IMG/VR virus record: IMGVR_UViG_3300035181_000419 | Location: 1-60,490 of that record | DNA from: a virus | DNA length: 60,490 nt | Reading direction: 5' to 3' (one strand) | In this document: in pieces, positions 1-60,490 of the stretch | Layout: every line of letters begins with the position of its first letter | Numbering within the stretch: position 1 is the stretch's first letter | Made by a program: the position numbers and the translations under genes | The notes under the pieces: generated by a model | Database searches by the model: none | Told to the model about the DNA's origin: nothing | What the model saw: only the letters and a program-made list of their open reading frames with translations

Positions 1-213
1 CTTTCCACTGTGGAGGCAAATCAGAATGTCTACAGGGGAACTCCGGACGAAGTCATCCGACCGGCTGCACGCATGGCTAGGGCGTTTGCCGAAGCCAACG
101 ATTTGAACGAACACGAGACTGCCATCCTGGTTCGCGTCGCTACGTGGCGCACCCTGGCCGATCTTGAGGCAATTAGGGTCCACATAGCCCAACTGAGGCT
201 TTTGGCTCCATAA
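1..213 (+). CDS. 3' part of the DUF3310 gene (partial at window edge)
   Basis: The frame is open from base 1 to a TAA at 213 and matches the last 70 residues of the complete DUF3310 gene at 60055-60456. It differs at three residues (Leu/Met, Arg/Ser, Leu/Thr). It lacks a start, a promoter and the conserved N-terminal DUF3310 core. On the circular map it is the same gene, or a variant of its end, not a second gene. Confidence 0.85.
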   Translation, partial: LSTVEANQNVYRGTPDEVIRPAARMARAFAEANDLNEHETAILVRVATWRTLADLEAIRVHIAQLRLLAP

Positions 214-247
214 ACCAGCCGTTCTGCGGCCTCGAAGTAAACTTTAA
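1..247. repeat. left copy of an imperfect terminal direct repeat
   Basis: The first 247 bp are repeated at 60244-60490 with 11 mismatches (127, 148, 154-156, 183, 186, 189, 192, 193 and 233). The match shows that the genome closes into a circle of about 60,243 bp or is terminally redundant. Five of the ten differences inside the coding part are silent, as expected of two real sequence variants rather than read errors. Confidence 0.95.
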
Positions 248-290
248 GCCCCACGGGTAGGCCCATTTAGGCCTACTTCGTGGGGCTTCT
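246..290. terminator. bidirectional terminator between converging operons
   Basis: A two-tier hairpin: AAGCCCCACG (246-255) pairs with CGTGGGGCTT (279-288), and inside it TAGGCC (258-263) pairs with GGCCTA (270-275). On the plus strand it is followed by TTCTTGTG. It sits exactly where the rightward early genes (ending at 213) meet the leftward late genes (ending at 305), so it can end both transcripts. Confidence 0.85.
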
Positions 291-304
291 TGTGCAGTTA
301 GAGC

Positions 305-610
305 CTACCTGTTCTGGCAGACCACGGCAAAGGTTCGCTCTGTTACGCGGCCCCCCACTGTCGTAATCTGGCATGTGACAAAGTATGTTACGCCCGCTGT
401 TCCGCCAGAGAGCCAAGTCGTTGCATCCGCGACTCCTTTGGAGTTTGCGCCAAGCGTCAGTCCGGCTGGAGTAGCAGACCACACCACAGAAGCAATGGCG
501 TCCGCAACAGATGCCAGGTATAGACTCCAGTCAACCGTGTAGTCCAAATTATCGGAGGGATCTTTTGTGATGCTGGGCATAGAACCATTCCAGGTTCCGG
601 TGAAGCTCAT
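305..610 (-). CDS. phage fibre-tail adaptor-like protein
   Basis: A 101-residue beta-rich protein and the last gene of the late operon. Motifs DYTVDWSLYL near residue 24, GLTLGA near 50, WLSGGTAG near 66 and a closing strand RTFAVVCQ resemble the Ig-like small proteins annotated as fibre-tail adaptors in siphoviruses. Its ATG overlaps the stop of the Gly-rich protein upstream by 4 nt (ATGA), which points to translational coupling and a shared role at the tail tip. The family assignment is from memory and moderately sure; a virion role is well supported by position. Confidence 0.55.
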   Translation of the reverse strand: MSFTGTWNGSMPSITKDPSDNLDYTVDWSLYLASVADAIASVVWSATPAGLTLGANSKGVADATTWLSGGTAGVTYFVTCQITTVGGRVTERTFAVVCQNR

Positions 611-2886
611 GACAGCCTCCTATTTTCATATGGGACATAGACGCGCCTAATTTCAGAATCAACGAATGTGACCCTGATATCAGCTGGCACCATGATACCA
701 CGGTTCTCCGCCTCTACGGTAACTGTTCTTGTTGGATCATGAACACCAGTCGTGTAGAACCAGTCCGCAGCACCTTCTCCGGTCGCGCCGCCTTGGGCTA
801 CGGGTGATAGTGCAATCTGATTAAGTGCAGCGCCGCCCCCATAAGCTCCGCCAGCTACTGAAGGAGCCAGCGCCTTTGAGAACGACGCTGCTCCGTTCCC
901 GACAGCGCCCCCGCTTAGGGGAGGGGACATGAGCCTGCCGAAGATCGCTGATCCAGACGCAGTGGCTCCGCCCGACGTTGTCGGGGCCAGCGACATAGAA
1001 TAGACTACCGAGCCCGCCCCGCCTGCTCCGCCTGTGCCTACGAACGAGTCATTTCGCGCTGAGCTCTGCGAGACCGTTGCGGTGCCAGAGCCTACGCCGC
1101 CTCCTGAGACCGTGGGGGCCAGGGCCAGCGTAGCAGGGGCAAGACCACTGCCCAGACCGCCGCCAGAGGCACTCGGGGATAGCGCAAGGTTGGCCTGGGC
1201 GCCACCACCTGCCAGCGCCCCGCCAAGGCTCCCAGGGGCCATACTTATGGAAGCAACGCCGGATCCTGAGCCGTTGCCGCCGCCCACTCCAGAGAATACA
1301 TCATTAAGAGCTGCGGTCTGCGCCACCACTGCCGAGCCAGAGCCCAGGCCGCCGCCGCTGATAATGGAAAAGAGTGCTATGGCCGCTGTTGCCAGACCTG
1401 CGCCAAGCGCCCCGCCCTGCCCAACTCGCCCTTCGTCCTTTAGAGCAGCGCCCGAGCCCGATGCGCCTCCGCCAGACCTCACCCCCGACCCGTTCCAGAC
1501 ATAGGTGCCGCTCGCCGTCTGCCCGAGGGTGACCACGCCCACGTCGGTGTAACTGTAGTCTGTGACGCTGGCGGCTGCTGCGGTGGTCGGTATGAAGGCC
1601 CCGCGGGATGTGCCAATCTCAAGCTGCGGGCGACTGAACTGAATAGTTCCAGTGACGTTCGAAGAGCACCCGAGACCCAGGCGGACCAGAATGGTCCCGG
1701 CGGTCCCCGCAATACTCACTAGGGCTAGAAGGACGCCGGTGCCACAGGCCCCAGTTCCATCTGTTGCTCCTGAATATGCGGGACAAGGTGGGAATGAGAT
1801 AGTGGCGCCCGCTGGCAGCGCCGCTGCGGTCAGCACATTTACAGCTGAAACCGTTCCACTGATGCTCTCCACCAAGACCGACAGGCAATACGTGGTGTTT
1901 GCGCTCAGTGTTCCAGTGACTTGATAGATCCAGGGTCGCGCCCCGTTGGCGGTCTGATAGTAGGCCGTAGCCCCATCAGCGCCACCATAAATGGAGGTGG
2001 CAGGCGAAGATGTCCCTGTGCCAACTCCCTGCGACCAACCAGTGGGGGCGGAACCTCCACCCGGCATGGTGGAGTCTATGATGCTGTTCGTGCGGAGGCT
2101 AGGGCTGAGTGTGGTATTGCTCCCAAAGAGCGTCTGGACCATGCTGGTGACATTGGCGGAAGATACTACATTCACGCCGCCAATCTGCAACTGGCCGCTC
2201 GTTCCGGTGGGGTAGAACGGTTCATTCGTGGCTGTGGTAGTTCCACCAAGAGCACTGATAACCAACGAGATGTTACTCAGACCAGCGCCAGAACCAATTG
2301 CTCCGCCAGATCCAGTGAACGCGTCATTTATAGCGACTGTAGTCACTACTATGGCAGCGCCGCCACCTGATGCTCCACCAAGAGCACTGATAACCAACGA
2401 GATGTTACCCAGCCCAGCGCCAGAACCAACTGCTCCGCCAGATCCAGTGAACGCGTCATTTATAGCGACTGTAGTCACTACTATGGCAGCGCCGCCACCT
2501 GATGCTCCACCGAGAGCACTGCCAACCAATGAGATACTACCCAGCCCGGTGCCGCCACCTAATGCTCCACCGAGAGCACTGCCGACCAATGAGATACTAC
2601 CCAGCCCAGCACCAGAGCCGACCGCTCCGCCGAGAGCACTGCCAACCAATGAGATATTACCCAGCCCAGCGCCAGAACCAACCGCTCCGCCAGATCCAGT
2701 GAACGAATCATTTCTAGCGACTGCAGTTACCACCGTAGCCGCGCCACCACCTGAGGCCCCGCCAATACCCGTGAAACTATCGGCAATACTGGTAGAGACA
2801 GGCGCCCAGAACTCCGACCCGGTCACGGCCCCCAGGACGCCTTCGTCCCGGAGGTTCTGGGCCGTGGCGCGGGTAGTCCAGAGCAT
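607..2886 (-). CDS. Gly-rich repeat tail adhesin / fibre
   Basis: A 759-residue protein. Residues about 35-220 and 470-690 are Gly/Ala/Ser-rich repeats of the type GGAxGxGAxL separated by short hydrophobic strands and NDxFTGSGG linkers. Between them (about 230-460) lies a beta-sandwich carbohydrate-binding-like domain ending QLEIGTSRGAFIPTTAAA, a signature also present in the 1133-residue tail protein at 7023-10424. Such Gly-rich repeats can pack as polyglycine-II-like bundles in phage adhesins; that is inference here. The position among tail genes and the composition support a receptor-binding role. The internal repeat array (2243-2640) makes length variation by recombination likely. Confidence 0.65.
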   Translation of the reverse strand: MLWTTRATAQNLRDEGVLGAVTGSEFWAPVSTSIADSFTGIGGASGGGAATVVTAVARNDSFTGSGGAVGSGAGLGNISLVGSALGGAVGSGAGLGSISLVGSALGGALGGGTGLGSISLVGSALGGASGGGAAIVVTTVAINDAFTGSGGAVGSGAGLGNISLVISALGGASGGGAAIVVTTVAINDAFTGSGGAIGSGAGLSNISLVISALGGTTTATNEPFYPTGTSGQLQIGGVNVVSSANVTSMVQTLFGSNTTLSPSLRTNSIIDSTMPGGGSAPTGWSQGVGTGTSSPATSIYGGADGATAYYQTANGARPWIYQVTGTLSANTTYCLSVLVESISGTVSAVNVLTAAALPAGATISFPPCPAYSGATDGTGACGTGVLLALVSIAGTAGTILVRLGLGCSSNVTGTIQFSRPQLEIGTSRGAFIPTTAAAASVTDYSYTDVGVVTLGQTASGTYVWNGSGVRSGGGASGSGAALKDEGRVGQGGALGAGLATAAIALFSIISGGGLGSGSAVVAQTAALNDVFSGVGGGNGSGSGVASISMAPGSLGGALAGGGAQANLALSPSASGGGLGSGLAPATLALAPTVSGGGVGSGTATVSQSSARNDSFVGTGGAGGAGSVVYSMSLAPTTSGGATASGSAIFGRLMSPPLSGGAVGNGAASFSKALAPSVAGGAYGGGAALNQIALSPVAQGGATGEGAADWFYTTGVHDPTRTVTVEAENRGIMVPADIRVTFVDSEIRRVYVPYENRRLS
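2243..2640. repeat. in-frame tandem repeats inside the adhesin gene
   Basis: The word agcact of each unit occurs at 2251, 2383, 2515, 2575 and 2635, giving periods of 132, 132, 60 and 60 bp (44 and 20 codons). The two 132-bp units are nearly identical. All periods are multiples of three, so gain or loss of units keeps the frame. Confidence 0.9.
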
Positions 2887-2888
2887 GG

Positions 2889-3722
2889 CTACTTAGCTCC
2901 GATGGCGAAGGAGCCGAGGGTGATACCAGTGCTGGACGTGGTCGTCCAATACATCGCATTGATACAGGCGTTGGCACCGACTTTAGGCATTTGGAGCGCG
3001 GCGAAGTCTCTGATATCCGCGTAATTCGCGGTGAGGCTCGCGAACGACGCAAGCCGCTTGACCGCCGTGACGCCGAAACTGCCAGCGGTGCCCGTGCTGG
3101 CGCTGAGGGTCACGGAATCAACCGTCTTGATCCACTTGCCCACGGTTCCAGCGGGCGGCTGGATCGGGAGCATCCGGTATGCGGGCAGGGAGGCCGCAAC
3201 GGTGACGGACACGGACCCGGTGGAGGCATCGTTGTAGGTCACGGCGCAGGTGGCCGTGACACCGGTGGAACCCAAGGCGGAGTAACATTCCAGATACCAC
3301 TCCACATCGGAGTAGTCCGAAGAGCAACGGCCATCGCTTACGGGCGAGGTCATCACCGCGCCGGTGGACTGTGCCGTGGTCACGGTCCCGCTGAGACCGC
3401 CCATGTGGCCAAGGCGGTCGATCAGCCACTTCCCCTGACCGGCGTTGGCCTGGGCGATGGAGCCCCACAGCAGGCGGCAGGTTGCGGTTCCGGGGTTGAC
3501 GTAATTCGGGTTGTAAGCCCCTAGCGTGGTGTTGGTCGGGTTCGCCCACGCTCCTGGAGTCGCACCCGCCGCAGGCGCCCCGCCCTCCTGCCACCCGGAA
3601 TACCAGTTGGAGGCCACGGCGGTGAGGCTGGTCTTGTAGAGGTTGAACCGCCCACCCGCGCCGCCCCCGCCGCTGGCGGCAAGGGCGGAGACTACATCTG
3701 AGGTAGTCGCAAAATCCGTCAT
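2889..3722 (-). CDS. virion-associated protein of unknown function
   Basis: A 277-residue protein with no charged low-complexity and no membrane segment, rich in Ser/Thr/Ala/Gly. It has a short Gly hinge near residue 18 (SGGGGAGG), and mixed beta-strand sequence follows. It lies two bases upstream of the adhesin gene and its ATG overlaps the stop of the next small gene (ATGA), so it is part of the tail-fibre cluster. I do not recognise a family; a fibre or baseplate-like component is the likeliest role by context. Confidence 0.6.
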   Translation of the reverse strand: MTDFATTSDVVSALAASGGGGAGGRFNLYKTSLTAVASNWYSGWQEGGAPAAGATPGAWANPTNTTLGAYNPNYVNPGTATCRLLWGSIAQANAGQGKWLIDRLGHMGGLSGTVTTAQSTGAVMTSPVSDGRCSSDYSDVEWYLECYSALGSTGVTATCAVTYNDASTGSVSVTVAASLPAYRMLPIQPPAGTVGKWIKTVDSVTLSASTGTAGSFGVTAVKRLASFASLTANYADIRDFAALQMPKVGANACINAMYWTTTSSTGITLGSFAIGAK

Positions 3723-3883
3723 GGCGCGGCCTCCAGATACATCGGCGCGAAGGCAGACTCTACGCCCTCAAGATAGATTACCGTCTGTCCATCATCGGCG
3801 GTGCCGACAGTGGACACGATGTAGACGCCGGGGAAGGCGTCCGCAAAGGGTGGAAGAATAATGACATGGTCGCCGGGATTCAT
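3719..3883 (-). CDS. small fibre-cluster protein
   Basis: 54 residues starting MNPGDHVIIL, predicted mostly beta. I chose the internal ATG at 3883 because GGGAG lies 6-7 bases upstream; the longer in-frame ATG at 3916 has no ribosome-binding site. It is coupled to the 2889-3722 gene by a 4-bp overlap. No family is recognised. Confidence 0.55.
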   Translation of the reverse strand: MNPGDHVIILPPFADAFPGVYIVSTVGTADDGQTVIYLEGVESAFAPMYLEAAP

Positions 3884-3901
3884 GCTTCTCTCCCTAAAGG
3901 A

Positions 3902-3947
3902 GCCGCCCCCTACCATGCCTGTTGCGTCAGTCAGGTCAGGGGGCGGC
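3902..3947 (-). terminator. hairpin between fibre-cluster genes
   Basis: GCCGCCCCC (3902-3910) pairs perfectly with GGGGGCGGC (3939-3947). No U-tract follows, so it may be an attenuator or mRNA-end stabiliser rather than a full terminator. It separates the structural gene at 3965-4381 from the fibre genes. Confidence 0.5.
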
Positions 3948-3964
3948 CTAGATGTTAGTCACAT

Positions 3965-4381
3965 TTAGTCGTTGGACACAGAGGCGTAGGTGATCTTTGG
4001 AGTGATAGTCAAAGAGTCACCATTGGCAAAGGTCTGTCCCGAGCCTGCATAGAGACGCTCGGCCCAGTAGAGGGTCCCTGACGAGGCCCCCACTAGGAAA
4101 TACCCGACCACTGTGATCGCACCTGTCCAAGAGAAGACCTGGGCAGTTCCGTAAGTGCTGACGGTAGGAGACCCGGCAACGGACGCATTCCACCCAGCTC
4201 TCGTCAATGCCTTGGCGGCGTAGCCTGACCCAGTGCATTCTGTGAACGAACCAGCGGTGCTAGAGTTGATAGCATCGTAGTTATTCGAGTAGAGCTTTAG
4301 GGTAAGGGCCTCAGGACTTGCGTTCTTGAGAGCATTGTCCATCATTGCGGCTTCGCCGACGTTCGGAATAACAAGGGTCAT
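3965..4381 (-). CDS. conserved phage virion protein (minor structural)
   Basis: 138 residues. The opening LVIPNVGEAAMMD, then LTLKLYSNNY (about 28-37) and the closing pattern ASSGTLYWAERL followed by NGDSLTITPKI match a widespread small virion-protein family in tailed phages, often encoded beside fibre genes. The function of the family is not established. It is beta-rich with no signal or membrane segment. It stands alone between hairpins, with a 69-bp gap to the holin gene upstream. Confidence 0.6.
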   Translation of the reverse strand: MTLVIPNVGEAAMMDNALKNASPEALTLKLYSNNYDAINSSTAGSFTECTGSGYAAKALTRAGWNASVAGSPTVSTYGTAQVFSWTGAITVVGYFLVGASSGTLYWAERLYAGSGQTFANGDSLTITPKITYASVSND

Positions 4382-4450
4382 GACTGCTCCTAAGTGTGGG
4401 CCGCACAGACCCTCCCACCATTATAGGCGGCGGGGGGAGTCCGGCTAGGT

Positions 4451-5011
4451 TTATTTAATTGGAGTGCTGTAGTGGATCATTTCATCCTTCCTACCAGAAC
4501 TCGCAGTGGTCCCGAAGAAGAACGCGAAGGCTACTCCGAGCAGCGCGTCCATGGTCCCGAGCACCCGCATGATGATCGGGCTCATATCAGTGGGAAGACT
4601 TCTCCCGTGGAAGGCCATGTATAAAAGAAATCCGTTCATCGTCGTCCACACTGCGAGCGCAAAGTAGGCTAGATAATTCGGGGTCATGTCCCCGGTCTGG
4701 ATCTTCATATTCCGCGCGGAGTCCCTGTCCTTCACCGCCAGTTCCTCCAGATCCCTCACTGAGTTGATATCCAGCTCGGCCATCTGTTTCGCAAATTCCT
4801 GTTCCGCAAGTTTGAGGGCAACGATCTGCTCGCCAGTCAGCGTCCCACTCGCGATAGCCGCCTTGATGTCCTCTGGCTTCGCGTCCTTGATACCAAGGGC
4901 ATTCCCGATTATCACACCCGCCGCAGCCCCGAATGGTCCGCCCACGGCGGCTCCGAGCATTGGCGCGAATTTTCCGACGAAGGGCTTGATAGTATCCCAT
5001 ACATTCGCCAT
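4451..5011 (-). CDS. holin-like 3TM membrane protein
   Basis: 186 residues: a Gly/Ala-rich hydrophobic segment near residues 14-40 (GAAVGGPFGAAAGVIIGNAL), a charged amphipathic middle, then two membrane helices near 110-131 and 145-166. The order resembles the GTA-type three-TM holins. Endolysin-like genes lie directly upstream in the same operon, which fits a role in permeabilising the inner membrane at lysis. Confidence 0.65.
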   Translation of the reverse strand: MANVWDTIKPFVGKFAPMLGAAVGGPFGAAAGVIIGNALGIKDAKPEDIKAAIASGTLTGEQIVALKLAEQEFAKQMAELDINSVRDLEELAVKDRDSARNMKIQTGDMTPNYLAYFALAVWTTMNGFLLYMAFHGRSLPTDMSPIIMRVLGTMDALLGVAFAFFFGTTASSGRKDEMIHYSTPIK

Positions 5012-5023
5012 CCTAGCTCCTTA

Positions 5024-5515
5024 TTAGGCTTGTTCTGCGTTGGTTGCGGGCGGCTGGGGGGCAACGGCGGGCGCCGCATTGGCGATGCTAAGGATGACCT
5101 TCTGGCCCTTGGCAATGGCCTCATGGATACGCGCGAACAGTAGCGGCAGCATTGTGGAACCACCATGGATCCTGGTAGTTGAGTCTACAGTTGAGCCCAC
5201 AAGAATACAGCCGGTTGTGTCCTCGGCATCATTCCCGCTATGGATGCGAATACCTGTGAACCCTTTCACATCCTTAACCAAGATCATGTCTTTCTGGAAC
5301 TTCGGACTAAATGTGATTTCCAGCTCGTAGGTTCCTTCAGGGATAGCGGTTTCGCCATACACCTTGGCGCCTTCGTTGACTGGGGTAGCCGGGTCATCTA
5401 CCCGGGCCTCATCTTCCAGTGTGAAGCAGAAGTGAGCGCCATCAACGCGCAGTTCTCCGAGCGTGGTCTTATCTCTCGTAGGACATCGTTGTAGAAACAG
5501 TTCAAGGGCATCCAT
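5024..5515 (-). CDS. DUF5675-like protein, possible cell-wall enzyme
   Basis: 163 residues. The core GIRIHSGN (about 90-97) and TTGCILVG (about 102-109) give a His-Gly-Asn and a Cys-Ile-Leu arrangement like the DUF5675 family, which has L,D-transpeptidase-like motifs and often sits in phage lysis regions. I chose the ATG at 5515 because AGGAG lies 7 bases before it; an ATG at 5545 is possible but overlaps the upstream gene. The C-terminus is Ala/Pro-rich. A peptidoglycan role is inferred. Confidence 0.6.
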   Translation of the reverse strand: MDALELFLQRCPTRDKTTLGELRVDGAHFCFTLEDEARVDDPATPVNEGAKVYGETAIPEGTYELEITFSPKFQKDMILVKDVKGFTGIRIHSGNDAEDTTGCILVGSTVDSTTRIHGGSTMLPLLFARIHEAIAKGQKVILSIANAAPAVAPQPPATNAEQA

Positions 5516-5541
5516 AATCTTTCTCCTATGAAGGGCCAGCG

Positions 5542-6054
5542 TCATTGCTGGGTAGATCTTGGATCTCCATGTGTTACCGGACAGTCCTTGCGGGGGCAGG
5601 CTGTGAGGTCATCCAGCCTCGCTGCATTCTTGGTGATGCGCCCATGGATGATTTCTACGCTTTCTTTGTGGTCTGACTTTGAAACATAGTGCTCAGACAT
5701 CCACACGCGCTGCTCAGTCATTGACAAAGCAAGCTGTGATATCGCTTTATTCAGCGCCTCCAAAGCCGCTGTGCTGCGATCAGCCATGGTGCGGAGTTCA
5801 ACTGTAAAGTTCGCAGTAACATGCCGGATATCGTCTGTGATCTTATCTTCAAACCGGCTTAGATCCTCCGCAAGTTTATCCTTCTTAGTAAGTTCCCTAA
5901 CAAAAAACCAGACTACAATAGAAAGAAGACCGACAATGATAAAGCCGATGACAGACAGAACAATCTGATCGGATAAGATACGACTAGTGTCAGAACCAAG
6001 CGTTGAGCCAACCTTGTCTGCACGAATAAGCTCAGTAACAGGCTGATAGAGCAT
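5542..6054 (-). CDS. single-TM coiled-coil lysis-region protein
   Basis: 170 residues from the ATG at 6054, chosen for GGGAG five bases upstream; an upstream in-frame TTG has no clear site. One strong membrane helix (about 29-52, IVLSVIGFIIVGLLSIVVWF) is followed by a long charged coiled coil. This topology resembles inner-membrane spanins or XhlA-like accessory proteins. It lies between endolysin-like genes, which supports a lysis role; the exact class is unsure. Confidence 0.5.
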   Translation of the reverse strand: MLYQPVTELIRADKVGSTLGSDTSRILSDQIVLSVIGFIIVGLLSIVVWFFVRELTKKDKLAEDLSRFEDKITDDIRHVTANFTVELRTMADRSTAALEALNKAISQLALSMTEQRVWMSEHYVSKSDHKESVEIIHGRITKNAARLDDLTACPRKDCPVTHGDPRSTQQ

Positions 6055-6122
6055 GAAGACTCCCATAAACACGTATGAGCTATTGTAACGCAAACCAGGG
6101 GTGCCGCAAGATTCGGATTAAC

Positions 6123-6551
6123 TTAATGCGCCGGGCCGCGATCCTGAGCCACCAGGGACCCGATCAACCCTTGGGGCGTCCACCCTTGTGCCTCGTGGTC
6201 CAGGCCAAGAAGCAGGGCCGCGAACTCGGCGCACTCCCAGCCTGCATGATCCCCTTGCTTCCCCAGGCCTGCCCGGATCGCGTCCTTGACGGAGTAGTGG
6301 TCACCGAGGTGCTGGAGGGCCATGGGCACGTCCACGGTTCGACCAGTGGGGAAGACGGTAGGGCCGTCCTCCATACGGTTGCGGAGGGCGTGGCAGGACA
6401 CACCGCCGATGGCTCGGGCCTCCAGGACCAACGGCTCGCCCTCTACCACCCAGATCACTCCGCAGTGGTCCCACGCGCTGCGGGTCCACACACGGACCAG
6501 CCATGAGAAAGGTCCCCGCCCTCGGAACATGACGAGATCTCCGGTCTGCAT
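6123..6551 (-). CDS. YiiX/NlpC-P60-like papain-fold peptidase, candidate endolysin
   Basis: 142 residues. MQTGDLVMFRG at the start, DHCGVIW (about 28-34) carrying the His, and WECAEFAALLLG (about 105-116) carrying the nucleophile Cys give the permuted NlpC/P60 (YiiX/YebB) order. Such enzymes cut amide bonds in peptidoglycan or act on lipids. It follows the 6552-7013 gene with no gap and precedes the membrane-coiled-coil and DUF5675 genes, so it is the best endolysin candidate in a genome with no lysozyme-type gene. Confidence 0.65.
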   Translation of the reverse strand: MQTGDLVMFRGRGPFSWLVRVWTRSAWDHCGVIWVVEGEPLVLEARAIGGVSCHALRNRMEDGPTVFPTGRTVDVPMALQHLGDHYSVKDAIRAGLGKQGDHAGWECAEFAALLLGLDHEAQGWTPQGLIGSLVAQDRGPAH

Positions 6552-7013
6552 CTAGGCCCCCATAATCACGGACTTGTCCGTCGCCACGATCCAGGCCCGC
6601 TGGCTCTCCCAAGTGGTGTCGGGGGTCAGCCCGGCCTTGGCGAGATTGGCGCGGTAGAGCGCCGCGTAGTTCTCGGCGGGCACGATGAGGGCCTGGAGCC
6701 CCGTGGCCGCGATCCCCGCCGTCGTCCATGCGGCGATGGCATCAGCCTCGGCACAGGTCGGGTTCGCCTTGATGTAGTCCACACTCGCAGACTTCGCGGC
6801 GAACCGCTCCTGCCGCAGAAGCTGGTCCACACTGGAGAACTCTCCAATGGAGTCGAGTCCCTGGAGTGACGCCACGACCGGTGCCTTCTCCGCATAATTG
6901 GCCGCTTGGAGCTTGGCGATGGAAGCGGCGCACTGGTCAACCAAAGACTTGGCCTGGGTGAGTGCAGCCTCCTTTCCGTTGAGAAGGGCGAGGGTTTGAA
7001 GGGCGTCGGCCAT
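6552..7013 (-). CDS. tail/lysis-junction protein of unknown function
   Basis: 153 residues, mostly alpha-helical, with a coiled-coil N-terminus (residues 10-60) and a C-terminal half rich in Ala. It lies nine bases downstream of the Hint-containing tail gene and abuts the peptidase gene. Related small helical proteins occur after tail-fibre genes and may be chaperones, but I do not recognise this one. Confidence 0.5.
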   Translation of the reverse strand: MADALQTLALLNGKEAALTQAKSLVDQCAASIAKLQAANYAEKAPVVASLQGLDSIGEFSSVDQLLRQERFAAKSASVDYIKANPTCAEADAIAAWTTAGIAATGLQALIVPAENYAALYRANLAKAGLTPDTTWESQRAWIVATDKSVIMGA

Positions 7014-7022
7014 GGGTGGCTC

Positions 7023-10000
7023 CTAAGATAGGATTTTGACGTTGTGAGACACCACGCCCAGCGTGGTGTAAGTGTGGACGCGGTTGATGGTGATCTTTAC
7101 GACAGGCCCGTAAACGTCGGCCCGTGCGGACTCTACAACTAGGCCGTTCGTTAGAACATCGCCGTGGACCAAGTGCTGTAGTTCTTGCCAGCGACCATCG
7201 CTGAGCAGGAATTGGTGATTAGCGGCGAACCTACCCGAGCGCCCATTGGAGAGCACAAGCAGCCATCGGTGGTTTGTGCTCATGGATGTGTGTGTGACTT
7301 CCTCCACACATTCGCATCCAGCGGCTTCGTCCCAGGCCACAACACGGTCGCCAATGCGGATAGCACCCGCAGGCTTCTCGGTGCCATCGGCCATGAGCAA
7401 AGGCACGTCAGGCGCAGGGCAGTTACCGCCGCCGCCCGTTCCGCCGCCCGTTCCGCCGCCCGCGGCACCCGTGATACCTGACGGCCAAGACGTGCCGTTG
7501 TCCGTGAGCGCGGTGCCAGCAGTCCAACCGGACGCCGAGTAGAAGCAGTGGGTGTCGCTCGATCCCGACGCGCCGTAGAGCGTGACCTTGCACGCCGGGA
7601 CTCCTGACAGAAGCGCCTCAGCGATAACCTGTGTGGCATAGGACGCGTTCCCAGCATCCGAATCACTCGTCGGGTTGTAGTAAATGCGGTCCCCAAGCGG
7701 GCAGTAGTAGACGCCATGTGTGGTCAGCGCGGCCGTTGTGCCCGCGGCAGACTGGCTGAACAACTCGATCTTGGCATAGGAGAGTCCATCCAGATTGTCC
7801 GTGTATGAACTCGGCGCCAGCTTGAGATCCAGGCGACCTGTGTAGGGGCTAGCCGTCTGGTAGAGCGTTGGAGTCACTGTGAGCCGCGAGATGTTGGGGC
7901 GTCCGCCATTGGTGCCAGGGTCGTTACTGCCCCGATAGAAGCACCGGAAGGACGTGCCGGTCTGCCCATTGTCGCCGATGGCGCTCATGGCACGGGCAGT
8001 GAGTCCAGACAACTGGTAGCCCATGAGGTTGACACCATAACCAAGCTCTACTTGCGCGGTGAATGTTGCGCCGCCAAGCAAGGTCGAAGTAAACCCTCCT
8101 GCGCTGATCCTGAATCCGATGGGTGGCGTGGTGGCCGTGCCCGGCGTGTATCCGCTCGCGTCCGAGCCGCTCCGCATGTCCAGCGAGTAGAGCAGCGGCA
8201 CCCGCGCCACCAGGGCCTGGAGCGTGCCGTCCACGATCATTGAGGCGTCGGCCATGCGGCGAGCATAGAGGTTGTCAAGGCGGCACCCAGGAGCGGACGA
8301 GTCACAATAGAACTCAATAAACGCTGCCTGGGGGGGAATCGTTACCGTAAATGAAACTTTCTGGTAGGTTGTATTTGTGAATGAAACACCAACCCAGTTC
8401 GCATAGCTCCAGTCTGCATTGGATATTCTGGAATAAAAAGCCCCGGTTCCAGAATCTACGCAAGCCATAGCCTCTGCGTAGAATTGATCTCCAGGATTGC
8501 AGGGGATACGGGCAGTATAGAACCCTGGTCCGCGCCGGTAGGTGCCGGAGTAAGGCCGATCCGAAGAGAGCCCAGCAGCCTCATAACTCCCTGCCGGAGG
8601 GTTAGGCATCTCGCTATTGCCGTTCGGGATCAGGTTGTCGAAGTTTGCGACCGACAACTGGTTCGCAAACAACTGCCCGAATAGCCCCGTTGTCGCCACC
8701 AGCACATCGGTCCACGCCGTACCTGCCGCGTTGACCTGCACCGTGCGGGCGTCCGTGGTGATCGCATAGTAACCAGCGGGATAGCTCGCGTTCGGGAGCG
8801 CGGGCTTCGACGCGTAGGCCCACGCGACTTGATGCGGCTGTGAAGCGAGTTGAGCGGCGTTTGCCTTGTTCGTGGCATCCGTCGCCGCCGTGCTGATAGC
8901 ATTCTGCGCCGTGCCCACCGCGATGGCATTCCGCAGATCGGCGGCTGCATTCTTCACGGCGGTCCACTTCGGGTTCCAGAGGGCCACGCGATTACCGGTG
9001 CCGAGCGATGTGGTTCCGCCTAGGGAGTTCCAGGCCGTGGGGCTGGTGAGCGTGGACAGGTAGGACATCAGCGCGGAATAGGCCGTGTCATAGGTGGAGT
9101 GGTTCGCGCCGTAGGCGTTGGCCTTCGCCACGAGGTCCGCGTTCTCACCCGTGACCGCGTTGTAGTCGATGATGATCTGCGGCTTCTCACCCGTGGTCAG
9201 GGTGTCGGGATCGTTGATCGTGTTGACGCCGGACTGGGCATTGGTTGCCAATCCACGAAGCACCGCTCCCTGCGCTGGCATGGGACTGAGTGTGGCGATC
9301 CCATTGGTGACGGTGTAATCGGTGACAGTGACTGCGGCTGTGGTGGTGGGAATGCGGGAGGTCGCAAGGGTGCCAGCCTCAACCTGAGTCATCCCAGCAT
9401 AGATATACGACGCACCGTCGCCGGTGTAAGCCTGCACAGATGTTCCGTCGGAGGTTCCGATACCCGCGTTTATTGTGGTGGAGGACGCCGTCACTGTTTT
9501 GGTACAGAGCCACCAGCCACTACCAAGTGAAGTCATGGTTGGACTGCCAGATCCAGAGGCTACGCCATTGATTAAATCGTAGAACGCACTGGTGGTGTCA
9601 GTCGTGCTCCAGACCCATGCCTGAGCCCATGTTCTGGTCCCCGCTTTCGCCAAGAATGAAAGCGTGTATTGTGAGCCACTGACGATACCGCCCACAGATT
9701 GCCATACCTTGTGTCCCCCACCGCCGTTTGTGCCGGTCCCCTCAACGATTTTGTTTCCGGTGTTACCGCCATCGGGCATCGTAATCTGGTTTGCGGTCGC
9801 GGTGCAGCCGTCTTGGGACCATGTGGCAGTGAAATTATTCGATTGACGGACCATATTCGTCCGCGCAGTCGCGTAGAGCGTCTGCGTGCCCTGCCAGTCC
9901 GTCTTAGTCACGGTAGGGCCAACATAGAGAAACTGACTGGTGGTGCCGTCGCCTACCGCCACGGGAATCAGTGCGGTGTTTCCAGTGGACTGTGCTGCGT

Positions 10001-10424
10001 CCACTGCGGCCTTCGTTCCAAGCACAACGGTATCAGGATCTAGTTGGACTGTTCCGTCAAGAGATCGCCAACTTGACTCATTGCCGCTGTGATACACAGC
10101 CTGCACGGAGGCTTTGATATTGGCAATCGTAGTTGCAGTAGTGATACTTTTCACATAGCGATAATTCGTCAGTGTATTCGCTACAATCGCTCCCGGATCT
10201 ATTTCAATAGGGGCAGTGATGTAGGATGAAACATCATTTGGGTCCGTGCCAGTATAGACTACTATCCTGAATATCCTCAGCGCAGCGGGGTAGGGCTCTG
10301 TGTGAGTCCAATTGAAATCCAGCCATTTGGGGCTGAGAAGTGTTGGACTTCCGCCCGCGCCAGGACCACCACTGGGGCCAACACCGCCGCCGGCATCATT
10401 ATCTGTTGGGTATGAGATAAGCAT
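7023..10424 (-). CDS. large tail protein with carbohydrate-binding-like and C-terminal Hint domains
   Basis: 1133 residues. The N-terminus has a Gly/Pro hinge and a fibronectin-like strand pattern. A carbohydrate-binding-like beta-sandwich near residues 185-380 ends QVEAGTLATSRIPTTTAA. A helical Ala/Asn region follows (400-560), then further beta domains including a jelly-roll-like stretch near 620-740. A (GGGT)n linker precedes a 132-residue Hint domain from Cys1002 to the end. It starts nine bases after the J-type tip protein and is probably a central fibre or side fibre attached to the tip. The terminal Hint domain suggests self-cleavage or protein ligation during tail assembly. The tail role is well supported; cleavage is inferred. 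Confidence 0.75.
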   Translation of the reverse strand: MLISYPTDNDAGGGVGPSGGPGAGGSPTLLSPKWLDFNWTHTEPYPAALRIFRIVVYTGTDPNDVSSYITAPIEIDPGAIVANTLTNYRYVKSITTATTIANIKASVQAVYHSGNESSWRSLDGTVQLDPDTVVLGTKAAVDAAQSTGNTALIPVAVGDGTTSQFLYVGPTVTKTDWQGTQTLYATARTNMVRQSNNFTATWSQDGCTATANQITMPDGGNTGNKIVEGTGTNGGGGHKVWQSVGGIVSGSQYTLSFLAKAGTRTWAQAWVWSTTDTTSAFYDLINGVASGSGSPTMTSLGSGWWLCTKTVTASSTTINAGIGTSDGTSVQAYTGDGASYIYAGMTQVEAGTLATSRIPTTTAAVTVTDYTVTNGIATLSPMPAQGAVLRGLATNAQSGVNTINDPDTLTTGEKPQIIIDYNAVTGENADLVAKANAYGANHSTYDTAYSALMSYLSTLTSPTAWNSLGGTTSLGTGNRVALWNPKWTAVKNAAADLRNAIAVGTAQNAISTAATDATNKANAAQLASQPHQVAWAYASKPALPNASYPAGYYAITTDARTVQVNAAGTAWTDVLVATTGLFGQLFANQLSVANFDNLIPNGNSEMPNPPAGSYEAAGLSSDRPYSGTYRRGPGFYTARIPCNPGDQFYAEAMACVDSGTGAFYSRISNADWSYANWVGVSFTNTTYQKVSFTVTIPPQAAFIEFYCDSSAPGCRLDNLYARRMADASMIVDGTLQALVARVPLLYSLDMRSGSDASGYTPGTATTPPIGFRISAGGFTSTLLGGATFTAQVELGYGVNLMGYQLSGLTARAMSAIGDNGQTGTSFRCFYRGSNDPGTNGGRPNISRLTVTPTLYQTASPYTGRLDLKLAPSSYTDNLDGLSYAKIELFSQSAAGTTAALTTHGVYYCPLGDRIYYNPTSDSDAGNASYATQVIAEALLSGVPACKVTLYGASGSSDTHCFYSASGWTAGTALTDNGTSWPSGITGAAGGGTGGGTGGGGNCPAPDVPLLMADGTEKPAGAIRIGDRVVAWDEAAGCECVEEVTHTSMSTNHRWLLVLSNGRSGRFAANHQFLLSDGRWQELQHLVHGDVLTNGLVVESARADVYGPVVKITINRVHTYTTLGVVSHNVKILS
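7026..7421 (-). other. Hint (intein/hedgehog-type) domain within the tail gene
   Basis: Residues 1002-1133 of the tail protein. Block A is CPAPDVPLLMADGTEKPAG with IRIGDRVVAWDE. The block B region holds FAANHQFLLSDGRW and LVHGDVL. The last block is VHTYTTLGVVSHN, with the His-Asn pair typical of intein C-termini. The residue after Asn is Val, not Ser/Thr/Cys, so full protein splicing with a C-extein is not expected. Thioester formation at Cys1002 with N-terminal cleavage or nucleophile attack remains possible, as in BIL or hedgehog Hint domains. Confidence 0.8.
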
Positions 10425-10432
10425 GGACGCCC

Positions 10433-12745
10433 CTAAATCGGCTTGCTAGTTGTGACCGCAAGGGTGAGACTACCCGGCGTCGTGGCAGGAATGGTTAGAG
10501 AAGCCGGTGTTCCATTTGGATCAGCAATGGTCAACGACACCTCAGTGACGAAAGTGTTTGTGATACCAGCGAAGAAAGCCTGCACACGAACTCTATAGTC
10601 ACCGGGAAGAACTTCGTCGGCTGATGCGGATGAGCCCGACACCTGCATCTGAACAAATGGCCTGTAGTCGCGAGAGTAGGCGCACTCATACCCCACCGCC
10701 ATCGTATTATTCGGCCAAGATACATCCAACTGAATTGCCACACGAGAATTGAGAATCTTAACATACGAACTAGTCGTTACAGGGAAAGGGGCCGCTGCGG
10801 TCCGCTGCGTCAGTCCCCCTGACGCTGAGATACGAAGCCCGCTCTCGTAACTATACTTGGACGGATCATGCAGAAGTGCCGTGACCTCGTAATCTACCGG
10901 GCCTGATTCCTTAATGCTAAGAACTCGATACAGAGCCATATTCGTGGATAGTTGCAGAATCCACATCGTTTCTGGAATATCAGAAAATGGGGCGGATACA
11001 GTCAACGAATTCGTTGCTCCGGTGCCGTTGGTGACGGTTCTTGCTTCTACGGCACCACTCGGCAGCGTGCATTTGAGTGTATAGGTTCCAGCTACCAGTG
11101 TGATTGTGTCGTCCAAAAGCACGGTTGACGCAGTGGTCCCGGGCAGCACACGTCCGCCCATGCGCGTTTTCCCCGCTCTGAACGGATCGACTATCTGTAT
11201 GATATCCCCAGGTCGGCAGGCCGCGCCCTCCATGCCTGCTTTGAATGTCACCACTTCTGTTTCAAGAAGTTCTGTAGCCAAGGTCCATAAACCGAGCCTT
11301 CTGGCCTGCCCCTGGCTGGTGCAACCAAATGCAGTCACCTGCGTTGGCTGGTAGCCATACCGGGCAATCCCAGCATCATCTTGGACGTATTCAACAGACT
11401 GCTGGTAGCCCATCGCTGGGTTAGTCCACGATACCAGCGCCGCAGTGTGGCGAGCTTTCTTCGCGGTGCCTGAATAAGAGAATGCGCCGTCGTGGACATT
11501 GGCTGAATTGAAAATCATCACAGGAGACGCGTCTACATCAGCCACAGGGGTGACTAATCCGCCTGCGAAATAAGCCATGCCCCGAAAAATTGAAGCCATT
11601 GTCATTAGAACTTTGAGCGCATCCTCTTGTGCTTGGATAAATAGGTTGCACGAGAATCTTGGCTCCCACCCACCATTTCCATCCGGAACAAGCGTTTCGT
11701 CACACAACTTTGAAATGTAGTATAGAGCCCACTTATCTAAAGAAGAAGCGTCTAAGTATGAGCCGGCTCCGTAGCGCGTGTTGGTCGCGATGTCGTAGAA
11801 AATCCACGCAGGATTACAGGTCCACGCCTCCGCCTCTTTGAACAGCCCATCCCACACACCCGTATAGATACCAGGAGTCCAGATACCTGTTGACTCATCA
11901 ATGAACGCGGGGGTGTAGTTAGAAGGAATCTTCACCAATCGGAGATAGTATTCTGCTGAAAGCCGCGGAACGCTGCGGAATTGCTTCGCATCTACTTTCA
12001 GTGCCATCATTGCGGTGTTGGGATACCGAAGCAAGGCATCTGTGATCTCTGTCAGTGACTTCCAATTAGTCAGATTCTGGGTGTAAGAATCAGGTGGATC
12101 TGCCGTGACACGAACTACTCTGATCTGCCACGCCCCCGTTCCGACATTGGGCAGGTTGATTCTGTACGACTTGACATACTCGTCACCAAACTTATCCCGA
12201 ACGATGCCGTCCTTATCAAGCGGAACCTTAGTGAAGACACTGCCATTGTAGCCAGATCTGTATATCCAGATTTCAATCTGGCAGTATGAGCCAGTCTCGT
12301 TCCCAGTTGTCTTGTCTATTACTTTCAGTGTAGGAATTGAAATTGATACGCGAACAGCAGAAATATTCGGGGTGATCATCGTTCGCGTCTGTGGTGCAGC
12401 ATGTGTCACAGCGCAGGGCAGATTCAATTCGGAAGTTCTAACGGCCTCCACGTCCGGGAAGTCTGGAATCATAGCTTGGTCGTTGTAGCCTGCGGTGAGC
12501 GCCAAGGCCACACCCTTGAAATTCATTCCGGAAGGTCCTTGAACGGGACTGTCATCTAAATAAACAGATTTAAGCCCATTGACCAAACCTCCGATCGGGC
12601 CCTCGCACACTGCGACAAGCATCCTGGCCATCTCAACATTGGCGTCTGTTGCAAGACTTACGCCGCTGCCGACACCTCCACCAGTGCCGCCACCGCCGCC
12701 GCCGCCGCCGCCGCCATCCACAGACCAAGAAATCATTGCAGACAT
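10433..12745 (-). CDS. tail tip attachment protein (lambda J-like)
   Basis: 770 residues. After a run of ten glycines near residue 11, the sequence follows the J/tail-tip pattern: VAVCEGPIGGLVNG (about 44-57), a sandwich domain with YCQIEIWIYRSG, AWIFYDIATNTRYGAG (about 313-328), LFIQAQEDALKVL and GDIIQIVDPFRAG (about 530-542), then fibronectin-like strands. In lambda-type tails this protein closes the tip and starts host contact. Its place after the I- and K-like genes matches lambda order; the remaining fibre function may be carried by the next gene. Confidence 0.85.
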   Translation of the reverse strand: MSAMISWSVDGGGGGGGGGGTGGGVGSGVSLATDANVEMARMLVAVCEGPIGGLVNGLKSVYLDDSPVQGPSGMNFKGVALALTAGYNDQAMIPDFPDVEAVRTSELNLPCAVTHAAPQTRTMITPNISAVRVSISIPTLKVIDKTTGNETGSYCQIEIWIYRSGYNGSVFTKVPLDKDGIVRDKFGDEYVKSYRINLPNVGTGAWQIRVVRVTADPPDSYTQNLTNWKSLTEITDALLRYPNTAMMALKVDAKQFRSVPRLSAEYYLRLVKIPSNYTPAFIDESTGIWTPGIYTGVWDGLFKEAEAWTCNPAWIFYDIATNTRYGAGSYLDASSLDKWALYYISKLCDETLVPDGNGGWEPRFSCNLFIQAQEDALKVLMTMASIFRGMAYFAGGLVTPVADVDASPVMIFNSANVHDGAFSYSGTAKKARHTAALVSWTNPAMGYQQSVEYVQDDAGIARYGYQPTQVTAFGCTSQGQARRLGLWTLATELLETEVVTFKAGMEGAACRPGDIIQIVDPFRAGKTRMGGRVLPGTTASTVLLDDTITLVAGTYTLKCTLPSGAVEARTVTNGTGATNSLTVSAPFSDIPETMWILQLSTNMALYRVLSIKESGPVDYEVTALLHDPSKYSYESGLRISASGGLTQRTAAAPFPVTTSSYVKILNSRVAIQLDVSWPNNTMAVGYECAYSRDYRPFVQMQVSGSSASADEVLPGDYRVRVQAFFAGITNTFVTEVSLTIADPNGTPASLTIPATTPGSLTLAVTTSKPI

Positions 12746-12754
12746 CTGATGCTC

Positions 12755-13462
12755 CTAGACGATGGCGGCGGGTGCGAGAGCCCACATCCAAGGCGCAGTT
12801 CTTCCATCGCCATTACGAGTGCCAATTTCATCAGCTGCCAGCCCACCCAAGCCATTCGGAGTCCACGACTCGCTGCAGATACCTAGTGATACGAGGGCTC
12901 CGCCAACACGAAGTTTTCCGTAGCCCAGCCCGATAGGATTTCCCTGCCCGATTGTTAGATGTGGGGATGAAAAGGCAAAGGTCGGCTTATCCGCTGGGCC
13001 TTTGTCGTTGCTTCCTGCGTCAACGCTTTGGTTTCCCGCTAAGATCTGGGCCACACCCCCGAGAGCCATCGCCATTCCCATATTGATAGCCATAGCAGAA
13101 AGCCAGTTGTTCGCCGCCGCCTGATACCAGTAAGCTCCTGACCCACCTGTGAAGTAGACAAGAGCTATAAGCGCGACGCCCATAAGGATCTGTCCGAAAA
13201 TATTCTTTGCGCCTACGACACATGGAACAATCCGGATAGTCTCTCCACCGTGGGGCAGGAAAAGTTGCTCTTCTCCAAGAGATTCTGCCCCGATGCGAAT
13301 TCTGTATCCGTATTCATAATTGATCATTGCTTCTTTAAAGCCTTCAAGCTGGCAACTTAGAGCTCTAATTGCTTCCTGTGGGGAGCTCACAGCCAAGCGA
13401 AAACTTGCGCCGAACTTTGCGCGAAGGTGGCCATACAGTCTGATCTCAGTGGTTTCAGTCAT
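12755..13462 (-). CDS. tail tip assembly protein I-like
   Basis: 235 residues from the ATG at 13462, which overlaps the stop of the K-like gene (ATGACTGA). The N-terminal ubiquitin-like domain reads TEIRLYGHLRAKFGASFRLA, followed by a membrane-spanning or hydrophobic Ala/Gly segment (about 90-150) and a C-terminal GLGYGKLRVGG motif typical of lambda I-family proteins. In lambda, I helps form the tip complex with J, K and L. An ATG 201 bases upstream would run through the K-like gene and is rejected. Confidence 0.8.
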   Translation of the reverse strand: MTETTEIRLYGHLRAKFGASFRLAVSSPQEAIRALSCQLEGFKEAMINYEYGYRIRIGAESLGEEQLFLPHGGETIRIVPCVVGAKNIFGQILMGVALIALVYFTGGSGAYWYQAAANNWLSAMAINMGMAMALGGVAQILAGNQSVDAGSNDKGPADKPTFAFSSPHLTIGQGNPIGLGYGKLRVGGALVSLGICSESWTPNGLGGLAADEIGTRNGDGRTAPWMWALAPAAIV

Positions 13463-14147
13463 GACGCACCGCCATCCTGGTCCTTCCCTGCCAGTGTCCA
13501 TCATACTCGTCAATGCGAGAAAGACGGTTTGGCAGGTGATGAAGTATCCTACCATGCCCAACATAGATAGCGCAATGGCTAATAGTTGGAGCCGCAACTT
13601 CCATGAGAAGCCCATCGCCCTCCCGCAGATCTTTGATGGGGATTTCGTAATAACCCGCCGCAAGAAGATTATCTAGATGAGGAGTTTCGCCGCGTTCCCA
13701 GAACTTATCACTGCGCAGAAAGTCTGGCAGTTCATGACCACTGGAAAGTGCATACCACTCTCGCGCAATTGACCAACAATCGTCCACGCCAAACACGAAT
13801 TGCCGCCCCTCAATAGGCCGCCCAACTGGATCTATGCGGCTCCACGATTGGTTTGCATCAGTGACTACCCACCACGGCACACCTGTCGCATTGCAACTTT
13901 TCACATCAGTGACGCCGGGGCTGACGTCACCACCGACATGGCTATGGATATACCCAATCAGTCTACCATCGTCCTGCGCGGCCACCAAACTATCAGGGCA
14001 CAGATCAAGTTCATCTTCTACAGTTGAAAGATTCTTACATCTACGATACTCTGCGACGCCTTTGATATCAATGACGACGCCGACAGATTCCATGGGGGAC
14101 ATCTCCAGGGCGTGGATGTGAGCTTTTGATAGAAGTTCTGGTGTCAT
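13455..14147 (-). CDS. tail tip peptidase K-like (JAB + NlpC/P60)
   Basis: 230 residues from the ATG at 14147 (ATGA overlap with the L-like gene). N-terminal JAB/MPN metallopeptidase: Glu in SPMESVGVV, then YIHSHVGG with PGVTDVKSC giving HxH and Asp. C-terminal NlpC/P60: VDDCWSIAREWY with the Cys nucleophile and ISHCAIYVGHGRILHHL with the His. This two-domain order is that of lambda K, which is thought to process tail-tip proteins or open peptidoglycan during DNA entry. All visible catalytic residues are kept. Confidence 0.88.
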   Translation of the reverse strand: MTPELLSKAHIHALEMSPMESVGVVIDIKGVAEYRRCKNLSTVEDELDLCPDSLVAAQDDGRLIGYIHSHVGGDVSPGVTDVKSCNATGVPWWVVTDANQSWSRIDPVGRPIEGRQFVFGVDDCWSIAREWYALSSGHELPDFLRSDKFWERGETPHLDNLLAAGYYEIPIKDLREGDGLLMEVAAPTISHCAIYVGHGRILHHLPNRLSRIDEYDGHWQGRTRMAVRHD

Positions 14148-14836
14148 CTCACTAACCCAGCGCCTGGAAATCCACCATAAGGAAGCGGCGTAGTCGGTCC
14201 GAAGTGCTGTAGACACCCGCCGTCGCCAGTTGCGTCGTTCAGAGTTTTATTACAAGTGGCCAGAGCTCCAGCATACCCGCACTCATATCCTTTGTAAACC
14301 CAGGGACAGATAGTTGCCTGGATAACCCTGCGCGGAAGTTTGAGACCCTGCGCGTCCATCTTGCTGGCAAGCTCAAATGAGATGAAATCCTTTGTTTCAA
14401 GGGCCTTGCGTTCTATGACGAATACGTCGTCAGGCAAGTAGGCATTAGGATTAGGGCTTGAACCTGTGGGGAGGAACTTGGCGAGCGTCCTCTTTCTTAT
14501 GAGCGTCGCCCCTACCAAATCGTCGTAGTCTCGGATCATTAGCCCAATCAGGCCGTCAACAGCCGCAACTGTGATCTTTGGTCTGGGCAAGGTGCCCTTT
14601 CCGGTTATTTCAAATCCCTCTGCCTTGATCGGGAATGCCTGATAGGTGTTGTTCTGCCAGACGATGTTGGCCCACACATCGTTCGTTCCGGCGTGGAAAT
14701 AAGTCAGACCCCCGCCGATGCTAGGATCACTAGCGTCGAGAACGAATAGTTCAATAATAGCGCCGGGATCAAGACTCGCTATTTCCCGGCGCGGCGTGGG
14801 GTCAACATACCCTGGATCTAAGCGAGAAAGAGTCAC
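14144..14836 (-). CDS. minor tail protein L-like (Fe-S type)
   Basis: 230 residues. The C-terminal part carries four cysteines in the spacing seen in lambda L: CPWVYKGYECGY (about 176-187), then CNKTLND and CLQHFG. In lambda these bind an iron-sulfur cluster. The N-terminal beta domain (LDPGAIIELFVLD) is typical of the family. It overlaps the M-like gene upstream and the K-like gene downstream by 4 bp each. Confidence 0.85.
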   Translation of the reverse strand: MTLSRLDPGYVDPTPRREIASLDPGAIIELFVLDASDPSIGGGLTYFHAGTNDVWANIVWQNNTYQAFPIKAEGFEITGKGTLPRPKITVAAVDGLIGLMIRDYDDLVGATLIRKRTLAKFLPTGSSPNPNAYLPDDVFVIERKALETKDFISFELASKMDAQGLKLPRRVIQATICPWVYKGYECGYAGALATCNKTLNDATGDGGCLQHFGPTTPLPYGGFPGAGLVR

Positions 14837-15165
14837 ATCGGCACCTGCTCAAATACACCAGAGATGGACACCTGATTGAAACTATTCTCTGTGCGCTTCC
14901 AGTTGTCGCAAATGAACTTGTGCGAAGTTCCGTTCGGGGGAGTCCAGTCGAATGGAGTGGTCCCATACTGCGCTTCAAGAAAGGCTTCGATGGCGTCGGC
15001 CTCTGCGGTGGTCCGGTTATTGAACGAAACTGACCACTTGGCGAGGCTCGTGTTCAGTCCATCTCGAGCACGCTGGGCGTAGCCATCGCCGAACTGCGCT
15101 TTTATGACCCGCAACTTTTTGTCATCAGAAGCTCCAGATGATGGTAGCCAAGTGAAAGTAGCCAT
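14833..15165 (-). CDS. minor tail protein M-like
   Basis: 110 residues. FTWLPSSGASDDKKLRVIKA and FGDGYAQRARDG at the start, and WKRTENSFNQVSISGVFEQV at the end, fit the phage tail M family, including the FGDGY motif. In lambda, M sits between the tail tube and tip. It overlaps the L-like gene by 4 bp and follows the tape measure by 3 bp. Confidence 0.85.
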   Translation of the reverse strand: MATFTWLPSSGASDDKKLRVIKAQFGDGYAQRARDGLNTSLAKWSVSFNNRTTAEADAIEAFLEAQYGTTPFDWTPPNGTSHKFICDNWKRTENSFNQVSISGVFEQVPM

Positions 15166-15168
15166 GAA

Positions 15169-18100
15169 TCACCGTCCATTCACAAAGTCGTAGATTATAC
15201 CGTTGGGGCGCTGTTCGTCCATGATTACTTCTCGCATCTTAGCCGCAAGACTGCGGGCCACTGCGATACTCTGGTCATTAGATCCACTTTCCTGGGTTTG
15301 GGTGCTACCGTTGGCGGCCACAGTAACGCTCAGGTAAACGTCCCCAGTGCCTCTGGGCTGCGCCGCTTTGGCTTGGCTGGTGGGCGTGCCCGCCACGCTA
15401 AAGGCCGCAGAAGCGCCATTATTTTGAGCCAAGCCCCCCAATTTGCCCGTGAACCCGCCCGCTCCAGAAGTATTGAGTCCAGATCCGACATTTGAGTAAT
15501 TCCCTGTTCCTGGGGCCGCAGGGGCACTGCCACTGAAATACGATGCGAAGGTGGACCAGAACCCTGCCCCGCCACCCTTGGTAAGCGAGGTCAGTGAAGC
15601 GGCCAGTGCGTCCATGATCGGCTTCATGATCATTGCCTTTATGATTGCCACTTCCATGTCACGAACCATACTGGCGAACATCTTGTGCCAGTTTGTGGAA
15701 GTGCCATTGAAGAAGTCTGCCAGTAAGGTAGACGTCTGATCGGTGTAACCTTTGACAACCTGCCCCATGGCAGCCCACGCTGAGCCGCTCGTTTCTTTGA
15801 GCTTAATGAGCTGGCGTTCGTAGGTTGTCAGAGACATGGTAGATTTTCTGGCAATTAGCTGCTCTAAATCGCGCGCATACTTTTCTTCAGGTCGCTCGTT
15901 TCCAGATATGAAGCCGCCAGACTTAGCATCCTCCAGTCCAAATTTGAGCTTAGCGTAGTCACCCGGCCCCAATGCGCCTTCATCGCGTAGTTTGTTCAAC
16001 TTTGTAAGAGATATTTCATAAACCGTAGCCGCATCGTTAAGATTCTTGTAGTTCTGAACAAAAGCCTTCATGTAGTTATTAGTGGCCTCAAGTTTCTCGG
16101 CATCGGTAAGTTTGCTCCGATCAGTTAGCATTGAATTTTGGGCTTCTAACTGGGCAGCGAATAATTCCCGCGCGGACTTTGCAGCATCATTATTGGCTTT
16201 AGTCAGCTCCTCAGTGCTTAAAAGAATATCATCAAATATCTTTCGGTCATTAGCCCCCTCCAGAGACCTAATGAGGGCCAATTCTGTTTTGCGCGCCTCC
16301 GCTATAAGCGTCCTCATCTTATCGGCGGCCAGCTTCGGCGCCTCATCGCCCTTCTTACCATGATCCGCATTCATGGCCCGCCATCCGGCGATTTCCTTTT
16401 CAGTATCCAGGCGAACCTTGTTCACTGCGAGTTCAAGAGAGCTCATAGAGGAGCCCTTGGCGATAGCGTCTTGGATCTTTTCTTCCATAGCCGCCATCTG
16501 TTTCTTGAAGTATAGCAGACGCTCAGCGTTAGCAGTCTGAATTTCTTCCGCTTTTTGCCTGGCTTTGGCCTTCCTTATCTCTTCATCTTCGTGCTCTTTT
16601 TGTTCTTTGAGATGCTTCGCGGCCTCTGCCCTTGCTTTGGCAAGCTCGTCTGCCGCTATACGCGCCGCTTTCTGGGCCGCCCCTAGCGTATCATTATCTA
16701 CACCATCAAAGTGCGTGATACCATACCATATATCCTTTAGCGCAAGTTTCAAGGTTCCAGCTTGGGCCTTTGTTTCTTCCATTTTAGCGTTGGCAGCGTT
16801 GAGATCGTCAATTAACTTCCTAATTTGAGGAATGTTATCTATATCTATTTCTTCTTTCTTCTTTTTCCGCTGATTTTTATTACGAATTCTATCAAGTTCT
16901 GCCCACTGAGCCGCCTCTTCCTTCCACTTAGCGATCAATTTGTCTGCTGAGGCGGCGTCCTCCTCAGCATCCGCAACAGAAGTATCCCGGTATTTCATTA
17001 CAGCGGCAGTCAGCGCAGTGATAGCAATAAATATTAGACCTATCGGGCCGCCAACCGCCGTTATCGCTTCGTTAGCCATGATAGCTGCCTGCCCAACTAG
17101 GGTCTCTGCTTCCGCCAACCTAATCTCCGCGGCCGTCAGAACAGCGTCCGATTCAGCTACCCGCAGATTAGCGAGGGCCCGCCGATTGATCAATTCATTG
17201 GTCAAAAACCGACCCTTCTGAGCCGCAACCTCAGCCTCGACTGCAGCCTGATCAGCGAGCGCGGCTACTTTCGCAGACGCCGCATACTGAATCTGGGACA
17301 TAGTCATCGCTCTGAATGAATCGATTCCCCCAGACGCCCACTTGTGGAAAGCTGCGCTGGCTGCCTGGAACCACTGGACTACTTTGAACGCAGCGAAACC
17401 AGCGGCCAACATTTCTAGAGAATCTTTCATTTCTACAAGTGTGCCTATGAAAGTCTCTACGTAGCCAATGGCGGTCTTAACATCTTCCGCCAAGTTATTC
17501 GCAAAAGTAGCCTGCCCACCAGAATCTTGCCATGCCTTCATTGCCTCAGATGCGTCCTTGAATGCACTCACCAGTGCAAAGACAACTTCCGTCGTAGCAG
17601 CGTTGAAAGTTTCCCCGATCTTTACCTGAAGATTTTCAGTGTAGCGGACCATTGACAACATCTGCTTGCCAGCGGTAGTCATCGCCGCTTCGTACACACC
17701 GAAGCGCTTCGCGCCTTCGCTAAGCACGGCATCCATACGAATTTCTGCCAGTGTCTTAGCATCTATACTTTCAACTGCTACATGATTAGCGCGGGCGTAT
17801 TCATTGATGGCCGATTTGAAATTCACCATAATGCCCATATGGCGAATGATACGAGACTCTCCAGTTGAAATACCCTGGACCAGCTTAGCAAAGGCCTCCG
17901 AGCTATTAATTCCCGCTAATGTCGCTCCATCCTGTGCCACGCGGCCCAGCTCGGCAGCTTTAGACAGATCTACCTGTGCAGCCGCCATGAGCTGAAGACC
18001 TTGACGAGCTCTCAAAGCGCTGATTCCTGTCTTCTCCATGTCTTCCTGGAAACCCTGCATCTCGCTTCTAGTGAGTCCGGCATTATTGGCCATGACCCCC

Positions 18101-18330
18101 ATAGTCGCCCCGAGCATCTCGTAGCGAGCGCCCAGCATAGCAACATCTTTTACCGCGTCAATAACGACAGCGGTTGAGATGGCCCCGGCTAGGTGACCAT
18201 ACACCTCGGCTAGAATCCCCGCTGAATCAGCAGCCTTATCACTAGCATTTTTCAACGATAGTAAAGCAGCCTCTCCCTGACTAACTTGGCGGCCATCAAC
18301 TTCTAAGATGAGGGTTGCGACATCAGCCAT
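15169..18330 (-). CDS. tail tape measure protein
   Basis: 1053 residues, the second-longest gene. It has long alpha-helical, Ala/Lys/Glu-rich coiled coil with hydrophobic segments (for example near residues 420-445, AVGGPIGLIFIAITALTAAV), as expected for a protein that fills the tail tube and sets its length. At roughly 1.5 angstrom per residue the tail would be near 150-160 nm. Its start overlaps the end of the frameshift-extended GT chaperone by 8 bases, the usual arrangement in siphoviruses. Confidence 0.9.
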   Translation of the reverse strand: MADVATLILEVDGRQVSQGEAALLSLKNASDKAADSAGILAEVYGHLAGAISTAVVIDAVKDVAMLGARYEMLGATMGVMANNAGLTRSEMQGFQEDMEKTGISALRARQGLQLMAAAQVDLSKAAELGRVAQDGATLAGINSSEAFAKLVQGISTGESRIIRHMGIMVNFKSAINEYARANHVAVESIDAKTLAEIRMDAVLSEGAKRFGVYEAAMTTAGKQMLSMVRYTENLQVKIGETFNAATTEVVFALVSAFKDASEAMKAWQDSGGQATFANNLAEDVKTAIGYVETFIGTLVEMKDSLEMLAAGFAAFKVVQWFQAASAAFHKWASGGIDSFRAMTMSQIQYAASAKVAALADQAAVEAEVAAQKGRFLTNELINRRALANLRVAESDAVLTAAEIRLAEAETLVGQAAIMANEAITAVGGPIGLIFIAITALTAAVMKYRDTSVADAEEDAASADKLIAKWKEEAAQWAELDRIRNKNQRKKKKEEIDIDNIPQIRKLIDDLNAANAKMEETKAQAGTLKLALKDIWYGITHFDGVDNDTLGAAQKAARIAADELAKARAEAAKHLKEQKEHEDEEIRKAKARQKAEEIQTANAERLLYFKKQMAAMEEKIQDAIAKGSSMSSLELAVNKVRLDTEKEIAGWRAMNADHGKKGDEAPKLAADKMRTLIAEARKTELALIRSLEGANDRKIFDDILLSTEELTKANNDAAKSARELFAAQLEAQNSMLTDRSKLTDAEKLEATNNYMKAFVQNYKNLNDAATVYEISLTKLNKLRDEGALGPGDYAKLKFGLEDAKSGGFISGNERPEEKYARDLEQLIARKSTMSLTTYERQLIKLKETSGSAWAAMGQVVKGYTDQTSTLLADFFNGTSTNWHKMFASMVRDMEVAIIKAMIMKPIMDALAASLTSLTKGGGAGFWSTFASYFSGSAPAAPGTGNYSNVGSGLNTSGAGGFTGKLGGLAQNNGASAAFSVAGTPTSQAKAAQPRGTGDVYLSVTVAANGSTQTQESGSNDQSIAVARSLAAKMREVIMDEQRPNGIIYDFVNGR

Positions 18331-18676
18331 TTTTCATAGTCCTTAGAAATATTAGGTCTAGACCACGAATGCAGGCGAATTCAAAGGCCCCCAGCCTTAT
18401 TCCTCGTAACTGCGACCAAGCCAGGATTTCTGTGCAGGAAAGCGGGTTGGCGCTCATTCCGTTGTTTTGACGCCCGAGACTGATTTCACAAAACCAGTTC
18501 CAAATTTCCGCGCACTGATACGGCATTGGAGGCGGAAGAAACTCACTGACATCTACGCCCTGATCCCGCAGAAACTTGACATGATCTCGCAGCGTGCCAC
18601 CTGTTTTCTGCGGGGCATCAAGAGCGAATGATTTCTCAGCGAATTCGTCTAACTTCAGCCTCAGTCCTTGAAAAAA
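18323..18676 (-). CDS. T domain of the tail assembly chaperone GT (-1 frameshift product)
   Basis: This frame has no good start of its own; it is entered by -1 slippage from the G gene at 18670-18676 and adds about 115 residues to give a GT protein of about 248 residues. The T part ends IWNWFCEISLGRQ, ANPLSCTEILAW and a final GLDLIFLRTMKNG, typical of gpT-like extensions. G and GT coat and recruit the tape measure during tail assembly, and only a few percent of ribosomes normally make GT. It overlaps the tape-measure start by 8 nt. Confidence 0.8.
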   Translation of the reverse strand, partial: FFQGLRLKLDEFAEKSFALDAPQKTGGTLRDHVKFLRDQGVDVSEFLPPPMPYQCAEIWNWFCEISLGRQNNGMSANPLSCTEILAWSQLRGIRLGAFEFACIRGLDLIFLRTMKNG

Positions 18677-19068
18677 AGTTTGCGGCTCCCAGTGGCCTTG
18701 TTGACCTGATCACGGATCGTGGGAACCTTGGAATAGATCATTCGCGCGTTCTCTGGGGAGAACTCCAGTTCCTCACCCTTCCAGGCCATGTTCTTCCACC
18801 CAGTGGTGCAGACGACCAGCAGATCCAGGAAACTTTCCCGGTTCTGCTGGGCGTCAAACTCTGGAATGACCATCTCCCCATCCACCTTCGTCATTTCCTT
18901 GAAACGGAGCGCCTGCTGCTTATCCAAGCAAGCCTGGGCAGCGGTGGAGTCCGTGCCAACCACGAAGATGGAGACATCTGTGGGCTCCCCAGTTACGGGG
19001 TGCTTGATGACGACTTCAGCCGGAATGTTGGCTTTATCGGAGGTGTAGTTGAAAAGGTCCAGAGGCAT
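18661..19068 (-). CDS. tail assembly chaperone G
   Basis: 135 residues, opening MPLDLFNYTSDKANIPAEVV, with a middle domain like the short-tail chaperones placed between tail tube and tape measure. It ends ...RKLFFKD right at a run of seven T residues, where the -1 frameshift to T occurs. It has AGGAG seven bases upstream of the ATG. Context (between tube and tape measure, with an overlapping -1 frame) makes the role clear although sequence similarity is low. Confidence 0.8.
   Translation of the reverse strand: MPLDLFNYTSDKANIPAEVVIKHPVTGEPTDVSIFVVGTDSTAAQACLDKQQALRFKEMTKVDGEMVIPEFDAQQNRESFLDLLVVCTTGWKNMAWKGEELEFSPENARMIYSKVPTIRDQVNKATGSRKLFFKD
18670..18676 (-). promoter_or_regulatory. -1 ribosomal frameshift slippery site
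   Basis: On the minus strand the heptamer T-TTT-TTC is read in the G frame two codons before its stop region and fits the X-XXY-YYZ rule. Re-reading in the -1 frame gives TTT TTT CAA and continues through the T domain to 18323. This matches the G/GT programmed frameshift of long-tailed phages. Confidence 0.85.
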
Positions 19069-19097
19069 GGTATTCTCCTAAGAGGGTTGAGGTGAAA

Positions 19098-20309
19098 TTA
19101 AGTGCGCGAAATGCCGATGTTAGTGGACTGAAGGGAGATGTCTCCGGCACCCGAGCCGGGCGCGGCGGCAGTCTGAGCGACCATCGTGGAGCCCACAGGA
19201 ACAATGACGGTCAACACAGTAGCCGTCACTGCTGACACGACCCAGTCCCCGTTGTTTCCAGGGGTCGTGGCATTCTTGAGCGTAATGATATCGCCGACGT
19301 TGAACCCTTCAGTGATGAAACTAGTGAACGAACCTCCGACAGCCTTTGTGAGCGTAGCCGTGAGAGCCGTCGTGGTAGGGGACGCAGCGCTGATTGCGAG
19401 TGTGGTTCCAGCGGCAGAGGAAATGGCGTTGTCGTGCAGCGCCGTGAATGGCAGTGTCATGATGGTCGCGCCATCCTTAGGAGGTGCAATTTCTGCGCCC
19501 GTGTATTTAATGCGCGGCAGATTGATGGTGAACGCGCCGCCCACTGGGTCAACCAGCGTCATGTTGAGCGAACTCTCGGTTTCGTTCAGAAACTTATTCA
19601 GAAGAACCAAGTCCTTGAACAGAGCCGTGATGGTGCCAGTGACAGAGGAGCGGCCATTGAAAGTGGCGGGGGAGGTGTTGGCGCCGATCACGCCCACCTG
19701 ACCGATGCCGTTGTCCAGATTGATGTCACATCCGGTGACGTAGGCAATGGGGGTGCCACCCTCGGTGATCGTTCCACCCGCATAGCTCACCGGACTAGAA
19801 GTCCCAGCAGCGATAGTGCTGTTGACGGCCTGAACAGTGCCCGCAGTGGCATCCTGTCCGAGGATATCAAATGAGACGCCCACCATGGCGCCGGGTTTGA
19901 TGGTGAGCTTCATCTTCGAGATGCTGCACCCGAAGAACAGCCGATACTGAGCAGCGGTAAGATCAGGGAACGCCTGCTCCAAAACATATGATCGGAGCGT
20001 GGTGCCAGAACGCAGGTTCTTGTTAGACCAAGTTCCCTGGAGAGCGCCCTGAAGGAAATCATCCCAGTCCCCCAGCATGAGGTCGCCCTCGATGGATCCC
20101 TCCACCTTACGCATTCCGTGCCGAACATCGCTAATCCCGCGGTCTGCCCGAACTTCGTCAGTGGTATAGGTGTCCTTCTTGAGGCCCATGTTAGACGGCT
20201 TCGCGCGAAGCGTCTTCATTGGAATGGTGGGAGAAAGACCCTTGTCTCCGTAGACAGTTTCAAGAGCCTGCCTCCAGGTTACGGTAGAGCCAGAAGAATA
20301 AGTTGCCAC
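19098..20309 (-). CDS. major tail tube protein
   Basis: 403 residues. MATYSSGSTVTWRQALETVYG at the start, EGSIEGDLMLGDWDDFLQGAL near 90-110 and LFFGCSISKMKLTIKPGAMVG near 145-165 match the tail tube protein type 2 family. The C-terminal 100 residues, with AVGGSFTSFITEGFNVGDIITL, look like an added surface Ig-like domain. It lies between the tail terminator and chaperone genes. Each tail would contain hundreds of copies. Confidence 0.85.
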   Translation of the reverse strand: MATYSSGSTVTWRQALETVYGDKGLSPTIPMKTLRAKPSNMGLKKDTYTTDEVRADRGISDVRHGMRKVEGSIEGDLMLGDWDDFLQGALQGTWSNKNLRSGTTLRSYVLEQAFPDLTAAQYRLFFGCSISKMKLTIKPGAMVGVSFDILGQDATAGTVQAVNSTIAAGTSSPVSYAGGTITEGGTPIAYVTGCDINLDNGIGQVGVIGANTSPATFNGRSSVTGTITALFKDLVLLNKFLNETESSLNMTLVDPVGGAFTINLPRIKYTGAEIAPPKDGATIMTLPFTALHDNAISSAAGTTLAISAASPTTTALTATLTKAVGGSFTSFITEGFNVGDIITLKNATTPGNNGDWVVSAVTATVLTVIVPVGSTMVAQTAAAPGSGAGDISLQSTNIGISRT

Positions 20310-20318
20310 GGTTCCCTC

Positions 20319-20732
20319 CTAGAAGTTGTGGTATGCGTTGTAGTGGACGGAGACTGGCAGGATCCACCAATCTGTGTCTTGATCAGCGGCTTTAGTGCCG
20401 AGGGTAGACTTGTAAAATACCACATCGCCGCCGCCAGCGGGGAGGGAAGTGCCAGGTTTTAGCGCCTTGGCGATTGTCTCAGCCAATTCAGTCGCGGCAC
20501 CGCCGCCTGAACCCGCTGGGAAGTGAATCAGGATACGCATGATACCTTCGGTGTCCATCACACCCGAAAGTCCGATGGTAAGAGGGGCCGTATCAACCGG
20601 AATATGAAGAATTTCAATGAATGGGTTGGGAGGCGCAGAAGAAAATGCGACGTTCTCTGGGTAAACAGGGCACCCAAGATTAAGGGACTGAACTTTCTGT
20701 TCAAGTGCGGAATAGATGGAGTTCCAGTTCAT
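20319..20732 (-). CDS. tail terminator (DUF4128-like)
   Basis: 137 residues. WNSIYSALEQKV at the N-terminus, YPENVAFSSAPPNPFIEILH (about 24-43) and the closing ILPVSVHYNAY fit the DUF4128 tail terminator family, which caps the tail tube and joins it to the head. Its ATG overlaps the gp10-like gene stop by 4 bp. Confidence 0.8.
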   Translation of the reverse strand: MNWNSIYSALEQKVQSLNLGCPVYPENVAFSSAPPNPFIEILHIPVDTAPLTIGLSGVMDTEGIMRILIHFPAGSGGGAATELAETIAKALKPGTSLPAGGGDVVFYKSTLGTKAADQDTDWWILPVSVHYNAYHNF

Positions 20733-21124
20733 TTCACGCCCCGAATTCTTCGGCGAGTTCTGGAAATCACAGCCGCTGTGATGCCATATTTATTTTCAAT
20801 TATTTGGATGTAGGGCACCCCGTTGCACAGAAAGATTCTGTCTCCCATTTTGATCTTGGGAATCTTAATAGCGGGGGGATCTGTCTTGGATTTGCGTGGC
20901 GGGCGAATCGGGCCCATTGCGAGGCCTTCGTTGGGCTCTCCAATTGACACAGCCCATGACCCGCGTGCCCAACCAGAATCTACATGACCGCTGGTAGTGA
21001 ACGCATCGTGGACTTCTTCCATCATTATTTCTACGATCTCAGTTAGCTGCTCCGCTAGTTGGGCAGCTCGCTTCTTGGTGAATTTCTCCACCGAAGACCG
21101 AAATGATAGGTTCTTTCCGTTCAC
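20729..21124 (-). CDS. neck protein, HK97 gp10-like
   Basis: 131 residues. SSVEKFTKKRAAQLAEQLTE is followed by the diagnostic TSGHVDSGWARGSWAVSIG (about 44-62) and a C-terminal YIQIIENKYGITAAV, as in HK97 gp10-type head-tail proteins. It overlaps the genes on both sides by 4 bp. Confidence 0.78.
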   Translation of the reverse strand: MNGKNLSFRSSVEKFTKKRAAQLAEQLTEIVEIMMEEVHDAFTTSGHVDSGWARGSWAVSIGEPNEGLAMGPIRPPRKSKTDPPAIKIPKIKMGDRIFLCNGVPYIQIIENKYGITAAVISRTRRRIRGVK

Positions 21125-21474
21125 TTAGACACCAAAACTTCGTAGAGTACGATCTTTGACTTAACCCAGATGGCCTTCTGGGAGAATGCGGTGTAGGTGA
21201 TGCCATCAACTGTCACGTAGTCCCCATCATAAACCGGGGAAGTGGTTAGCACGCGAAGACTTCCTGACCTGTTAAGCTCGCCTTTTCTGAACTGCTCCGC
21301 CCTAAGTTGCGATGTTTCGCTCCCGAATCCATCGAGGATGCCATAAATCGTAACCTCTGGCTGAACCGCATTGACAACAGTTCTTGTGATTGGATCATAG
21401 ACCCCACTAGAGCCCGACATCTTTTTCCACAAGAGTTTCTTGCCATTGCGTTTGATGACAGGCGCCAGATTCAT
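21121..21474 (-). CDS. head closure / stopper-like connector
   Basis: 117 residues, beta-rich. The position between the adaptor and the gp10-like protein, the size, and motifs such as DPITRTVVNAVQPEVTIYGIL fit a head-closure protein. No strong family signature is recognised, so the role rests on gene order. Confidence 0.6.
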   Translation of the reverse strand: MNLAPVIKRNGKKLLWKKMSGSSGVYDPITRTVVNAVQPEVTIYGILDGFGSETSQLRAEQFRKGELNRSGSLRVLTTSPVYDGDYVTVDGITYTAFSQKAIWVKSKIVLYEVLVSK

Positions 21475-21965
21475 ACACGACCGACCTTGCCCATACCGTT
21501 CGGATACCCGGTTAAGTAGGGCCGAATCATTTCCGTGACAGAATCAGGAAGAAGTTTTCTCTGGTAGTAATCAGGATCTTTGACCGGACCGACCTTGCCA
21601 TTAACGGACACCAGCCCGCCTTCGTCAAGAGAACGGTCTTCCCCGAGCAAGGCCATAGCCAGCTCTGCTGTCGCTTCCTTTAAGAATTGCGGAATGATAT
21701 CGTAGGGAACATACCTACGATCGCGATCCGTAAGTCCACTTCGTGGAAATCGCAGTGACTGCGACAGGGTCCACTTGAACCCCGCCCAGGGCTGCTGATC
21801 AAGAATTCTGGTCGCCCACATGAGGGCGGTCTCTTTCGCAGCATTGGTCGCAGAAGTCCAATTATCATTGAAGCCCCGCGTCAGGAAATAGTCCTCAGCG
21901 TCGCTTACCGAACAGTAAGAGTTCGCAGTGGAAGTTCCCACAGTTGCATCAATGACAACGGCCAT
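21471..21965 (-). CDS. head-tail adaptor (often annotated DnaT-like)
   Basis: 164 residues. ANSYCSVSDAEDYFLTRGF (about 14-32), ALMWATRILDQQPWAGFKW (about 48-66) and LRFPRSGLTDRDR are typical of the gp6-like adaptor family that databases sometimes call DnaT-like ssDNA-binding. The position next to the coat gene supports the adaptor role rather than replication. Confidence 0.78.
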   Translation of the reverse strand: MAVVIDATVGTSTANSYCSVSDAEDYFLTRGFNDNWTSATNAAKETALMWATRILDQQPWAGFKWTLSQSLRFPRSGLTDRDRRYVPYDIIPQFLKEATAELAMALLGEDRSLDEGGLVSVNGKVGPVKDPDYYQRKLLPDSVTEMIRPYLTGYPNGMGKVGRV

Positions 21966-21972
21966 GCGTCAC

Positions 21973-22152
21973 CTACTTCTTCGAGGGCTTGGCCTCGGGA
22001 GCCTCGGGAGCCTTGAACGGATCTACCTCAACGAAGATTTCATGCGTGCCTTCCACGAAGTCTTCTTTATTGATAAGCATGAAGCCTTCGGCGAAGGGCG
22101 CCACTACTTTGACAGTGTCTTTCGGCATGGGGCCGGGGGTGAGCTCAGGCAT
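21973..22152 (-). CDS. small head-region protein
   Basis: 59 residues: start MPELTPGPMPKDTVKVVAPF, a central VEGTHEIFVEVDPFK and a Lys/Pro/Ala tail ending KPSKK. AGGAG lies nine bases before the ATG, and the stop is seven bases before the adaptor ATG. Similar short acidic-then-basic proteins lie after coat genes in other phages; the function is unknown. It follows the terminator of the coat transcript, so it depends on read-through or weak promoters. Confidence 0.65.
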   Translation of the reverse strand: MPELTPGPMPKDTVKVVAPFAEGFMLINKEDFVEGTHEIFVEVDPFKAPEAPEAKPSKK

Positions 22153-22177
22153 CTTGGTTCTCCTAGAAAGGTTATTT

Positions 22178-22216
22178 GAAAACAGCCGCCCAACGGCATG
22201 AACCGTCAGGCGGCTG
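22178..22216 (-). terminator. intrinsic terminator after the coat gene
   Basis: Read on the minus strand, CAGCCGCC pairs with GGCGGCTG (22209-22216 and 22183-22190), with an inner ACGG/CCGT, and TTTTC follows. It lies 18 bases past the coat stop and would release most coat transcripts here. Confidence 0.85.
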
Positions 22217-22234
22217 GGTTACTCCGCCCGGTTA

Positions 22235-23392
22235 TTAACCGAACAGGCGCGCGCCGAGCTCTTCACGCACAATGTCCACACCCCAGAGCAGGTCGAAGGC
22301 CCACCGAACGCGGTGGAACTCTTCCCGAACCTGGAGACGCAGGGTCAGACCACTGACAGGATCAGCAACCTGCATAGAGTTGGGATTGGGCTCCGCTCCG
22401 GCGACGTGCTCCAGGGTGCGAGAAGCGAACCCAAAACAGTCAGCATGGAACGCGAGGTTCACTCGGTGGCTGGCCTTCACGGTGATGGCTTCGGAGCCGC
22501 TCAGGGCCATAGCGAGCGGCTGATTGATCGTGAGGCTGACATCAGTAGCAGCGGCGGCCTGAGTCGCAGCAGCGGCCAAAGAATAGGTCCTCGGATGGCC
22601 AGCGATGGCGATGACATCACCCGCAACCAAGGCGCAAGCGCCGGTGGAGGCTGCGGTCGTTGCCAGGAAGGTCTTGGTCCCAGCCGCCACAGGAGTGGAA
22701 GCCTTGGCAGCGAGCCCAGTGGTGATGGTTCCAGCGGTGTGCTGAGGAACCTGCTGGTCCTCAAACCAGTTGAAGCCATACTTGCGGCCAATTTCGCCTT
22801 CGCGCATGACATTGGGGTCGCTACTGTTGAGCGCATAGGCGAAGGCACCGAGCTTGAGGGCATTGCCCATGGCCACGGTGTCAAGAACGAGCCGGCGGTC
22901 GCCGATGGGGGCCTTCCAGGTCGTCAGCAGTTCCTTCAGATCCACTGCGTTATCAACAGCGGTCGCGAAGGGAGCAGTGCCAGGGGTGCCGGTGCTGAGG
23001 CCGAGTTTCTTATACTTGCTGAAGATCGTGCTGTTCACATACTCAGCAAGTGCCACGACAGCGGCATTGGCCTGACGAGCGGGGTAGCCCGCAGCGGCCT
23101 GAGCCATTTCCTGCTCGGTCAGCGTGAAAGGAGCCTCACGCCAGTAGTCGAGGGAAATCTGCGCGACGGTAGGAGTGGAATTCCCGCTATCCGGAGCGTA
23201 GGGGCCAGGAACGACGTCGTTGGTCGCATTGGCGGAAGGGATGGGAATGGTCACCACCTGACCCTTTTCCATCGCGTTGGTGGAGAAGCTGTTGTTCACC
23301 ATGCTGGGCATGACGCAGTTGCCCCGGAGAACATTCAGCCCCTGTGCAAAGATCACAGGGATGATTGCGGAAATATTGTTGGACAGGGCCAT
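22235..23392 (-). CDS. major capsid protein, P22 coat type
   Basis: 385 residues. ALSNNISAIIPVIFAQGLNVL starts as in P22-type coat proteins. YWREAPFTLTEQEMAQAAAG near 85-105, KYGFNWFEDQQVPQHTAGT near 210-228 and a final LLWGVDIVREELGARLFG support the assignment. It should have the HK97 fold with a P22-type insertion (about 230-310 here, Ala/Thr-rich). It has its own promoter (23499-23527) and terminators on both sides, so its mRNA can be made independently of the long late transcript. Confidence 0.88.
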   Translation of the reverse strand: MALSNNISAIIPVIFAQGLNVLRGNCVMPSMVNNSFSTNAMEKGQVVTIPIPSANATNDVVPGPYAPDSGNSTPTVAQISLDYWREAPFTLTEQEMAQAAAGYPARQANAAVVALAEYVNSTIFSKYKKLGLSTGTPGTAPFATAVDNAVDLKELLTTWKAPIGDRRLVLDTVAMGNALKLGAFAYALNSSDPNVMREGEIGRKYGFNWFEDQQVPQHTAGTITTGLAAKASTPVAAGTKTFLATTAASTGACALVAGDVIAIAGHPRTYSLAAAATQAAAATDVSLTINQPLAMALSGSEAITVKASHRVNLAFHADCFGFASRTLEHVAGAEPNPNSMQVADPVSGLTLRLQVREEFHRVRWAFDLLWGVDIVREELGARLFG

Positions 23393-23498
23393 GCCTGTGC
23401 CTCCTATGAAGTGAAGATGGTTTTATGCTTGATCCCGTGTATGGCTCCACCATACTGTTTCGGGCGAGCAACCACCGGAAGCTCCGCAACTGAAATGA

Positions 23499-23527
23499 AG
23501 TATAAGCCCGTTCCTGGCCCCGCGCAA
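23499..23527 (-). promoter_or_regulatory. coat gene promoter
   Basis: Minus strand TTGCGC, 17 bp, TATACT (-35 at 23522-23527, -10 at 23499-23504). It lies just past a terminator and about 107 bp before the coat ATG. The hexamers match the other promoters of this genome. Confidence 0.8.
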
Positions 23528-23537
23528 GTATTTGTGC

Positions 23538-23564
23538 AAAATAAAAGAGCCTCCGAAGAGGCCC
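23538..23564 (-). terminator. UUCG-loop terminator after the scaffold gene
   Basis: Minus strand GGGCCTC-TTCG-GAGGCTC (23564-23547) followed by TTTTATTTT. The stable tetraloop and U-tract make a textbook intrinsic terminator 34 bases past the scaffold stop. The plus-strand reading also ends in CCCTTTT, so it may act both ways. Confidence 0.88.
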
Positions 23565-23598
23565 TTTTCCACTCGAATCCTTTTTAGGGGATACGACT

Positions 23599-24348
23599 CT
23601 AAACTACCTTGATCTGGCCCTTTGCGATGGCGTCCAAGTTATTCAGGATACCCATTTGATCGCTTCGGCTGATGGTGCCGGGGGCGGCAGCGCCTTTGTT
23701 CTGCTGACCTCCGGTGGCGCCGCCGCCCTTCGACTCATTGAACAGGTGCCCAGCGACGGCAGGAAGGTTTGACATCCACTCATCAATTCCAAGCGGATCT
23801 ACTCCTGTCTTTCCATACTTGATGTTGTCGCCTTCCATGGCAACGGCCACACCGTCACGAACCTGGAAAGTGGCACGGGCTCGGAATAGGACATCCTCCA
23901 TAGCCGACGGCTTGACGCCATGTTTCGCGGCCGCAGTCTGAACTGCGTTATCAATAACCAGTTTGTTGAGCTGGGTTTCCAAGGATGTGACTTTGGCCCG
24001 CTCATTGCCAAGTTCTCCCTGAAGGCTCTCACGCAGAGCCTTGGTCCTCAGCTCGGTGAGCTCATCAACCTTGCCAGCGGCAATAAGCTGACCCTCCAAG
24101 ATCTGCTGTTCATGAGTAAGCATCACCTTATACTTCTCAGGATCAACATCCTTGAACTTGGCAAGACCATCCTTCGTGCCTCGGAGTTCCTCTCGAACAT
24201 TGATCAGCGAACTCTTGAGGCCGCGCACGCCGGGGTGGTCTTCTACATTGACGTCAAGGGCGAAGGTTCCATCCCCGACGGGCTTGTATTCTCCCTGAAG
24301 GGCCTCCGGCACTTCTGAAAGTGACTTGATTACTGCGGGCAAAGCCAT
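23599..24348 (-). CDS. capsid scaffold protein
   Basis: 249 residues, highly helical: a coiled coil from about 45 to 135 with repeated Glu/Lys/Leu, then GVKPSAMEDVLFRARATFQV (about 145-164), a Gly/Gln/Ala hinge (about 208-225) and a basic C-terminus GQIKVV. Position between portal and coat, size and composition match internal scaffolds, whose basic C-terminal helix binds the coat. No protease gene is visible, so it may be released as in P22. Confidence 0.8.
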   Translation of the reverse strand: MALPAVIKSLSEVPEALQGEYKPVGDGTFALDVNVEDHPGVRGLKSSLINVREELRGTKDGLAKFKDVDPEKYKVMLTHEQQILEGQLIAAGKVDELTELRTKALRESLQGELGNERAKVTSLETQLNKLVIDNAVQTAAAKHGVKPSAMEDVLFRARATFQVRDGVAVAMEGDNIKYGKTGVDPLGIDEWMSNLPAVAGHLFNESKGGGATGGQQNKGAAAPGTISRSDQMGILNNLDAIAKGQIKVV

Positions 24349-24380
24349 GTGAAACTCCTTGTCAGCACCGCTGACGTTTA

Positions 24381-24401
24381 ATCGTTAGACCCGCTAACGA
24401 T
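24381..24401 (-). terminator. weak hairpin before the scaffold gene
   Basis: ATCGTTAG (24381-24388) and CTAACGAT (24394-24401) form an 8-bp stem with a 5-nt loop; on the minus strand TTAAACG follows. A second short stem GTCAGC/GCTGAC lies next to the scaffold ribosome-binding site. It may set the ratio of portal to scaffold mRNA. Confidence 0.4.
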
Positions 24402-24463
24402 GGTTGGGTGATGCTCGGGGAAGGCTCCCGATACGATCCAGAAGAAGATGCGCGTGTAGGTCA

Positions 24464-24724
24464 TCATGATTGAAACTCTTTCCAGGCAACCGCTGGTTCA
24501 AGTGTAAAGGTGAACCAGAACTGAATGCAAACTCTTTTTTCTAAGACTGCATCGCCATTTACGACTTTATAGGTTCCATCTGGGTTCCTAGCGTAGACCC
24601 AATACTCACCAGTGTCCGTATTCAACCTGACGACATCGTCTAGTTGCTTTCCGGTCTCATCATGGGTAAGTATTCCACGACCATCAACGGCCATCGCAAC
24701 GACACTACCCGCCTCGATGATCAT
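24464..24724 (-). CDS. small protein between portal and scaffold
   Basis: 86 residues, beta-rich (VVAMAVDGRGILTHDETG, then VVRLNTDTGEYWVY), ending in a hydrophobic FWFTFTLEPAVAW. It starts nine bases after the portal stop. I recognise no family; the location suggests a head accessory factor. Confidence 0.5.
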   Translation of the reverse strand: MIIEAGSVVAMAVDGRGILTHDETGKQLDDVVRLNTDTGEYWVYARNPDGTYKVVNGDAVLEKRVCIQFWFTFTLEPAVAWKEFQS

Positions 24725-24733
24725 ATTGGACCC

Positions 24734-26272
24734 CTATTGTTCGGTATTCGTGGCCCTAGAAGGCGCCTTGCCTGCCCCGGTGCCGCTACCACCTGCCCCA
24801 TTGGCGCCCCCTGCGTCTGGCGCGCCGTCCTGGCTCCCAGTAGTGGGGGTGGCGGGCTGGGCGGCGGCCATCTTGGCAGCCGTGGCGGCGTCTTTGACGA
24901 CTTTTTCCTCATCCAGGACTTTTTGGAACTCATCGAAGGTGATATTCGGCTTGACAATGCCGCCGCGCTGAAGATTCCAGAACAAATCCTCATTTCGCAT
25001 GGAACCTGCCTGCCAAGCGGCCACGATCGCAGTGATTTCTTGCGCAGAAAGCGTGGCATCAATGAAATCGCGGTTCAAAGTGACTTCGATGTCGCCTTCA
25101 GCGGGGGTCACGCCTTCCCAATTCATGATATACGTGAGAGCTCGCTCAAATCCCTCTTCGATTCGGCCCACAATAGCCGAAAGTAGAGAAGTTTCGCCAC
25201 TTTGCTGAATGCGGGCCGCTTCTGCGGTCTCGACTCCGCGGCCACGCTGCGAACGCTGAAGCAACTGGGCGCCTAGCGCCGCCATCTGCTTCGTGCGATC
25301 TTCCAGTGCATCCTTGATTGCCACGAGTCCCTGACCATTAAACTCAAGATAAAACGCTTTAGAGTCGGCATTCCGCAGATTAATCGCCCCTTCTGACCCG
25401 AGATAGTAAGCCTTGCTGTCATCTACGCCGGTGAAAACAGGGGTGGGGAGCGCTGTGAAGTGCAGGCCGTGTCGATAATCGGCATCCAGCTGATAGTGAT
25501 TGATATTGACGTTCACTAGATCCAAAAGCGGGGGCTTTGAGCAACTGATTGAATCCTCGTCAGCCGAAATCATCACGAATGGAATGTGATCGATTGGAAT
25601 TCCGCGCATCGTGGGGGCCACGGTCTGCCCAGGGGTCCATTCTTCTGCGCCAGCGGTGATACCCGTTGTCTTTCGCCACAGGGTCACCGTATAGATGCCC
25701 GTTTCCATGGACAATTCTCTGATTTGTTTGACTTCAACAAGATCATACTTGTCTTTGTCGGGGGCCAGGACGGTTTCTTCCAGGATCACGGCCACGAACT
25801 TTCCATCAGACACCACCCAGTTCAGAATATTCTCTGGGTAATAGAGCTTGATGAACGCCGTTTCTCCTTCAGCCGCATCCTCGCTAAGTTTATCCACCAG
25901 TAGGCCGCACCGACCAGTGGTCAGCAATTCCTTAGTGAGTGCATGGGTGAACTGAATAGCGTTCTGCCCCGAATCTGTGATGTCTTCCATGCGATCCCGC
26001 AAAATATCAGGAACGATGAACGACGGATCTTTGCGCAGGATGGCCCCAACATATCCATTAAGCGTTCGATCGGTGGCCCCAAACCACAAGGCCCGCCCCT
26101 TGTAAGCCTCGTATGCCTGGATGCCTGTATTCGGCTCTAGGTGCCCACTGAGTCGGGGGAGGTAACTGTCGCCCTTGGCTTTGATGACATCCTGGCCTTC
26201 GACGGCGTCTCGGCACCGAGTCCACTGAGGCAGGGTCCGCTTATACTCGGGATGCTGAGAGTTGATGGGCAC
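24734..26272 (-). CDS. portal protein (DUF4055)
   Basis: 512 residues. The pattern INSQHPEYKRTLPQWTRCRD, YLPRLSGHLEPNTGIQAYEA, ALWFGATDRTLNGYVGAIL and later KPPLLDLVNVNINHYQLDAD and GLHFTALPTPVFTG match DUF4055 portal proteins. A Pro/Ala/Gly-rich tail (about 475-512) follows the last helix. Portal rings form the vertex through which terminase packs DNA. The gene follows terminase after one small gene. Confidence 0.88.
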   Translation of the reverse strand: MPINSQHPEYKRTLPQWTRCRDAVEGQDVIKAKGDSYLPRLSGHLEPNTGIQAYEAYKGRALWFGATDRTLNGYVGAILRKDPSFIVPDILRDRMEDITDSGQNAIQFTHALTKELLTTGRCGLLVDKLSEDAAEGETAFIKLYYPENILNWVVSDGKFVAVILEETVLAPDKDKYDLVEVKQIRELSMETGIYTVTLWRKTTGITAGAEEWTPGQTVAPTMRGIPIDHIPFVMISADEDSISCSKPPLLDLVNVNINHYQLDADYRHGLHFTALPTPVFTGVDDSKAYYLGSEGAINLRNADSKAFYLEFNGQGLVAIKDALEDRTKQMAALGAQLLQRSQRGRGVETAEAARIQQSGETSLLSAIVGRIEEGFERALTYIMNWEGVTPAEGDIEVTLNRDFIDATLSAQEITAIVAAWQAGSMRNEDLFWNLQRGGIVKPNITFDEFQKVLDEEKVVKDAATAAKMAAAQPATPTTGSQDGAPDAGGANGAGGSGTGAGKAPSRATNTEQ

Positions 26273-26282
26273 GGTTCCTCCG

Positions 26283-26561
26283 TTACTTTTTCTTCTTGGG
26301 GTAGGCTCGGAACTGGATTTTCTTCACCGGAAACGACTTGCCAGCCTTCTTGCATTTCCTAATGAAGACCCTGTCCAAGTAGTTCGGCTTGCCGAAGGTC
26401 ACCACCATTTCTTCCCGGGATTTCCGACCAGAAGGCTTGTTACGCCAGGTTGCCTTGACCGTCGTATTTTCGTCAACGATCTTGATGGCCGTCTTCATCC
26501 CTGAGCCGATCAAGGCGTCGCACACGACAGCAAACCACTTCGCTTCGATAGCCTTCTTCAT
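26283..26561 (-). CDS. small basic protein between terminase and portal
   Basis: 92 residues, strongly basic C-terminus (FRAYPKKKK), with a PSGRKSREEMVVTFGKPNYL core. It follows the large terminase by 11 bases and precedes the portal by 10. Phages often carry a short protein here, but I cannot name the family. Confidence 0.55.
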   Translation of the reverse strand: MKKAIEAKWFAVVCDALIGSGMKTAIKIVDENTTVKATWRNKPSGRKSREEMVVTFGKPNYLDRVFIRKCKKAGKSFPVKKIQFRAYPKKKK

Positions 26562-26572
26562 GAAAGGACTCC

Positions 26573-27916
26573 TCAGCCGTAGTAAGTCTTAGTGACAGAA
26601 AGACTCTGCCCGCCAATAAAACGATAGACAATGTAGTATCCAAGTCCATCCGATAAGTGGGTCAGTTTCGCGTCCTGATGCTTATCAATCTCGCCACTGC
26701 CACCTTCAAGCAGCCGCACACCGTCCAAATCGCGCGATGTCATGGGGGCTCGGCTCGGGTCACAATAGAGATGCCTCTCTCCTACGACATTCAGAATGCG
26801 GCTGTTCATGCAGTTCACCCTCGCGCGCTCAGTGGGATTCGCACGAGGCACAAAATACATGAATCGTTCTCCAAAGTGCGGTTTAAGCACCGACCTGACC
26901 AGATCCCAATCAGAACCCTGGGTCGCCGACGTCTTTCTGTTCCCTCCGGTGGCGTCGCCATACACATGAACTTCACCCTGGTGCTCGCCCCACACTTCAA
27001 TGAGTTTCCGGCATACGGCCACGGTATTAGAATTCTGAGGTATGTAAACCTCGCCGATAACCTTAGTTCCGACGAGCCCGTTCGGGAGGATCCCCTCCTG
27101 GGCAACGACCGCAACGCCCGGATCCACATTGAAATCAAAGCAGAACGCGATCGGAGCCTTTGGATCGTAATCCAGTCTAGCTTTGTTCGCGTCGGTATAG
27201 TTGTAGTAGGCCCTTCCAACGAAGTTGACAAAGGATCCCTCGTATTCCTGTTGGAAGGTAAGCTCGTCCATGTCACGCTTAGCCGACTCAATCGTCTTCG
27301 CGTCTAAGACCTCAGAACTCTTCCAGTGGTAGTAACCCCACTCGCTCGCATCTCCGAACTCAATCATCTGTGCTTTGGCATACTCGGCGATGTCGTAGTA
27401 GTGATTTCTTCCTTCAGGCACGCCGATCAGATCACACCAGCCCTGCCGGTCAGCCAGTGCAGGCCGGACGTTCGCGTTCCAGGCCGACGCCTTCATGTTG
27501 CCGTATTCATCAAGGATCCCGCCGTCCCAGGGCGATCCTTCAATGCGCTCGGGCTTGTCCATGCCCACGACCATGATGGTCGAATTCATAATGGTGGTGA
27601 TGGAAAGCTCTGTTTCTGAGATCCCACGGGGGGCGACCAGCCGCTTCGGCACCAAGAGCTTCAGATCATTCCAATAGATGCGCTTGGCCTGATCCCGAGT
27701 GGGCGCCCCGCAGAAGTATCGTGGATCCGGAAAGTTGCTCGCTCCAGGCATCCCGGGTGGCATGAGCGCCCGCAGCACGAGTTTCCGCTTTGCGTTCTCT
27801 GTCTTCCCCGATCGTCGCCCCGCAGGCACCACATTGAACCTGTGGGGGGAGTTCGCATACTCCATCTGTGGCTTGATCTCGCGCAGTGGAGTCCAACGAG
27901 CGGGGAGGCTGAGCAT
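26573..27916 (-). CDS. terL: terminase large subunit
   Basis: 447 residues. ATPase: Walker A VPAGRRSGKTEN (about 30-41), Walker B GGILDEYGN (about 130-138) with the catalytic Glu. RNaseH-like nuclease: AFCFDFNVDPGVAVVAQ (about 250-266), then later acidic residues in VHVYGDATGGN and DGLGYYIV. It packs DNA into proheads and cuts it. The gene order TerS, TerL, portal, scaffold, coat is canonical. Confidence 0.92.
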   Translation of the reverse strand: MLSLPARWTPLREIKPQMEYANSPHRFNVVPAGRRSGKTENAKRKLVLRALMPPGMPGASNFPDPRYFCGAPTRDQAKRIYWNDLKLLVPKRLVAPRGISETELSITTIMNSTIMVVGMDKPERIEGSPWDGGILDEYGNMKASAWNANVRPALADRQGWCDLIGVPEGRNHYYDIAEYAKAQMIEFGDASEWGYYHWKSSEVLDAKTIESAKRDMDELTFQQEYEGSFVNFVGRAYYNYTDANKARLDYDPKAPIAFCFDFNVDPGVAVVAQEGILPNGLVGTKVIGEVYIPQNSNTVAVCRKLIEVWGEHQGEVHVYGDATGGNRKTSATQGSDWDLVRSVLKPHFGERFMYFVPRANPTERARVNCMNSRILNVVGERHLYCDPSRAPMTSRDLDGVRLLEGGSGEIDKHQDAKLTHLSDGLGYYIVYRFIGGQSLSVTKTYYG

Positions 27917-27930
27917 CGGCAGCCTACCCG

Positions 27931-28476
27931 CTACTCGCCGCCGGGCGCCGCGCCCTCGGCATCTGCTTCTTCCTGAAGCCTCCGCTTCACGAGGTAGGCA
28001 TTGTAGTCAGTCTCCTTACCAGACTGTTTCATCGCCTGATACAGGAAGTCTCGAACCGCGGTCGCTCCATCGTTGTCGCCCTTGGGGGCCTGATCCATAC
28101 CGAGGAACTTGGACCGTCGGTCAGAAATCTTCAGGAGGATGTCAGCGGACTTACTATCCTTGGCCGTGGCCCAATGAATCTTATGGAGCGCGTCCAGGCG
28201 GCTGAGCTCCAGGACCATCACTTCATCAAGCGTCTCCTGAAGCTCCTTGTGCAGAAGCTCCAGGCCCGTCTTCACAAGTTCCCTAGCCATGACGGTGCCA
28301 ATTCCCATGATAGCACCGATTTCCATGTAGTCATGGCCGTCCCGACGGAGCTGCATGGCTTTGAGCACTCGGAGCGAAACTCCCAGGGAGGCTTCGTCCA
28401 CGAACTCAAACACGTCCACATCTGGCGCATCGGGGGGAATTTGCAGGGGCTCCGGTTCTTTCCTAGTCTTCGCCAT
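27931..28476 (-). CDS. terS: terminase small subunit
   Basis: 181 residues. First gene of the late operon, directly behind a promoter (28504-28532). A helical HTH-like region near 45-75 (LRRDGHDYMEIGAIMGIGTV) fits recognition of packaging sites, and a coiled oligomerisation region and acidic C-terminal tail follow. The family call rests on position and general form. Confidence 0.75.
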   Translation of the reverse strand: MAKTRKEPEPLQIPPDAPDVDVFEFVDEASLGVSLRVLKAMQLRRDGHDYMEIGAIMGIGTVMARELVKTGLELLHKELQETLDEVMVLELSRLDALHKIHWATAKDSKSADILLKISDRRSKFLGMDQAPKGDNDGATAVRDFLYQAMKQSGKETDYNAYLVKRRLQEEADAEGAAPGGE

Positions 28477-28503
28477 GCTTGGATCCTCTGTAGTCCAGTG
28501 CCA

Positions 28504-28532
28504 AGTGTAGGGCTGATTGGTTGCGCGAGCAA
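28504..28532 (-). promoter_or_regulatory. late operon promoter before terminase
   Basis: Minus strand TTGCTC (28532-28527), 17 bp, TACACT (28509-28504), 28 bp before the small terminase ATG. A good -10 and a -35 close to the TTGCGC type used elsewhere in this genome. Confidence 0.7.
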
Positions 28533-28597
28533 GCCTTTATGTTCGATCCTCAGTATTTTGCGATTCCATTTGTGAGAGATATCATGAACTGGGATCT

Positions 28598-28684
28598 CTG
28601 TGGGAATAGAAACTGGGCTTCTCCGTGGTTCTATGTAGGAATAGAAACTGGGATTCTCCGATCTCTGGGATTCTCCGATCTCTG
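28598..28684. repeat. short direct repeats upstream of the late promoter
   Basis: GGAATAGAAACTGGG followed by TTCTCCG occurs twice (about 28603 and 28638), and a 17-bp unit gggattctccgatctct is repeated in tandem at 28650-28666 and 28667-28683. No coding potential is evident. The copies may bind a late activator or simply mark a variable region. The rest of 28533-28794 shows nothing else I can name. Confidence 0.7.
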
Positions 28685-28801
28685 GTGCGGCGTGAACATT
28701 CCGAACACCAGCATAGATGCACCCCGAGGTGTGCGGAGTATTAGCTCCTCAGTGCTGCGAGACCAGGAGCGCGGAGCCGCCATAATGGCACTGAATGGGC
28801 A

Positions 28802-28876
28802 TATGCTTATATACCTATATACCCGTATGCTTATACACCCACCTTACACATATAATTATATGCACATATGCTTATA
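28802..28876 (+). repeat. three TATGCTTATA repeats in AT-rich DNA
   Basis: TATGCTTATA occurs at 28802, 28826 and 28867, within about 120 bp of TA-rich sequence with many ATAT steps. Each copy resembles the -10 element TATGCTT used at 41328 and 42766, but no matching -35 is seen. Candidate functions are clustered promoters or an easily melted origin element. Confidence 0.65.
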
Positions 28877-28938
28877 CACCTACTATGCACATATAGCTAT
28901 ATAACTACATGCACAGTAAGGCATACTGTAGCCTAAAG

Positions 28939-28966
28939 CAATGCCCAGCGCATAGGCTGGGCATTG
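28939..28966 (-). terminator. 11-bp perfect hairpin after the GA/TC-free gene
   Basis: CAATGCCCAGC (28939-28949) and GCTGGGCATTG (28956-28966) form an 11-bp stem with a 6-nt loop, 18 bases past the stop of the leftward gene at 28984. Only a short CTTTAG follows on the minus strand, so termination may be weak. Confidence 0.55.
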
Positions 28967-28983
28967 GTTGCCTTGCGGCTGTG

Positions 28984-29484
28984 CTAGGCAGGCACGCTAA
29001 GGGTGATTACCTGCTTTTGCCACGCGCACCTAACGTCACCCGCGTTAATGCTAAACCACGCGCCCGTGGCCGGGTGCTGGGCCGCAAGGCCCCGCACCTT
29101 GCACTGGCCGCTGGCCTGGGCCTTGGCCTGCGCGGGCAGGGTGCAGGCCAGCACGGCGCCCACGGTGCAAGGCTGGCCGTTGCTGGCAAGCTGGCCCATG
29201 GCCTGCAAAATGGCGTTGTGCCCGGCGCTGCGCACGCTACCGTTGGCAGGCACGGGCACGGGGCCAGTGGCCACCAGCAAGCCATGCGTGGGCATGGCGC
29301 CCCCGCAGAGCTGGTGCATGAGGGTGGCCTGGGCCTGCCTGCTACTGGCACCCTGCAACGGCGTGCTGGGCGTGGCGGGCACCGGCACGGCGGGCACGGC
29401 GGGCGCCTTAACGGCGGGCGTGGTGGTGGCGGTGGTGGTAGCCTTGGCGGCCTTGGCGGTGGTGGTGGTGGGCTTGGTAGCCAT
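28984..29484 (-). CDS. Thr/Ala-tailed protein without glutamate, unknown function
   Basis: 166 residues from the ATG at 29484, which is preceded by AAAGGGG. Residues 1-50 are a low-complexity Thr/Ala/Lys/Pro tail; residues 55-166 look like a compact domain with three to four Cys (LMHQLCGG, VGAVLACTL, GQCKVRG, VRCAWQKQ). It has no Glu, one Asp and uses AGC for Ser, a consequence of the missing GA and TC dinucleotides. Its own promoter lies at 29532-29561 and a hairpin follows the gene. I recognise no family. The basic low-complexity tail recalls the proteins at 41417 and 56100, but the C-terminal domain differs. The gene may be foreign or under unusual sequence constraint. Confidence 0.7.
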   Translation of the reverse strand: MATKPTTTTAKAAKATTTATTTPAVKAPAVPAVPVPATPSTPLQGASSRQAQATLMHQLCGGAMPTHGLLVATGPVPVPANGSVRSAGHNAILQAMGQLASNGQPCTVGAVLACTLPAQAKAQASGQCKVRGLAAQHPATGAWFSINAGDVRCAWQKQVITLSVPA

Positions 29485-29531
29485 TGTGTACCCCTTTGGG
29501 TATGGGCCGGGCGGCATTGCCGGGCTTGCAT

Positions 29532-29561
29532 AGTATAAGCATTGCCCATGCCAAAGTGCAA
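29532..29561 (-). promoter_or_regulatory. promoter of the Thr/Ala-tailed gene
   Basis: Minus strand TTGCAC (29561-29556), 18 bp, TATACT (29537-29532), 48 bp before the ATG. It lies wholly inside the GA/TC-free interval. Confidence 0.7.
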
Positions 29562-29723
29562 GGTGCTGTGTTTGCAGCACTTAGCTATATTACCGCCGTG
29601 GCATAGTGCCGCATTGCGGCATAGCATAAAGGCCCGTTTGCCGCTAAGTGTAGCAATAGCATAACTTAACCTGGTGCCGCGTTGGGGCTATGCTATGCCG
29701 CATTGCGGCACCCGCCCACACGG

Positions 29724-29856
29724 CTCGCCCGTAGCAGCTTTCGTGCCAATTCGCCCTTAGCATCTTTCGTGCCAATTCGCCCTAAGCAGCTTTCGTGCCA
29801 ATTCGCCCTAAGCAGCTTTCGTGCCAATTCGCCCTTAGCAGCTTTCGTGCCAAAGC
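29724..29856. repeat. 26-bp tandem array (iteron-like), five copies
   Basis: The unit tttcgtgccaattcgccctt plus agcagc recurs at 29739, 29765, 29791, 29817 and 29843 (the last incomplete), an exact 26-bp period with one or two variants. The period is not a multiple of three, so it is not a coding repeat. It starts precisely where the GA/TC-free interval ends. A pyrimidine-rich tract (29858-29900) follows. Phased repeats of this size are typical of origin iterons or regulator arrays; which one applies here is open. Confidence 0.85.
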
Positions 29857-29916
29857 CATTCTTTTCGTTTTCGGTTTCTTTATTCTTTTCTTTTCGTAGT
29901 CTATGCCTCAGGCGCG

Positions 29917-30015
29917 GAGTCGCGCGGAGTCGCGCAGAGTCCCGCTCGAGCGCCCGCGTGTGAGCTCAACCCGTGAGCTCCTCGGCTCCTCGAGCGAGCG
30001 CCCGCGTGTGAACTC
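29917..30015. repeat. degenerate GAGTCGCG / CGCGTGTGAACTC repeats
   Basis: Several partial copies of the elements that bound the leftward cassettes: GGAGTCGCGCGGAGTCGCG near 29917-29935, then two gcgcccgcgtgtga(g/a)ctc ends near 29950-29968 and 29998-30015. Rich in GAGTC and GAGCTC, in sharp contrast to the neighbouring GA/TC-free interval. No gene is seen. Confidence 0.7.
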
Positions 30016-30031
30016 CGCGATCTGTGATCCT

Positions 30032-30109
30032 GAGTCGCGCAGAGTCAGCCAAAAGATGCTCAAATAAGGAGTCCCCTAAGGGACTCCTCGCGTGCTCGCG
30101 TGTGAACTC
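30032..30109 (-). repeat. cassette-boundary repeat with terminator, copy 1
   Basis: Begins GAGTCGCGCAGAGTCAGCC and ends CGCGTGTGAACTC. Inside, GGAGTCCC (30068-30075) and GGGACTCC (30080-30087) form an 8-bp stem; on the minus strand TTATTTG follows, so it ends the transcript of the gene at 30108-30308. It is about 90% identical to 30415-30492. Confidence 0.85.
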
Positions 30110-30308
30110 AGTTCCAATTCCCGTAGGCACGTCGCTCAGCTTGCTCTATCGCGCGCTGCCACATCTGGTCTATGAAGTCGCGTAATCGCTGATGCCCTGA
30201 TCGCTTGGCGCGGATTTTCCTTGATTCTCCGGCACACAGCCGCTTGCAGAGGATGTTTCCTGTGTAGGGGTGGCGGGGGAGGCGGCGAGTGTGGGTGGGG
30301 GTGGCCAC
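30108..30308 (-). CDS. small basic protein, leftward cassette 1
   Basis: 66 residues from a GTG at 30308, chosen because AAAGGAG lies seven bases upstream. Very basic (many Arg, ESRKIRAKRSG), with a helical second half (RDFIDQMWQRAIEQAERRAY). Possibly a nucleic-acid-binding or host-directed early peptide; no family is recognised. It is a single-gene unit with its own promoter (30355) and terminator (30068-30087). Confidence 0.6.
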   Translation of the reverse strand: MATPTHTRRLPRHPYTGNILCKRLCAGESRKIRAKRSGHQRLRDFIDQMWQRAIEQAERRAYGNWN

Positions 30309-30354
30309 TGTAGGCTCCTTTGGGTTGTGACAGGCACCCTTGCCTGGTATGTAT

Positions 30355-30413
30355 AGTATAGGGCCTATGCAGCTCAAATGCGCCTCAAAGTTTAATCAAA
30401 GATTTTCGAGCCC
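30355..30413 (-). promoter_or_regulatory. cassette promoter with TTTGA repeats, P1
   Basis: Minus strand: ATCTTTGATTAAACTTTGAG, then GCGCATTTGAG and TATACT at 30360-30355. TTTGA occurs three times, about 11 bp apart (one helical turn). The same block stands before the other leftward cassettes (30883-30940 and 31920-31974). TTGAGG lies 22 bp from the -10, too far for a normal -35, so the repeats may bind an activator or repressor. Confidence 0.65.
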
Positions 30414-30414
30414 T

Positions 30415-30492
30415 GAGTCGCGCAGAGTCAGCCAAAAGATGCTCAAACAAGGAGCCCCCTAAGGGACTCCATGCGCGCTCGCGTGTGAACTT
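30415..30492 (-). repeat. cassette-boundary repeat with terminator, copy 2
   Basis: Near copy of 30032-30109: same GAGTCGCGCAGAGTCAGCC start, a hairpin GGAGCCCC/GGGACTCC (30451-30458 with 30463-30470, one mismatch) followed on the minus strand by TTGTTTG, and the CGCGTGTGAACT end. It ends the two-gene unit 30491-30836. Confidence 0.85.
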
Positions 30493-30697
30493 AGTTTTTC
30501 GGATAAACCTTGATGCCGTCAACGTAGACAGCTTCAACATCGTGCTCGAATCCCGGTCCGGGGTTATTCACCAGACTATGAATCACATCCAGCTCCCTAG
30601 GATCCAAGAACGCGGACCACGCGGGGAGACCGTTGGCGAAGAAAGGGCTGGGAGTCTCGGGAACTCCGGGCTTACGAGTGATTTGGACGTGTGCCAT
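30491..30697 (-). CDS. small protein, leftward cassette 2, second gene
   Basis: 68 residues starting MAHVQITRKPGVPETPSPFF and ending VEAVYVDGIKVYPKN. The ATG lies one base past the stop of the membrane peptide gene upstream, which implies coupling. The C-terminal half, with ELDVIHSLVNNPG and DVEAVYVDG, looks like a small folded domain. Unknown function. Confidence 0.55.
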   Translation of the reverse strand: MAHVQITRKPGVPETPSPFFANGLPAWSAFLDPRELDVIHSLVNNPGPGFEHDVEAVYVDGIKVYPKN

Positions 30698-30698
30698 G

Positions 30699-30836
30699 TC
30701 AGCCCACCTTGACCAGACGCCGCGCGATGCGGGGGGAGTTGCCGCAGGCGATGAGCCCGCAGAAGAGATACGAGCAAGCCAGTGCCCAGACGGCGACGGG
30801 CCGGGCAACGCGGACAGTGCAGTGGAACTTGGACAT
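30699..30836 (-). CDS. tiny membrane peptide, leftward cassette 2, first gene
   Basis: 45 residues: MSKFHCTVRVARP, a hydrophobic stretch VAVWALACSYLFCGLIACG that can span a membrane, and a basic tail ARRLVKVG. GGGGG precedes the ATG. The promoter block lies at 30883-30940. It may be a membrane-active early peptide. Confidence 0.5.
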   Translation of the reverse strand: MSKFHCTVRVARPVAVWALACSYLFCGLIACGNSPRIARRLVKVG

Positions 30837-30882
30837 TGTGGACCCCCAGGGGCTGGATGGCGGCACCGTTGCCGCTGGTATA

Positions 30883-30940
30883 AGTATATAGCCCGCGCCA
30901 CTCAAATGCACCTCAAAGTTTAATCAAAGATTTTCGAGCC
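30883..30940 (-). promoter_or_regulatory. cassette promoter with TTTGA repeats, P2
   Basis: Minus strand: GGCTCGAAAATCTTTGATTAA, then ACTTTGAGGTGCATTTGAG, then TATACT at 30888-30883. The 22-bp distance between TTGAGG and the -10 equals that of P1 and P3. About 45 bp are nearly identical to P1. Confidence 0.65.
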
Positions 30941-30942
30941 CC

Positions 30943-31010
30943 GAGTCGCGCAGAGTCAAGGTAAATATTCTCAAAACAAGGAACCCTTGAAGTCTCCTTG
31001 CGTAGATCTC
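30943..31010 (-). repeat. cassette-boundary repeat, diverged copy 3
   Basis: Starts GAGTCGCGCAGAGTC like the other copies, but the inner hairpin is degenerate (AAGGA...TCCTT followed by GTTTTG on the minus strand) and the right end is lost. It lies past the AbrB-like gene. Confidence 0.6.
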
Positions 31011-31070
31011 GGTGCCGAGCCCCCTAGATGCCTGAGATGAAAATGTCTCGGGGGAGTTCGGTGGATTGGC

Positions 31071-31289
31071 TCATGGCTGCCTCGGGATAATGCTGACCAG
31101 GGTGCCACCGTCCACGAGGGTGCCTTTCTCGATCAGGTGTTTGGGGATCATGAGGACAGGGGTGAGCAGTATCTTACCCTCCTCGATGACCTCCATGGCC
31201 AGGATGTCACCCGGTTGAACTCCGGTCTCTGGAGGCAGCGTGATGCGCTTGCGTGAGTCCGTGGTGAGCTGGAACTTCCTAGGCTTCAT
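31071..31289 (-). CDS. AbrB/MazE-type DNA-binding protein
   Basis: 72 residues. TTDSRKRITLPPETGVQPGD (about 9-28) followed by ILAMEVIEEGKILLTPV is the swapped-hairpin AbrB/SpoVT fold: Arg-Ile-Thr-Leu-Pro, then Gly-Asp, then a Gly-containing hairpin. Such dimers bind DNA as transition-state regulators or antitoxins. No toxin partner lies beside it, so a phage transcription regulator is likelier; the repeated boundary elements could be its targets. GAGGAG precedes the ATG. Confidence 0.75.
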   Translation of the reverse strand: MKPRKFQLTTDSRKRITLPPETGVQPGDILAMEVIEEGKILLTPVLMIPKHLIEKGTLVDGGTLVSIIPRQP

Positions 31290-31408
31290 GGGATCTCCTC
31301 ATGTGAATGATACATCGAGTGAGGTGGTCGTAAAACCAGGCCCCTCTGCGCCTCGAAGTGGGGCCCTGACCGCTACCACCTAGGCATGGGGGCTCGAGGA
31401 GCGTAGAG

Positions 31409-31434
31409 CGTGGCCCAGAGCTGTCTGGGCCACG
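31409..31434. terminator. 11-bp hairpin between leftward genes
   Basis: CGTGGCCCAGA (31409-31419) and TCTGGGCCACG (31424-31434) with a 4-nt loop, past the stop of the gene at 31459. No U-tract, so perhaps a transcript-end stabiliser. Confidence 0.6.
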
Positions 31435-31458
31435 TTCTGGGTGCGGTGGCGGGGCTGG

Positions 31459-31779
31459 TTAGGGCTGCTCCGGCGTCGAATCCGGCTCCGGTTCCGTCTC
31501 CGGGGCCTCGTTGTTCTCAGGCTCGGGGCGGATGGGCACGTAGCGGATGGGCTCGAGCGGCGCACAGGAGATGTGGTTGATCTTGCATTCTTCAATCCAT
31601 GCCCCAGCCCACGAGTAACAATACTCCAGCTCCTGTTTCTTGAGAGATTCTCCCACGAGTCTCACGGCCTCGCCCAGAGCCTGGGCATTCGTTTCTCCAG
31701 CGGTGTGGACGTCAAGCTCCAGTTCAAACTTGACACGCACTCGGGTCTTGATCTTCTCATTCCACTCGGAAGGTTTCAT
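31459..31779 (-). CDS. small protein with acidic tail, leftward cassette 4
   Basis: 106 residues from the ATG at 31779, preceded by GGAG and overlapping the upstream stop by 4 bp (ATGA). The core RVRVKFELELDVHTAGETNA resembles a beta-strand/helix nucleic-acid-binding type domain, and a Pro/Glu-rich acidic tail follows (ENNEAPETEPEPDSTPEQ). Similar small early proteins occur in siphoviruses; no function is known to me. Confidence 0.6.
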   Translation of the reverse strand: MKPSEWNEKIKTRVRVKFELELDVHTAGETNAQALGEAVRLVGESLKKQELEYCYSWAGAWIEECKINHISCAPLEPIRYVPIRPEPENNEAPETEPEPDSTPEQP

Positions 31780-31883
31780 CGGGACAGCTCCGCTGCGAGG
31801 GCCAGCGTGAAAGCGCTGGCGAGGGTTGCGAGGATGATGCCTGAGAGCCAGGCTTTGAGAACGCGAGTTTGTGCCCTTGGCAT
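31776..31883 (-). CDS. tiny membrane peptide, first gene of cassette 4
   Basis: 35 residues: MPRAQTRVLKAW followed by a hydrophobic segment LSGIILATLASAFTLALAAE. CGGAGG lies seven bases before the ATG. It reads as an N-in membrane anchor or a signal-like peptide. It is directly coupled to the next gene. Promoter P3 is about 37 bp upstream. Confidence 0.55.
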   Translation of the reverse strand: MPRAQTRVLKAWLSGIILATLASAFTLALAAELSR

Positions 31884-31919
31884 GATAGCCTCCGTGTGCA
31901 GGGTGGCCCTGCACCTATA

Positions 31920-31974
31920 AGTATAGTGCTCGGTGCCTCAATTGCAAGCTCAAAGTTTAATCAAAGTTTGGCTC
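31920..31974 (-). promoter_or_regulatory. cassette promoter with TTTGA repeats, P3
   Basis: Minus strand: AACTTTGATTAAACTTTGAG, then CTTGCAATTGAGG and TATACT at 31925-31920, followed by TATAGG. It shares the TTTGATTAAACTTTGAG core and the 22-bp spacing with P1 and P2. TTGCAA, 16 bp from the -10, could serve as -35 in this copy. Confidence 0.65.
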
Positions 31975-31982
31975 GTCACTAA

Positions 31983-32150
31983 GAGTCGCGTGGAGTCAGA
32001 TTGAATGAATATTCTAGCGGAGATTGTCGGTAAAGAGCGGAGTTCGTGGACTCGTGGATCTCCGCGTGTGAACTCAAGTCGCGTCTGTAAAGAGCGGAAT
32101 TCTTTGAGTCTCGGATCTCCGCGTGTGAACTCCAGTCGCGTCGGTAAATT
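31983..32150. repeat. cassette-boundary repeats without genes
   Basis: Three consecutive copies: GAGTCGCGTGGAGTC...CGCGTGTGAACTC (31983-32075), AGTCGCGTCTG...CGCGTGTGAACTC (32077-32132) and a fragment from AGTCGCGTCGG (32134). The first two contain TAAAGAGCGGA and GGATCTCCGC, which can form a hairpin. No gene lies between them, so they look like empty or decayed units. Confidence 0.75.
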
Positions 32151-32893
32151 AAGGACTGGGATCTCTGTATTATAGCGAAAATGAGCGAAAATGGATTGAG
32201 GGATGAACGTGGAAACTCGGATCTTTGGCCCGATTTATGGAGTAGAAAACACAGATTTTGTGTGGCTCGGCTCTTTGTGCTCAGATCGCTCATCGTTCAG
32301 AGAACATAGTCAACTCGGAAGGATTCCGAATTTTGCATAACTCGGAATCGAGAATCACACCGCCTTTTGGGGGGAGGATTATGGCGGCGCCGGAGATCGG
32401 AGAAGCGAAGAATCTTGGCGAAGATCTGGGCGCTTAACAGAATCTTATCGGGGAATCTTATCGGTGGATCTTATCAATTACTCATTATGGGCAGGCATAC
32501 TCCGTGCCAAAAGGCATCAGAGATCCAAGTTTCCAAAAAGTTTATTTTAAGTGTAACCATCTATATATACCTAGAATAAAATAAATAAATATAATAAGTA
32601 AATAAATAGGAAAGTATAGAGTTATAGTTGTGTATTTTGTTTTACAGTATATAAGACCGGCACGCGCAAAAGCCCTTTTTTCGTTATTCAACCTATTGCA
32701 AACAGGGCACATGAGTTTTACGTTTCAAAAGCATTTCCAGCCCCCCACCCGAGAAGCCCAAAATCTGGCCCAATTATGGAGCAAAATGCTCGGTGCCAAA
32801 CTATTACATAAGGTGCCTCGGGGAGTCCCAGAGCCACCTTATATAATAAGCCCCCGCAGACCCAAAAACCGCGCTATTCCGTAAAACAAGCCG
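32151..32893. other. gene-free leader region between divergent gene sets
   Basis: No convincing gene: open frames here lack ribosome-binding sites. It holds an AT-rich stretch (32560-32625, many AAATAAATAA words), a TTTTTTCG run near 32676 and a long interrupted palindrome at 32810-32840. The region divides leftward and rightward transcription and might include replication or control sites. Confidence 0.6.
32810..32840. promoter_or_regulatory. 31-bp interrupted palindrome
   Basis: AAGGTG-c-CTC-g-GGG-agt-CCC-a-GAG-c-CACCTT: a near-perfect inverted repeat with two single mismatches, followed by ATATAATAAG. It may be an operator or a hairpin in the leader about 55 bp before the early promoter. 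Confidence 0.6.
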
Positions 32894-32922
32894 TTGCGCA
32901 TGAGGAAAACACACCCTATACT
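32894..32922 (+). promoter_or_regulatory. first rightward early promoter
   Basis: TTGCGC (32894-32899), 17 bp, TATACT (32917-32922), 32 bp before the first rightward ATG. The spacer starts ATGAG, as in the promoter at 49451. Confidence 0.82.
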
Positions 32923-32953
32923 TAGCTAGGCACGGTGGCCTAGGGAGAAACAC

Positions 32954-33457
32954 ATGGAAGAAGAGGAATATATTCCCAAGCGAAAGTCGTCACTTACGGA
33001 GGAACAGCGCTTCGACGATAAGTTGGTGAAGTCCCCCAACTCCGACTGCTGGCTGTGGCAGGGAACGCGGGGCCGAGGCGGGCAGTGCCTTTTCACCCTC
33101 AGTAGCGGCAAGCTGGTTCAGGCTGGACGCTATGCCTGGGAGCGAGCGCATGGCCCCCTTGAGGCGGGCGTCCGCGTTTCGAGGACCTGTTTGAATAGGA
33201 ACTGCATGAACCCGGCGCATCTGTATGTTTACGCCCCCGAAGGCTACAAGCCCAAAGTCGGAGCGCCCGAGCGCGAAATGAAGCCGAACATGCGGATGGT
33301 TGAGAAAAAGATCATGGAGCTTCATGCCGAGCTTACAGCCCAGGGCATGGAGGGCGCGGCCATTGCCGCGAGGCTGAAACGTCGGAAAGTAGAATTGTGC
33401 AAGGAGTTTGGGCTGATCGAAGGCACTAAGTTCCTGAAGAAGGGTGCCAAGGAATGA
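32954..33457 (+). CDS. HNH-like protein with lost catalytic His
   Basis: 167 residues. SDCWLWQGTRGRGG (about 30-43), YAWERAHGPLEAGVRVSRTC and LNRNCMNPAHLYVYAP follow the HNH_3 framework (CWLWxG, AHRxxY, HxCxNxxCxNPxHL). However, the AHR motif is altered and the catalytic His before TC is Arg (VSRTC). The C-terminal part (about 110-167) is a basic helix-turn-helix-like region ending KFLKKGAKE. It is likely a DNA-binding protein derived from an HNH nuclease. First gene of the rightward region, behind the promoter at 32894; it overlaps the next gene by 4 bp. Confidence 0.65.
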   Translation: MEEEEYIPKRKSSLTEEQRFDDKLVKSPNSDCWLWQGTRGRGGQCLFTLSSGKLVQAGRYAWERAHGPLEAGVRVSRTCLNRNCMNPAHLYVYAPEGYKPKVGAPEREMKPNMRMVEKKIMELHAELTAQGMEGAAIAARLKRRKVELCKEFGLIEGTKFLKKGAKE

Positions 33458-33729
33458 GCCGGCCCCCGAGGGTTCTCACGCAGGAACTTCTTGACACCCT
33501 GGTCGAGAAACAGCCGAACGGATGCTGGCTGTGGCTCGGAGCGGTCAGGAATGGGAAGCCTGTGTGGTGGACCCAGACGGCGGCCCGCGAGGTGGCGCTG
33601 ATGCAAAACGGAAGCGCCCCGTGTTTTCACCTTTCTACATCGTGCGGGAACGCGCTCTGCGTGGCGCCCGAGCACATCGTCAACCGTAGAACAAAGGAGC
33701 ATGTATGCCAGCCAATCAGGCTTACCTAG
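33454..33729 (+). CDS. second HNH-like protein without catalytic His
   Basis: 91 residues. NGCWLWLGAVRNGKPVWW (about 22-39), TAAREVALMQNG in place of AHR, and LSTSCGNALCVAPEHIVNRR in place of HxCxNxxCxNPxHL. Both catalytic histidine positions are replaced while the Cys and final His remain. It starts inside the stop of the first HNH-like gene (ATGA). Confidence 0.6.
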   Translation: MSRPPRVLTQELLDTLVEKQPNGCWLWLGAVRNGKPVWWTQTAAREVALMQNGSAPCFHLSTSCGNALCVAPEHIVNRRTKEHVCQPIRLT

Positions 33730-33911
33730 GGGACGCACTGTATGTCGCAGTGGTGCATGGCGCGGCGCTGGAGCTGCGTGCCAACGACTTAGAGGATCCG
33801 TCAGACGTGGTGTATCTGGAGCACGAGACCTACGAGGCTCTGATCCGGTTCGCTGACCAGCTTGGGTGGCCGCGACCGGCGTTGCCGAGCGCGGACCATA
33901 AGGAGCACTGA
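33705..33911 (+). CDS. conserved small phage protein
   Basis: 68 residues: YLGDALYVAVVHGAALELRA, then DVVYLEHETYEALIRFADQL. This YLGDxVY...IYLEPEV pattern recurs in many phages; the function is unknown. AAAGGAG lies nine bases before the ATG. It overlaps the previous gene by 25 bp and shares TGATG with the next. Confidence 0.6.
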   Translation: MPANQAYLGDALYVAVVHGAALELRANDLEDPSDVVYLEHETYEALIRFADQLGWPRPALPSADHKEH

Positions 33912-34096
33912 TGACCCCTGTCTGTTCTTTCTGTGGAACCGAGGCCCCAGAAGCAGAGCTGCTGCTCCAGTGTGGTCAGAACCCCCGCGTATTCATTTGT
34001 TCCTGGTGCGTGGAGTCCGCCCTGCCGGCCATCGCCGCCTATCGCCGGAGCCATGGCTGGAAGCGCGTCCCGCCCCCGCCCCGCAGCAACACCTGA
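33911..34096 (+). CDS. ClpX-type zinc-finger miniprotein
   Basis: 61 residues. CSFCG (5-9) and ICSWCVESA (about 29-37) form a C4 zinc site like the N-terminal zinc-binding domain of ClpX, with no ATPase domain. In hosts that domain dimerises and binds substrates and adaptors, so a phage copy could interfere with ClpXP or recruit it; that is inference. Start coupled to the preceding stop. Confidence 0.65.
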
Positions 34097-34141
34097 AGTT
34101 TCATCGCAACAGGGCGGCAGCCCGACAGGAGGATTAGCCAA

Positions 34142-34888
34142 ATGGATGTGAAATCCGTTACATGCGAGGCCCTTAGGGACATGCTGGCCGACCCCCGGAG
34201 GTGGTCCACCGACGATGACGGCCCCAAGGTGAGTCTCGCCGGAGTTAACCTCTCCAGGATGAATCTCGCAGGAGTGGACCTCAGCAGGGCGGACCTCTCT
34301 GGTGCGGATCTCGCTGGAGCGAACCTCTCCAGGGCGAACCTCTCAGGAGCTAACCTCGTGAGGGCGGACCTTTGCGGGGCGGACCTTTGCGGGTCTAACT
34401 TCTCCAAGGCGAACCTCCTTGGGGCTAACCTCTTTGGGGTGGACCTCTATGGGGCGAACCTCTGCGGGGCGGACCTCTCGGAGGCTAACCTCATCAGGAC
34501 CGACTTCACCAGGGCTGACCTCTCCGATGCGGATCTCTACGGAGCGGATATATCGTGGGCGGACTTCTACAAGACGAACATCACCAGGACGGCCTTCTAC
34601 GGGTCTAAATACTGCGGTATGACGTTTGCGGCGGTCGTCGTCATGGTTGGCCTCTACCGGTATCAGTGCTGGGCTGTCGTCACCACCGACGGCACCCCGT
34701 TCGTTCGCATGGGGTGCCTCTGGCATTCCGTGGCCGAATGGGACGCCATCGGCATCCGCAACAGCAACACCACTGAGTTCCCCGATGACGGCAGCGACAT
34801 CTCCGAGGAACGCGCGGAGGCCTTTGAGCTTATGCGGGCCAAGGCGCTCCGTATGGCTGAGGCACACAGGAAGCTGGGTGGGCTGTAG
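34142..34888 (+). CDS. pentapeptide-repeat protein with extra C-terminal domain
   Basis: 248 residues. Residues about 30-150 form some 24 pentapeptides A(D/N)LxX (for example [13 protein letters not shown]), a right-handed quadrilateral beta-helix. From about 155 to 225 a different domain follows ([30 protein letters not shown]), then a helical end. Such helices can mimic DNA and bind gyrase (Qnr, MfpA); here the target is unknown. AGGAG lies nine bases before the ATG. Confidence 0.75.
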
Positions 34889-34910
34889 GGTCAGCGTGGG
34901 GGTTAGGCGC

Positions 34911-35096
34911 GTGGGACAAACCTGGGATGAAACCGTGAAGCGAGAAGCCGAGCTGCAAGACAGGGTGAGCAAGCTGGAGAAGTTCATCTGCCACAGCGGA
35001 GGGTTGGTCAACGAGTGGGCCAAGACGTGCCCGTTCGGAACAAAGATGACGGACCACATCAAGGGCGAGCTCTACGAATGGCTGAAACGTAATTGA
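34911..35096 (+). CDS. small coiled-coil protein with GTG start
   Basis: 61 residues: WDETVKREAELQDRVSKLEK, then KFICHSGGLVNEWAKTCPF and HIKGELYEWLKRN. I chose the GTG at 34911, with GGGGG nine bases upstream; GTG codons at 34896 and 34935 are also possible. It is helical and has no recognised family. Confidence 0.5.
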   Translation: MGQTWDETVKREAELQDRVSKLEKFICHSGGLVNEWAKTCPFGTKMTDHIKGELYEWLKRN

Positions 35097-35176
35097 GAGC
35101 CTAACTTTCTAGCTAGCCGGAGCTGTCAGGCGCGCGGGTTGAGCGAGCAGTTAGGGAGATGAACGGAGGAACCAAC

Positions 35177-35332
35177 ATGCAGGAAGTCTACGAAATGACC
35201 TACTGCCCAGTCTGTCGGAAGCCTTGGGTTCCGTTCCCGGGCCCGTATGGGCTGACGATCTACAGGCCCGACTGCTACCACCAGATCATTGCCACCGATC
35301 ACACCGAACCGACCGAGAAGCGAGAGCCCTAA
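35177..35332 (+). CDS. 51-residue zinc-ribbon-like protein
   Basis: MQEVYEMTYCPVCRKPWVPF, then PYGLTIYRPDCYHQIIATDH and a charged end. CPVC with a later DCYH gives a possible metal site. GGAGGA lies seven bases before the ATG. Its TAA begins a 27-bp element repeated after the next gene. Confidence 0.6.
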   Translation: MQEVYEMTYCPVCRKPWVPFPGPYGLTIYRPDCYHQIIATDHTEPTEKREP

Positions 35333-35356
35333 CTTTGATTTGGCCGAACAGATAGC
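35329..35356 (+). repeat. stop-linked intergenic repeat, copy 1
   Basis: ctaactttgatttggccgaacagatag spans the stop of the 35177 gene. A copy with one change lies at 35624-35650, also beginning at a TAA. The core CTAACTTTGA occurs again at 36154 in a promoter and resembles the TTTGA blocks of P1-P3. Confidence 0.75.
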
Positions 35357-35380
35357 ACGAAAAACGTAACAGGAGAAATC

Positions 35381-35650
35381 ATGAAATTCCGAAAGAAGCC
35401 AGTTGTGATTGACGCGGAACTCTATGACGGGACCGCCGCAAGCGTGGAACGAGTGATGGAAATGGGAGGAACACGGGGAATTAACAACAGCCCGGAAGGG
35501 CTTTACATCGTGACCCTCGAAGGGACGATGAGAGCGGACAAGGGCGACTGGATTATCAAGGGCGTGAAAGGGGAGTTGTATCCCTGCAAGCCTGACATTT
35601 TTCGAGGCAACATACGAAGACGCCTAACTTTGATTTGGGCGAACAGATAG
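35381..35650 (+). CDS. PGDYG-like protein, C-terminus probably frameshifted
   Basis: 89 residues as read. MKFRKKPVVIDAELYDG, TLEGTMRADKGDWIIKGVKG and ELYPCKPDIF match the small phage proteins of the PGDYG type (function unknown). After PDIF the frame runs RGNIRRRLTL; removing one T from the run at 35598-35602 gives EATYEDA and a stop at 35625-35627, as the family normally ends, and that stop coincides with the start of the intergenic repeat. So either an indel error or a real late frameshift is present. Confidence 0.6.
   Translation: MKFRKKPVVIDAELYDGTAASVERVMEMGGTRGINNSPEGLYIVTLEGTMRADKGDWIIKGVKGELYPCKPDIFRGNIRRRLTLIWANR
35624..35650 (+). repeat. stop-linked intergenic repeat, copy 2
   Basis: ctaactttgatttgggcgaacagatag, one mismatch to 35329-35356. 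It starts at the TAA that would end the PGDYG-like gene in the corrected frame. Confidence 0.75.
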
Positions 35651-35685
35651 CCCACCTACCGAGACACGAACCAGAAGGAGCAGTC

Positions 35686-36138
35686 ATGAAAGCCCGCTGT
35701 TGCCCCCGATGCTTGACCATCATTGGAGATCCGGAAGACGGGACCAGCCACACCTGCTCGCCGACCAAAGCGTGGAGGGAAATGGAAACAGAGATCGCAG
35801 AACTGAAGGCTAGGCTCGCTGCCATCCTCGGAGCAGAGATCCAGGCATCCCAGCGCCAAGAGTCTGGAGAACAGTTGAGTCACGACGAACAGCTTTTGAG
35901 GCTGGCGCGTCTCGGTCTCTGGTGTCTCAACGCATCCTACAGTGATCCCATAGGCGACGTAGATGGTGGAGATATCCAGGATAAGGCCCTTGATCTGGGG
36001 ATTCTTACCACTCACGAGGTATCTGAGCCCTGCGGTGAGCACTGTGCCTGTGCAGAGTATGGGTTCCCGGCTACCTGTCTCAGAGAGGCGGACTGGCTGG
36101 CCCCGTTTGAAACCCAGCTCGGAATGCGGCGGGCATAG
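35686..36138 (+). CDS. zinc-ribbon protein with coiled coil, unknown
   Basis: 150 residues from the ATG at 35686 (AAGGAG seven bases upstream). The N-terminal CCPRCLTIIGD...HTCSP is a probable zinc ribbon, followed by a coiled coil (about 28-70). The C-terminal part has CGEHCACAEYGFPATC, a second Cys-rich cluster. No known function. Confidence 0.55.
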   Translation: MKARCCPRCLTIIGDPEDGTSHTCSPTKAWREMETEIAELKARLAAILGAEIQASQRQESGEQLSHDEQLLRLARLGLWCLNASYSDPIGDVDGGDIQDKALDLGILTTHEVSEPCGEHCACAEYGFPATCLREADWLAPFETQLGMRRA

Positions 36139-36158
36139 CCCGCAAGTTTGACCTAACT

Positions 36159-36192
36159 TTGACCGGCAAGCGCCTTAGCCGAGCCCTATACT
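36159..36192 (+). promoter_or_regulatory. promoter before the second pentapeptide gene
   Basis: TATACT at 36187-36192, preceded by CTAACTTTGACC with TTGACC at 36159-36164, a 22-bp spacer like P1-P3. The -10 is strong; the -35 spacing is unusual. Confidence 0.55.
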
Positions 36193-36202
36193 ATGGCATG
36201 GC

Positions 36203-36243
36203 AACCGGGCCAGCCCTCGCCCCTAACCGGCCCCACGGAGGAA
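36203..36243 (+). repeat. leader repeat, copy 1
   Basis: CCGGGCCAGCCC...CCCTAACCGGCCCC followed by the ribosome-binding site. Near copy at 36917-36958. GGGCC and GGCCC can pair, so the element is a hairpin leader that could control translation. Confidence 0.6.
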
Positions 36244-36249
36244 ATCGGA

Positions 36250-36876
36250 ATGAAGCCCTATACACGCAAAGAAATCGAGGCCTTCCAGGCTGACCCCAAA
36301 GGGTGGCTCAGGAAGAATGGCGGCTACAGGGCAGATCTTTCCGAGGTAGACCTCCATGACGCAGACCTCTCAGGTGTGGACCTCACCAGTGCAGACCTCA
36401 CCAACGCGAACCTCAGAGGGACGAACCTCTATGGGGCAAACCTCCGCGGGGTGGACCTCCGCGAGGCGGATCTAGCCGGGTCGGACCTCACCAGGGCCAA
36501 CCTCCATGGAGCGAACCTCTATGGTGCGAACCTATCTATGGTAAACCTCTCCGGATCAAACCTATCCGGGTCAAACCTATCAGGGGCTGACCTAGCCGTG
36601 TCGGATCTCTACGGCGCGGACCTTTATGGTGCAGACCTTACCGGGGCTGACCTTACCGGAGCAGGCCTCGCCGGAGCTGGCCTAACCGGGGCGGATCTCA
36701 CTGAGGCGGACCTAACCGGGGCAGACCTCACCAGGGCTGACCTCACCAGGGCGAATCTCCACGGAACGAACCTCTATGGAGCGAACCTCTATGGAGCGAA
36801 CCTCACAGGAGCGGACCTAACCGGGGCCAACCTCTATGGGGCGAACCTCCCTATGACAGAGCTCACCAGGCTCTAA
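36250..36876 (+). CDS. pentapeptide-repeat protein, almost pure repeat
   Basis: 208 residues from the ATG at 36250 (GGAGG upstream). After a helical cap, TRKEIEAFQADPKGWLRKNG, which resembles the start of other phage pentapeptide proteins, about 34 consecutive pentapeptides A(D/N)LxG run from residue 35 to the end. The fold should be a rod of about eight to nine coils. It may mimic DNA and protect or inhibit gyrase or other DNA-binding enzymes. It shares no C-terminal domain with the protein at 34142. Confidence 0.78.
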   Translation: MKPYTRKEIEAFQADPKGWLRKNGGYRADLSEVDLHDADLSGVDLTSADLTNANLRGTNLYGANLRGVDLREADLAGSDLTRANLHGANLYGANLSMVNLSGSNLSGSNLSGADLAVSDLYGADLYGADLTGADLTGAGLAGAGLTGADLTEADLTGADLTRADLTRANLHGTNLYGANLYGANLTGADLTGANLYGANLPMTELTRL

Positions 36877-36877
36877 G

Positions 36878-36906
36878 TTAGAAGGACGACGCATACAATC
36901 TACACT
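36878..36906 (+). promoter_or_regulatory. promoter candidate before the small-gene set
   Basis: TTAGAA (36878-36883), 17 bp, TACACT (36901-36906), followed by leader repeat copy 2. Confidence 0.5.
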
Positions 36907-36916
36907 GTGGTGAAGC

Positions 36917-36958
36917 AACGGGGCCAGCCCATCACACCTAACCGGCCCCCCGGAGGAA
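36917..36958 (+). repeat. leader repeat, copy 2
   Basis: GGGGCCAGCCC, then CACACCTAACCGGCCCC and GGAGGAATC before the ATG. It matches the leader at 36203-36243, so the two operons share a 5' UTR design. Confidence 0.6.
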
Positions 36959-36960
36959 TC

Positions 36961-37146
36961 ATGGAATTGAGAGAAGTAATCCTACGCGAGATCCTGGTGC
37001 GGCAGGAGAACTACGCCGCCACTGTCCTGAAGGCGGCATCAGAGCACAATGCGTCGCTCCGGCAGTTGCTGGAAAAAGTCATGTCAGGCAGCGTCGCTGC
37101 TGACCAAGCGTCCCAGGCCAAGGAAAGTGGGGCTGGCAATGACTGA
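36961..37146 (+). CDS. small helical protein
   Basis: 61 residues, MELREVILREILVRQENYA and so on, helical throughout with an Ala/Ser/Gly tail. GGAGG lies four bases before the ATG. It overlaps the next gene by 8 bp. Unknown. Confidence 0.6.
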   Translation: MELREVILREILVRQENYAATVLKAASEHNASLRQLLEKVMSGSVAADQASQAKESGAGND

Positions 37147-37423
37147 GCCCCTGCGTTCGCCCTGCGCCGACGACTGTGTTCATCCGGACCATGCAAAGGA
37201 CACCCCACGTACGGAGAGCGCAGATCTCAGCACCATCACTTACCTGGCCCAGTGCATCACTCGCCTTGAGAATGTCCTCTACGACTACAGGGCCATCTGC
37301 ATTAATCCTCAAGGGTCAGCCTACGCGGGACTCAGCAGCCTGCAAAAAGAATACGTCACACTTCTCAAGATGGGCGTGGAAATTTACGAGGCGAACAGCC
37401 AGAGGCCCCCATGGTCACGATGA
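37139..37423 (+). CDS. small protein with N-terminal Cys/His
   Basis: 94 residues. CADDCVHPDH (about 9-18) may bind a metal; the rest is helical (ITYLAQCITRLENVLYDYRA). It overlaps both neighbours. Unknown function. Confidence 0.55.
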   Translation: MTEPLRSPCADDCVHPDHAKDTPRTESADLSTITYLAQCITRLENVLYDYRAICINPQGSAYAGLSSLQKEYVTLLKMGVEIYEANSQRPPWSR

Positions 37424-37596
37424 CTAACGACGAACTCGCGAAGGCCCTGGTGTGGGCTGACCAGATGCTACGCGCTTCTGGAACTGCTGCTGTCTACCAC
37501 GCCCTCTACGCAGACCATCTGAGTGCGCTGCTGCAGGAGCAGCGCCGGAGAGCGCTGGCCCGGAGTTCTGATCTGGTGCCCCACACAATACAATGA
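37411..37596 (+). CDS. small helical protein
   Basis: 61 residues, with starts possible at 37411 or 37420. ELAKALVWADQMLRASG and YADHLSALLQEQRRR indicate two amphipathic helices. Unknown. Confidence 0.5.
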   Translation: MVTMTNDELAKALVWADQMLRASGTAAVYHALYADHLSALLQEQRRRALARSSDLVPHTIQ

Positions 37597-37633
37597 CAAA
37601 TAGGGCCTAGTCGGCTGTCTATTAGGAGGGCTC

Positions 37634-37834
37634 ATGAACAGCGTCACCAAGCTAGAAGTTATCAGGCGTCTTTGTCTTCTGGCCTCTGAAGTTGGAACAA
37701 TGGTTTACAACGACGAGAGTGACCACGACTGCTTCTGCTCTATTCACGACGAGCACGATGAATTCCGATTTGACGAAGAAGTGATCGCCTTCATTGAGAG
37801 CACGGTCAGGCAGGCAATAATTGAGCGGTATTGA
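37634..37834 (+). CDS. small acidic protein
   Basis: 66 residues, helical ends and an acidic centre with DHDCFCSIHDEHDE, which could bind metal. TAGGAGG lies six bases before the ATG. Unknown. Confidence 0.55.
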   Translation: MNSVTKLEVIRRLCLLASEVGTMVYNDESDHDCFCSIHDEHDEFRFDEEVIAFIESTVRQAIIERY

Positions 37835-37836
37835 AG

Positions 37837-37865
37837 TGGCGCGCGAGGCACAGAAGCCGCATACT
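37837..37865 (+). promoter_or_regulatory. promoter (TGGCGC type)
   Basis: TGGCGC (37837-37842), 17 bp, CATACT (37860-37865), 33 bp before the ATG at 37898. Confidence 0.6.
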
Positions 37866-37897
37866 ATAGTGTGGCAAACGGCCATGGGAGGCGGGCA

Positions 37898-38299
37898 ATG
37901 TTCAGCATCTACGGCAAGACGTTCCCATACCGAGAACAGCTCAAGGCACTTGGTTGTCGCTGGAACCCGTCGCTAAGGTGCTGGGAAACGAATAACCCGG
38001 TGGTGGCGCTTAAGTGCGATGGCTGGCTTGGCGTGACGGTTATGGGCGAAGTGAGTAAGCCCACAGAGGATCTTCGCATCGAGTATCCTAGCCGAGGTGC
38101 CACCTACTATGACGAAGAATATGGGGTCTACAAGTATTCCAAGTATCCCAAGCGCGATGCGCGAGCGGGCCAGCAGAGACGCCAGTTTCTCGGATCATAC
38201 ATAACGCTTGACTTGGCGAAGGCCGCCCACCCCACAGCGGTCTTGGTGAGCACCTCTGGGTATTACGAGCCCTTTGCGGGCATCCTTGCTGGGGAGTAG
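37898..38299 (+). CDS. DUF5710-like protein
   Basis: 133 residues from the ATG at 37898 (GGGAGG upstream). MFSIYGKTFPYREQLKALGC, then RWNPSLRCWET is like the DUF5710 motif (reqLKalGxrWdxxxkxW). The rest, with two Tyr-rich patches (YYDEEYGVYKYSKYP), is unfamiliar. It may be a small nucleic-acid-associated domain; the function is unknown. Confidence 0.55.
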   Translation: MFSIYGKTFPYREQLKALGCRWNPSLRCWETNNPVVALKCDGWLGVTVMGEVSKPTEDLRIEYPSRGATYYDEEYGVYKYSKYPKRDARAGQQRRQFLGSYITLDLAKAAHPTAVLVSTSGYYEPFAGILAGE

Positions 38300-38304
38300 C
38301 GCAT

Positions 38305-38532
38305 ATGAGCGATAAGTTCACGCTGTGGTTTCGAAAGAAGATTGTGGTGAATACAGACCCACAGCGGCGGTGCTATGATGGGTGCAACTTCAGCGAAGAA
38401 ACGGTGTTGACAGAGTGGGAAGAGATCTACTCTAGCAGCAGCAAAGATGATCTTGAAGACAGTGCAGTCCGGTTCAAACGCATCAATAAGAACTCCGAGT
38501 ATAAGGTTATTGAACAGGGGGCAAGGCCATGA
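38305..38532 (+). CDS. small protein of unknown function
   Basis: 75 residues with a TLWFRKKIVVNTD beta start, an acidic middle and a basic end. GGGGAG precedes the ATG. It overlaps the next gene by 4 bp. Confidence 0.55.
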   Translation: MSDKFTLWFRKKIVVNTDPQRRCYDGCNFSEETVLTEWEEIYSSSSKDDLEDSAVRFKRINKNSEYKVIEQGARP

Positions 38533-38858
38533 CCGCACTTCACCGACTTACAGGTATTCGCGAGGACTACGCGGCAAGGCTCCGAGAGGCAAGGGCGTTC
38601 GCCCTTGCCACCGACATCGCTAGCGAGGCGACGGACGGAATGCTCAAGCCCTGGCTGCTTGAAGCCTTCGAGCAGGACGTCGCACTGATCGCCCCCTGCC
38701 AGGAGCATGCGTTCGCGATGGTGCTGTCGGAAGTAGGCCCCGAGGGGGTCTACTCGGAGAGCCTAGGGCGCAGCATCGCGCCAACCGACTTCAGGAAGCT
38801 ACCTCCTGAGTATGTAGCCATCATGGTGGAGCTGATGAACGAAAAGGAGATGGCGTGA
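38529..38858 (+). CDS. helical protein of unknown function
   Basis: 109 residues, mainly alpha-helical (EDYAARLREARAFALATDIA). No motif is recognised. Coupled to both neighbours by stop-start overlaps. Confidence 0.55.
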   Translation: MTALHRLTGIREDYAARLREARAFALATDIASEATDGMLKPWLLEAFEQDVALIAPCQEHAFAMVLSEVGPEGVYSESLGRSIAPTDFRKLPPEYVAIMVELMNEKEMA

Positions 38859-39223
38859 TGCGGACAGCGAAGATAAAGAGGGCGCTGGCGATGCTTGAGA
38901 AACTTGGCATTGGACACGGCACGCCCGAGAACCCGGCAGAAGAGTTCTTCGTGGCTGTGGAGGCCCAGAATGAACTCATGTCTCTTGTGACCTGCGTGGC
39001 AGGTCTGCGGAGCGATAATCGCACACTTCGCGAGGCGCAGACAGAGGCCCACAAGCGGAGAACGGAGGAATTGCAGAAGAACATGGCTCGTGTCAAAGAT
39101 GTAGCCCAATACATCTATGATAAAGGGCACCACAAGGACTGCCCTAAGATCCAGGGCATCGATGATAATGATTGCGACTGCGGCTACGCCGAGGCCATGG
39201 GCAATCTGAAGGCACTGCTATGA
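38855..39223 (+). CDS. coiled-coil protein with C-terminal Cys/His site
   Basis: 122 residues (GTG at 38855 or ATG at 38858; AGGAG fits both). Helices with a coiled coil at 52-75, then KGHHKDCPKIQG and DNDCDCGY, a likely zinc site. Some phage genes place such an end beside nucleotide metabolism genes, but no role can be assigned. Confidence 0.55.
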   Translation: MMRTAKIKRALAMLEKLGIGHGTPENPAEEFFVAVEAQNELMSLVTCVAGLRSDNRTLREAQTEAHKRRTEELQKNMARVKDVAQYIYDKGHHKDCPKIQGIDDNDCDCGYAEAMGNLKALL

Positions 39224-39255
39224 CACCTGCCTACCGGGCACACTTTGACTAAAGG

Positions 39256-39289
39256 TTGAGCCAGCCTCTGGCCCAACGAGCCTTATACT
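39256..39289 (+). promoter_or_regulatory. promoter candidate with 22-bp spacer
   Basis: TTGAGC (39256-39261) and TATACTTAT-like -10 at 39284-39289, spacer 22. CACTTTGACTAAAGGTTGAG before it repeats the TTTGA theme of P1-P3. It lies 37 bp before the ATG at 39326. Confidence 0.55.
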
Positions 39290-39325
39290 TATTGCACGGG
39301 CGCCCAGGCCCCACAAGGAGCAAGC

Positions 39326-39637
39326 ATGGCGAAAGACTTTTACCAAATGATCCTGGCCCATGGAGAGCTTGGCAGCACACCTGAAGCTCACCCAACCTTT
39401 GACATGGGCGTCATGGGGCTGAAAGAAGGCACCTATTTGGCCGAGGCGCTCACTACTGCAAGCGGGCACGCGGACACCTATATGTTTGAGGGAACCACCA
39501 TCAATGTCCTGCAGGCATGGGGCAATCCGGAGTATAGGTTCTGGGCACTGCCGCTTCACGACGAACAGTGCGTGGAAGCCTGCTACCAGTTTGCTGAGCG
39601 GTGGATGGAAGTTCCTGCCGACCAGGATCCCCGATGA
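39326..39637 (+). CDS. small protein, unknown
   Basis: 103 residues, mixed alpha/beta, ending CYQFAERWMEVPADQDPR. AAGGAG lies seven bases before the ATG. No family is recognised. Confidence 0.55.
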   Translation: MAKDFYQMILAHGELGSTPEAHPTFDMGVMGLKEGTYLAEALTTASGHADTYMFEGTTINVLQAWGNPEYRFWALPLHDEQCVEACYQFAERWMEVPADQDPR

Positions 39638-39834
39638 GCCAGCACGACTTGAACCTTCTCATCAAGGATACCATTTCAGACGCGGTGGGGAATCTGCTCT
39701 ACTACCACCGCAAGGAAGACTCAGAACTTCCGGTGGGGTGCATTGACCAAGCCGTTCGCGACGGAGTAATCACCATTGATGAAATGGTTGAGGAATTCCG
39801 TTACGAACTGACCAAGGGCCTCAAGCATGGGTAG
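39634..39834 (+). CDS. small acidic helical protein
   Basis: 66 residues from the ATG at 39634, which overlaps the previous stop (ATGA). Acidic, mostly helical. Unknown. Confidence 0.5.
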   Translation: MSQHDLNLLIKDTISDAVGNLLYYHRKEDSELPVGCIDQAVRDGVITIDEMVEEFRYELTKGLKHG

Positions 39835-40210
39835 ACACCCCCGGCTGGCTCACAGCATAACGGAGATCCTAGAGGCGCAGAGCGAAGCGCATCGCAACGG
39901 GCATCTGTTGGTGTGGACGGACTTAGCCGGGCAGCGCAGCATCGGAGTGTGCGAGTGCGGGGCCAGCTTGCAGATAAACGGAGACAATGCGTTCCAGCCA
40001 GTCGTGGTAAGCGGCACTGACATACCGCACAGCGAGATTCAATTTCTGAATAAGGGGGAGATGGCTCGGGAGCGCCGCAGACTGCTAAGCGTCCCCCATC
40101 CCTCTATACCTGTCGCGCCGAAGCCGGGGCCTGGAGAAAGGCCGCCCATAACGGCTGACTTTGCAAGACAGCAGGCCGCATCAACGCAGTGGAGGAAGAA
40201 AAAGCGATGA
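39827..40210 (+). CDS. small protein with a Cys pair
   Basis: 127 residues. VCECGASLQING (about 42-53) suggests half of a zinc ribbon; the C-terminus is Pro-rich and basic (QWRKKKR). Unknown function. Confidence 0.5.
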   Translation: MGRHPRLAHSITEILEAQSEAHRNGHLLVWTDLAGQRSIGVCECGASLQINGDNAFQPVVVSGTDIPHSEIQFLNKGEMARERRRLLSVPHPSIPVAPKPGPGERPPITADFARQQAASTQWRKKKR

Positions 40211-40455
40211 TTGCCGTGTCAACCCCCGAGCAGTTGCTTATGGAAGCCAAGTTGCGCAGTGGGGCACCCGTGGCCCGCCTTACCCTGAAGCATGTCAGGC
40301 GCGTGCCGGATGGCCCCTGGTGGCCCCTCTACCAGCTTACCCTATACGGTGCCCTGCACCGCACGCTTAACGCGCAGGATGGCTTGTTTTTGGAAGTGTT
40401 GTTTGACCTTTACGCCCCGAAGGGCGCTATCATAAGGAGGTATAGATGGAGATGA
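40207..40455 (+). CDS. small protein with atypical base composition
   Basis: 82 residues from the ATG at 40207 (ATGA overlap). ALHRTLNAQDGLFLEVLFDL near the end is helical. The codons avoid GA and TC more than the neighbours do, a milder form of the bias at 28795-29724. Unknown. Confidence 0.5.
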   Translation: MIAVSTPEQLLMEAKLRSGAPVARLTLKHVRRVPDGPWWPLYQLTLYGALHRTLNAQDGLFLEVLFDLYAPKGAIIRRYRWR

Positions 40456-40811
40456 AGGAATTCATTCGCCTACTCGCCAAGGAAAGCCCTGGCAAGCAGA
40501 TTCTTGTCTGGGCGTGGGAATGGAAACTTGCCCACCCGATGGGCACGGTGAGCGAGTTCTTTCTGGCTCAGAGAGCCAAGGGGAAAGATGGCGAAGTGTG
40601 GGGTATCTGGACGGGCCCGACGACCAAGAATCTCTACTGGTGTTTCGTTAACATGCTGGACTACCGGGGGCGCAAGAAGGTGTGGAACGAGGATATGCAC
40701 TGTCGCGCCATCAATGCTTTGGCCCGCAAGTGCGGATACGGGGGCATGTATGGGATGACGCGAAATGCAGTTGCTGAGGCACTGGCGCGGGCTTACGAGG
40801 AGGAAGTGTGA
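40446..40811 (+). CDS. small protein, unknown
   Basis: 121 residues, aromatic-rich first half (ILVWAWEWKLAHP, WGIWTGPTTKNLYWCFVN), helical second half. AAGGAGG lies five bases before the ATG. No family is recognised. Confidence 0.55.
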   Translation: MEMKEFIRLLAKESPGKQILVWAWEWKLAHPMGTVSEFFLAQRAKGKDGEVWGIWTGPTTKNLYWCFVNMLDYRGRKKVWNEDMHCRAINALARKCGYGGMYGMTRNAVAEALARAYEEEV

Positions 40812-40835
40812 TGGTGGTCATGATAGGGACAGAAT

Positions 40836-40985
40836 ATGATTGACTTCCTGAAGTTCTGCACTTCCGATTTTTGGAAGTTCTTCGCCGTAATCACCATCAT
40901 ATACACGGTAGGAAGTGTTGCAGTCAAACTCATCCAAGCCGCGCTGACAGGATTGGCGCTTATGATCTGGGGCCCTAAGAAATAA
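40836..40985 (+). CDS. tiny membrane protein
   Basis: 49 residues, MIDFLKFCTSDFWKFFAVIT, with one membrane helix (about 15-45). Start preceded by AGGGAC. First of three tiny membrane genes in a row. Confidence 0.55.
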   Translation: MIDFLKFCTSDFWKFFAVITIIYTVGSVAVKLIQAALTGLALMIWGPKK

Positions 40986-41028
40986 GTCAATCAGTGCTCA
41001 TAACCGATGTTCCGCTTCAGGTGGAGAT

Positions 41029-41133
41029 ATGACCACAATAGCAATCATCCTCGTAGTGTTTCTGGGGCTGGCCTACCTTCGGTATAGGCGCCAGGAGAAC
41101 CACCGAAAGAACTTCAAGGGCCTGCACAAATGA
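41029..41133 (+). CDS. tiny membrane protein
   Basis: 34 residues: MTTIAIILVVFLGLAYL as N-terminal membrane helix, then a basic cytoplasmic tail RYRRQENHRKNFKG. GGAG lies four bases before the ATG. It overlaps the next gene (ATGA). Confidence 0.55.
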   Translation: MTTIAIILVVFLGLAYLRYRRQENHRKNFKGLHK

Positions 41134-41282
41134 GTAAGTGGGAGCGAGCAGGGTGGTTCGTTTATGGAATGATACTGGCCGTCCTAGCAGTTAGGCAGAC
41201 GCAGGTGCCCGAGCGTGTCATTGTATCCGCCTTTTCAGTTGTGTTCATGACAATGGCGCGCACAGGCAGGCCAAAACATTGA
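41130..41282 (+). CDS. tiny membrane protein
   Basis: 50 residues with a helix WFVYGMILAVLAVRQ and a second hydrophobic stretch VIVSAFSVVFMTMA. Coupled to the gene upstream. Unknown function. Confidence 0.5.
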   Translation: MSKWERAGWFVYGMILAVLAVRQTQVPERVIVSAFSVVFMTMARTGRPKH

Positions 41283-41305
41283 ATAAAGTTTGATGCAACT
41301 TTGAC

Positions 41306-41333
41306 TTGCGCCCGCTTTGTTGAAGCATATGCT
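41306..41333 (+). promoter_or_regulatory. promoter (TTGCGC type)
   Basis: TTGCGC (41306-41311), 16 bp, TATGCT (41328-41333). Just upstream lie two more TTTGA words (AAGTTTGATGCAACTTTGAC). An 83-bp leader with a GTGG/CCAC hairpin follows. Confidence 0.7.
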
Positions 41334-41416
41334 TGTGTATGTAGGGCACCGGCAGCGTCCCGCGGCCACCCCTTCTAACCAGTGGCTCACGCCACCCTGT
41401 TACAAAGGAGCCTATC

Positions 41417-41827
41417 ATGGCTGCTACTTCCACCAAGATCCCCGCTGGTTCGCGCCCCGCCCCGGCGCTCCCCGCCGCCCCCAAGGCGAAGGTCCAGCCC
41501 ATCAAGCAGGCCGACGTCCCCGAGGGCGTTGCCAAGGCTGTCCGCGGCCATCTCGCTGACCGCCCCACCTGTTCCGCTATCCGCAAGGAGATCGCGAACA
41601 GCGACATCATCACCAAGGCGGCCGACACCACGGCGCGGCAGGGGTCGCTGCGCTACAACATCATGAAGGCCATCCAGGCGTCCGCGACGGTGGCCGAGGC
41701 CATCTCCAAGGAGGTCCACGGCCCCGGCAAGCACGAGGCGCTGGACAAGCCCTACCGCATCAAGCGGGTGGATGTCGGGTTCGCGCGGGCCAACGGGCTC
41801 ATCACGCTGACCAAGGCGGACAAGTAG
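41417..41827 (+). CDS. Ala/Pro/Lys-tailed DNA-binding-like protein A
   Basis: 136 residues. An N-terminal low-complexity Ala/Pro/Lys tail (1-30) and a compact C-terminal domain: ARQGSLRYNIMKAI, SATVAEAISKEVHG, YRIKRVDVGFARANGLITL. The domain is paralogous to that of the protein at 56100 (ARLGTTRHAIVEFI, RTVAEALDNSV, YKIGMPDIYFALENNLIEL). CAAAGGAGCC before the ATG is shared too. The C-rich codon choice, strong promoter and strong ribosome site suggest high expression. The form recalls small nucleoid-type proteins; no proof. Confidence 0.6.
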   Translation: MAATSTKIPAGSRPAPALPAAPKAKVQPIKQADVPEGVAKAVRGHLADRPTCSAIRKEIANSDIITKAADTTARQGSLRYNIMKAIQASATVAEAISKEVHGPGKHEALDKPYRIKRVDVGFARANGLITLTKADK

Positions 41828-41835
41828 TCAAACCT

Positions 41836-41867
41836 CCATGGGCCAGGGCTCACACCCTGGCCCATGG
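41836..41867 (+). terminator. 13-bp perfect hairpin after protein A
   Basis: CCATGGGCCAGGG (41836-41848) pairs with CCCTGGCCCATGG (41855-41867), loop of 6. No U-tract follows; it may be an attenuator or protect the 3' end of an abundant mRNA. Confidence 0.7.
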
Positions 41868-41884
41868 CCTATTCTGGAGCGATC

Positions 41885-42097
41885 ATGTATTCCGAAGTAA
41901 ACTACAAGTCCAAGAAGGCCATGAAAGAAGCCATCGCCGCAAATGGTGACGCGGGCGGTGTCTACAACCCGGGGCTCGGCGAAGAACCGCCCACGAACGG
42001 GGTGGTCGCGCTGGAAGGCCCCCACTACCCCCAGCCTCACACTTGGTATGCGCGGGTTCAGCTCAAGGACGGCCTCATCGTGAAGGTGCTGCAATGA
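41885..42097 (+). CDS. small beta-rich protein
   Basis: 70 residues from the ATG at 41885 (GGAG upstream): YSEVNYKSKKAMKEAIAANG, then PQPHTWYARVQLKDGLIVKV. Unknown. Confidence 0.55.
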   Translation: MYSEVNYKSKKAMKEAIAANGDAGGVYNPGLGEEPPTNGVVALEGPHYPQPHTWYARVQLKDGLIVKVLQ

Positions 42098-42234
42098 TCA
42101 ACGGAAAGCACAGGAAGAAGGTGCAGGATAAGAAGTCCAAGGCCCTAGCTATCAAGAAAGATATGCGCGATAGGGCCAAGAAGACCGAAGTGGCACGCGC
42201 ACGAAAGAAGACAACGGAGGCGGCCCCGTGGTGA
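42094..42234 (+). CDS. 46-residue highly basic peptide
   Basis: MINGKHRKKVQDKKSKALAI and more Lys/Arg (about 35%) in one helix. Coupled to the preceding gene. Likely binds nucleic acid; otherwise unknown. Confidence 0.5.
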   Translation: MINGKHRKKVQDKKSKALAIKKDMRDRAKKTEVARARKKTTEAAPW

Positions 42235-42431
42235 TTTACGACGTTGAACGAAGCGATGACTCTATCAAGGTTTATGGGCGCTGTCCGTTCTGCGGGAAAA
42301 GCTGGGAAGTTTCCATGAGTATCACGGAATACACCAGATGGTGCTACAGCGAGGAGACTGTTCAAAAAATATTTCCTGATCGTTCTCCTGCTGAGCGCGA
42401 ACTTTTGATCAACGGCGTGTGCTGCGACTGA
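42228..42431 (+). CDS. conserved phage zinc-ribbon protein
   Basis: 67 residues from a GTG at 42228. GRCPFCGKSWEV, YTRWCYSEETVQKIFPDRSP and ERELLINGVCCD match a frequent phage small-protein pattern with a CPFC ribbon and a GICP/GVCC end. Function unknown. Confidence 0.65.
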   Translation: MVIYDVERSDDSIKVYGRCPFCGKSWEVSMSITEYTRWCYSEETVQKIFPDRSPAERELLINGVCCD

Positions 42432-42459
42432 CGCGACGTTCCTATAAGGGGAAAGTCCA

Positions 42460-42573
42460 ATGTGCATCGTAATCTTCATAATCGTAGGCTTCCTGATCTT
42501 CGTGCCTCCAGTTGGAGTACTCTTGTTACTGATGCTGGTGATCGCAGCGTGTGCCAAATTCCTTTTCAAGTGA
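42460..42573 (+). CDS. tiny membrane protein
   Basis: 37 residues, two hydrophobic blocks IVIFIIVGFLIFVPP and GVLLLLMLVIAACA; nearly all of it is membrane. AGGGGAAAG precedes the ATG. Confidence 0.5.
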   Translation: MCIVIFIIVGFLIFVPPVGVLLLLMLVIAACAKFLFK

Positions 42574-42741
42574 CACCGGCGCCGGTTTGGGGCGCCATGC
42601 CCCGCGTATGGCGCGGCATTCAACTGGGCCCCAGACCGCCTCAGGCGCGGCTCTGCGGTGTGGGGCGTAGGGGTGTGCTGTGGGGCCGCCCGGCCCGCCA
42701 CGGTGCCTCTATGGGCCTGTGTTAAGGACCAAAAGGTTGAT

Positions 42742-42771
42742 TTGGCGCCGATATTATTGATGCCGTATGCT
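42742..42771 (+). promoter_or_regulatory. promoter (TGGCGC type)
   Basis: TTGGCGC (42742-42748), 17 bp, TATGCT (42766-42771), 36 bp before the next ATG. The upstream gap 42574-42741 is GC-rich with small hairpins (GGCGCC, GGGGCGCCATGCCCC) and few GA/TC steps. Confidence 0.7.
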
Positions 42772-42806
42772 TTAGGTGGGCCAAGCGGCCCTAGAAGGGG
42801 ATAATC

Positions 42807-43034
42807 ATGGAAACGACTGGCACGCCAAGAGAACCGGAGTTCAATCAGGCCATCACCCAAACTTCAAGCGGCTTTGCCTCCAAGTGCTGCTACGATGACG
42901 CCGCTCCCCGCAAGGGGCCGAGTTTCCGGTATAACCCGGCCACTTACCGATACGAGCCACAGCTTGTTTCCTTCACAGACTTCGACAAGTCATTCCTTGC
43001 GCAGATTGGGTGGGATGCCTCGAGGGTCAAGTGA
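42807..43034 (+). CDS. small protein, unknown
   Basis: 75 residues, central PSFRYNPATYRYEPQLVSFT. AGGGG precedes the ATG. It overlaps the following GTG-start gene by 4 bp. Confidence 0.5.
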   Translation: METTGTPREPEFNQAITQTSSGFASKCCYDDAAPRKGPSFRYNPATYRYEPQLVSFTDFDKSFLAQIGWDASRVK

Positions 43035-43186
43035 TTATCTTCTGGATAATTCTTCTGTGCCTACTACTGGGGTTCAGATTGCCAGCTATCATGGTAATAC
43101 TTGGGCTGATAATGCTTGGCTCCTTGGTGAAATTTCTGGCCGCAGGGCTGCCCAGCATGAGTATCAGGGGCAGGGGCCGCAATTGA
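43031..43186 (+). CDS. tiny membrane protein with GTG start
   Basis: 51 residues: VIIFWIILLCLLLGFRLPAI and further hydrophobic residues, then a basic tail SMSIRGRGRN. The GTG overlaps the previous stop (GTGA). Confidence 0.5.
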   Translation: MIIFWIILLCLLLGFRLPAIMVILGLIMLGSLVKFLAAGLPSMSIRGRGRN

Positions 43187-43198
43187 GGCAAAATAGAA

Positions 43199-43227
43199 TT
43201 GCGTTGGGTAATGGCGACATTTATGCT
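43199..43227 (+). promoter_or_regulatory. promoter (TTGCGT type)
   Basis: TTGCGT (43199-43204), 17 bp, TATGCT (43222-43227), 38 bp before the ATG at 43265. Confidence 0.7.
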
Positions 43228-43264
43228 TGCATATGGGCACGGTGCCCACACAAGGAGACCGGCA

Positions 43265-43513
43265 ATGAGCCACGACTTGATCGCCCGCAACTCGAAGTCT
43301 AGAGTTCGCGGGCCTGTGTTCTTTGTCGGTATTGCCAAGCCCACGAACGGGCACGGTGGTTCTGATGAAGGTGCCAGGAACATCTATAGGATGGGCCGGG
43401 TCTATGGAACCATCCTTTACGCAGAGGAAGTGTTCTTCCTTCCGCTTACAACGAAACCCAGCATCACGCCATGCGACTGTGCAGATTGCAGGAACGCGGT
43501 GGCCCATGTCTGA
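43265..43513 (+). CDS. small protein with CDCxxC motif
   Basis: 82 residues from the ATG at 43265 (AAGGAG upstream). Ends TPCDCADCRNAVAHV, a likely metal site. Beta-rich centre. Unknown. Confidence 0.5.
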   Translation: MSHDLIARNSKSRVRGPVFFVGIAKPTNGHGGSDEGARNIYRMGRVYGTILYAEEVFFLPLTTKPSITPCDCADCRNAVAHV

Positions 43514-43880
43514 GACATGTGTTCTTTACACGACTAAGGTGTGCCACGAGCGAGTCAAGGTCGGCAGTATCCTTTGTAGCACGATGCGTGGCGCACTCCT
43601 GAAAGTAATTGAGGTCCGCACTAATGGGGGCCTCCTGGCCGAGACCTACGGAGGATTCCTTCACGGGCGCATCTCCCCCGCAGTCAAACCACGCCGGACG
43701 GCACTGATCCAGCCTTATTCTGACAGTGCCAAGATCTACAATGTCCCGAGTGGTGATGGCAAGGTGCTCAGCGGAGAAATGTTCTGCTGCTACCGCCATG
43801 TCACCTTAGTTCCAGTGGCAGAAGTCACACGCACCTTCCTCGACGATGGTTCTGTCCTCATCAACAGCAGTATTCTATAG
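43506..43880 (+). CDS. beta-rich protein, unknown
   Basis: 124 residues from the ATG at 43506, overlapping the previous gene by 8 bp. KVGSILCSTMRGALLKVIEV and TFLDDGSVLINSSIL are predicted strands. No family is recognised. Confidence 0.5.
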   Translation: MSETCVLYTTKVCHERVKVGSILCSTMRGALLKVIEVRTNGGLLAETYGGFLHGRISPAVKPRRTALIQPYSDSAKIYNVPSGDGKVLSGEMFCCYRHVTLVPVAEVTRTFLDDGSVLINSSIL

Positions 43881-43889
43881 GAGCCCAGT

Positions 43890-44078
43890 GTGCATATCCA
43901 CGAAAGCATCACCCCCGAACGAGTTGCAGAAATGGCTAAAAGAGACGACTGCGAAGGCATCTGCATCGCCTGTGGTGAGGATGCCTGCGGGGTTGAACCC
44001 GACGCGCGGAACTACGAGTGCGAGTGCTGCGGGGCGCACAAGGTGTTCGGTGCAGAAGAACTTCTTTTCATTGTTTGA
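43890..44078 (+). CDS. conserved small zinc protein
   Basis: 62 residues from a GTG. CIACGEDACGVEPDARNYEC with CECCGAHKVFGAEELLF is a zinc-ribbon type pattern frequent in phage and bacterial small proteins. AGGAG lies six bases upstream of the GTG. Confidence 0.65.
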   Translation: MHIHESITPERVAEMAKRDDCEGICIACGEDACGVEPDARNYECECCGAHKVFGAEELLFIV

Positions 44079-44087
44079 GGGGCGTAA

Positions 44088-44285
44088 ATGGATAAGATCT
44101 TCCACATCCACGGGTGGGCGTCAGACGGAAAGCCGCTTATTCGGCATGGGACTGAGATCATGGGCGCGGCTCTCGGTAAGAAAGACCGAGCAACTCTGGC
44201 TTCGCTTAAAGTTGGGGAATCCTTCACCCCTTTGTTCACAACCCTGTCAGGTAAGATCGCCTACCGTGTGGAGCGTGTCCAGTGA
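44088..44285 (+). CDS. small protein next to RadC
   Basis: 65 residues, alpha/beta (LASLKVGESFTPLFTTLSG). Its stop overlaps the GTG of the RadC gene (GTGA). Unknown. Confidence 0.5.
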   Translation: MDKIFHIHGWASDGKPLIRHGTEIMGAALGKKDRATLASLKVGESFTPLFTTLSGKIAYRVERVQ

Positions 44286-44911
44286 AGACTCCCTCTGTCC
44301 ATGAACAAATCAGAGCCTATGGGGGAGAGACACTGTCAAATGAACAGATCATTGATCTGTTGCTCCCAGGTATGGGGCCGGGGCATCTGGGCGCATGGCG
44401 CCTCAGCGAACTCATTAGCATGAGTGGACAGCAGCTTGTGGAAGAGTGCGAGCTAACGAAGCTCCAAGCATCGCGGATCGTAGCTCTTGGTGAATTCGTC
44501 CGCAGGTGTGGCGCCCCCTCAAAACACGCTTGCATCAATACTCCCCGGTTGGCCGGAGAATATCTACTTCCGAAAGCTAAGGGTTTGACAGAGGAGGTAT
44601 TCGGTGTCGTGTGCCTTAACTCCAGAGCGCGCGTTATATCTGATCGCATTGTCTCAAAGGGAACGTCTACGGGGACTCTCGTTGGACCACGCGAAGTTCT
44701 TAGAGAAGCGCTTCTTAGAGGGGCCGTGTCCGTGCTCGTGTGGCACAACCATCCGAGCGGCGATCCAAGCCCTAGCCGAGAAGACATATCTCTCACGCGA
44801 CGTCTCCGCGCAGGATGCGATGCTATCGGAGTTCCTCTTGCGGACCACATCATTGTGGGCGAAGACACCTACCACAGTTTCAGATCCTCGGAGGGCTGGG
44901 ATGTTAGATGA
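44282..44911 (+). CDS. radC: RadC-family JAB protein
   Basis: 209 residues, GTG start. N-terminal helix-hairpin region (LSNEQIIDLLLPGMG, with LTKLQASRIVALGEF) and a C-terminal MPN/JAB domain: VLVWHNHPSGDPSPSREDIS (about 152-171) carries the HxH and Asp of the JAMM site, with Glu in TEEVFGVV. RadC proteins are linked to DNA repair or recombination, with unclear chemistry. It opens the replication region here. Confidence 0.88.
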   Translation: MKTPSVHEQIRAYGGETLSNEQIIDLLLPGMGPGHLGAWRLSELISMSGQQLVEECELTKLQASRIVALGEFVRRCGAPSKHACINTPRLAGEYLLPKAKGLTEEVFGVVCLNSRARVISDRIVSKGTSTGTLVGPREVLREALLRGAVSVLVWHNHPSGDPSPSREDISLTRRLRAGCDAIGVPLADHIIVGEDTYHSFRSSEGWDVR

Positions 44912-45314
44912 ACGCTTCAAACTTAAATGCAAGCTCATGGCCACACTGAGGGCTGGAACATGGAAGCCTGATGGTCGTGAGAACGGCTATTTTGAGCTGG
45001 ATCTAATTAGGGCGCTTCAAGCAGCCACCGATATAATGAGTATGGCGGAGAAAACAGAGTCGAAAGCAGAAAAGAAACCAGAGCCCCAGCATCCAACCAT
45101 CAAAGAGAAGCTGCGTGGGGACACAATTCGTATCCAGCGCGTAGACCAATATGGCGTGCGTGGGACGTCTATTCCTGTGTGGGCGCGTGAGGCTATCCTG
45201 AAGGAAGGTATCGGCCTACTCGCGAATAATATCTGTATGCGTTTTCCAGCCAGTCTATATTCTCGCGTCGCCATAGAAGAGCAAGCATACCTGCTGAAGC
45301 AGCTTGGCCTGTAA
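44901..45314 (+). CDS. replication-region protein, unknown
   Basis: 137 residues from the ATG at 44901, inside the end of radC (GGAGGG upstream). A Lys/Glu-rich helix (AEKTESKAEKKPEPQHPT) joins two small parts: KLMATLRAGTWKPDGRENGY and RGTSIPVWAREAILKEGIGL. No family is recognised. Confidence 0.55.
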   Translation: MLDERFKLKCKLMATLRAGTWKPDGRENGYFELDLIRALQAATDIMSMAEKTESKAEKKPEPQHPTIKEKLRGDTIRIQRVDQYGVRGTSIPVWAREAILKEGIGLLANNICMRFPASLYSRVAIEEQAYLLKQLGL

Positions 45315-45339
45315 AGCGGGGCCGCAGAGCGCGTCAGGG

Positions 45340-45377
45340 TTGGGCCATGGCTGGGCGGCGTGCCCAACATGGCCCAA
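45340..45377 (+). promoter_or_regulatory. nested hairpin in the leader of the primase gene
   Basis: TTGGGCCATG (45340-45349) pairs with CATGGCCCAA (45368-45377), and TGGGC/GCCCA can pair inside. It lies after the stop at 45314 and before the promoter, so it may terminate the upstream transcript. Confidence 0.6.
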
Positions 45378-45428
45378 AGCCTTGAGCGGGCGCCTGAGCG
45401 CATCGGGGCGCGGTCCCATTTGCGGCCC

Positions 45429-45457
45429 TTGCGCTTTACCGTGGCAGGGCTTAACAT
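45429..45457 (+). promoter_or_regulatory. promoter of primase-helicase
   Basis: TTGCGC (45429-45434), 17 bp, TAACAT (45452-45457), 37 bp before the ATG. Confidence 0.65.
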
Positions 45458-45493
45458 TACCTTCCGGCCATTTATGCAGCTATAGGGGTTAGC

Positions 45494-47539
45494 ATGAGTA
45501 ATAAGCTCCAAACCAGTGACGATGTCATGGTCGAAATGCTTGACAAAATTAGAAAATCAGGCCTAACTGAAAAGCACGCCGCTCGGCTTGGGTTCGACAC
45601 ATATACGGCCCAGGAGGCTCTAACCTCCAACCTGCCCTTTCCCAAGGCTGGGTTCAAGATCCCTTACTTTGACTTAGCTGGCAACGAAACAAAATTCTGG
45701 CGCTTCCGTTATCTTGAGTCTACCCTAAACGCTTGGGACAAAGCGACTGGTAGGAAGGAAATGCGCTACTGTCAGCCAAAAGGCTCGTTGAACGAGTTAT
45801 ACCTGCCCCCTCTAGTTAACTGGGCCAAGATAGCTGGAGATACAACGGTCGCAGTTATCATTACGGAGGGGGAATTGAAGGCAGCCTGCGCCTGCGCCGC
45901 TGGGTTCCCCACCATCGGGCTAGGAGGAGTCTGGTGCTTCAGGTCGTCTGCAAATCACATGCACCTGCTTCCGATGTTTGATGAATTCAAATGGGAGCAG
46001 CGAACAGTCTTCATCTGCTATGACTCCGACGCCGCTGTGAATACGAAAGTTATGGCCGCAGAGAACGCCCTGGCCCGCGAACTAACCCTGCTAGGAGCCG
46101 TGCCCTTCGTCGTTCGCCTGCCCCAAACATCCCCGCCTCTTAAAACGGGGCTTGATGATTATTTAGTTGAGGAAGGGGTGGAGGCACTGAAGGTCGCGCT
46201 GCAAGAAGGTGTGGAATGGCGGGCCGCTAAAGAACTATTCAAACTCAACGAAGAAGTGGTGTATGTCAGAGATCCTGGTGTCATCCTTCGGCTTGATAAC
46301 ATGCAGAAAATGACACCCATGAGTTTCACTAACCATGCCTACGCGAACCGCCGGTATTTTGAGGAAGTAATCGGCGCCAAAGGCGTGAAGCTAGTAGAAC
46401 GAAGCGCCCCAGCAGAATGGATGAAGTGGCCCCTTCGCGCAGAAGTTGCCCGCTGTGTCTACAAACCGGGTGAAGACCACTTCTACAAAGGGGCGATGAA
46501 TACATGGCCCGGATGGGGCTGCTACCCCGCTGAGGGATCTGTCCAGCCGTGGGAAGAGCTCATGGAATATATGTTCAATGTTGAAGACATCCCAGAACGC
46601 GCCAAAGATCGCAAGTGGTTTGAGCAATGGCTGGCATATCCACTTCAACATCCAGGAGAAAAGCTCTATACCGCCGCAGTTTTCTGGGGAACAAGGCATG
46701 GCACAGGCAAGTCACTGATCGGCTATTCCATGATCAAGATTTATGGGAAAAATGGAACTGAGATTGGCGACCGTGACCTTCATGCTTCGTTCAATGAGTG
46801 TATGGAAAATAAGCAGTTCATCATGGGAGAGGAGATAACGGGCGGGGATAAGCGGGCCGTGGCTGATCACATGAAGTCAATGATCACCCAAAAGCAGCTC
46901 AGATTGAATGTCAAATACATCCCAAGCTATACGATTGACGATTGCATCAATTATTACTTCACAAGTAACCACCCCGACGCATTCTTCCTAGAGGATACGG
47001 ATCGTCGGTTTTTTATTCACGAAATAAATGCGCCGCCGAAGCCGTTCAAGTTCTATTCCGACTACATGACTTGGCTGAACGGCAGCGGTGCCAACGCATT
47101 GTTTGACTATCTATTGAAGATCGACTGCTCAGACTTCAATCCGCAGGGCGCCGCCCCCATGACAGTGTCTAAGCAAGAAATGATTGATAATGGCAAGAGT
47201 GATATTGCCGCATGGGTCGCGCTACTTAAAGATCAGCCCGATTATGTGACGCGACTTGGCGGTGTGACCTTGAAACATCGTCTTTGGTCCGCCACAGAAC
47301 TTCATTCAATATACGATAAGGATGGGCGCGGCAAGACGACAGTGGGAGGCATGGCGCGAGAATTGGCGAGGGCGGGTATTGAGAAAGCTGCGGAAGGGGC
47401 GAATATTTTCACTGACCATGGTATGCAGAAACTGTGGATTATCAGGCCGATTCCCCACACGGTATCCCCCGCTGAGTTGTCTGAAATGTATCTCACAGAA
47501 CGGGGGATTGCGTGCAAGAAAACTACTACAAAGTTCTAG
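45494..47539 (+). CDS. primase-helicase (DUF3854 TOPRIM-like + SF3-type ATPase)
   Basis: 681 residues. Residues about 60-230: zinc-less primase part with ITEGELKAACACAAG and VFICYDSDAAVN, the Glu and Asp-x-Asp of a TOPRIM-like domain. Residues about 380-530: helicase core with Walker A GTRHGTGKSLIGY (near 398) and an acidic MGEEITGGDKR Walker B-like motif. The C-terminal part resembles D5/DUF5906-type ends. It should prime and unwind at the fork. It starts the DNA replication module together with ligase and polymerase. Confidence 0.8.
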   Translation: MSNKLQTSDDVMVEMLDKIRKSGLTEKHAARLGFDTYTAQEALTSNLPFPKAGFKIPYFDLAGNETKFWRFRYLESTLNAWDKATGRKEMRYCQPKGSLNELYLPPLVNWAKIAGDTTVAVIITEGELKAACACAAGFPTIGLGGVWCFRSSANHMHLLPMFDEFKWEQRTVFICYDSDAAVNTKVMAAENALARELTLLGAVPFVVRLPQTSPPLKTGLDDYLVEEGVEALKVALQEGVEWRAAKELFKLNEEVVYVRDPGVILRLDNMQKMTPMSFTNHAYANRRYFEEVIGAKGVKLVERSAPAEWMKWPLRAEVARCVYKPGEDHFYKGAMNTWPGWGCYPAEGSVQPWEELMEYMFNVEDIPERAKDRKWFEQWLAYPLQHPGEKLYTAAVFWGTRHGTGKSLIGYSMIKIYGKNGTEIGDRDLHASFNECMENKQFIMGEEITGGDKRAVADHMKSMITQKQLRLNVKYIPSYTIDDCINYYFTSNHPDAFFLEDTDRRFFIHEINAPPKPFKFYSDYMTWLNGSGANALFDYLLKIDCSDFNPQGAAPMTVSKQEMIDNGKSDIAAWVALLKDQPDYVTRLGGVTLKHRLWSATELHSIYDKDGRGKTTVGGMARELARAGIEKAAEGANIFTDHGMQKLWIIRPIPHTVSPAELSEMYLTERGIACKKTTTKF

Positions 47540-47844
47540 GAGTTCCGCCATCCGCTGAAGTGTCAGAGATCAGAGAAGCCTACTGGAATATCGCCAAGGC
47601 AAACCACCCCGATCTAAATCCTAGTGGGGCAGATATCATGTCTGCTGCCACAGAAGCCTACGGCGTTCTATCTGATGATAAGAAACGCCTCCGCTATGAC
47701 AGGTTGCTGGACTTTACCATGACTAAGTGCCCTGAGTGCTCTGGTCGTGGAACGACTCTGCGAGTGACTGGCTTCAGTGCAGTGGGCGCTCGTATTGAGA
47801 AATGTAAAGCCTGCAACGGGGAAGGATATGGAAATAAAGGCTAA
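47512..47844 (+). CDS. DnaJ-like protein with one zinc finger
   Basis: 110 residues, GTG start inside the end of the primase-helicase gene. The J domain opens YYKVLGVPPSAEVSEIREAY, has HPDLNP (HPD at about 33-35) and YGVLSDDKKRLRYDRLL. A single zinc centre CPECSGRG...CKACNGEG follows. The client-binding C-terminal domains are missing. HPD is needed to stimulate DnaK, so it may steer host DnaK to phage replication complexes. Confidence 0.85.
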   Translation: MQENYYKVLGVPPSAEVSEIREAYWNIAKANHPDLNPSGADIMSAATEAYGVLSDDKKRLRYDRLLDFTMTKCPECSGRGTTLRVTGFSAVGARIEKCKACNGEGYGNKG

Positions 47845-48220
47845 GTTTCTTTCTAAGATAAGGATTAAAGGAGATTGCTGGCTGTGGGTCGGGGCACTGA
47901 CAGACGATGGCTATGGATTAGTTAGCATAGATGGAACAAGCAAGCGCGCTCACCGTGTTGTCTTCGAAGAACAGGTTAGAAAACTTTCCTCAAAGGAACT
48001 CCTGTCTGCGACTTGCAGTAACAGGAATTGTGTCAACCCCGATCATATGGAGATCATATCGCCAGAGACCCTTCGTCGCAGAAATCAAGCCGCGCACAAC
48101 GCAACTCTTTCTCAACTGTGCTCTAAAGGGCATGAGTTAGATGAGAACCGTAAGTGTCGGATATGCGCCAATGACTACATGCGCGACTACATGCGCCGAC
48201 GGCGCAAAGAAGCAAAATAG
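47828..48220 (+). CDS. HNH-like protein 3 with C-terminal zinc motif
   Basis: 130 residues from the ATG at 47828, inside the end of the DnaJ-like gene. GDCWLWVGALTDDGYGLV, KRAHRVVFEEQV (AHR kept) and TCSNRNCVNPDHMEII (His before the first Cys lost: LLSATC). Then CSKGHELDENRKCRICANDY adds the CxxxH...CxxC ribbon common in phage HNH enzymes. Possibly inactive as nuclease yet DNA-binding. Confidence 0.7.
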   Translation: MEIKAKFLSKIRIKGDCWLWVGALTDDGYGLVSIDGTSKRAHRVVFEEQVRKLSSKELLSATCSNRNCVNPDHMEIISPETLRRRNQAAHNATLSQLCSKGHELDENRKCRICANDYMRDYMRRRRKEAK

Positions 48221-48222
48221 AG

Positions 48223-48252
48223 TTGGCGCGGAAACCAAACGAGCAGTATAAT
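48223..48252 (+). promoter_or_regulatory. promoter of the ligase unit
   Basis: TTGGCGC (48223-48229), 17 bp, TATAAT (48247-48252), a consensus -10. Confidence 0.78.
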
Positions 48253-48272
48253 ATATTAAGGGGCTGGGCACC

Positions 48273-48494
48273 ATGGACGAAGCAGTCAGAACCTCTCTGG
48301 TAGAAGTATCACTGGCTATCAACGTATGTGAAATGAAACTTGAGCACCTTTCTCGGTCAATGGTTGGGAGGTCCTACCATGAAAAAGAAATAGCCCAAGA
48401 ACTTCGGCAGTGCCGAGCGCGTATAGACGGGCTGGTTCAGCCGGTCACACAGACAAACACCCAAGTGACAGAAGCACAGTCAAAAAACTTGTAG
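48273..48494 (+). CDS. small helical protein
   Basis: 73 residues, two helices (SLVEVSLAINVCEMKLEHLS, KEIAQELRQCRARIDGL). First gene behind the promoter at 48223. Unknown. Confidence 0.5.
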   Translation: MDEAVRTSLVEVSLAINVCEMKLEHLSRSMVGRSYHEKEIAQELRQCRARIDGLVQPVTQTNTQVTEAQSKNL

Positions 48495-48504
48495 AGGATA
48501 AAGC

Positions 48505-49422
48505 ATGGCAATCAGGGGAATGAAGGCGGCCACCGCGCCCATGGATCTTCGCAAGATACGTCTTCCGAAGTATGGCAGCACTAAGATCAATGGTGTGCGC
48601 GGAATCGTTGTTGATGGTGTGTTGATGAGCTACAACATGAAGCCCATCGTAAACGACTTCACCCAGGCCATGTTCGGCAGGCCGGAATTAAATGGCTTCG
48701 ATGGAGAAATTGTGGTCGGGGCCCCAAACGACCACAATTCACTTCGCAACACAATGAGCGCCATCACTAGGCACCACGGGGAATGCGATGTTCATTTTCA
48801 TATCTTTGATAATTATCTGCTAGATGCTGACTACCGTAGCAGGTATGAAAATCTGCTGTGGCAGCGCGACACTGGAAAGTGGCGTGGCGTGTGCGACCGC
48901 CTTGTGGTCGTTGAACAGAAAATCATCGCAACACACGACGCTCTTGAAGCATTTGAAGAAGATGTCTTGAACCAGGGCTTCGAAGGAATCATGCTGCGCC
49001 GTATTGACGGGCGCTACAAGTTCGGGCGAAGCACCCCTGGCGAAGATGATCTGTGGAAAGTGAAGCGGTTCGTAGACGCAGAGGCTGTGATAATCGGGTT
49101 CGAGGAGGGAATGCACAATGCCAACGAACTTCAAGTGAACGAGCTGGGCAAGGCCAAACGGACTTCCCACAAAGAAAACAAAGTCCCAAAAGGCACGCTC
49201 GGGGGACTGCTGGTTATCGGAATAAACGGCCATTACAAGGGAGTTGAATACCGAGTCGGCATCGGATTCGATCAGCTAACCGCCCAAGAAATCTGGGACA
49301 ATCAGGTCACCTGGATGGGAAAGATCATCAAGGTGAAATACTTTCCAGTGGGAAACCTCAACAAACCGGCCCATACTTCCTTCGAAGGAGAGTTCTTGGG
49401 GGAGCGGCCCGAGGGAATGTGA
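48505..49422 (+). CDS. ATP-dependent DNA ligase
   Basis: 305 residues. Motif I STKINGVRG with the adenylated Lys27 (Asp of KxDG is Asn here), motif III GFDGEIVVG, IIIa HFHIFDNYLLDADYR, motif IV GFEGIMLRR, motif V LWKVKRF. A C-terminal OB domain (about 205-305) includes the LGGLLVIGING strand. Size and motif order fit T7-type small phage ligases. It seals Okazaki and repair nicks. AGAGG before the ATG. Confidence 0.9.
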   Translation: MAIRGMKAATAPMDLRKIRLPKYGSTKINGVRGIVVDGVLMSYNMKPIVNDFTQAMFGRPELNGFDGEIVVGAPNDHNSLRNTMSAITRHHGECDVHFHIFDNYLLDADYRSRYENLLWQRDTGKWRGVCDRLVVVEQKIIATHDALEAFEEDVLNQGFEGIMLRRIDGRYKFGRSTPGEDDLWKVKRFVDAEAVIIGFEEGMHNANELQVNELGKAKRTSHKENKVPKGTLGGLLVIGINGHYKGVEYRVGIGFDQLTAQEIWDNQVTWMGKIIKVKYFPVGNLNKPAHTSFEGEFLGERPEGM

Positions 49423-49450
49423 GACGCAGCAACTTTGAGGGCATCTGGCC

Positions 49451-49480
49451 TTGCGCATGAGCGTAAGGAGCCCCTACACT
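49451..49480 (+). promoter_or_regulatory. promoter (TTGCGC type)
   Basis: TTGCGC (49451-49456), 18 bp, TACACT (49475-49480), 36 bp before the ATG at 49517. The spacer starts ATGAG as at 32894. Confidence 0.7.
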
Positions 49481-49516
49481 TACCCATGGCCCAAACGGGC
49501 ATACTTGGAGGGCCTC

Positions 49517-49948
49517 ATGGCCAAAACGAAAACACTTGTTCCCGAGTTAGAAGTTCCTGAGCCAACCGAGTTCCAAGTTCCCGAAAGCCTCGCAGCTTGC
49601 GCCGACCTGCTTTACTCTATCCGTGAAATGCGGCTGGGTATTGAAAAGCAGGTTGATGAGCTGAAGCAGCGCGAGACACAGCTTCGGGACCACCTGATCA
49701 ACACGCTGCCCAAGGGCGAAGCTTCCGGGATCGCGGGGCGCATTGCGCGTGTCGCCATCGTCGTAAAGGAAGAGCCCCAGGTGCAGGACTGGGATGCCTT
49801 CTACGGATACATCAAAGAGCATGATGCCTTTGATCTGCTGCAGAGGCGTATGTCGGCCCCCGCAGTCAAGGCGCGTTGGCAGGAAGAAGAGACCGTGGCA
49901 GGGGTGGGCGTCTTCAACAACGTCACCATTTCTCTGCGGAAGGTGTAA
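49517..49948 (+). CDS. conserved phage replication-region protein (Gp157-like form)
   Basis: 143 residues from the ATG at 49517 (GGAGG upstream). A coiled coil (about 35-70, REMRLGIEKQVDELKQRE) followed by a beta domain with IARVAIVVKEEPQVQDWDAF and a final VGVFNNVTISLRKV. This coil-plus-beta form resembles phage Gp157-type or ssDNA-annealing-associated proteins, often placed before an SSB gene, as here. Exact function unknown. Confidence 0.55.
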   Translation: MAKTKTLVPELEVPEPTEFQVPESLAACADLLYSIREMRLGIEKQVDELKQRETQLRDHLINTLPKGEASGIAGRIARVAIVVKEEPQVQDWDAFYGYIKEHDAFDLLQRRMSAPAVKARWQEEETVAGVGVFNNVTISLRKV

Positions 49949-50007
49949 GAACATGATAGATCCCCGAAGTTTCGGTCGTGTTGACGGGGAATAGACCCCA
50001 CAATTCT

Positions 50008-50107
50008 GGGCTGATGGCGAAACGGCAAACGCGGTGTGATCACACTGGCTGCAAAGGGCATGACGTCTGCCCTAGCTTTGAAGGTTCAAATCCTTCTCAG
50101 CCCACCA
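50008..50107 (+). tRNA. tRNA-like element without a standard anticodon arm
   Basis: Acceptor GGGCTGA (50008-50014) pairs with TCAGCCC (50097-50103), and ACCA follows in the DNA. The D arm is GCG-AAACGGCAAA-CGC with the GG; the T arm is GAAGG-TTCAAAT-CCTTC. The total is 100 nt. Between D and T arms the only 5+7+5 hairpin is GGGCA-TGACGTC-TGCCC, whose loop lacks U33; before it sits a palindrome GTGTGATCACAC. So either a decayed or interrupted tRNA, or a tRNA mimic. I cannot assign an amino acid. Confidence 0.6.
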
Positions 50108-50161
50108 TTTCAACACTGAGTGCAGGCAGTTCCCTGCACAGTTCACTAGTGGAGCAACACC

Positions 50162-50920
50162 ATGGCAAAGAAAGAAGTGGCCGCGCCTGTCGTAACACAG
50201 GTCAACACCTGGGATCAGCAGCTTGCTGATGCCGCAGCAGAAGTTTCCAGCATGGAGGCTGGAAACAGCAATTTCATCAGCACCCGCAACGGAATTCTGT
50301 CCTACAACGGAACTCCGATTCCCGGTAACAAGCTGAATGTCGTGGTGATCAACCACGCCATGGAGAACCACTATTACACCGAGCGCTTCGATCCGGACAG
50401 CCCTGCGAGCCCGGTATGCTTTGCGTTCGGAACGGACGAGGCTACCATGGCCCCGCACGAGCTTAGTTCGGAGCCGCAGGCCGAGAAGTGTGCAGTCTGC
50501 CCGCGAAATCAGTTCGGTTCTGCTGACACTGGTAAGGGGAAGGCGTGCAAGAATATCCGGCGACTTGGGGTAATCACCGAAGACGACCTGGAAGACGTCA
50601 AGGCCGCTGCCCTGGCTGTGATCAAGGTTCCCGTCACCAGCGTCAAGCCCTGGAAGGCATACGTCCAGAGTTTGAACAACACGCTGCGGCGCCCTCCGTT
50701 CTCCGTAGTGACGCAGATCGCGCCCGTGCCGCATCCGAAGCACCAGTTTGAGCTGACCTTCAAGCTGGATGCTCAGATCACCGACGGGGCCGACCTTCAG
50801 GCGATCTTGGACCGGCGCGACGCCGCCATGGAGGAACTGTGCCGCCCGTATGCGCCCCCCGTGGCGCAGGACGAGGCCGCAGAGCAGCCCCAGAAGCCTC
50901 AGGGAAAGCGCAAGTTTTAG
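50162..50920 (+). CDS. putative ssDNA-binding protein
   Basis: 252 residues. The N-terminal region is followed by GNKLNVVVINHAMENHYYTE (about 56-75) and a Cys cluster CAVCPRNQFGSADTGKGKAC (about 117-136), then KNIRRLGVI and KPWKAYVQSLNNTLRRPPFS. This pattern recurs in phage replication regions where it is often called ssDNA-binding or left unnamed. The tail is Gln/Lys-rich. It sits between a tRNA-like element and polymerase and ends at a terminator, which fits an abundant replication protein. Function inferred. Confidence 0.55.
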   Translation: MAKKEVAAPVVTQVNTWDQQLADAAAEVSSMEAGNSNFISTRNGILSYNGTPIPGNKLNVVVINHAMENHYYTERFDPDSPASPVCFAFGTDEATMAPHELSSEPQAEKCAVCPRNQFGSADTGKGKACKNIRRLGVITEDDLEDVKAAALAVIKVPVTSVKPWKAYVQSLNNTLRRPPFSVVTQIAPVPHPKHQFELTFKLDAQITDGADLQAILDRRDAAMEELCRPYAPPVAQDEAAEQPQKPQGKRKF

Positions 50921-50932
50921 GGGTGGCCGCTA

Positions 50933-50974
50933 CAGGCCCGCAGGGGTTCAGGCACCTCTGCGGGCCTGCTTTAT
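50933..50974 (+). terminator. intrinsic terminator
   Basis: CAGGCCCGCAG (50933-50943) pairs with CTGCGGGCCTG (50958-50968), followed by CTTTAT. It ends the unit that holds the putative SSB. Confidence 0.85.
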
Positions 50975-50987
50975 GGAGGGATAGTCG

Positions 50988-51230
50988 GTGATAAATCCAG
51001 ACCACCTCGTCGAGGACCGCCAAAGCATCCACAACTGGTTGATAGTCCTTAGGACATGGCGAACGCTCACAGCTTTCTTGAGTAAGACCACAGACGAGGA
51101 AGCCTGCTGGTCTCTTCTTAAGTTTGAGAAAGAACAGCAGAACCGGCCACTCTTCGTAAAGCGCATCTACGGCAAGGCCTCAATCCTACGGGCTCGCAAT
51201 GAGCGCGCCAAACTGAAAGGCACTAAGTGA
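50988..51230 (+). CDS. small protein before DNA polymerase
   Basis: 80 residues, GTG start with GGAGGG upstream. Helical and basic (VLRTWRTLTAFLSKTTDEEA, RLYGKAS-like end). Its stop overlaps the polymerase GTG. Unknown; perhaps a polymerase accessory. Confidence 0.55.
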   Translation: MINPDHLVEDRQSIHNWLIVLRTWRTLTAFLSKTTDEEACWSLLKFEKEQQNRPLFVKRIYGKASILRARNERAKLKGTK

Positions 51231-53086
51231 ATATTCCTAGCCCATGGGTCCTTGACTTTGAGACTGAGGCCATTGGGGGCAGGCCCGACTATCCACCTGT
51301 TCCTGTGAGCTTCAGCATCCAGAGCCCAAGAGACGAAGCTCAACGGTTCTACGCATGGGGCCACCCCACGGAGAACAACTGCACCTATGATGAGGCTGTC
51401 GCTGTTCTGCATGAGTGCTGGAATAGCGGAGAGCCAATTCTGTTCCACAACATGAAGTTTGATATAGACGTCGCGCAGCATCATATGGGGTGCGGAGACA
51501 TTGAATGGCAGCGCGTTCACGACACTATGTTCCTTCTATTCCTGATGTATCCCCATGCTCGGTTTCTGTCGTTGAAGCCAAGCGCGGAGAAACTTCTGAA
51601 TATGCCCCCTGATGAACAGGAAGCTGTTCGTGATTGGCTAGTCGCTAACGGGGTGTGCAGCGACACGAAGGGGTGGGGAGCGTTCATCTCCAAGGCACCA
51701 GGATCCCTTGTTGGAACTTATGCCGAGGGCGACGTTATCAGGACCAAACTTCTTTTCGAGCTGCTCTACCCGCAGGTGGTGGAAGCTGGAATGCTTCCAG
51801 CCTATGATCGAGAACGTGAGCTCATGTTCGTTCTTCTACAGAATGAACGCGAGGGTGTCCGAGTTGATCTGGAACTTCTGAAGAAAGACCTGGACATTTA
51901 CGAAGCTGCTATGGAAAAAGCAGAGTCTTGGATCCGAGAGCGCTTGGGTGTTCCTGAACTGAACTTGGACGCTGCGGCGCAAGTAGCCAACGCCCTAGAC
52001 GCGAGTGGTGTAGTCACCCAGTGGCATCTCACGAAGACTGGCAAGCGGTCCACCGCCAAAGATAAGATGACCCCCGACATGTTCACAGACGAGCGGGTTA
52101 GTCAGGCGCTGGGCTATCGGAGCCGTCTCTCCACACTACTCGGCACCTTCATGCGAAATTGGCATGATGTTGCCGTGAGGTCAAACGGAATCATCTACAC
52201 TAACTGGAGTCAGGTTCGCCAGCCCGGTTCCGGAGACGGAAGCAAGGGGGCACGAACTGGCCGTATGTCAAGCAGCCCTCCGTTCATGAACATTGCCAAA
52301 GATCTGGAAGAAAAGAGTGACGGGTATGTCCACCCTGAGTTCTTGGATGTTCCAGAACTTCCAGCCATTCGCAAATACATTCTTCCTGACCATCCAGGCG
52401 ATCTCATTCTACACCGAGATTATAGCCAGCAGGAGCTACGAGTGCTGGCGCATATGGAAGATGGCGCCTTCATGGCCGCGTATATCGCGGACCCATCCAT
52501 GGATGTTCATGAATATGTCAGGCAAGAAATCAAGCGCCTGACGGGGGTTGAATACACCCGGTCGCAGGTGAAGCAGGTGAACTTTGGTATCATCTATGGC
52601 ATGGGCTATGGAGCTTTGGCCAAGAAACTTGACAGCACAGTAGATGTCGCCAAGGACATCAAAACCGCCCAGCGAAGGGTTCTTCCGGGGGTGGCGGCTT
52701 TGGAGCGATCAATTAAGAAAATCGGCGGTTCCGGGGGTTTCATCACTACCTGGGGCGGTCGGCGCTACTTCGTGGAGGAGCCCAAGATCGTAAAGGGCGC
52801 GGCAATGTCGTTTGAGTATAAGCTGCTCAACTACCTTATTCAAGGTAGCGCAGCGGATATCACAAAGCAGGCGCTGATCAACTACCACAAAATGAAAAAG
52901 CACGGCCGATTCCTTATCACGGTTCATGACGAAATCAACATCTCCGTGCCTAAAGAATACGCCGATGAGGAAATGGAGATTCTCAAGAAAGCCATGAATT
53001 CCGTGCCACTTGATGTTCCCCTGCTATCTGATGGTAAAATCGGACCTAACTGGGGAAATATGAAGAAGTTCGTGGACAAAGAATAG
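51227..53086 (+). CDS. polA: family A DNA polymerase with 3'-5' exonuclease
   Basis: 619 residues from a GTG. Exonuclease: Exo I VLDFETEA (about 8-15), Exo II ILFHNMKFDID (about 73-83), Exo III GTYAEGDVIRTKL (about 163-175). Polymerase: motif A LILHRDYSQQELRVLAH, motif B RSQVKQVNFGIIYGMGYG with Phe at the site that disfavours dideoxynucleotides, motif C LITVHDEINI. Proofreading and polymerase residues are complete; no 5' nuclease domain. It is the replicative enzyme. Confidence 0.93.
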   Translation: MNIPSPWVLDFETEAIGGRPDYPPVPVSFSIQSPRDEAQRFYAWGHPTENNCTYDEAVAVLHECWNSGEPILFHNMKFDIDVAQHHMGCGDIEWQRVHDTMFLLFLMYPHARFLSLKPSAEKLLNMPPDEQEAVRDWLVANGVCSDTKGWGAFISKAPGSLVGTYAEGDVIRTKLLFELLYPQVVEAGMLPAYDRERELMFVLLQNEREGVRVDLELLKKDLDIYEAAMEKAESWIRERLGVPELNLDAAAQVANALDASGVVTQWHLTKTGKRSTAKDKMTPDMFTDERVSQALGYRSRLSTLLGTFMRNWHDVAVRSNGIIYTNWSQVRQPGSGDGSKGARTGRMSSSPPFMNIAKDLEEKSDGYVHPEFLDVPELPAIRKYILPDHPGDLILHRDYSQQELRVLAHMEDGAFMAAYIADPSMDVHEYVRQEIKRLTGVEYTRSQVKQVNFGIIYGMGYGALAKKLDSTVDVAKDIKTAQRRVLPGVAALERSIKKIGGSGGFITTWGGRRYFVEEPKIVKGAAMSFEYKLLNYLIQGSAADITKQALINYHKMKKHGRFLITVHDEINISVPKEYADEEMEILKKAMNSVPLDVPLLSDGKIGPNWGNMKKFVDKE

Positions 53087-53123
53087 GGTGTCCGGAAGTA
53101 AGTTCAATTGAAAAGGAGAAATG

Positions 53124-53795
53124 ATGGCCCGAGGAAAAGTAGAACAGATCACAGCATGGTCGTTCTCTCGCTACAAGGCATACGAGGCCTGCCCCTTCAA
53201 AGCAAAGCTGGCTTTCATAGATAAAATGAAAGAGCCGCCCAACCCGGCCATGGATCGTGGCATCAGAATTCATAGCTTGGCTGAGTCCTTCGTCAACGCC
53301 AAGGAAGGCACGCCCTGCCCCCCTGAGCTGGAACTCTTTGAGGAGGATTTCCTAGAGGCTCGTAAAATGCACCCGGAGGTTGAGTGCGAGTGGGCCTTCA
53401 CCAATATCTGGGAACCGACAAGCTGGTTCGGCAAAGATGCGTGGTGCCGGGTCAAGACCGATCTCACCTACACGAATGGTAACGAACTTATCGTCGTGGA
53501 CCATAAGACCGGAAAGCGCAACGAGGACCATAAGGAACAGCTTTCGCTATATGCCTTGGCAGGGTTCATCATTAACCCCGACGTTGATGTCGTTAGGGGC
53601 GCTCTTTGGTATCTGGATCAAGGAGCTCCGATCGTTGATCAAGTCTACGAACGGGGCCAGATGGGGGAACTGGCAGATGCGTGGGAAGAAAAGACACGAC
53701 CCATGCTGAACGACACGATCTTCGCCCCGAAGCCCGGTAATGCCTGCCGCTGGTGCCACTGGAAGAAGAGTAACGGCGGCCCCTGCAAGTTTTAG
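53124..53795 (+). CDS. Cas4/RecB-like PD-(D/E)XK nuclease with Fe-S type cysteines
   Basis: 223 residues from the second ATG (53124), which has better spacing to AGGAG than 53121. WSFSRYKAYEACPFKAKLAF (about 11-30) gives the first Cys, MDRGIRIHSLAESF the His helix, LIVVDHKTGKR the D...xK motif, DHKEQLSLYAL the QxxxY, and CRWCHWKKSNGGPC the three C-terminal Cys. The four cysteines fit an iron-sulfur site as in Cas4 and AddB. Probable 5'-3' or recombination exonuclease; no CRISPR array is seen. Confidence 0.85.
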   Translation: MARGKVEQITAWSFSRYKAYEACPFKAKLAFIDKMKEPPNPAMDRGIRIHSLAESFVNAKEGTPCPPELELFEEDFLEARKMHPEVECEWAFTNIWEPTSWFGKDAWCRVKTDLTYTNGNELIVVDHKTGKRNEDHKEQLSLYALAGFIINPDVDVVRGALWYLDQGAPIVDQVYERGQMGELADAWEEKTRPMLNDTIFAPKPGNACRWCHWKKSNGGPCKF

Positions 53796-53804
53796 AGGTG
53801 GAAC

Positions 53805-54278
53805 ATGCTGCTACAAAAGATCAACGAAGCTCGCAGTTACCCGTGCTGCGAAGTGATGCAGCCCCCCGGCCACTACCGCGTTGATGTCGCAATCACGCCC
53901 AAGGTCAAGAACCTGCCCCAACCTGTGACAATGCACGTCTATAAGTGTCACAAGTGCTACCGTAAGATGCTGACAGACCATGACTTAAGTATCTTAGAAG
54001 TGAGTGGCGTCCAGAACCCGACAGTGGCGTGGGCTAGGAGCCACGGCATCAGAGCCACTAAGCTCCAAGGTCAGGGTAATCGCTCACTTCCTGACTACGA
54101 GTTTTGGATCAAAGGCGGAAAGCCCAAATTGATGGAGTTCAAGCGCCCCGGAGAACTTCCGACCGCGCTCCAGGAAGACACCATCGCGAAGTTTGCCGCT
54201 GACGGCTACGTGGTTGAGATACACGATGACAAGCACTCCGCCATCGCTTCCCTGCAAAGGTCACTAGATGCTCGTTGA
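53805..54278 (+). CDS. VRR-NUC nuclease with N-terminal zinc site
   Basis: 157 residues. The N-terminal part has CCEVMQPPGHYRVDV and YKCHKCYRKMLTD, likely zinc. The VRR-NUC fold follows: GNRSLPDYEFWIKGGKPKLM, then EFKRPGELPTALQ, giving the PD...ExK site. Such nucleases resolve branched DNA. It overlaps the start of the helicase gene by 11 bp. Confidence 0.85.
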   Translation: MLLQKINEARSYPCCEVMQPPGHYRVDVAITPKVKNLPQPVTMHVYKCHKCYRKMLTDHDLSILEVSGVQNPTVAWARSHGIRATKLQGQGNRSLPDYEFWIKGGKPKLMEFKRPGELPTALQEDTIAKFAADGYVVEIHDDKHSAIASLQRSLDAR

Positions 54279-55743
54279 AACCGCCCGCCCCGCAGTTCCC
54301 TGGATTCCTCACAACTATCAGAAGAACGTGATGAAGTTCATGCTAGAGAACGCGTCGGCGGGGCTGTTGCTAGACCCCGGCCTTGGGAAGACTTCATGCA
54401 CCTTTGGGACGCTGAAGGTTCTCAAGGCAAAGAGCATGATGAAATCTGCTTTGGTCATCGCACCACTACGAGTCTGCTACGCAGTATGGCCCCGTGAGGC
54501 CGAAAAGTGGAAAGACTTTAATGACATGAAGGTGGTGGTGCTACATGGAAAAGACAAAGAAGCCAATCTCTCAGTTAAAGCAGACATCTATGTCATCAAT
54601 CCGGAAGGGCTGGAATGGCTATTCTCTAATCCACGCTTTAAGAAATTAGCCCCAGATATTTTGGTGATTGATGAGAGTAGCCGGTTCAAGAATACGCAGG
54701 CCAAGAGGTTCAAGGCGCTAAAACCTTGGCTGAAGACATTCCGAAGGCGCTACATTCTGACCGGAACACCTGCCCCCAATGGACTACTGGACCTATTTGG
54801 GCAGATCTATATCCTAGACCTGGGAAAGTCCTTTGGCCCCTACATCACAAAGTTCAAGAACGACTTCTTTTATCCTTCTGGGTTTGGGGGGTTCACTTGG
54901 CGTCCGAAGAATGATACAGCAGAGCGCATCAATGAACTGCTCAAGCCGCTGACCATTCGTCTTGAGGATAAGGACTACCTAGAAATTCCGCAGCTTGTGA
55001 CTAGCCCAGAAACCGACATTATCATTGATCTGCCAGATGATGCTCGGAAAATCTATCATGACCTTGAAAAGGAAATGATAGCCAAACTATCCGAGACCGA
55101 AGTTCTGACAGCGATGAGCGCGGCAACCGCAAGTATGAAGTGCAGGCAGCTCGCGAATGGTTGCGTCTACAGACAACTGGAATACGCGCCCGCTATGAAG
55201 GAGGATAGGTGGCACTATGTCCATGACGAAAAGATTAAGGCGCTTGAAGATTTTGTTAGTGAACTTAATGGGAAACCTCTGCTTGTCGCCTACGAGTTCG
55301 TTCATGACATGGAAAGGATTCGTAAGGCGTTTCCAACTGCGACGTTCGTTGCGGACATCAAGGCATCCAAATTCGCTGATGTTGAGCGTAGATGGAACGC
55401 GGGGGAAATTGAAATGCTGGTGGGGCACCCCGCCTCGATTGGTCACGGGCTCAATCTGCAGGAAAGCGGAAACCACATCCTCTTCTACGGCCCCACCTGG
55501 GATTTGGAGCTATACGACCAGTTCATTAAGCGCATCCTGCGACAAGGCAACAAAAGTTCCCACGTCTTCGTGTATCATATCCTAGCAAGAAATACCGTAG
55601 ATTTCGCTGTGATGCGAGCGCTTCGGGGGAAGGCCAAGGTTCAGAGCAGCCTACTCGAGTCGCTTAAGGACTACGCATCTGAGGTTGAGTTCAATCCAAC
55701 CGGAAGCGAAGCGGCACGTGCGATCATGAAGAATCTAATTTAG
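54268..55743 (+). CDS. SNF2-like DEAD/H helicase
   Basis: 491 residues. Motif I GLLLDPGLGKTSCTFGTL (about 31-48), motif Ia VIAPLRVCYAVWP, motif II ILVIDESSRFKN, motif III YILTGTPAPNG, then in the second RecA domain LQESGNHILFYGPTWDLELY and the motif VI QFIKRILRQGNKSSHV. SF2 enzymes of this type in phages serve recombination or replication restart. It follows VRR-NUC, a common phage pairing. Confidence 0.9.
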   Translation: MLVETARPAVPWIPHNYQKNVMKFMLENASAGLLLDPGLGKTSCTFGTLKVLKAKSMMKSALVIAPLRVCYAVWPREAEKWKDFNDMKVVVLHGKDKEANLSVKADIYVINPEGLEWLFSNPRFKKLAPDILVIDESSRFKNTQAKRFKALKPWLKTFRRRYILTGTPAPNGLLDLFGQIYILDLGKSFGPYITKFKNDFFYPSGFGGFTWRPKNDTAERINELLKPLTIRLEDKDYLEIPQLVTSPETDIIIDLPDDARKIYHDLEKEMIAKLSETEVLTAMSAATASMKCRQLANGCVYRQLEYAPAMKEDRWHYVHDEKIKALEDFVSELNGKPLLVAYEFVHDMERIRKAFPTATFVADIKASKFADVERRWNAGEIEMLVGHPASIGHGLNLQESGNHILFYGPTWDLELYDQFIKRILRQGNKSSHVFVYHILARNTVDFAVMRALRGKAKVQSSLLESLKDYASEVEFNPTGSEAARAIMKNLI

Positions 55744-55762
55744 CATTTTGTTCCTCACCCCC

Positions 55763-55791
55763 TTGCGCTTGACCGATGGAAGTGCTACCCT
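55763..55791 (+). promoter_or_regulatory. promoter (TTGCGC type)
   Basis: TTGCGC (55763-55768), 17 bp, TACCCT (55786-55791). Transcription would start near 55798, so the ATG at 55776 cannot be used from this promoter, which favours the GTG at 55824. Confidence 0.6.
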
Positions 55792-55823
55792 TGGTTTGCG
55801 CTACTTTTCTGAATAGGTCCCAA

Positions 55824-56480
55824 GTGACTGAAACCTACCAGCTCCGCTGTGATCTACAACGCCACGTCGTGTTACTTGTCGGAACCAGTGGCGATCAATC
55901 CTTTTACATCGCCAAGGAGAAATCTAAGGTTGATGTTCTTAAGACTCGCCGTGCAGCATTTGACAAGGAATACTGCATGGAGATTACTGAGTATTCATTA
56001 GCGGACTTCGCTAACCGAACGCTCAAATTAAAAGAACTAGGGGTGCAAATCACCCCTCGGGCTGCGGCCCATCTCAACACCCTCTCAAAGGAGCCATTCA
56101 TGGCCAAGGTCCAGAAGATCCAGGAACCCGCGTCGGACGCCCAGGTCGATCCGGTCACCCCCGCCGCCAAGCCTGCCAAGGAGCCCAAGGCTCCCAAGGA
56201 GCCCAAGGCCCCCAAGCTCAACGAGGACGGCTCCATCATCGAGCCCACGCCGCGCAACCGCCGCGAGAAGATCGATGGCGACCGCAAGATCAAGGTGATT
56301 GGCGCGAACCCCGCGCGGCTCGGGACCACGCGCCATGCCATCGTGGAGTTCATTCTCGGAGCTCGGACCGTGGCGGAGGCTCTGGATAACAGCGTGGTTC
56401 GCAAGGATGGCACCGAATACAAGATCGGTATGCCCGACATCTACTTCGCTCTGGAAAACAATCTGATCGAGCTCATCTAG
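55824..56480 (+). CDS. two-part protein, long form of Ala/Pro/Lys-tailed protein B
   Basis: 218 residues from the GTG at 55824. The first 92 residues form an alpha/beta domain (TYQLRCDLQRHVVLLVGTSG, YSLADFANRTLKLKELGVQI) not seen elsewhere here. It then runs in frame into the complete protein B, which has its own strong ribosome-binding site and ATG at 56100. The long form may therefore be a fusion made beside a shorter product. An ATG at 55776 exists but precedes the promoter start. No family recognised for the N-terminal part. Confidence 0.55.
   Translation: MTETYQLRCDLQRHVVLLVGTSGDQSFYIAKEKSKVDVLKTRRAAFDKEYCMEITEYSLADFANRTLKLKELGVQITPRAAAHLNTLSKEPFMAKVQKIQEPASDAQVDPVTPAAKPAKEPKAPKEPKAPKLNEDGSIIEPTPRNRREKIDGDRKIKVIGANPARLGTTRHAIVEFILGARTVAEALDNSVVRKDGTEYKIGMPDIYFALENNLIELI
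56100..56480 (+). CDS. Ala/Pro/Lys-tailed protein B (internal start)
   Basis: 126 residues from an internal in-frame ATG preceded by CAAAGGAGCC, the same site as protein A at 41417. A Lys/Pro/Ala-rich tail with tandem PKEPKAPK runs to about 45, then a basic linker RNRREKIDGDRKIKVIG, then the domain shared with protein A: ARLGTTRHAIVEFI, RTVAEALDNSV, YKIGMPDIYFALENNLIEL. C/G-ending codons are strongly preferred here, unlike the upstream 92 codons, so this part is probably highly expressed by itself. It may be a nucleoid-like DNA-binding protein; inference only. Confidence 0.6.
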   Translation: MAKVQKIQEPASDAQVDPVTPAAKPAKEPKAPKEPKAPKLNEDGSIIEPTPRNRREKIDGDRKIKVIGANPARLGTTRHAIVEFILGARTVAEALDNSVVRKDGTEYKIGMPDIYFALENNLIELI

Positions 56481-56496
56481 TCGTCGGTCGCCATAA

Positions 56497-56534
56497 TTCG
56501 CCCCGTCTGTGGTTTAGTCCATAGCCGGGGCGAA
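56497..56534 (+). terminator. hairpin after protein B
   Basis: TTCGCCCCG (56497-56505) pairs with CGGGGCGAA (56526-56534); CTGTGG/CCATAG can pair inside. GTTCTCTGG follows, a weak U-tract. It may act as a partial terminator before the modification cassette. Confidence 0.6.
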
Positions 56535-56551
56535 GTTCTCTGGAGTGTCAA

Positions 56552-57508
56552 ATGAAAACTGTGGTGTTCAGTTTCAATCCTCCTACACCCGACGGCTCGT
56601 TGGCAAACGCGCGAACTGCGACTTTTATTGCTGACACGCTCGATGTCCCACTTATTTGTGATAAGAATATCGCAGATGTTGAGGCTGATGTTCTCATTCT
56701 TGTGGCGGGTGTTTTCATGTATTGTCGTTGTCTGCCCGAAGTCGGCGCCGCTGTAGAAAAAGCCAAGCGCGTCGTCTGGGCACAGAATGACTACACCATC
56801 AAGCCCCCGCTTGCGGACGGCATTGCCGAAAGCCCGTTTAGAAAAGCATTCAGGAACCGTAGGTCTGCTGGTCTGCCCGATGTTGATTTCTGGACCACAA
56901 TGAAGAAGGCCTCAGAAAAGACGCCCTTCAGTGCGTGGGTGAACTGGAATCAGATGGCGTATGAAACCCCCATCAGTGACGAAGCTTTTGAGCTGAATCG
57001 TGAGCACGCCATTGAATCATTCATCTACTACGGGGCCGATAGGCTGGGGCGCCGAGACTACTTTGACTGGTATTTCAATGGACAGAAGGCGCCATTGACT
57101 ATCAGTTCCTTTAGTAAGTCAATGTCTCGCTACGAAGATGATGCCGATATCATTCCTGCATTCAAGCGAACTGAGTTCTTTGACCGATTGGGCCAGTATT
57201 CCGCCGGGCTATACCTGGAGGACAAACGCTCGCACGCCGAGTTCACCAGCCCTGCCACGCGGTTCTATGAGATGCTCCGCGTGGGGGTTGCCATGTTCTT
57301 TCAGCCCCAGGCGGTTCCCATGCTGGCGAAGGCTGGGTTCGATGTTGCGCCCTTTGTTGCCACGCCGGGGCAGCTACCAGACGCGCTCAGCAGGGCGCCA
57401 GAGGTGGCTCGCCAGCAACGGGCACTGTGGGGTGGTAGGCCCTACCTTCAGCACCTAAAGGAACAGCTTTTGCGAGAGCACGCACGCATCCAGGAGGGTG
57501 TCAAATGA
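56552..57508 (+). CDS. GT-B glycosyltransferase-like protein, DNA modification cassette
   Basis: 318 residues. Rossmann-like start KTVVFSFNPPTPDGSLANAR, VWAQNDYTIKPP near 75-86, SFIYYGADRLGRRDYFDWYF near 158-177 and a C-terminal pattern EFTSPATRFYEMLRVGVAMF (about 230-249) that recalls the acceptor-end Glu and helix of GT-B glycosyltransferases. The stop overlaps the start of the hmdU-kinase-like gene. In hypermodified phages such proteins can glycosylate hydroxymethylated bases. Family uncertain; the cassette role is inferred from neighbours. Confidence 0.5.
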   Translation: MKTVVFSFNPPTPDGSLANARTATFIADTLDVPLICDKNIADVEADVLILVAGVFMYCRCLPEVGAAVEKAKRVVWAQNDYTIKPPLADGIAESPFRKAFRNRRSAGLPDVDFWTTMKKASEKTPFSAWVNWNQMAYETPISDEAFELNREHAIESFIYYGADRLGRRDYFDWYFNGQKAPLTISSFSKSMSRYEDDADIIPAFKRTEFFDRLGQYSAGLYLEDKRSHAEFTSPATRFYEMLRVGVAMFFQPQAVPMLAKAGFDVAPFVATPGQLPDALSRAPEVARQQRALWGGRPYLQHLKEQLLREHARIQEGVK

Positions 57509-58353
57509 GTAATCCTATGCGCGTAGACGACCTGTGCTATTGGATCAAAGAGCGCCATTCCATCTATACCAAGAAGCAGGCTGGGGAGCCAAAGCCTTGG
57601 ACCCAGGACCCAATCTTGCAAAGTTATCGGTTCTGCAATGTCTATCGAAATCTCGATACCGTGACAGAATGGATCCACGCAAACTGGATGAACCGCAGCG
57701 ATCCGAATATGTTCGTGGCTATGGCTATCGCACGGTTCGTGAACTGGCCAGACACCCTTGAAGAAATGGGGTTTCCGTTGCCGTGGGATCCCGAGCATTT
57801 TGTATCGGTCCTACATGATCGCCGGCGCAGGAACGAGAAGGTTTACAGTGGGGCCTACATCGTATCCACTAACGGCCACGCCATGGATAAGGCCGAGTAT
57901 CTCGCCAACTTCGTCATCCAGCCCATCTGGGACAACCGCATTGACGTTCGCCCAAAGAAGGGTGACACTCTTGAGTCCTTCTACCAGCGGCTTGTCAAGT
58001 TCGATGGGCTGGGCAGCTTCATGGCTGGGCAGGTGATAGCTGATCTGAAGTATGACAAGTTCAGCCCACTTTACGAAGCAAGCGATGAATTCAGTTGGGC
58101 GACCAGCGGGCCTGGGAGTCGGCGAGGCATGAACCGTGTCATCCAGCGGCCTCCTGCAGCGCCTATCACTGAGCGGGTGTGGAGGGAGAACCTGACCATC
58201 CTTCACCAAGCCGTTCAGGACAGGCTCGCCCCTTTGGGTATGCCGCCAATCTGCGCCCAGGACCTCCAGAACGCATTATGTGAGTTCGACAAATTCGAGC
58301 GCGTCCGGCTTGGGGAGGGCACCCCGCGCTCCGGATACCCTGGGAGGGGCTGA
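57505..58353 (+). CDS. putative 5-hmdU DNA kinase (aGPT-Pplase2 / HMUDK helical family)
   Basis: 282 residues. IKERHSIYTKKQAGEPKPWT (about 14-33) followed by DPILQSYRFCNVYRNLDTVT (about 34-53) is the hallmark opening of the family first predicted as pyrophosphorylases of thymine hypermodification and later shown to include 5-hydroxymethyl-dU DNA kinases. GLGSFMAGQVIADLKY (about 166-181) is the helix-hairpin-helix-like DNA site. These enzymes activate the hydroxymethyl group on DNA for further substitution. The next gene makes the hydroxymethylated nucleotide. The identification is by remembered motif. Confidence 0.65.
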   Translation: MSNPMRVDDLCYWIKERHSIYTKKQAGEPKPWTQDPILQSYRFCNVYRNLDTVTEWIHANWMNRSDPNMFVAMAIARFVNWPDTLEEMGFPLPWDPEHFVSVLHDRRRRNEKVYSGAYIVSTNGHAMDKAEYLANFVIQPIWDNRIDVRPKKGDTLESFYQRLVKFDGLGSFMAGQVIADLKYDKFSPLYEASDEFSWATSGPGSRRGMNRVIQRPPAAPITERVWRENLTILHQAVQDRLAPLGMPPICAQDLQNALCEFDKFERVRLGEGTPRSGYPGRG

Positions 58354-59345
58354 TGGAATTCCGTGCAAGAAACCTCACGCAGGTGATGGCCGCGTGCCTT
58401 CCTAAACTTGTGGAGGGAACCGCAGAGTCCTCGCGTAACGGGCCGGTGATCTTAATTGACGAACCGGTGATCCTCACTTACGAGAAACCTTGCGAGCGAG
58501 TGCTGTTCTCACCCACACGCGACGCTAACCCATTCTTTCATCTAATGGAAGCTCTATGGATGCTGGCGGGGCGCGACGACGTTGAGTTTCCCACCAGGTT
58601 CAATTCAAAGTTCAGCCAGTTCTCAGATAATGGTGTGACCTTCAATGGAGCCTACGGTTTCAGATGGCGCAAGTATTTTGACACAGATCAGATTGAACTG
58701 GCTGTCAAAGAACTAACGGAGAACCCAGGTTCAAGGCGCGTAGTAATCGGGATGTGGGATCCGATGTGCGATCTTGGATCCACGAGCAAAGACATCCCGT
58801 GCAACACGCACATCTATCTGAGCATCCGGGAGAACTCTGGTCTGCTGGATATGACAGTGTGCAACCGAAGCAACGATGCAATCTGGGGGGCCTTTGGCGC
58901 GAACGCTGTTCACATGAGTATTCTTCAAGAATACCTGGCGGCATCAATTGGCGTGGGCGTTGGGCGCTACCGACAGGTGACAAACAATCTCCACTTCTAC
59001 TCGGATACCTTCAGCGTGGAGAAACTATCACGCATTGCGGATGAGTGTGCATCAGACACGGCGTATTCACTAGGACGTGTCAGTCCTTATCCGCTGATCT
59101 CCATTTCCCCAGGCTGCTGGATGACTGAGCTCCGCGAGTTCCTGGCGAAGCCATCAATGAAGCCTGAGAACTACCACGATGGCTTTTTCGCCGAAGTGGC
59201 GGCCCCCATGTTCGCCGCTTGGGGGGAACGGAAGGCTAATGGGGACACGCATAAAATGAACCAGCTCATAGAAAGCATCGCCGCTTATGACTGGCGCGTG
59301 GCCTGCCGAGAATGGGTTGTCCGTAGGAGTAAGAAAGATGTATAA
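58353..59345 (+). CDS. thymidylate synthase-like deoxypyrimidine hydroxymethylase
   Basis: 330 residues. SSRNGPVILIDEPVILTYEK, ERVLFSPTRDANPFFHLMEA, then DIPCNTHIYLSIRENSG with the catalytic Cys (about 146-162) and CNRSNDAIWGAFGANAVHMS (about 169-188). The family branch with ANPFFHLMEALWMLAGR is typical of phage hydroxymethylases. The Asn in GAFGANAVHM takes the place of the Asn that selects dUMP in thymidylate synthases; dCMP hydroxymethylases carry Asp. So 5-hydroxymethyl-dUMP is the likely product, but plain dTMP synthesis is not excluded. It directly follows the kinase-like gene. Confidence 0.75.
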   Translation: MEFRARNLTQVMAACLPKLVEGTAESSRNGPVILIDEPVILTYEKPCERVLFSPTRDANPFFHLMEALWMLAGRDDVEFPTRFNSKFSQFSDNGVTFNGAYGFRWRKYFDTDQIELAVKELTENPGSRRVVIGMWDPMCDLGSTSKDIPCNTHIYLSIRENSGLLDMTVCNRSNDAIWGAFGANAVHMSILQEYLAASIGVGVGRYRQVTNNLHFYSDTFSVEKLSRIADECASDTAYSLGRVSPYPLISISPGCWMTELREFLAKPSMKPENYHDGFFAEVAAPMFAAWGERKANGDTHKMNQLIESIAAYDWRVACREWVVRRSKKDV

Positions 59346-59841
59346 CAGACTGAGGTTCCTTTATGGGGGGCTGGCTACCAAGCGGTTCCACACCCTTCGG
59401 ACTATCCAAGAGAATACCGTCGGCCACCACTCTTGCGGTGTGGCCCTGCTAGTGGCTGAGTTGTCGGAATCAACTCCGCGGGCGGAACTTCTACTCGCGT
59501 GCCTGCGGCACGACCTCGCAGAACACAAGGCTGGCGACTCTCCCGCGCCTGCCAAGCGAGAGGGCGGCTTCGGTGAACTTCTGAATAGTTACGAGGCCAA
59601 ACTCCTAGAAGAGCAGTGGGGGAAGGCGGGCCTGACCAGTGAGGAATTCCGTCTGTTCAAGATCGCTGATTGCTTGGATGGCATCATGTTCTGCATCAGT
59701 GAACGCACCATGGGAAATCGTCATCTTGACGGGGCCTACAAGAATTTCCGTGACTACATCGCGGAACTGCATCCGACCCCTCATGAGAGTTACATCATCG
59801 GGGTCGTATGCGCCCCTTGGAGGGAACTTGTCAATGGATAA
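59338..59841 (+). CDS. HD-domain 5'-deoxynucleotidase-like protein
   Basis: 167 residues from the ATG at 59338, overlapping the previous stop. RFHTLRTIQENTVGHHSCGV (about 15-34) with LLACLRHDLAEHKAGDSPAP (about 57-76) gives the H...HH...HD HD-domain metal site in the arrangement of YfbR-type nucleotidases; Asp in KIADCLDGI completes it. It could remove a competing nucleotide, such as host dTMP, to favour the modified one. Confidence 0.75.
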   Translation: MYNRLRFLYGGLATKRFHTLRTIQENTVGHHSCGVALLVAELSESTPRAELLLACLRHDLAEHKAGDSPAPAKREGGFGELLNSYEAKLLEEQWGKAGLTSEEFRLFKIADCLDGIMFCISERTMGNRHLDGAYKNFRDYIAELHPTPHESYIIGVVCAPWRELVNG

Positions 59842-60058
59842 TGAACCCACAAGAACGGTGTCATTAGCAGAGGCGTTTCCGCTAGAACAACAGCGCATCC
59901 GCGAAATGATAGAAATCTACGGAGAATGTGGCCCTGGCGGTAGACGTATGCAAATCGTCCTGAACGACATCCTGTCCCGTTCAATGCAGGCGGCTGCGAA
60001 TCAAGACGTCGTGGCCATGCTGAAATCCTACTATGAAATGAAGGAGGAACAACTGTGA
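59834..60058 (+). CDS. small helical protein
   Basis: 74 residues from the ATG at 59834, overlapping the HD gene by 8 bp. Helical (EQQRIREMIEIYGECGPGGR). Unknown. Coupled to the DUF3310 gene by GTGA. Confidence 0.55.
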   Translation: MDNEPTRTVSLAEAFPLEQQRIREMIEIYGECGPGGRRMQIVLNDILSRSMQAAANQDVVAMLKSYYEMKEEQL

Positions 60059-60456
60059 GCAGTCCTAACGAAAGGCAGGTCGGGGGCGGCCACTACAAAT
60101 CTGAGTTTCAGCACTGGGATTTTGTGCTGGGGGTCCTAGGTGGTCGCTATCTTGAAGGATGTCTTACCAAGTATGCGAGCCGTTGGCGAAAGAAAAACGG
60201 CCTGCAAGATCTTGACAAGGCGGAGCATTATCTTGACAAACTTCTTTCCACTGTGGAGGCAAATCAGAATGTCTACAGGGGAACTCCGGACGAAGTCATC
60301 CGACCGGCTGCACGCATGGCTAGGGCGTTTGCCGAAGCCAACGATTTGAACGAACACGAGACTGCCATCATGGTTCGCGTCGCTACGTGGAGCACCACAG
60401 CCGATCTTGAGGCAATTAGGGTCCATATCGCACAGTTGAGGCTTTTGGCTCCATAA
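60055..60456 (+). CDS. DUF3310 protein
   Basis: 133 residues, GTG start. QVGGGHYKSEFQHWDFVLG, LEGCLTKYASRWRKKNGLQD and LDKAEHYLDKLL match DUF3310, a short phage protein of nucleotide-metabolism regions with no known reaction. The last 70 residues are repeated at the start of the window with changes. Last gene of the rightward operon before the terminator (246-290) on the circular map. Confidence 0.85.
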   Translation: MSSPNERQVGGGHYKSEFQHWDFVLGVLGGRYLEGCLTKYASRWRKKNGLQDLDKAEHYLDKLLSTVEANQNVYRGTPDEVIRPAARMARAFAEANDLNEHETAIMVRVATWSTTADLEAIRVHIAQLRLLAP

Positions 60457-60490
60457 ACCAGCCGTTCTGCGGCCTAGAAGTAAACTTTAA
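60244..60490. repeat. right copy of the imperfect terminal repeat
   Basis: Pairs with 1-247 (offset 60243), 236 of 247 identical. It covers the 3' half of the DUF3310 gene and 34 bases past it. Confidence 0.95.

Follow-up and report, generated by a model that had tools for sequence, protein, structure and literature searches.

A GA/TC-depleted gene cassette beside the terminase genes as a candidate modification-exempt element of phages with a predicted thymine hypermodification system

The window analyzed here, one entire IMG/VR phage record of 60,490 nucleotides (IMGVR_UViG_3300035181_000419), contains a discrete gene cassette nearly devoid of the dinucleotides GA and TC. This desert is maintained in relatives, it lies directly 5′ of the terminase genes, and deserts of the same kind recur in other phage contigs that encode HMUDK_hel, the helical domain of 5-hydroxymethyl-dU (5-hmdU) DNA kinase. 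The explanation that best accounts for these observations, to which we assign a probability of roughly 0.7, is that an enzyme of the phage itself modifies T in TpC, and that selection purges TpC and GpA from a cassette that has to remain free of modification. Hypermodified phages must shield their DNA from host nucleases yet stay readable by host enzymes. If the proposed explanation is correct, part of the solution can be read from the sequence, in the form of a cassette from which the modification word has been removed.

The desert is real. A recount over 28794–29725 found 4 GA/TC steps compared with approximately 122 expected, and within 28795–29724, where local composition predicts about 110, it returned exactly the three GA and one TC of the initial annotation (odds ratios 0.06 and 0.02, respectively). 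AG and CT, which had been said to remain common, are kept in normal or near-normal numbers (37 and 55). Relative to same-size windows of the genome the desert odds lie 9.7 SD away for GA and 7.1 SD away for TC, and the edges are marked by a GA at 28793 on the left and a TC at 29725 on the right. The GA/TC-free runs inside the desert measure 405, 272 and 212 bp, whereas outside it no such run in the 60,490-base record exceeds 58 bp. In a maximal-segment analysis 28794–29725 scores 110.9, the second-best segment of the window scores 7.8, and 40 simulated second-order Markov genomes give maxima of at most 12.8. The odds over the whole window are 1.06, that is, ordinary outside the desert, with a genome average near 7.8 GA plus TC per 60 bp; the earlier figure of about 6 was too low, although the desert it was meant to set off is confirmed. 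When dinucleotide odds are followed across the genome and in relatives, as had been proposed, the desert stands out, and two weaker GA/TC-poor spots occur in the window (Table 1).

Table 1. Features of the window that bear on the GA/TC desert and on the predicted modification system.
Feature	Position	Strand	Evidence and remarks
GA/TC desert, predicted modification-free island	28794..29724		4 steps vs ~122 expected; also in relatives L003–L006 and L012–L014
AT-rich imperfect repeats, ATATGCTTATATACC type	28795..28915		Between desert gene and terminase genes
Terminator-like hairpin at desert gene end	28936..28969	-	Inverted repeat; weak terminator-like match 28957–28943
Desert gene	28984..29484	-	166 aa, net charge +10, stop TAG; open reading frame, orthologues, counterparts in the deserts of G058, G059 and G050
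Desert gene upstream region	29485..29724	-	Palindromes, inverted repeat, promoter-like element
Terminase large subunit (TerL)	26573..27916	-	phrog_2, E 1.2e-30
Probable terminase small subunit (TerS)	27931..28476	-	By position, directly upstream of TerL; PHROG match phrog_645, labelled 'RNase E'
Secondary GA/TC-poor stretch	32533..32945		23 vs 54 expected; just 5′ of gene at 32954
Secondary GA/TC-poor stretch	45280..45496		8 vs 28 expected; just 5′ of primase-helicase gene at 45494, ends at its start codon
HMUDK_hel partner gene, possible glycosyltransferase	56552..57508	+	Adjoins HMUDK in L079–L084, L086, L087 and G047
HMUDK_hel, 5-hmdU DNA kinase helical domain, candidate TpC-recognition module	57505..58353	+	PF18723 E 2.2e-44, over cut-off; 35% to phage M6 gp55
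dUMP hydroxymethylase candidate, thymidylate synthase-type	58353..59345	+	45% to phage M6 gp58; PF00303

Structural genes run leftward from about 28.5 kb and replication genes rightward from about 33 kb, and the desert has the layout of a single transcription unit immediately 5′ of the terminase genes: a small basic gene preceded by palindrome-rich DNA and followed by a hairpin. The coding sequence obeys the same rule as its surroundings: the absence of Glu, the restriction of serine to AGC and AGT, and the TAG stop were all borne out, with 0 Glu residues and no TCN serine codon. The protein contains 1 Asp, its N-terminal part is rich in Ala, Thr and Pro, and its C-terminal domain may be a helix-helix-beta hairpin; the AF2 model (pLDDT 39) is too weak to name a fold. 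Searches of Pfam and PHROGs gave nothing significant for the gene, and neither the desert nor its gene had a match in the annotated phage collection, at the DNA or the protein level. The product is probably a DNA-binding protein. Upstream of the gene two palindromes, TGCCGCATTGCGGCA, at 29607–29621 and 29696–29710, lie within a 23-nt inverted repeat (29606–29628 and 29689–29711). A TATACT-like element at 29532–29537, with TTGCAC 18 nt upstream (29556–29561), was assigned by eye as a candidate promoter and is conserved among five relatives; a consensus promoter scan of the desert gave no more matches than shuffled sequence and did not list it. Outside the desert, a TTCG-rich array of 26-bp tandem repeats (29725–29854) begins exactly at the right border and is followed by GAGTC-rich repeats at 29912–30110, with an 85-nt copy at 30412–30496. 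The GAGTC repeats and the TC-rich tract had been placed immediately at the border; both start some 130–190 bp out, beyond the 26-bp array.

Comparison with relatives, fetched by the desert gene or by TerL, indicates that the desert is maintained. The same desert is present in L003–L006 (898–1068 bp, with 0–9 GA/TC) and in L012, L013 and L014 (at least 329, 357 and 589 bp), the TerL of the latter being 67–70% identical to that of the window. Random synonymous recoding of the window desert gene predicts 38 (SD 4.6) GA/TC steps, compared with 4 observed. The orthologous genes are 82–84% identical and differ by 98–112 nucleotide substitutions, and the expectation that homologues would keep the bias holds in three of four: the genes of L004, L005 and L006 contain 0 GA/TC where about 31 are expected, and that of L003 contains 8. 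Because some 100 substitutions introduced no GA/TC in these three genes, the sequences argue for continuing selection on DNA words, acting across codon boundaries and in non-coding DNA alike. TerL relatives at 57–62% identity (L015–L018 and L024) contain no such GA/TC-poor segment, and HMUDK_hel was not found in the 60 kb contig of L016 or the 53 kb contig of L024. The desert contigs L003–L014 are fragments and carry no kinase gene. Desert contig L013 and an HMUDK contig, L098, whose kinase is 55% identical to that of the window, come from the same metagenome (3300000553) and may be one phage. In L015, where no kinase was detected, a gene for a small basic-tailed protein extends from 4184 downwards on the minus strand at the corresponding place; it has ordinary GA/TC content and 11 Glu, and is a candidate counterpart by position.

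The predicted modification genes lie at the far end of the window. Beside HMUDK_hel and the hydroxymethylase candidate (Table 1) lies a partner gene whose glycosyltransferase label is weak: the L087 homologue matches PF13524 (Glyco_trans_1_2) below threshold, and Foldseek assigned no fold from the weak AF2 model of the window protein (pLDDT 58). The P-loop 5-hmdU kinase family PF18748 has no match in the window, tblastn with M6 gp54 likewise found none, and the aminoalkyl tailoring genes gp51–gp53 of M6 gave no tblastn match; lacking a PF18748 homologue, the window presumably carries a chemistry different from that of M6. The neighbors of HMUDK_hel vary among phages. In M6 and Sonora the neighbor is a PF18748 kinase, in four loci (L103:3080-3862, L116:9208-10020, L142:8520-9458 and L117:8604-10001) it is a TAGT glycosyltransferase of PF20691, and in three (L137:9030-9950, L110:4622-5545 and L097:8288-9247) it is a radical SAM protein. 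These arrangements suggest that DNA recognition resides in HMUDK_hel and the chemistry in its partner, which would make HMUDK_hel an adaptor with swappable chemistry. Restriction-resistant sites in the DNA of M6, ViI and phiW-14 contain TG or TC, and SP8 DNA treated with 5-hmdU DNA kinase gained resistance only at TG/TC sites (PMC6449724, PMC7653180).

The link between GA/TC deserts and HMUDK_hel extends beyond the window lineage. An alignment scan for HMUDK_hel gave 61 non-redundant loci from other lineages (0.98 Mb), of which 17 hold a GA/TC-poor island (score >11), compared with 0 of 43 kinase-free terminase loci in a smaller control set of 0.51 Mb (Fisher p 6e-5, a descriptive value since the score thresholds were set while the analysis was under way, with several choices of dinucleotide and cut-off considered). 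The same test with other words found 1 island for CA/TG, 2 for AC/GT and 1 for AG/CT. In whole contigs, at a score >13, there are 14 GA/TC islands in 23 HMUDK contigs and 0 in 7 control contigs. Three contigs have kilobase deserts, namely G059 (11 GA/TC vs 149 expected), G050 (35 vs 115) and G058 (53 vs 142), and these and the window each carry kinase and desert on one contig. All three deserts lie just upstream of TerS-TerL genes unrelated to those of the window; the terminases of G058 and G059 are of the same type (87% identical), so that two further terminase types are represented. Within each desert lies a single small basic gene, and GA/TC is depleted in its coding sequence as well (6 vs 42 in G059, 16 vs 28 in G050 and 16 vs 41 in G058). 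The small basic proteins of different lineages share weak homology; they are alike in position and charge, and loosely similar at the C terminus. In 6 of 15 contigs, against an expected 1.2, the top GA/TC-poor segment falls within the 3.5 kb upstream of TerL (p 0.0006, likewise descriptive), and the smaller islands are mostly in intergenic gaps and end near the next gene start. In G059, 10 of the 11 residual words are TCG, a hint that residual words mark contexts of the kind an enzyme would distinguish.

Most HMUDK contigs have no strong GA/TC island. phiW-14, an HMUDK phage with chemically proven modification, shows no island with TG, TC or TG+TC in the 150 of 157 kb scanned, and thus islands are not required by every HMUDK phage. 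A generic intergenic depletion of GA/TC in HMUDK phages was considered and rejected, as non-coding DNA is not depleted relative to controls and the islands are discrete. Perfect 8-bp tandem arrays lie downstream of the desert gene within the deserts of G059 (GCACGCCA x13, L223:15120-15223) and G058 (CGCCAGCC x7.4, L218:4433-4491). The TerL ORF of G059 (L223:16544-19396, 950 aa) seems to carry an intein-like insert. A contig without HMUDK_hel, L040 (G020, 86,878 bp), contains a 21 kb stretch with a low GA/TC ratio (0.57).

A second word may be avoided in the M6-like group. The M6 kinase reportedly acts at TG, and in M6-like HMUDK phages non-coding CA/TG is depleted, with a coding-normalised ratio of 0.71 compared with 0.94 in controls. 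In both M6 and FP1, the windows poorest in CA/TG map 5′ of TerS and 5′ of the first replication gene. Since the depletion is partial and other words are shifted too, this support is of medium weight.

Taken together, these results are consistent with the following mechanism. The phage would make 5-hydroxymethyl-dU, which would be hypermodified after replication, with HMUDK_hel as the DNA-reading part that recognizes T followed by C (TpC, equivalent to GpA on the other strand). A cassette held free of TpC and GpA by selection (28794–29724) would then carry no modified base on either strand, even in virion DNA. Once the fully modified genome has been injected, unmodified host RNA polymerase could start and continue transcription on this cassette, and proteins, perhaps those of the packaging apparatus among them, could still read its repeats. 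In vitro, bacterial RNA polymerase is blocked by bulky groups in the major groove (PMC11550810). Because such groups block the polymerase and the clean unit spans both promoter-like DNA and a full coding sequence, an early gene read by host polymerase is our first choice for the function of the cassette, although the TpC-rich remainder of the genome needs transcription too.

The main rival concerns purpose and not cause. With the same molecular basis, the island could be a pac/cos or terminase-complex site and the small protein a packaging accessory factor, which we regard as a tentative but serious proposal. The cassette is directly 5′ of TerS-TerL in four lineages (the window, G059, G050 and G058), with repeats between desert gene and terminase. 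Furthermore, early work on phiW-14 already noted that the modified thymine is placed non-randomly and is linked to packaging; phiW-14 and SP-15 require the modified base for packaging, and it was suspected that where this base sits is important (PMC5977210). A packaging site, however, would not need a whole clean coding sequence, and further islands occur at other gene starts.

Explanations that invoke a different cause fare less well. A replication origin or an exclusion zone for primase starts, raised in the initial annotation, could draw on the position between minus-strand structural and plus-strand replication genes and on the AT-rich repeats and small DNA-binding-like gene; it may have a side role but leaves both the HMUDK_hel association and the coverage of an entire coding sequence unexplained, and is improbable as the cause. 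It is slightly less probable still that the avoided word is GpA and reflects a DpdA-type 7-deazaguanine system that modifies G in GA. Such a GA context has reportedly been described for phage CAjan, but the DpdA/TGT domain PF01702 is absent from the window while the same search found it in all 14 control genomes, and the deserts track HMUDK_hel instead. Escape from an enzyme that recognizes a GA/TC-containing word, the first cause put forward initially, fits best in its general form, with the TpC thymine hypermodifier of the phage itself as the most likely enzyme. A host restriction enzyme, nuclease or CRISPR PAM with such a word is very unlikely: word avoidance under restriction is a known phenomenon, but GA/TC frequencies are ordinary in the remainder of the genome, so that a clean 1 kb would protect nothing, and recurrence beside the terminase would be left unexplained. 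Least probable of all is a local mutation bias or a recent segment from a biased donor, also suggested at the outset; a sharp border could arise once in this way, but orthologues about 20% diverged remain clean through some 100 substitutions, independent deserts recur in unrelated phages, and the dinucleotide counts of the desert show no excess of TT or AA, which decay of TC to TT would give.

Self-modification at TpC with an exempt cassette would have consequences beyond the window. The avoided words would predict the site specificity of the enzymes of uncultured phages, namely TpC for the lineage of the window, TpC but with TCG disfavoured for G059, and TpG for the M6 group, and the deserts would provide a sequence signature for finding hypermodified phages. 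The uncharacterised desert gene would then be expected to be expressed from unmodified DNA or to act on it. With somewhat less assurance than for the window itself, we favor the view that modification-exempt cassettes are a class of phage element, in which self-hypermodifying phages purge the target dinucleotide from a gene unit beside the terminase. The unit would encode a small DNA-binding regulator that is read from and acts on unmodified DNA, and the avoided word would reveal the specificity of the enzyme. We know of no described precedent for such a modification-free island, and in the literature searched none is described for M6/YuA, ViI or phiW-14.

Several known systems provide points of comparison. 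With the thymidine hypermodification systems of M6/YuA, ViI and phiW-14, which comprise a dUMP hydroxymethylase, a 5-hmdU DNA kinase and tailoring enzymes, the window shares a dUMP hydroxymethylase homologue and HMUDK_hel, and dinucleotide-specific modification is expected in it likewise. Unlike the M6-type system, it has no PF18748 kinase or gp51–gp53 homologues, and the possible glycosyltransferase adjoins HMUDK_hel instead. The 7-deazaguanine modification of the CAjan type resembles the proposed system in site choice at the dinucleotide level, but the window has no TGT domain. The pac/cos regions 5′ of TerS genes are comparable to the deserts of the window, G059, G050 and G058 in position and repeats, and the desert differs in containing a full gene and in being defined by an absent dinucleotide. 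Finally, as in restriction-site avoidance, a short word is removed by selection. Whereas avoidance of restriction would be expected to deplete the word genome-wide, the depletion in the window is local to one cassette and is probably aimed at the phage's own enzyme.
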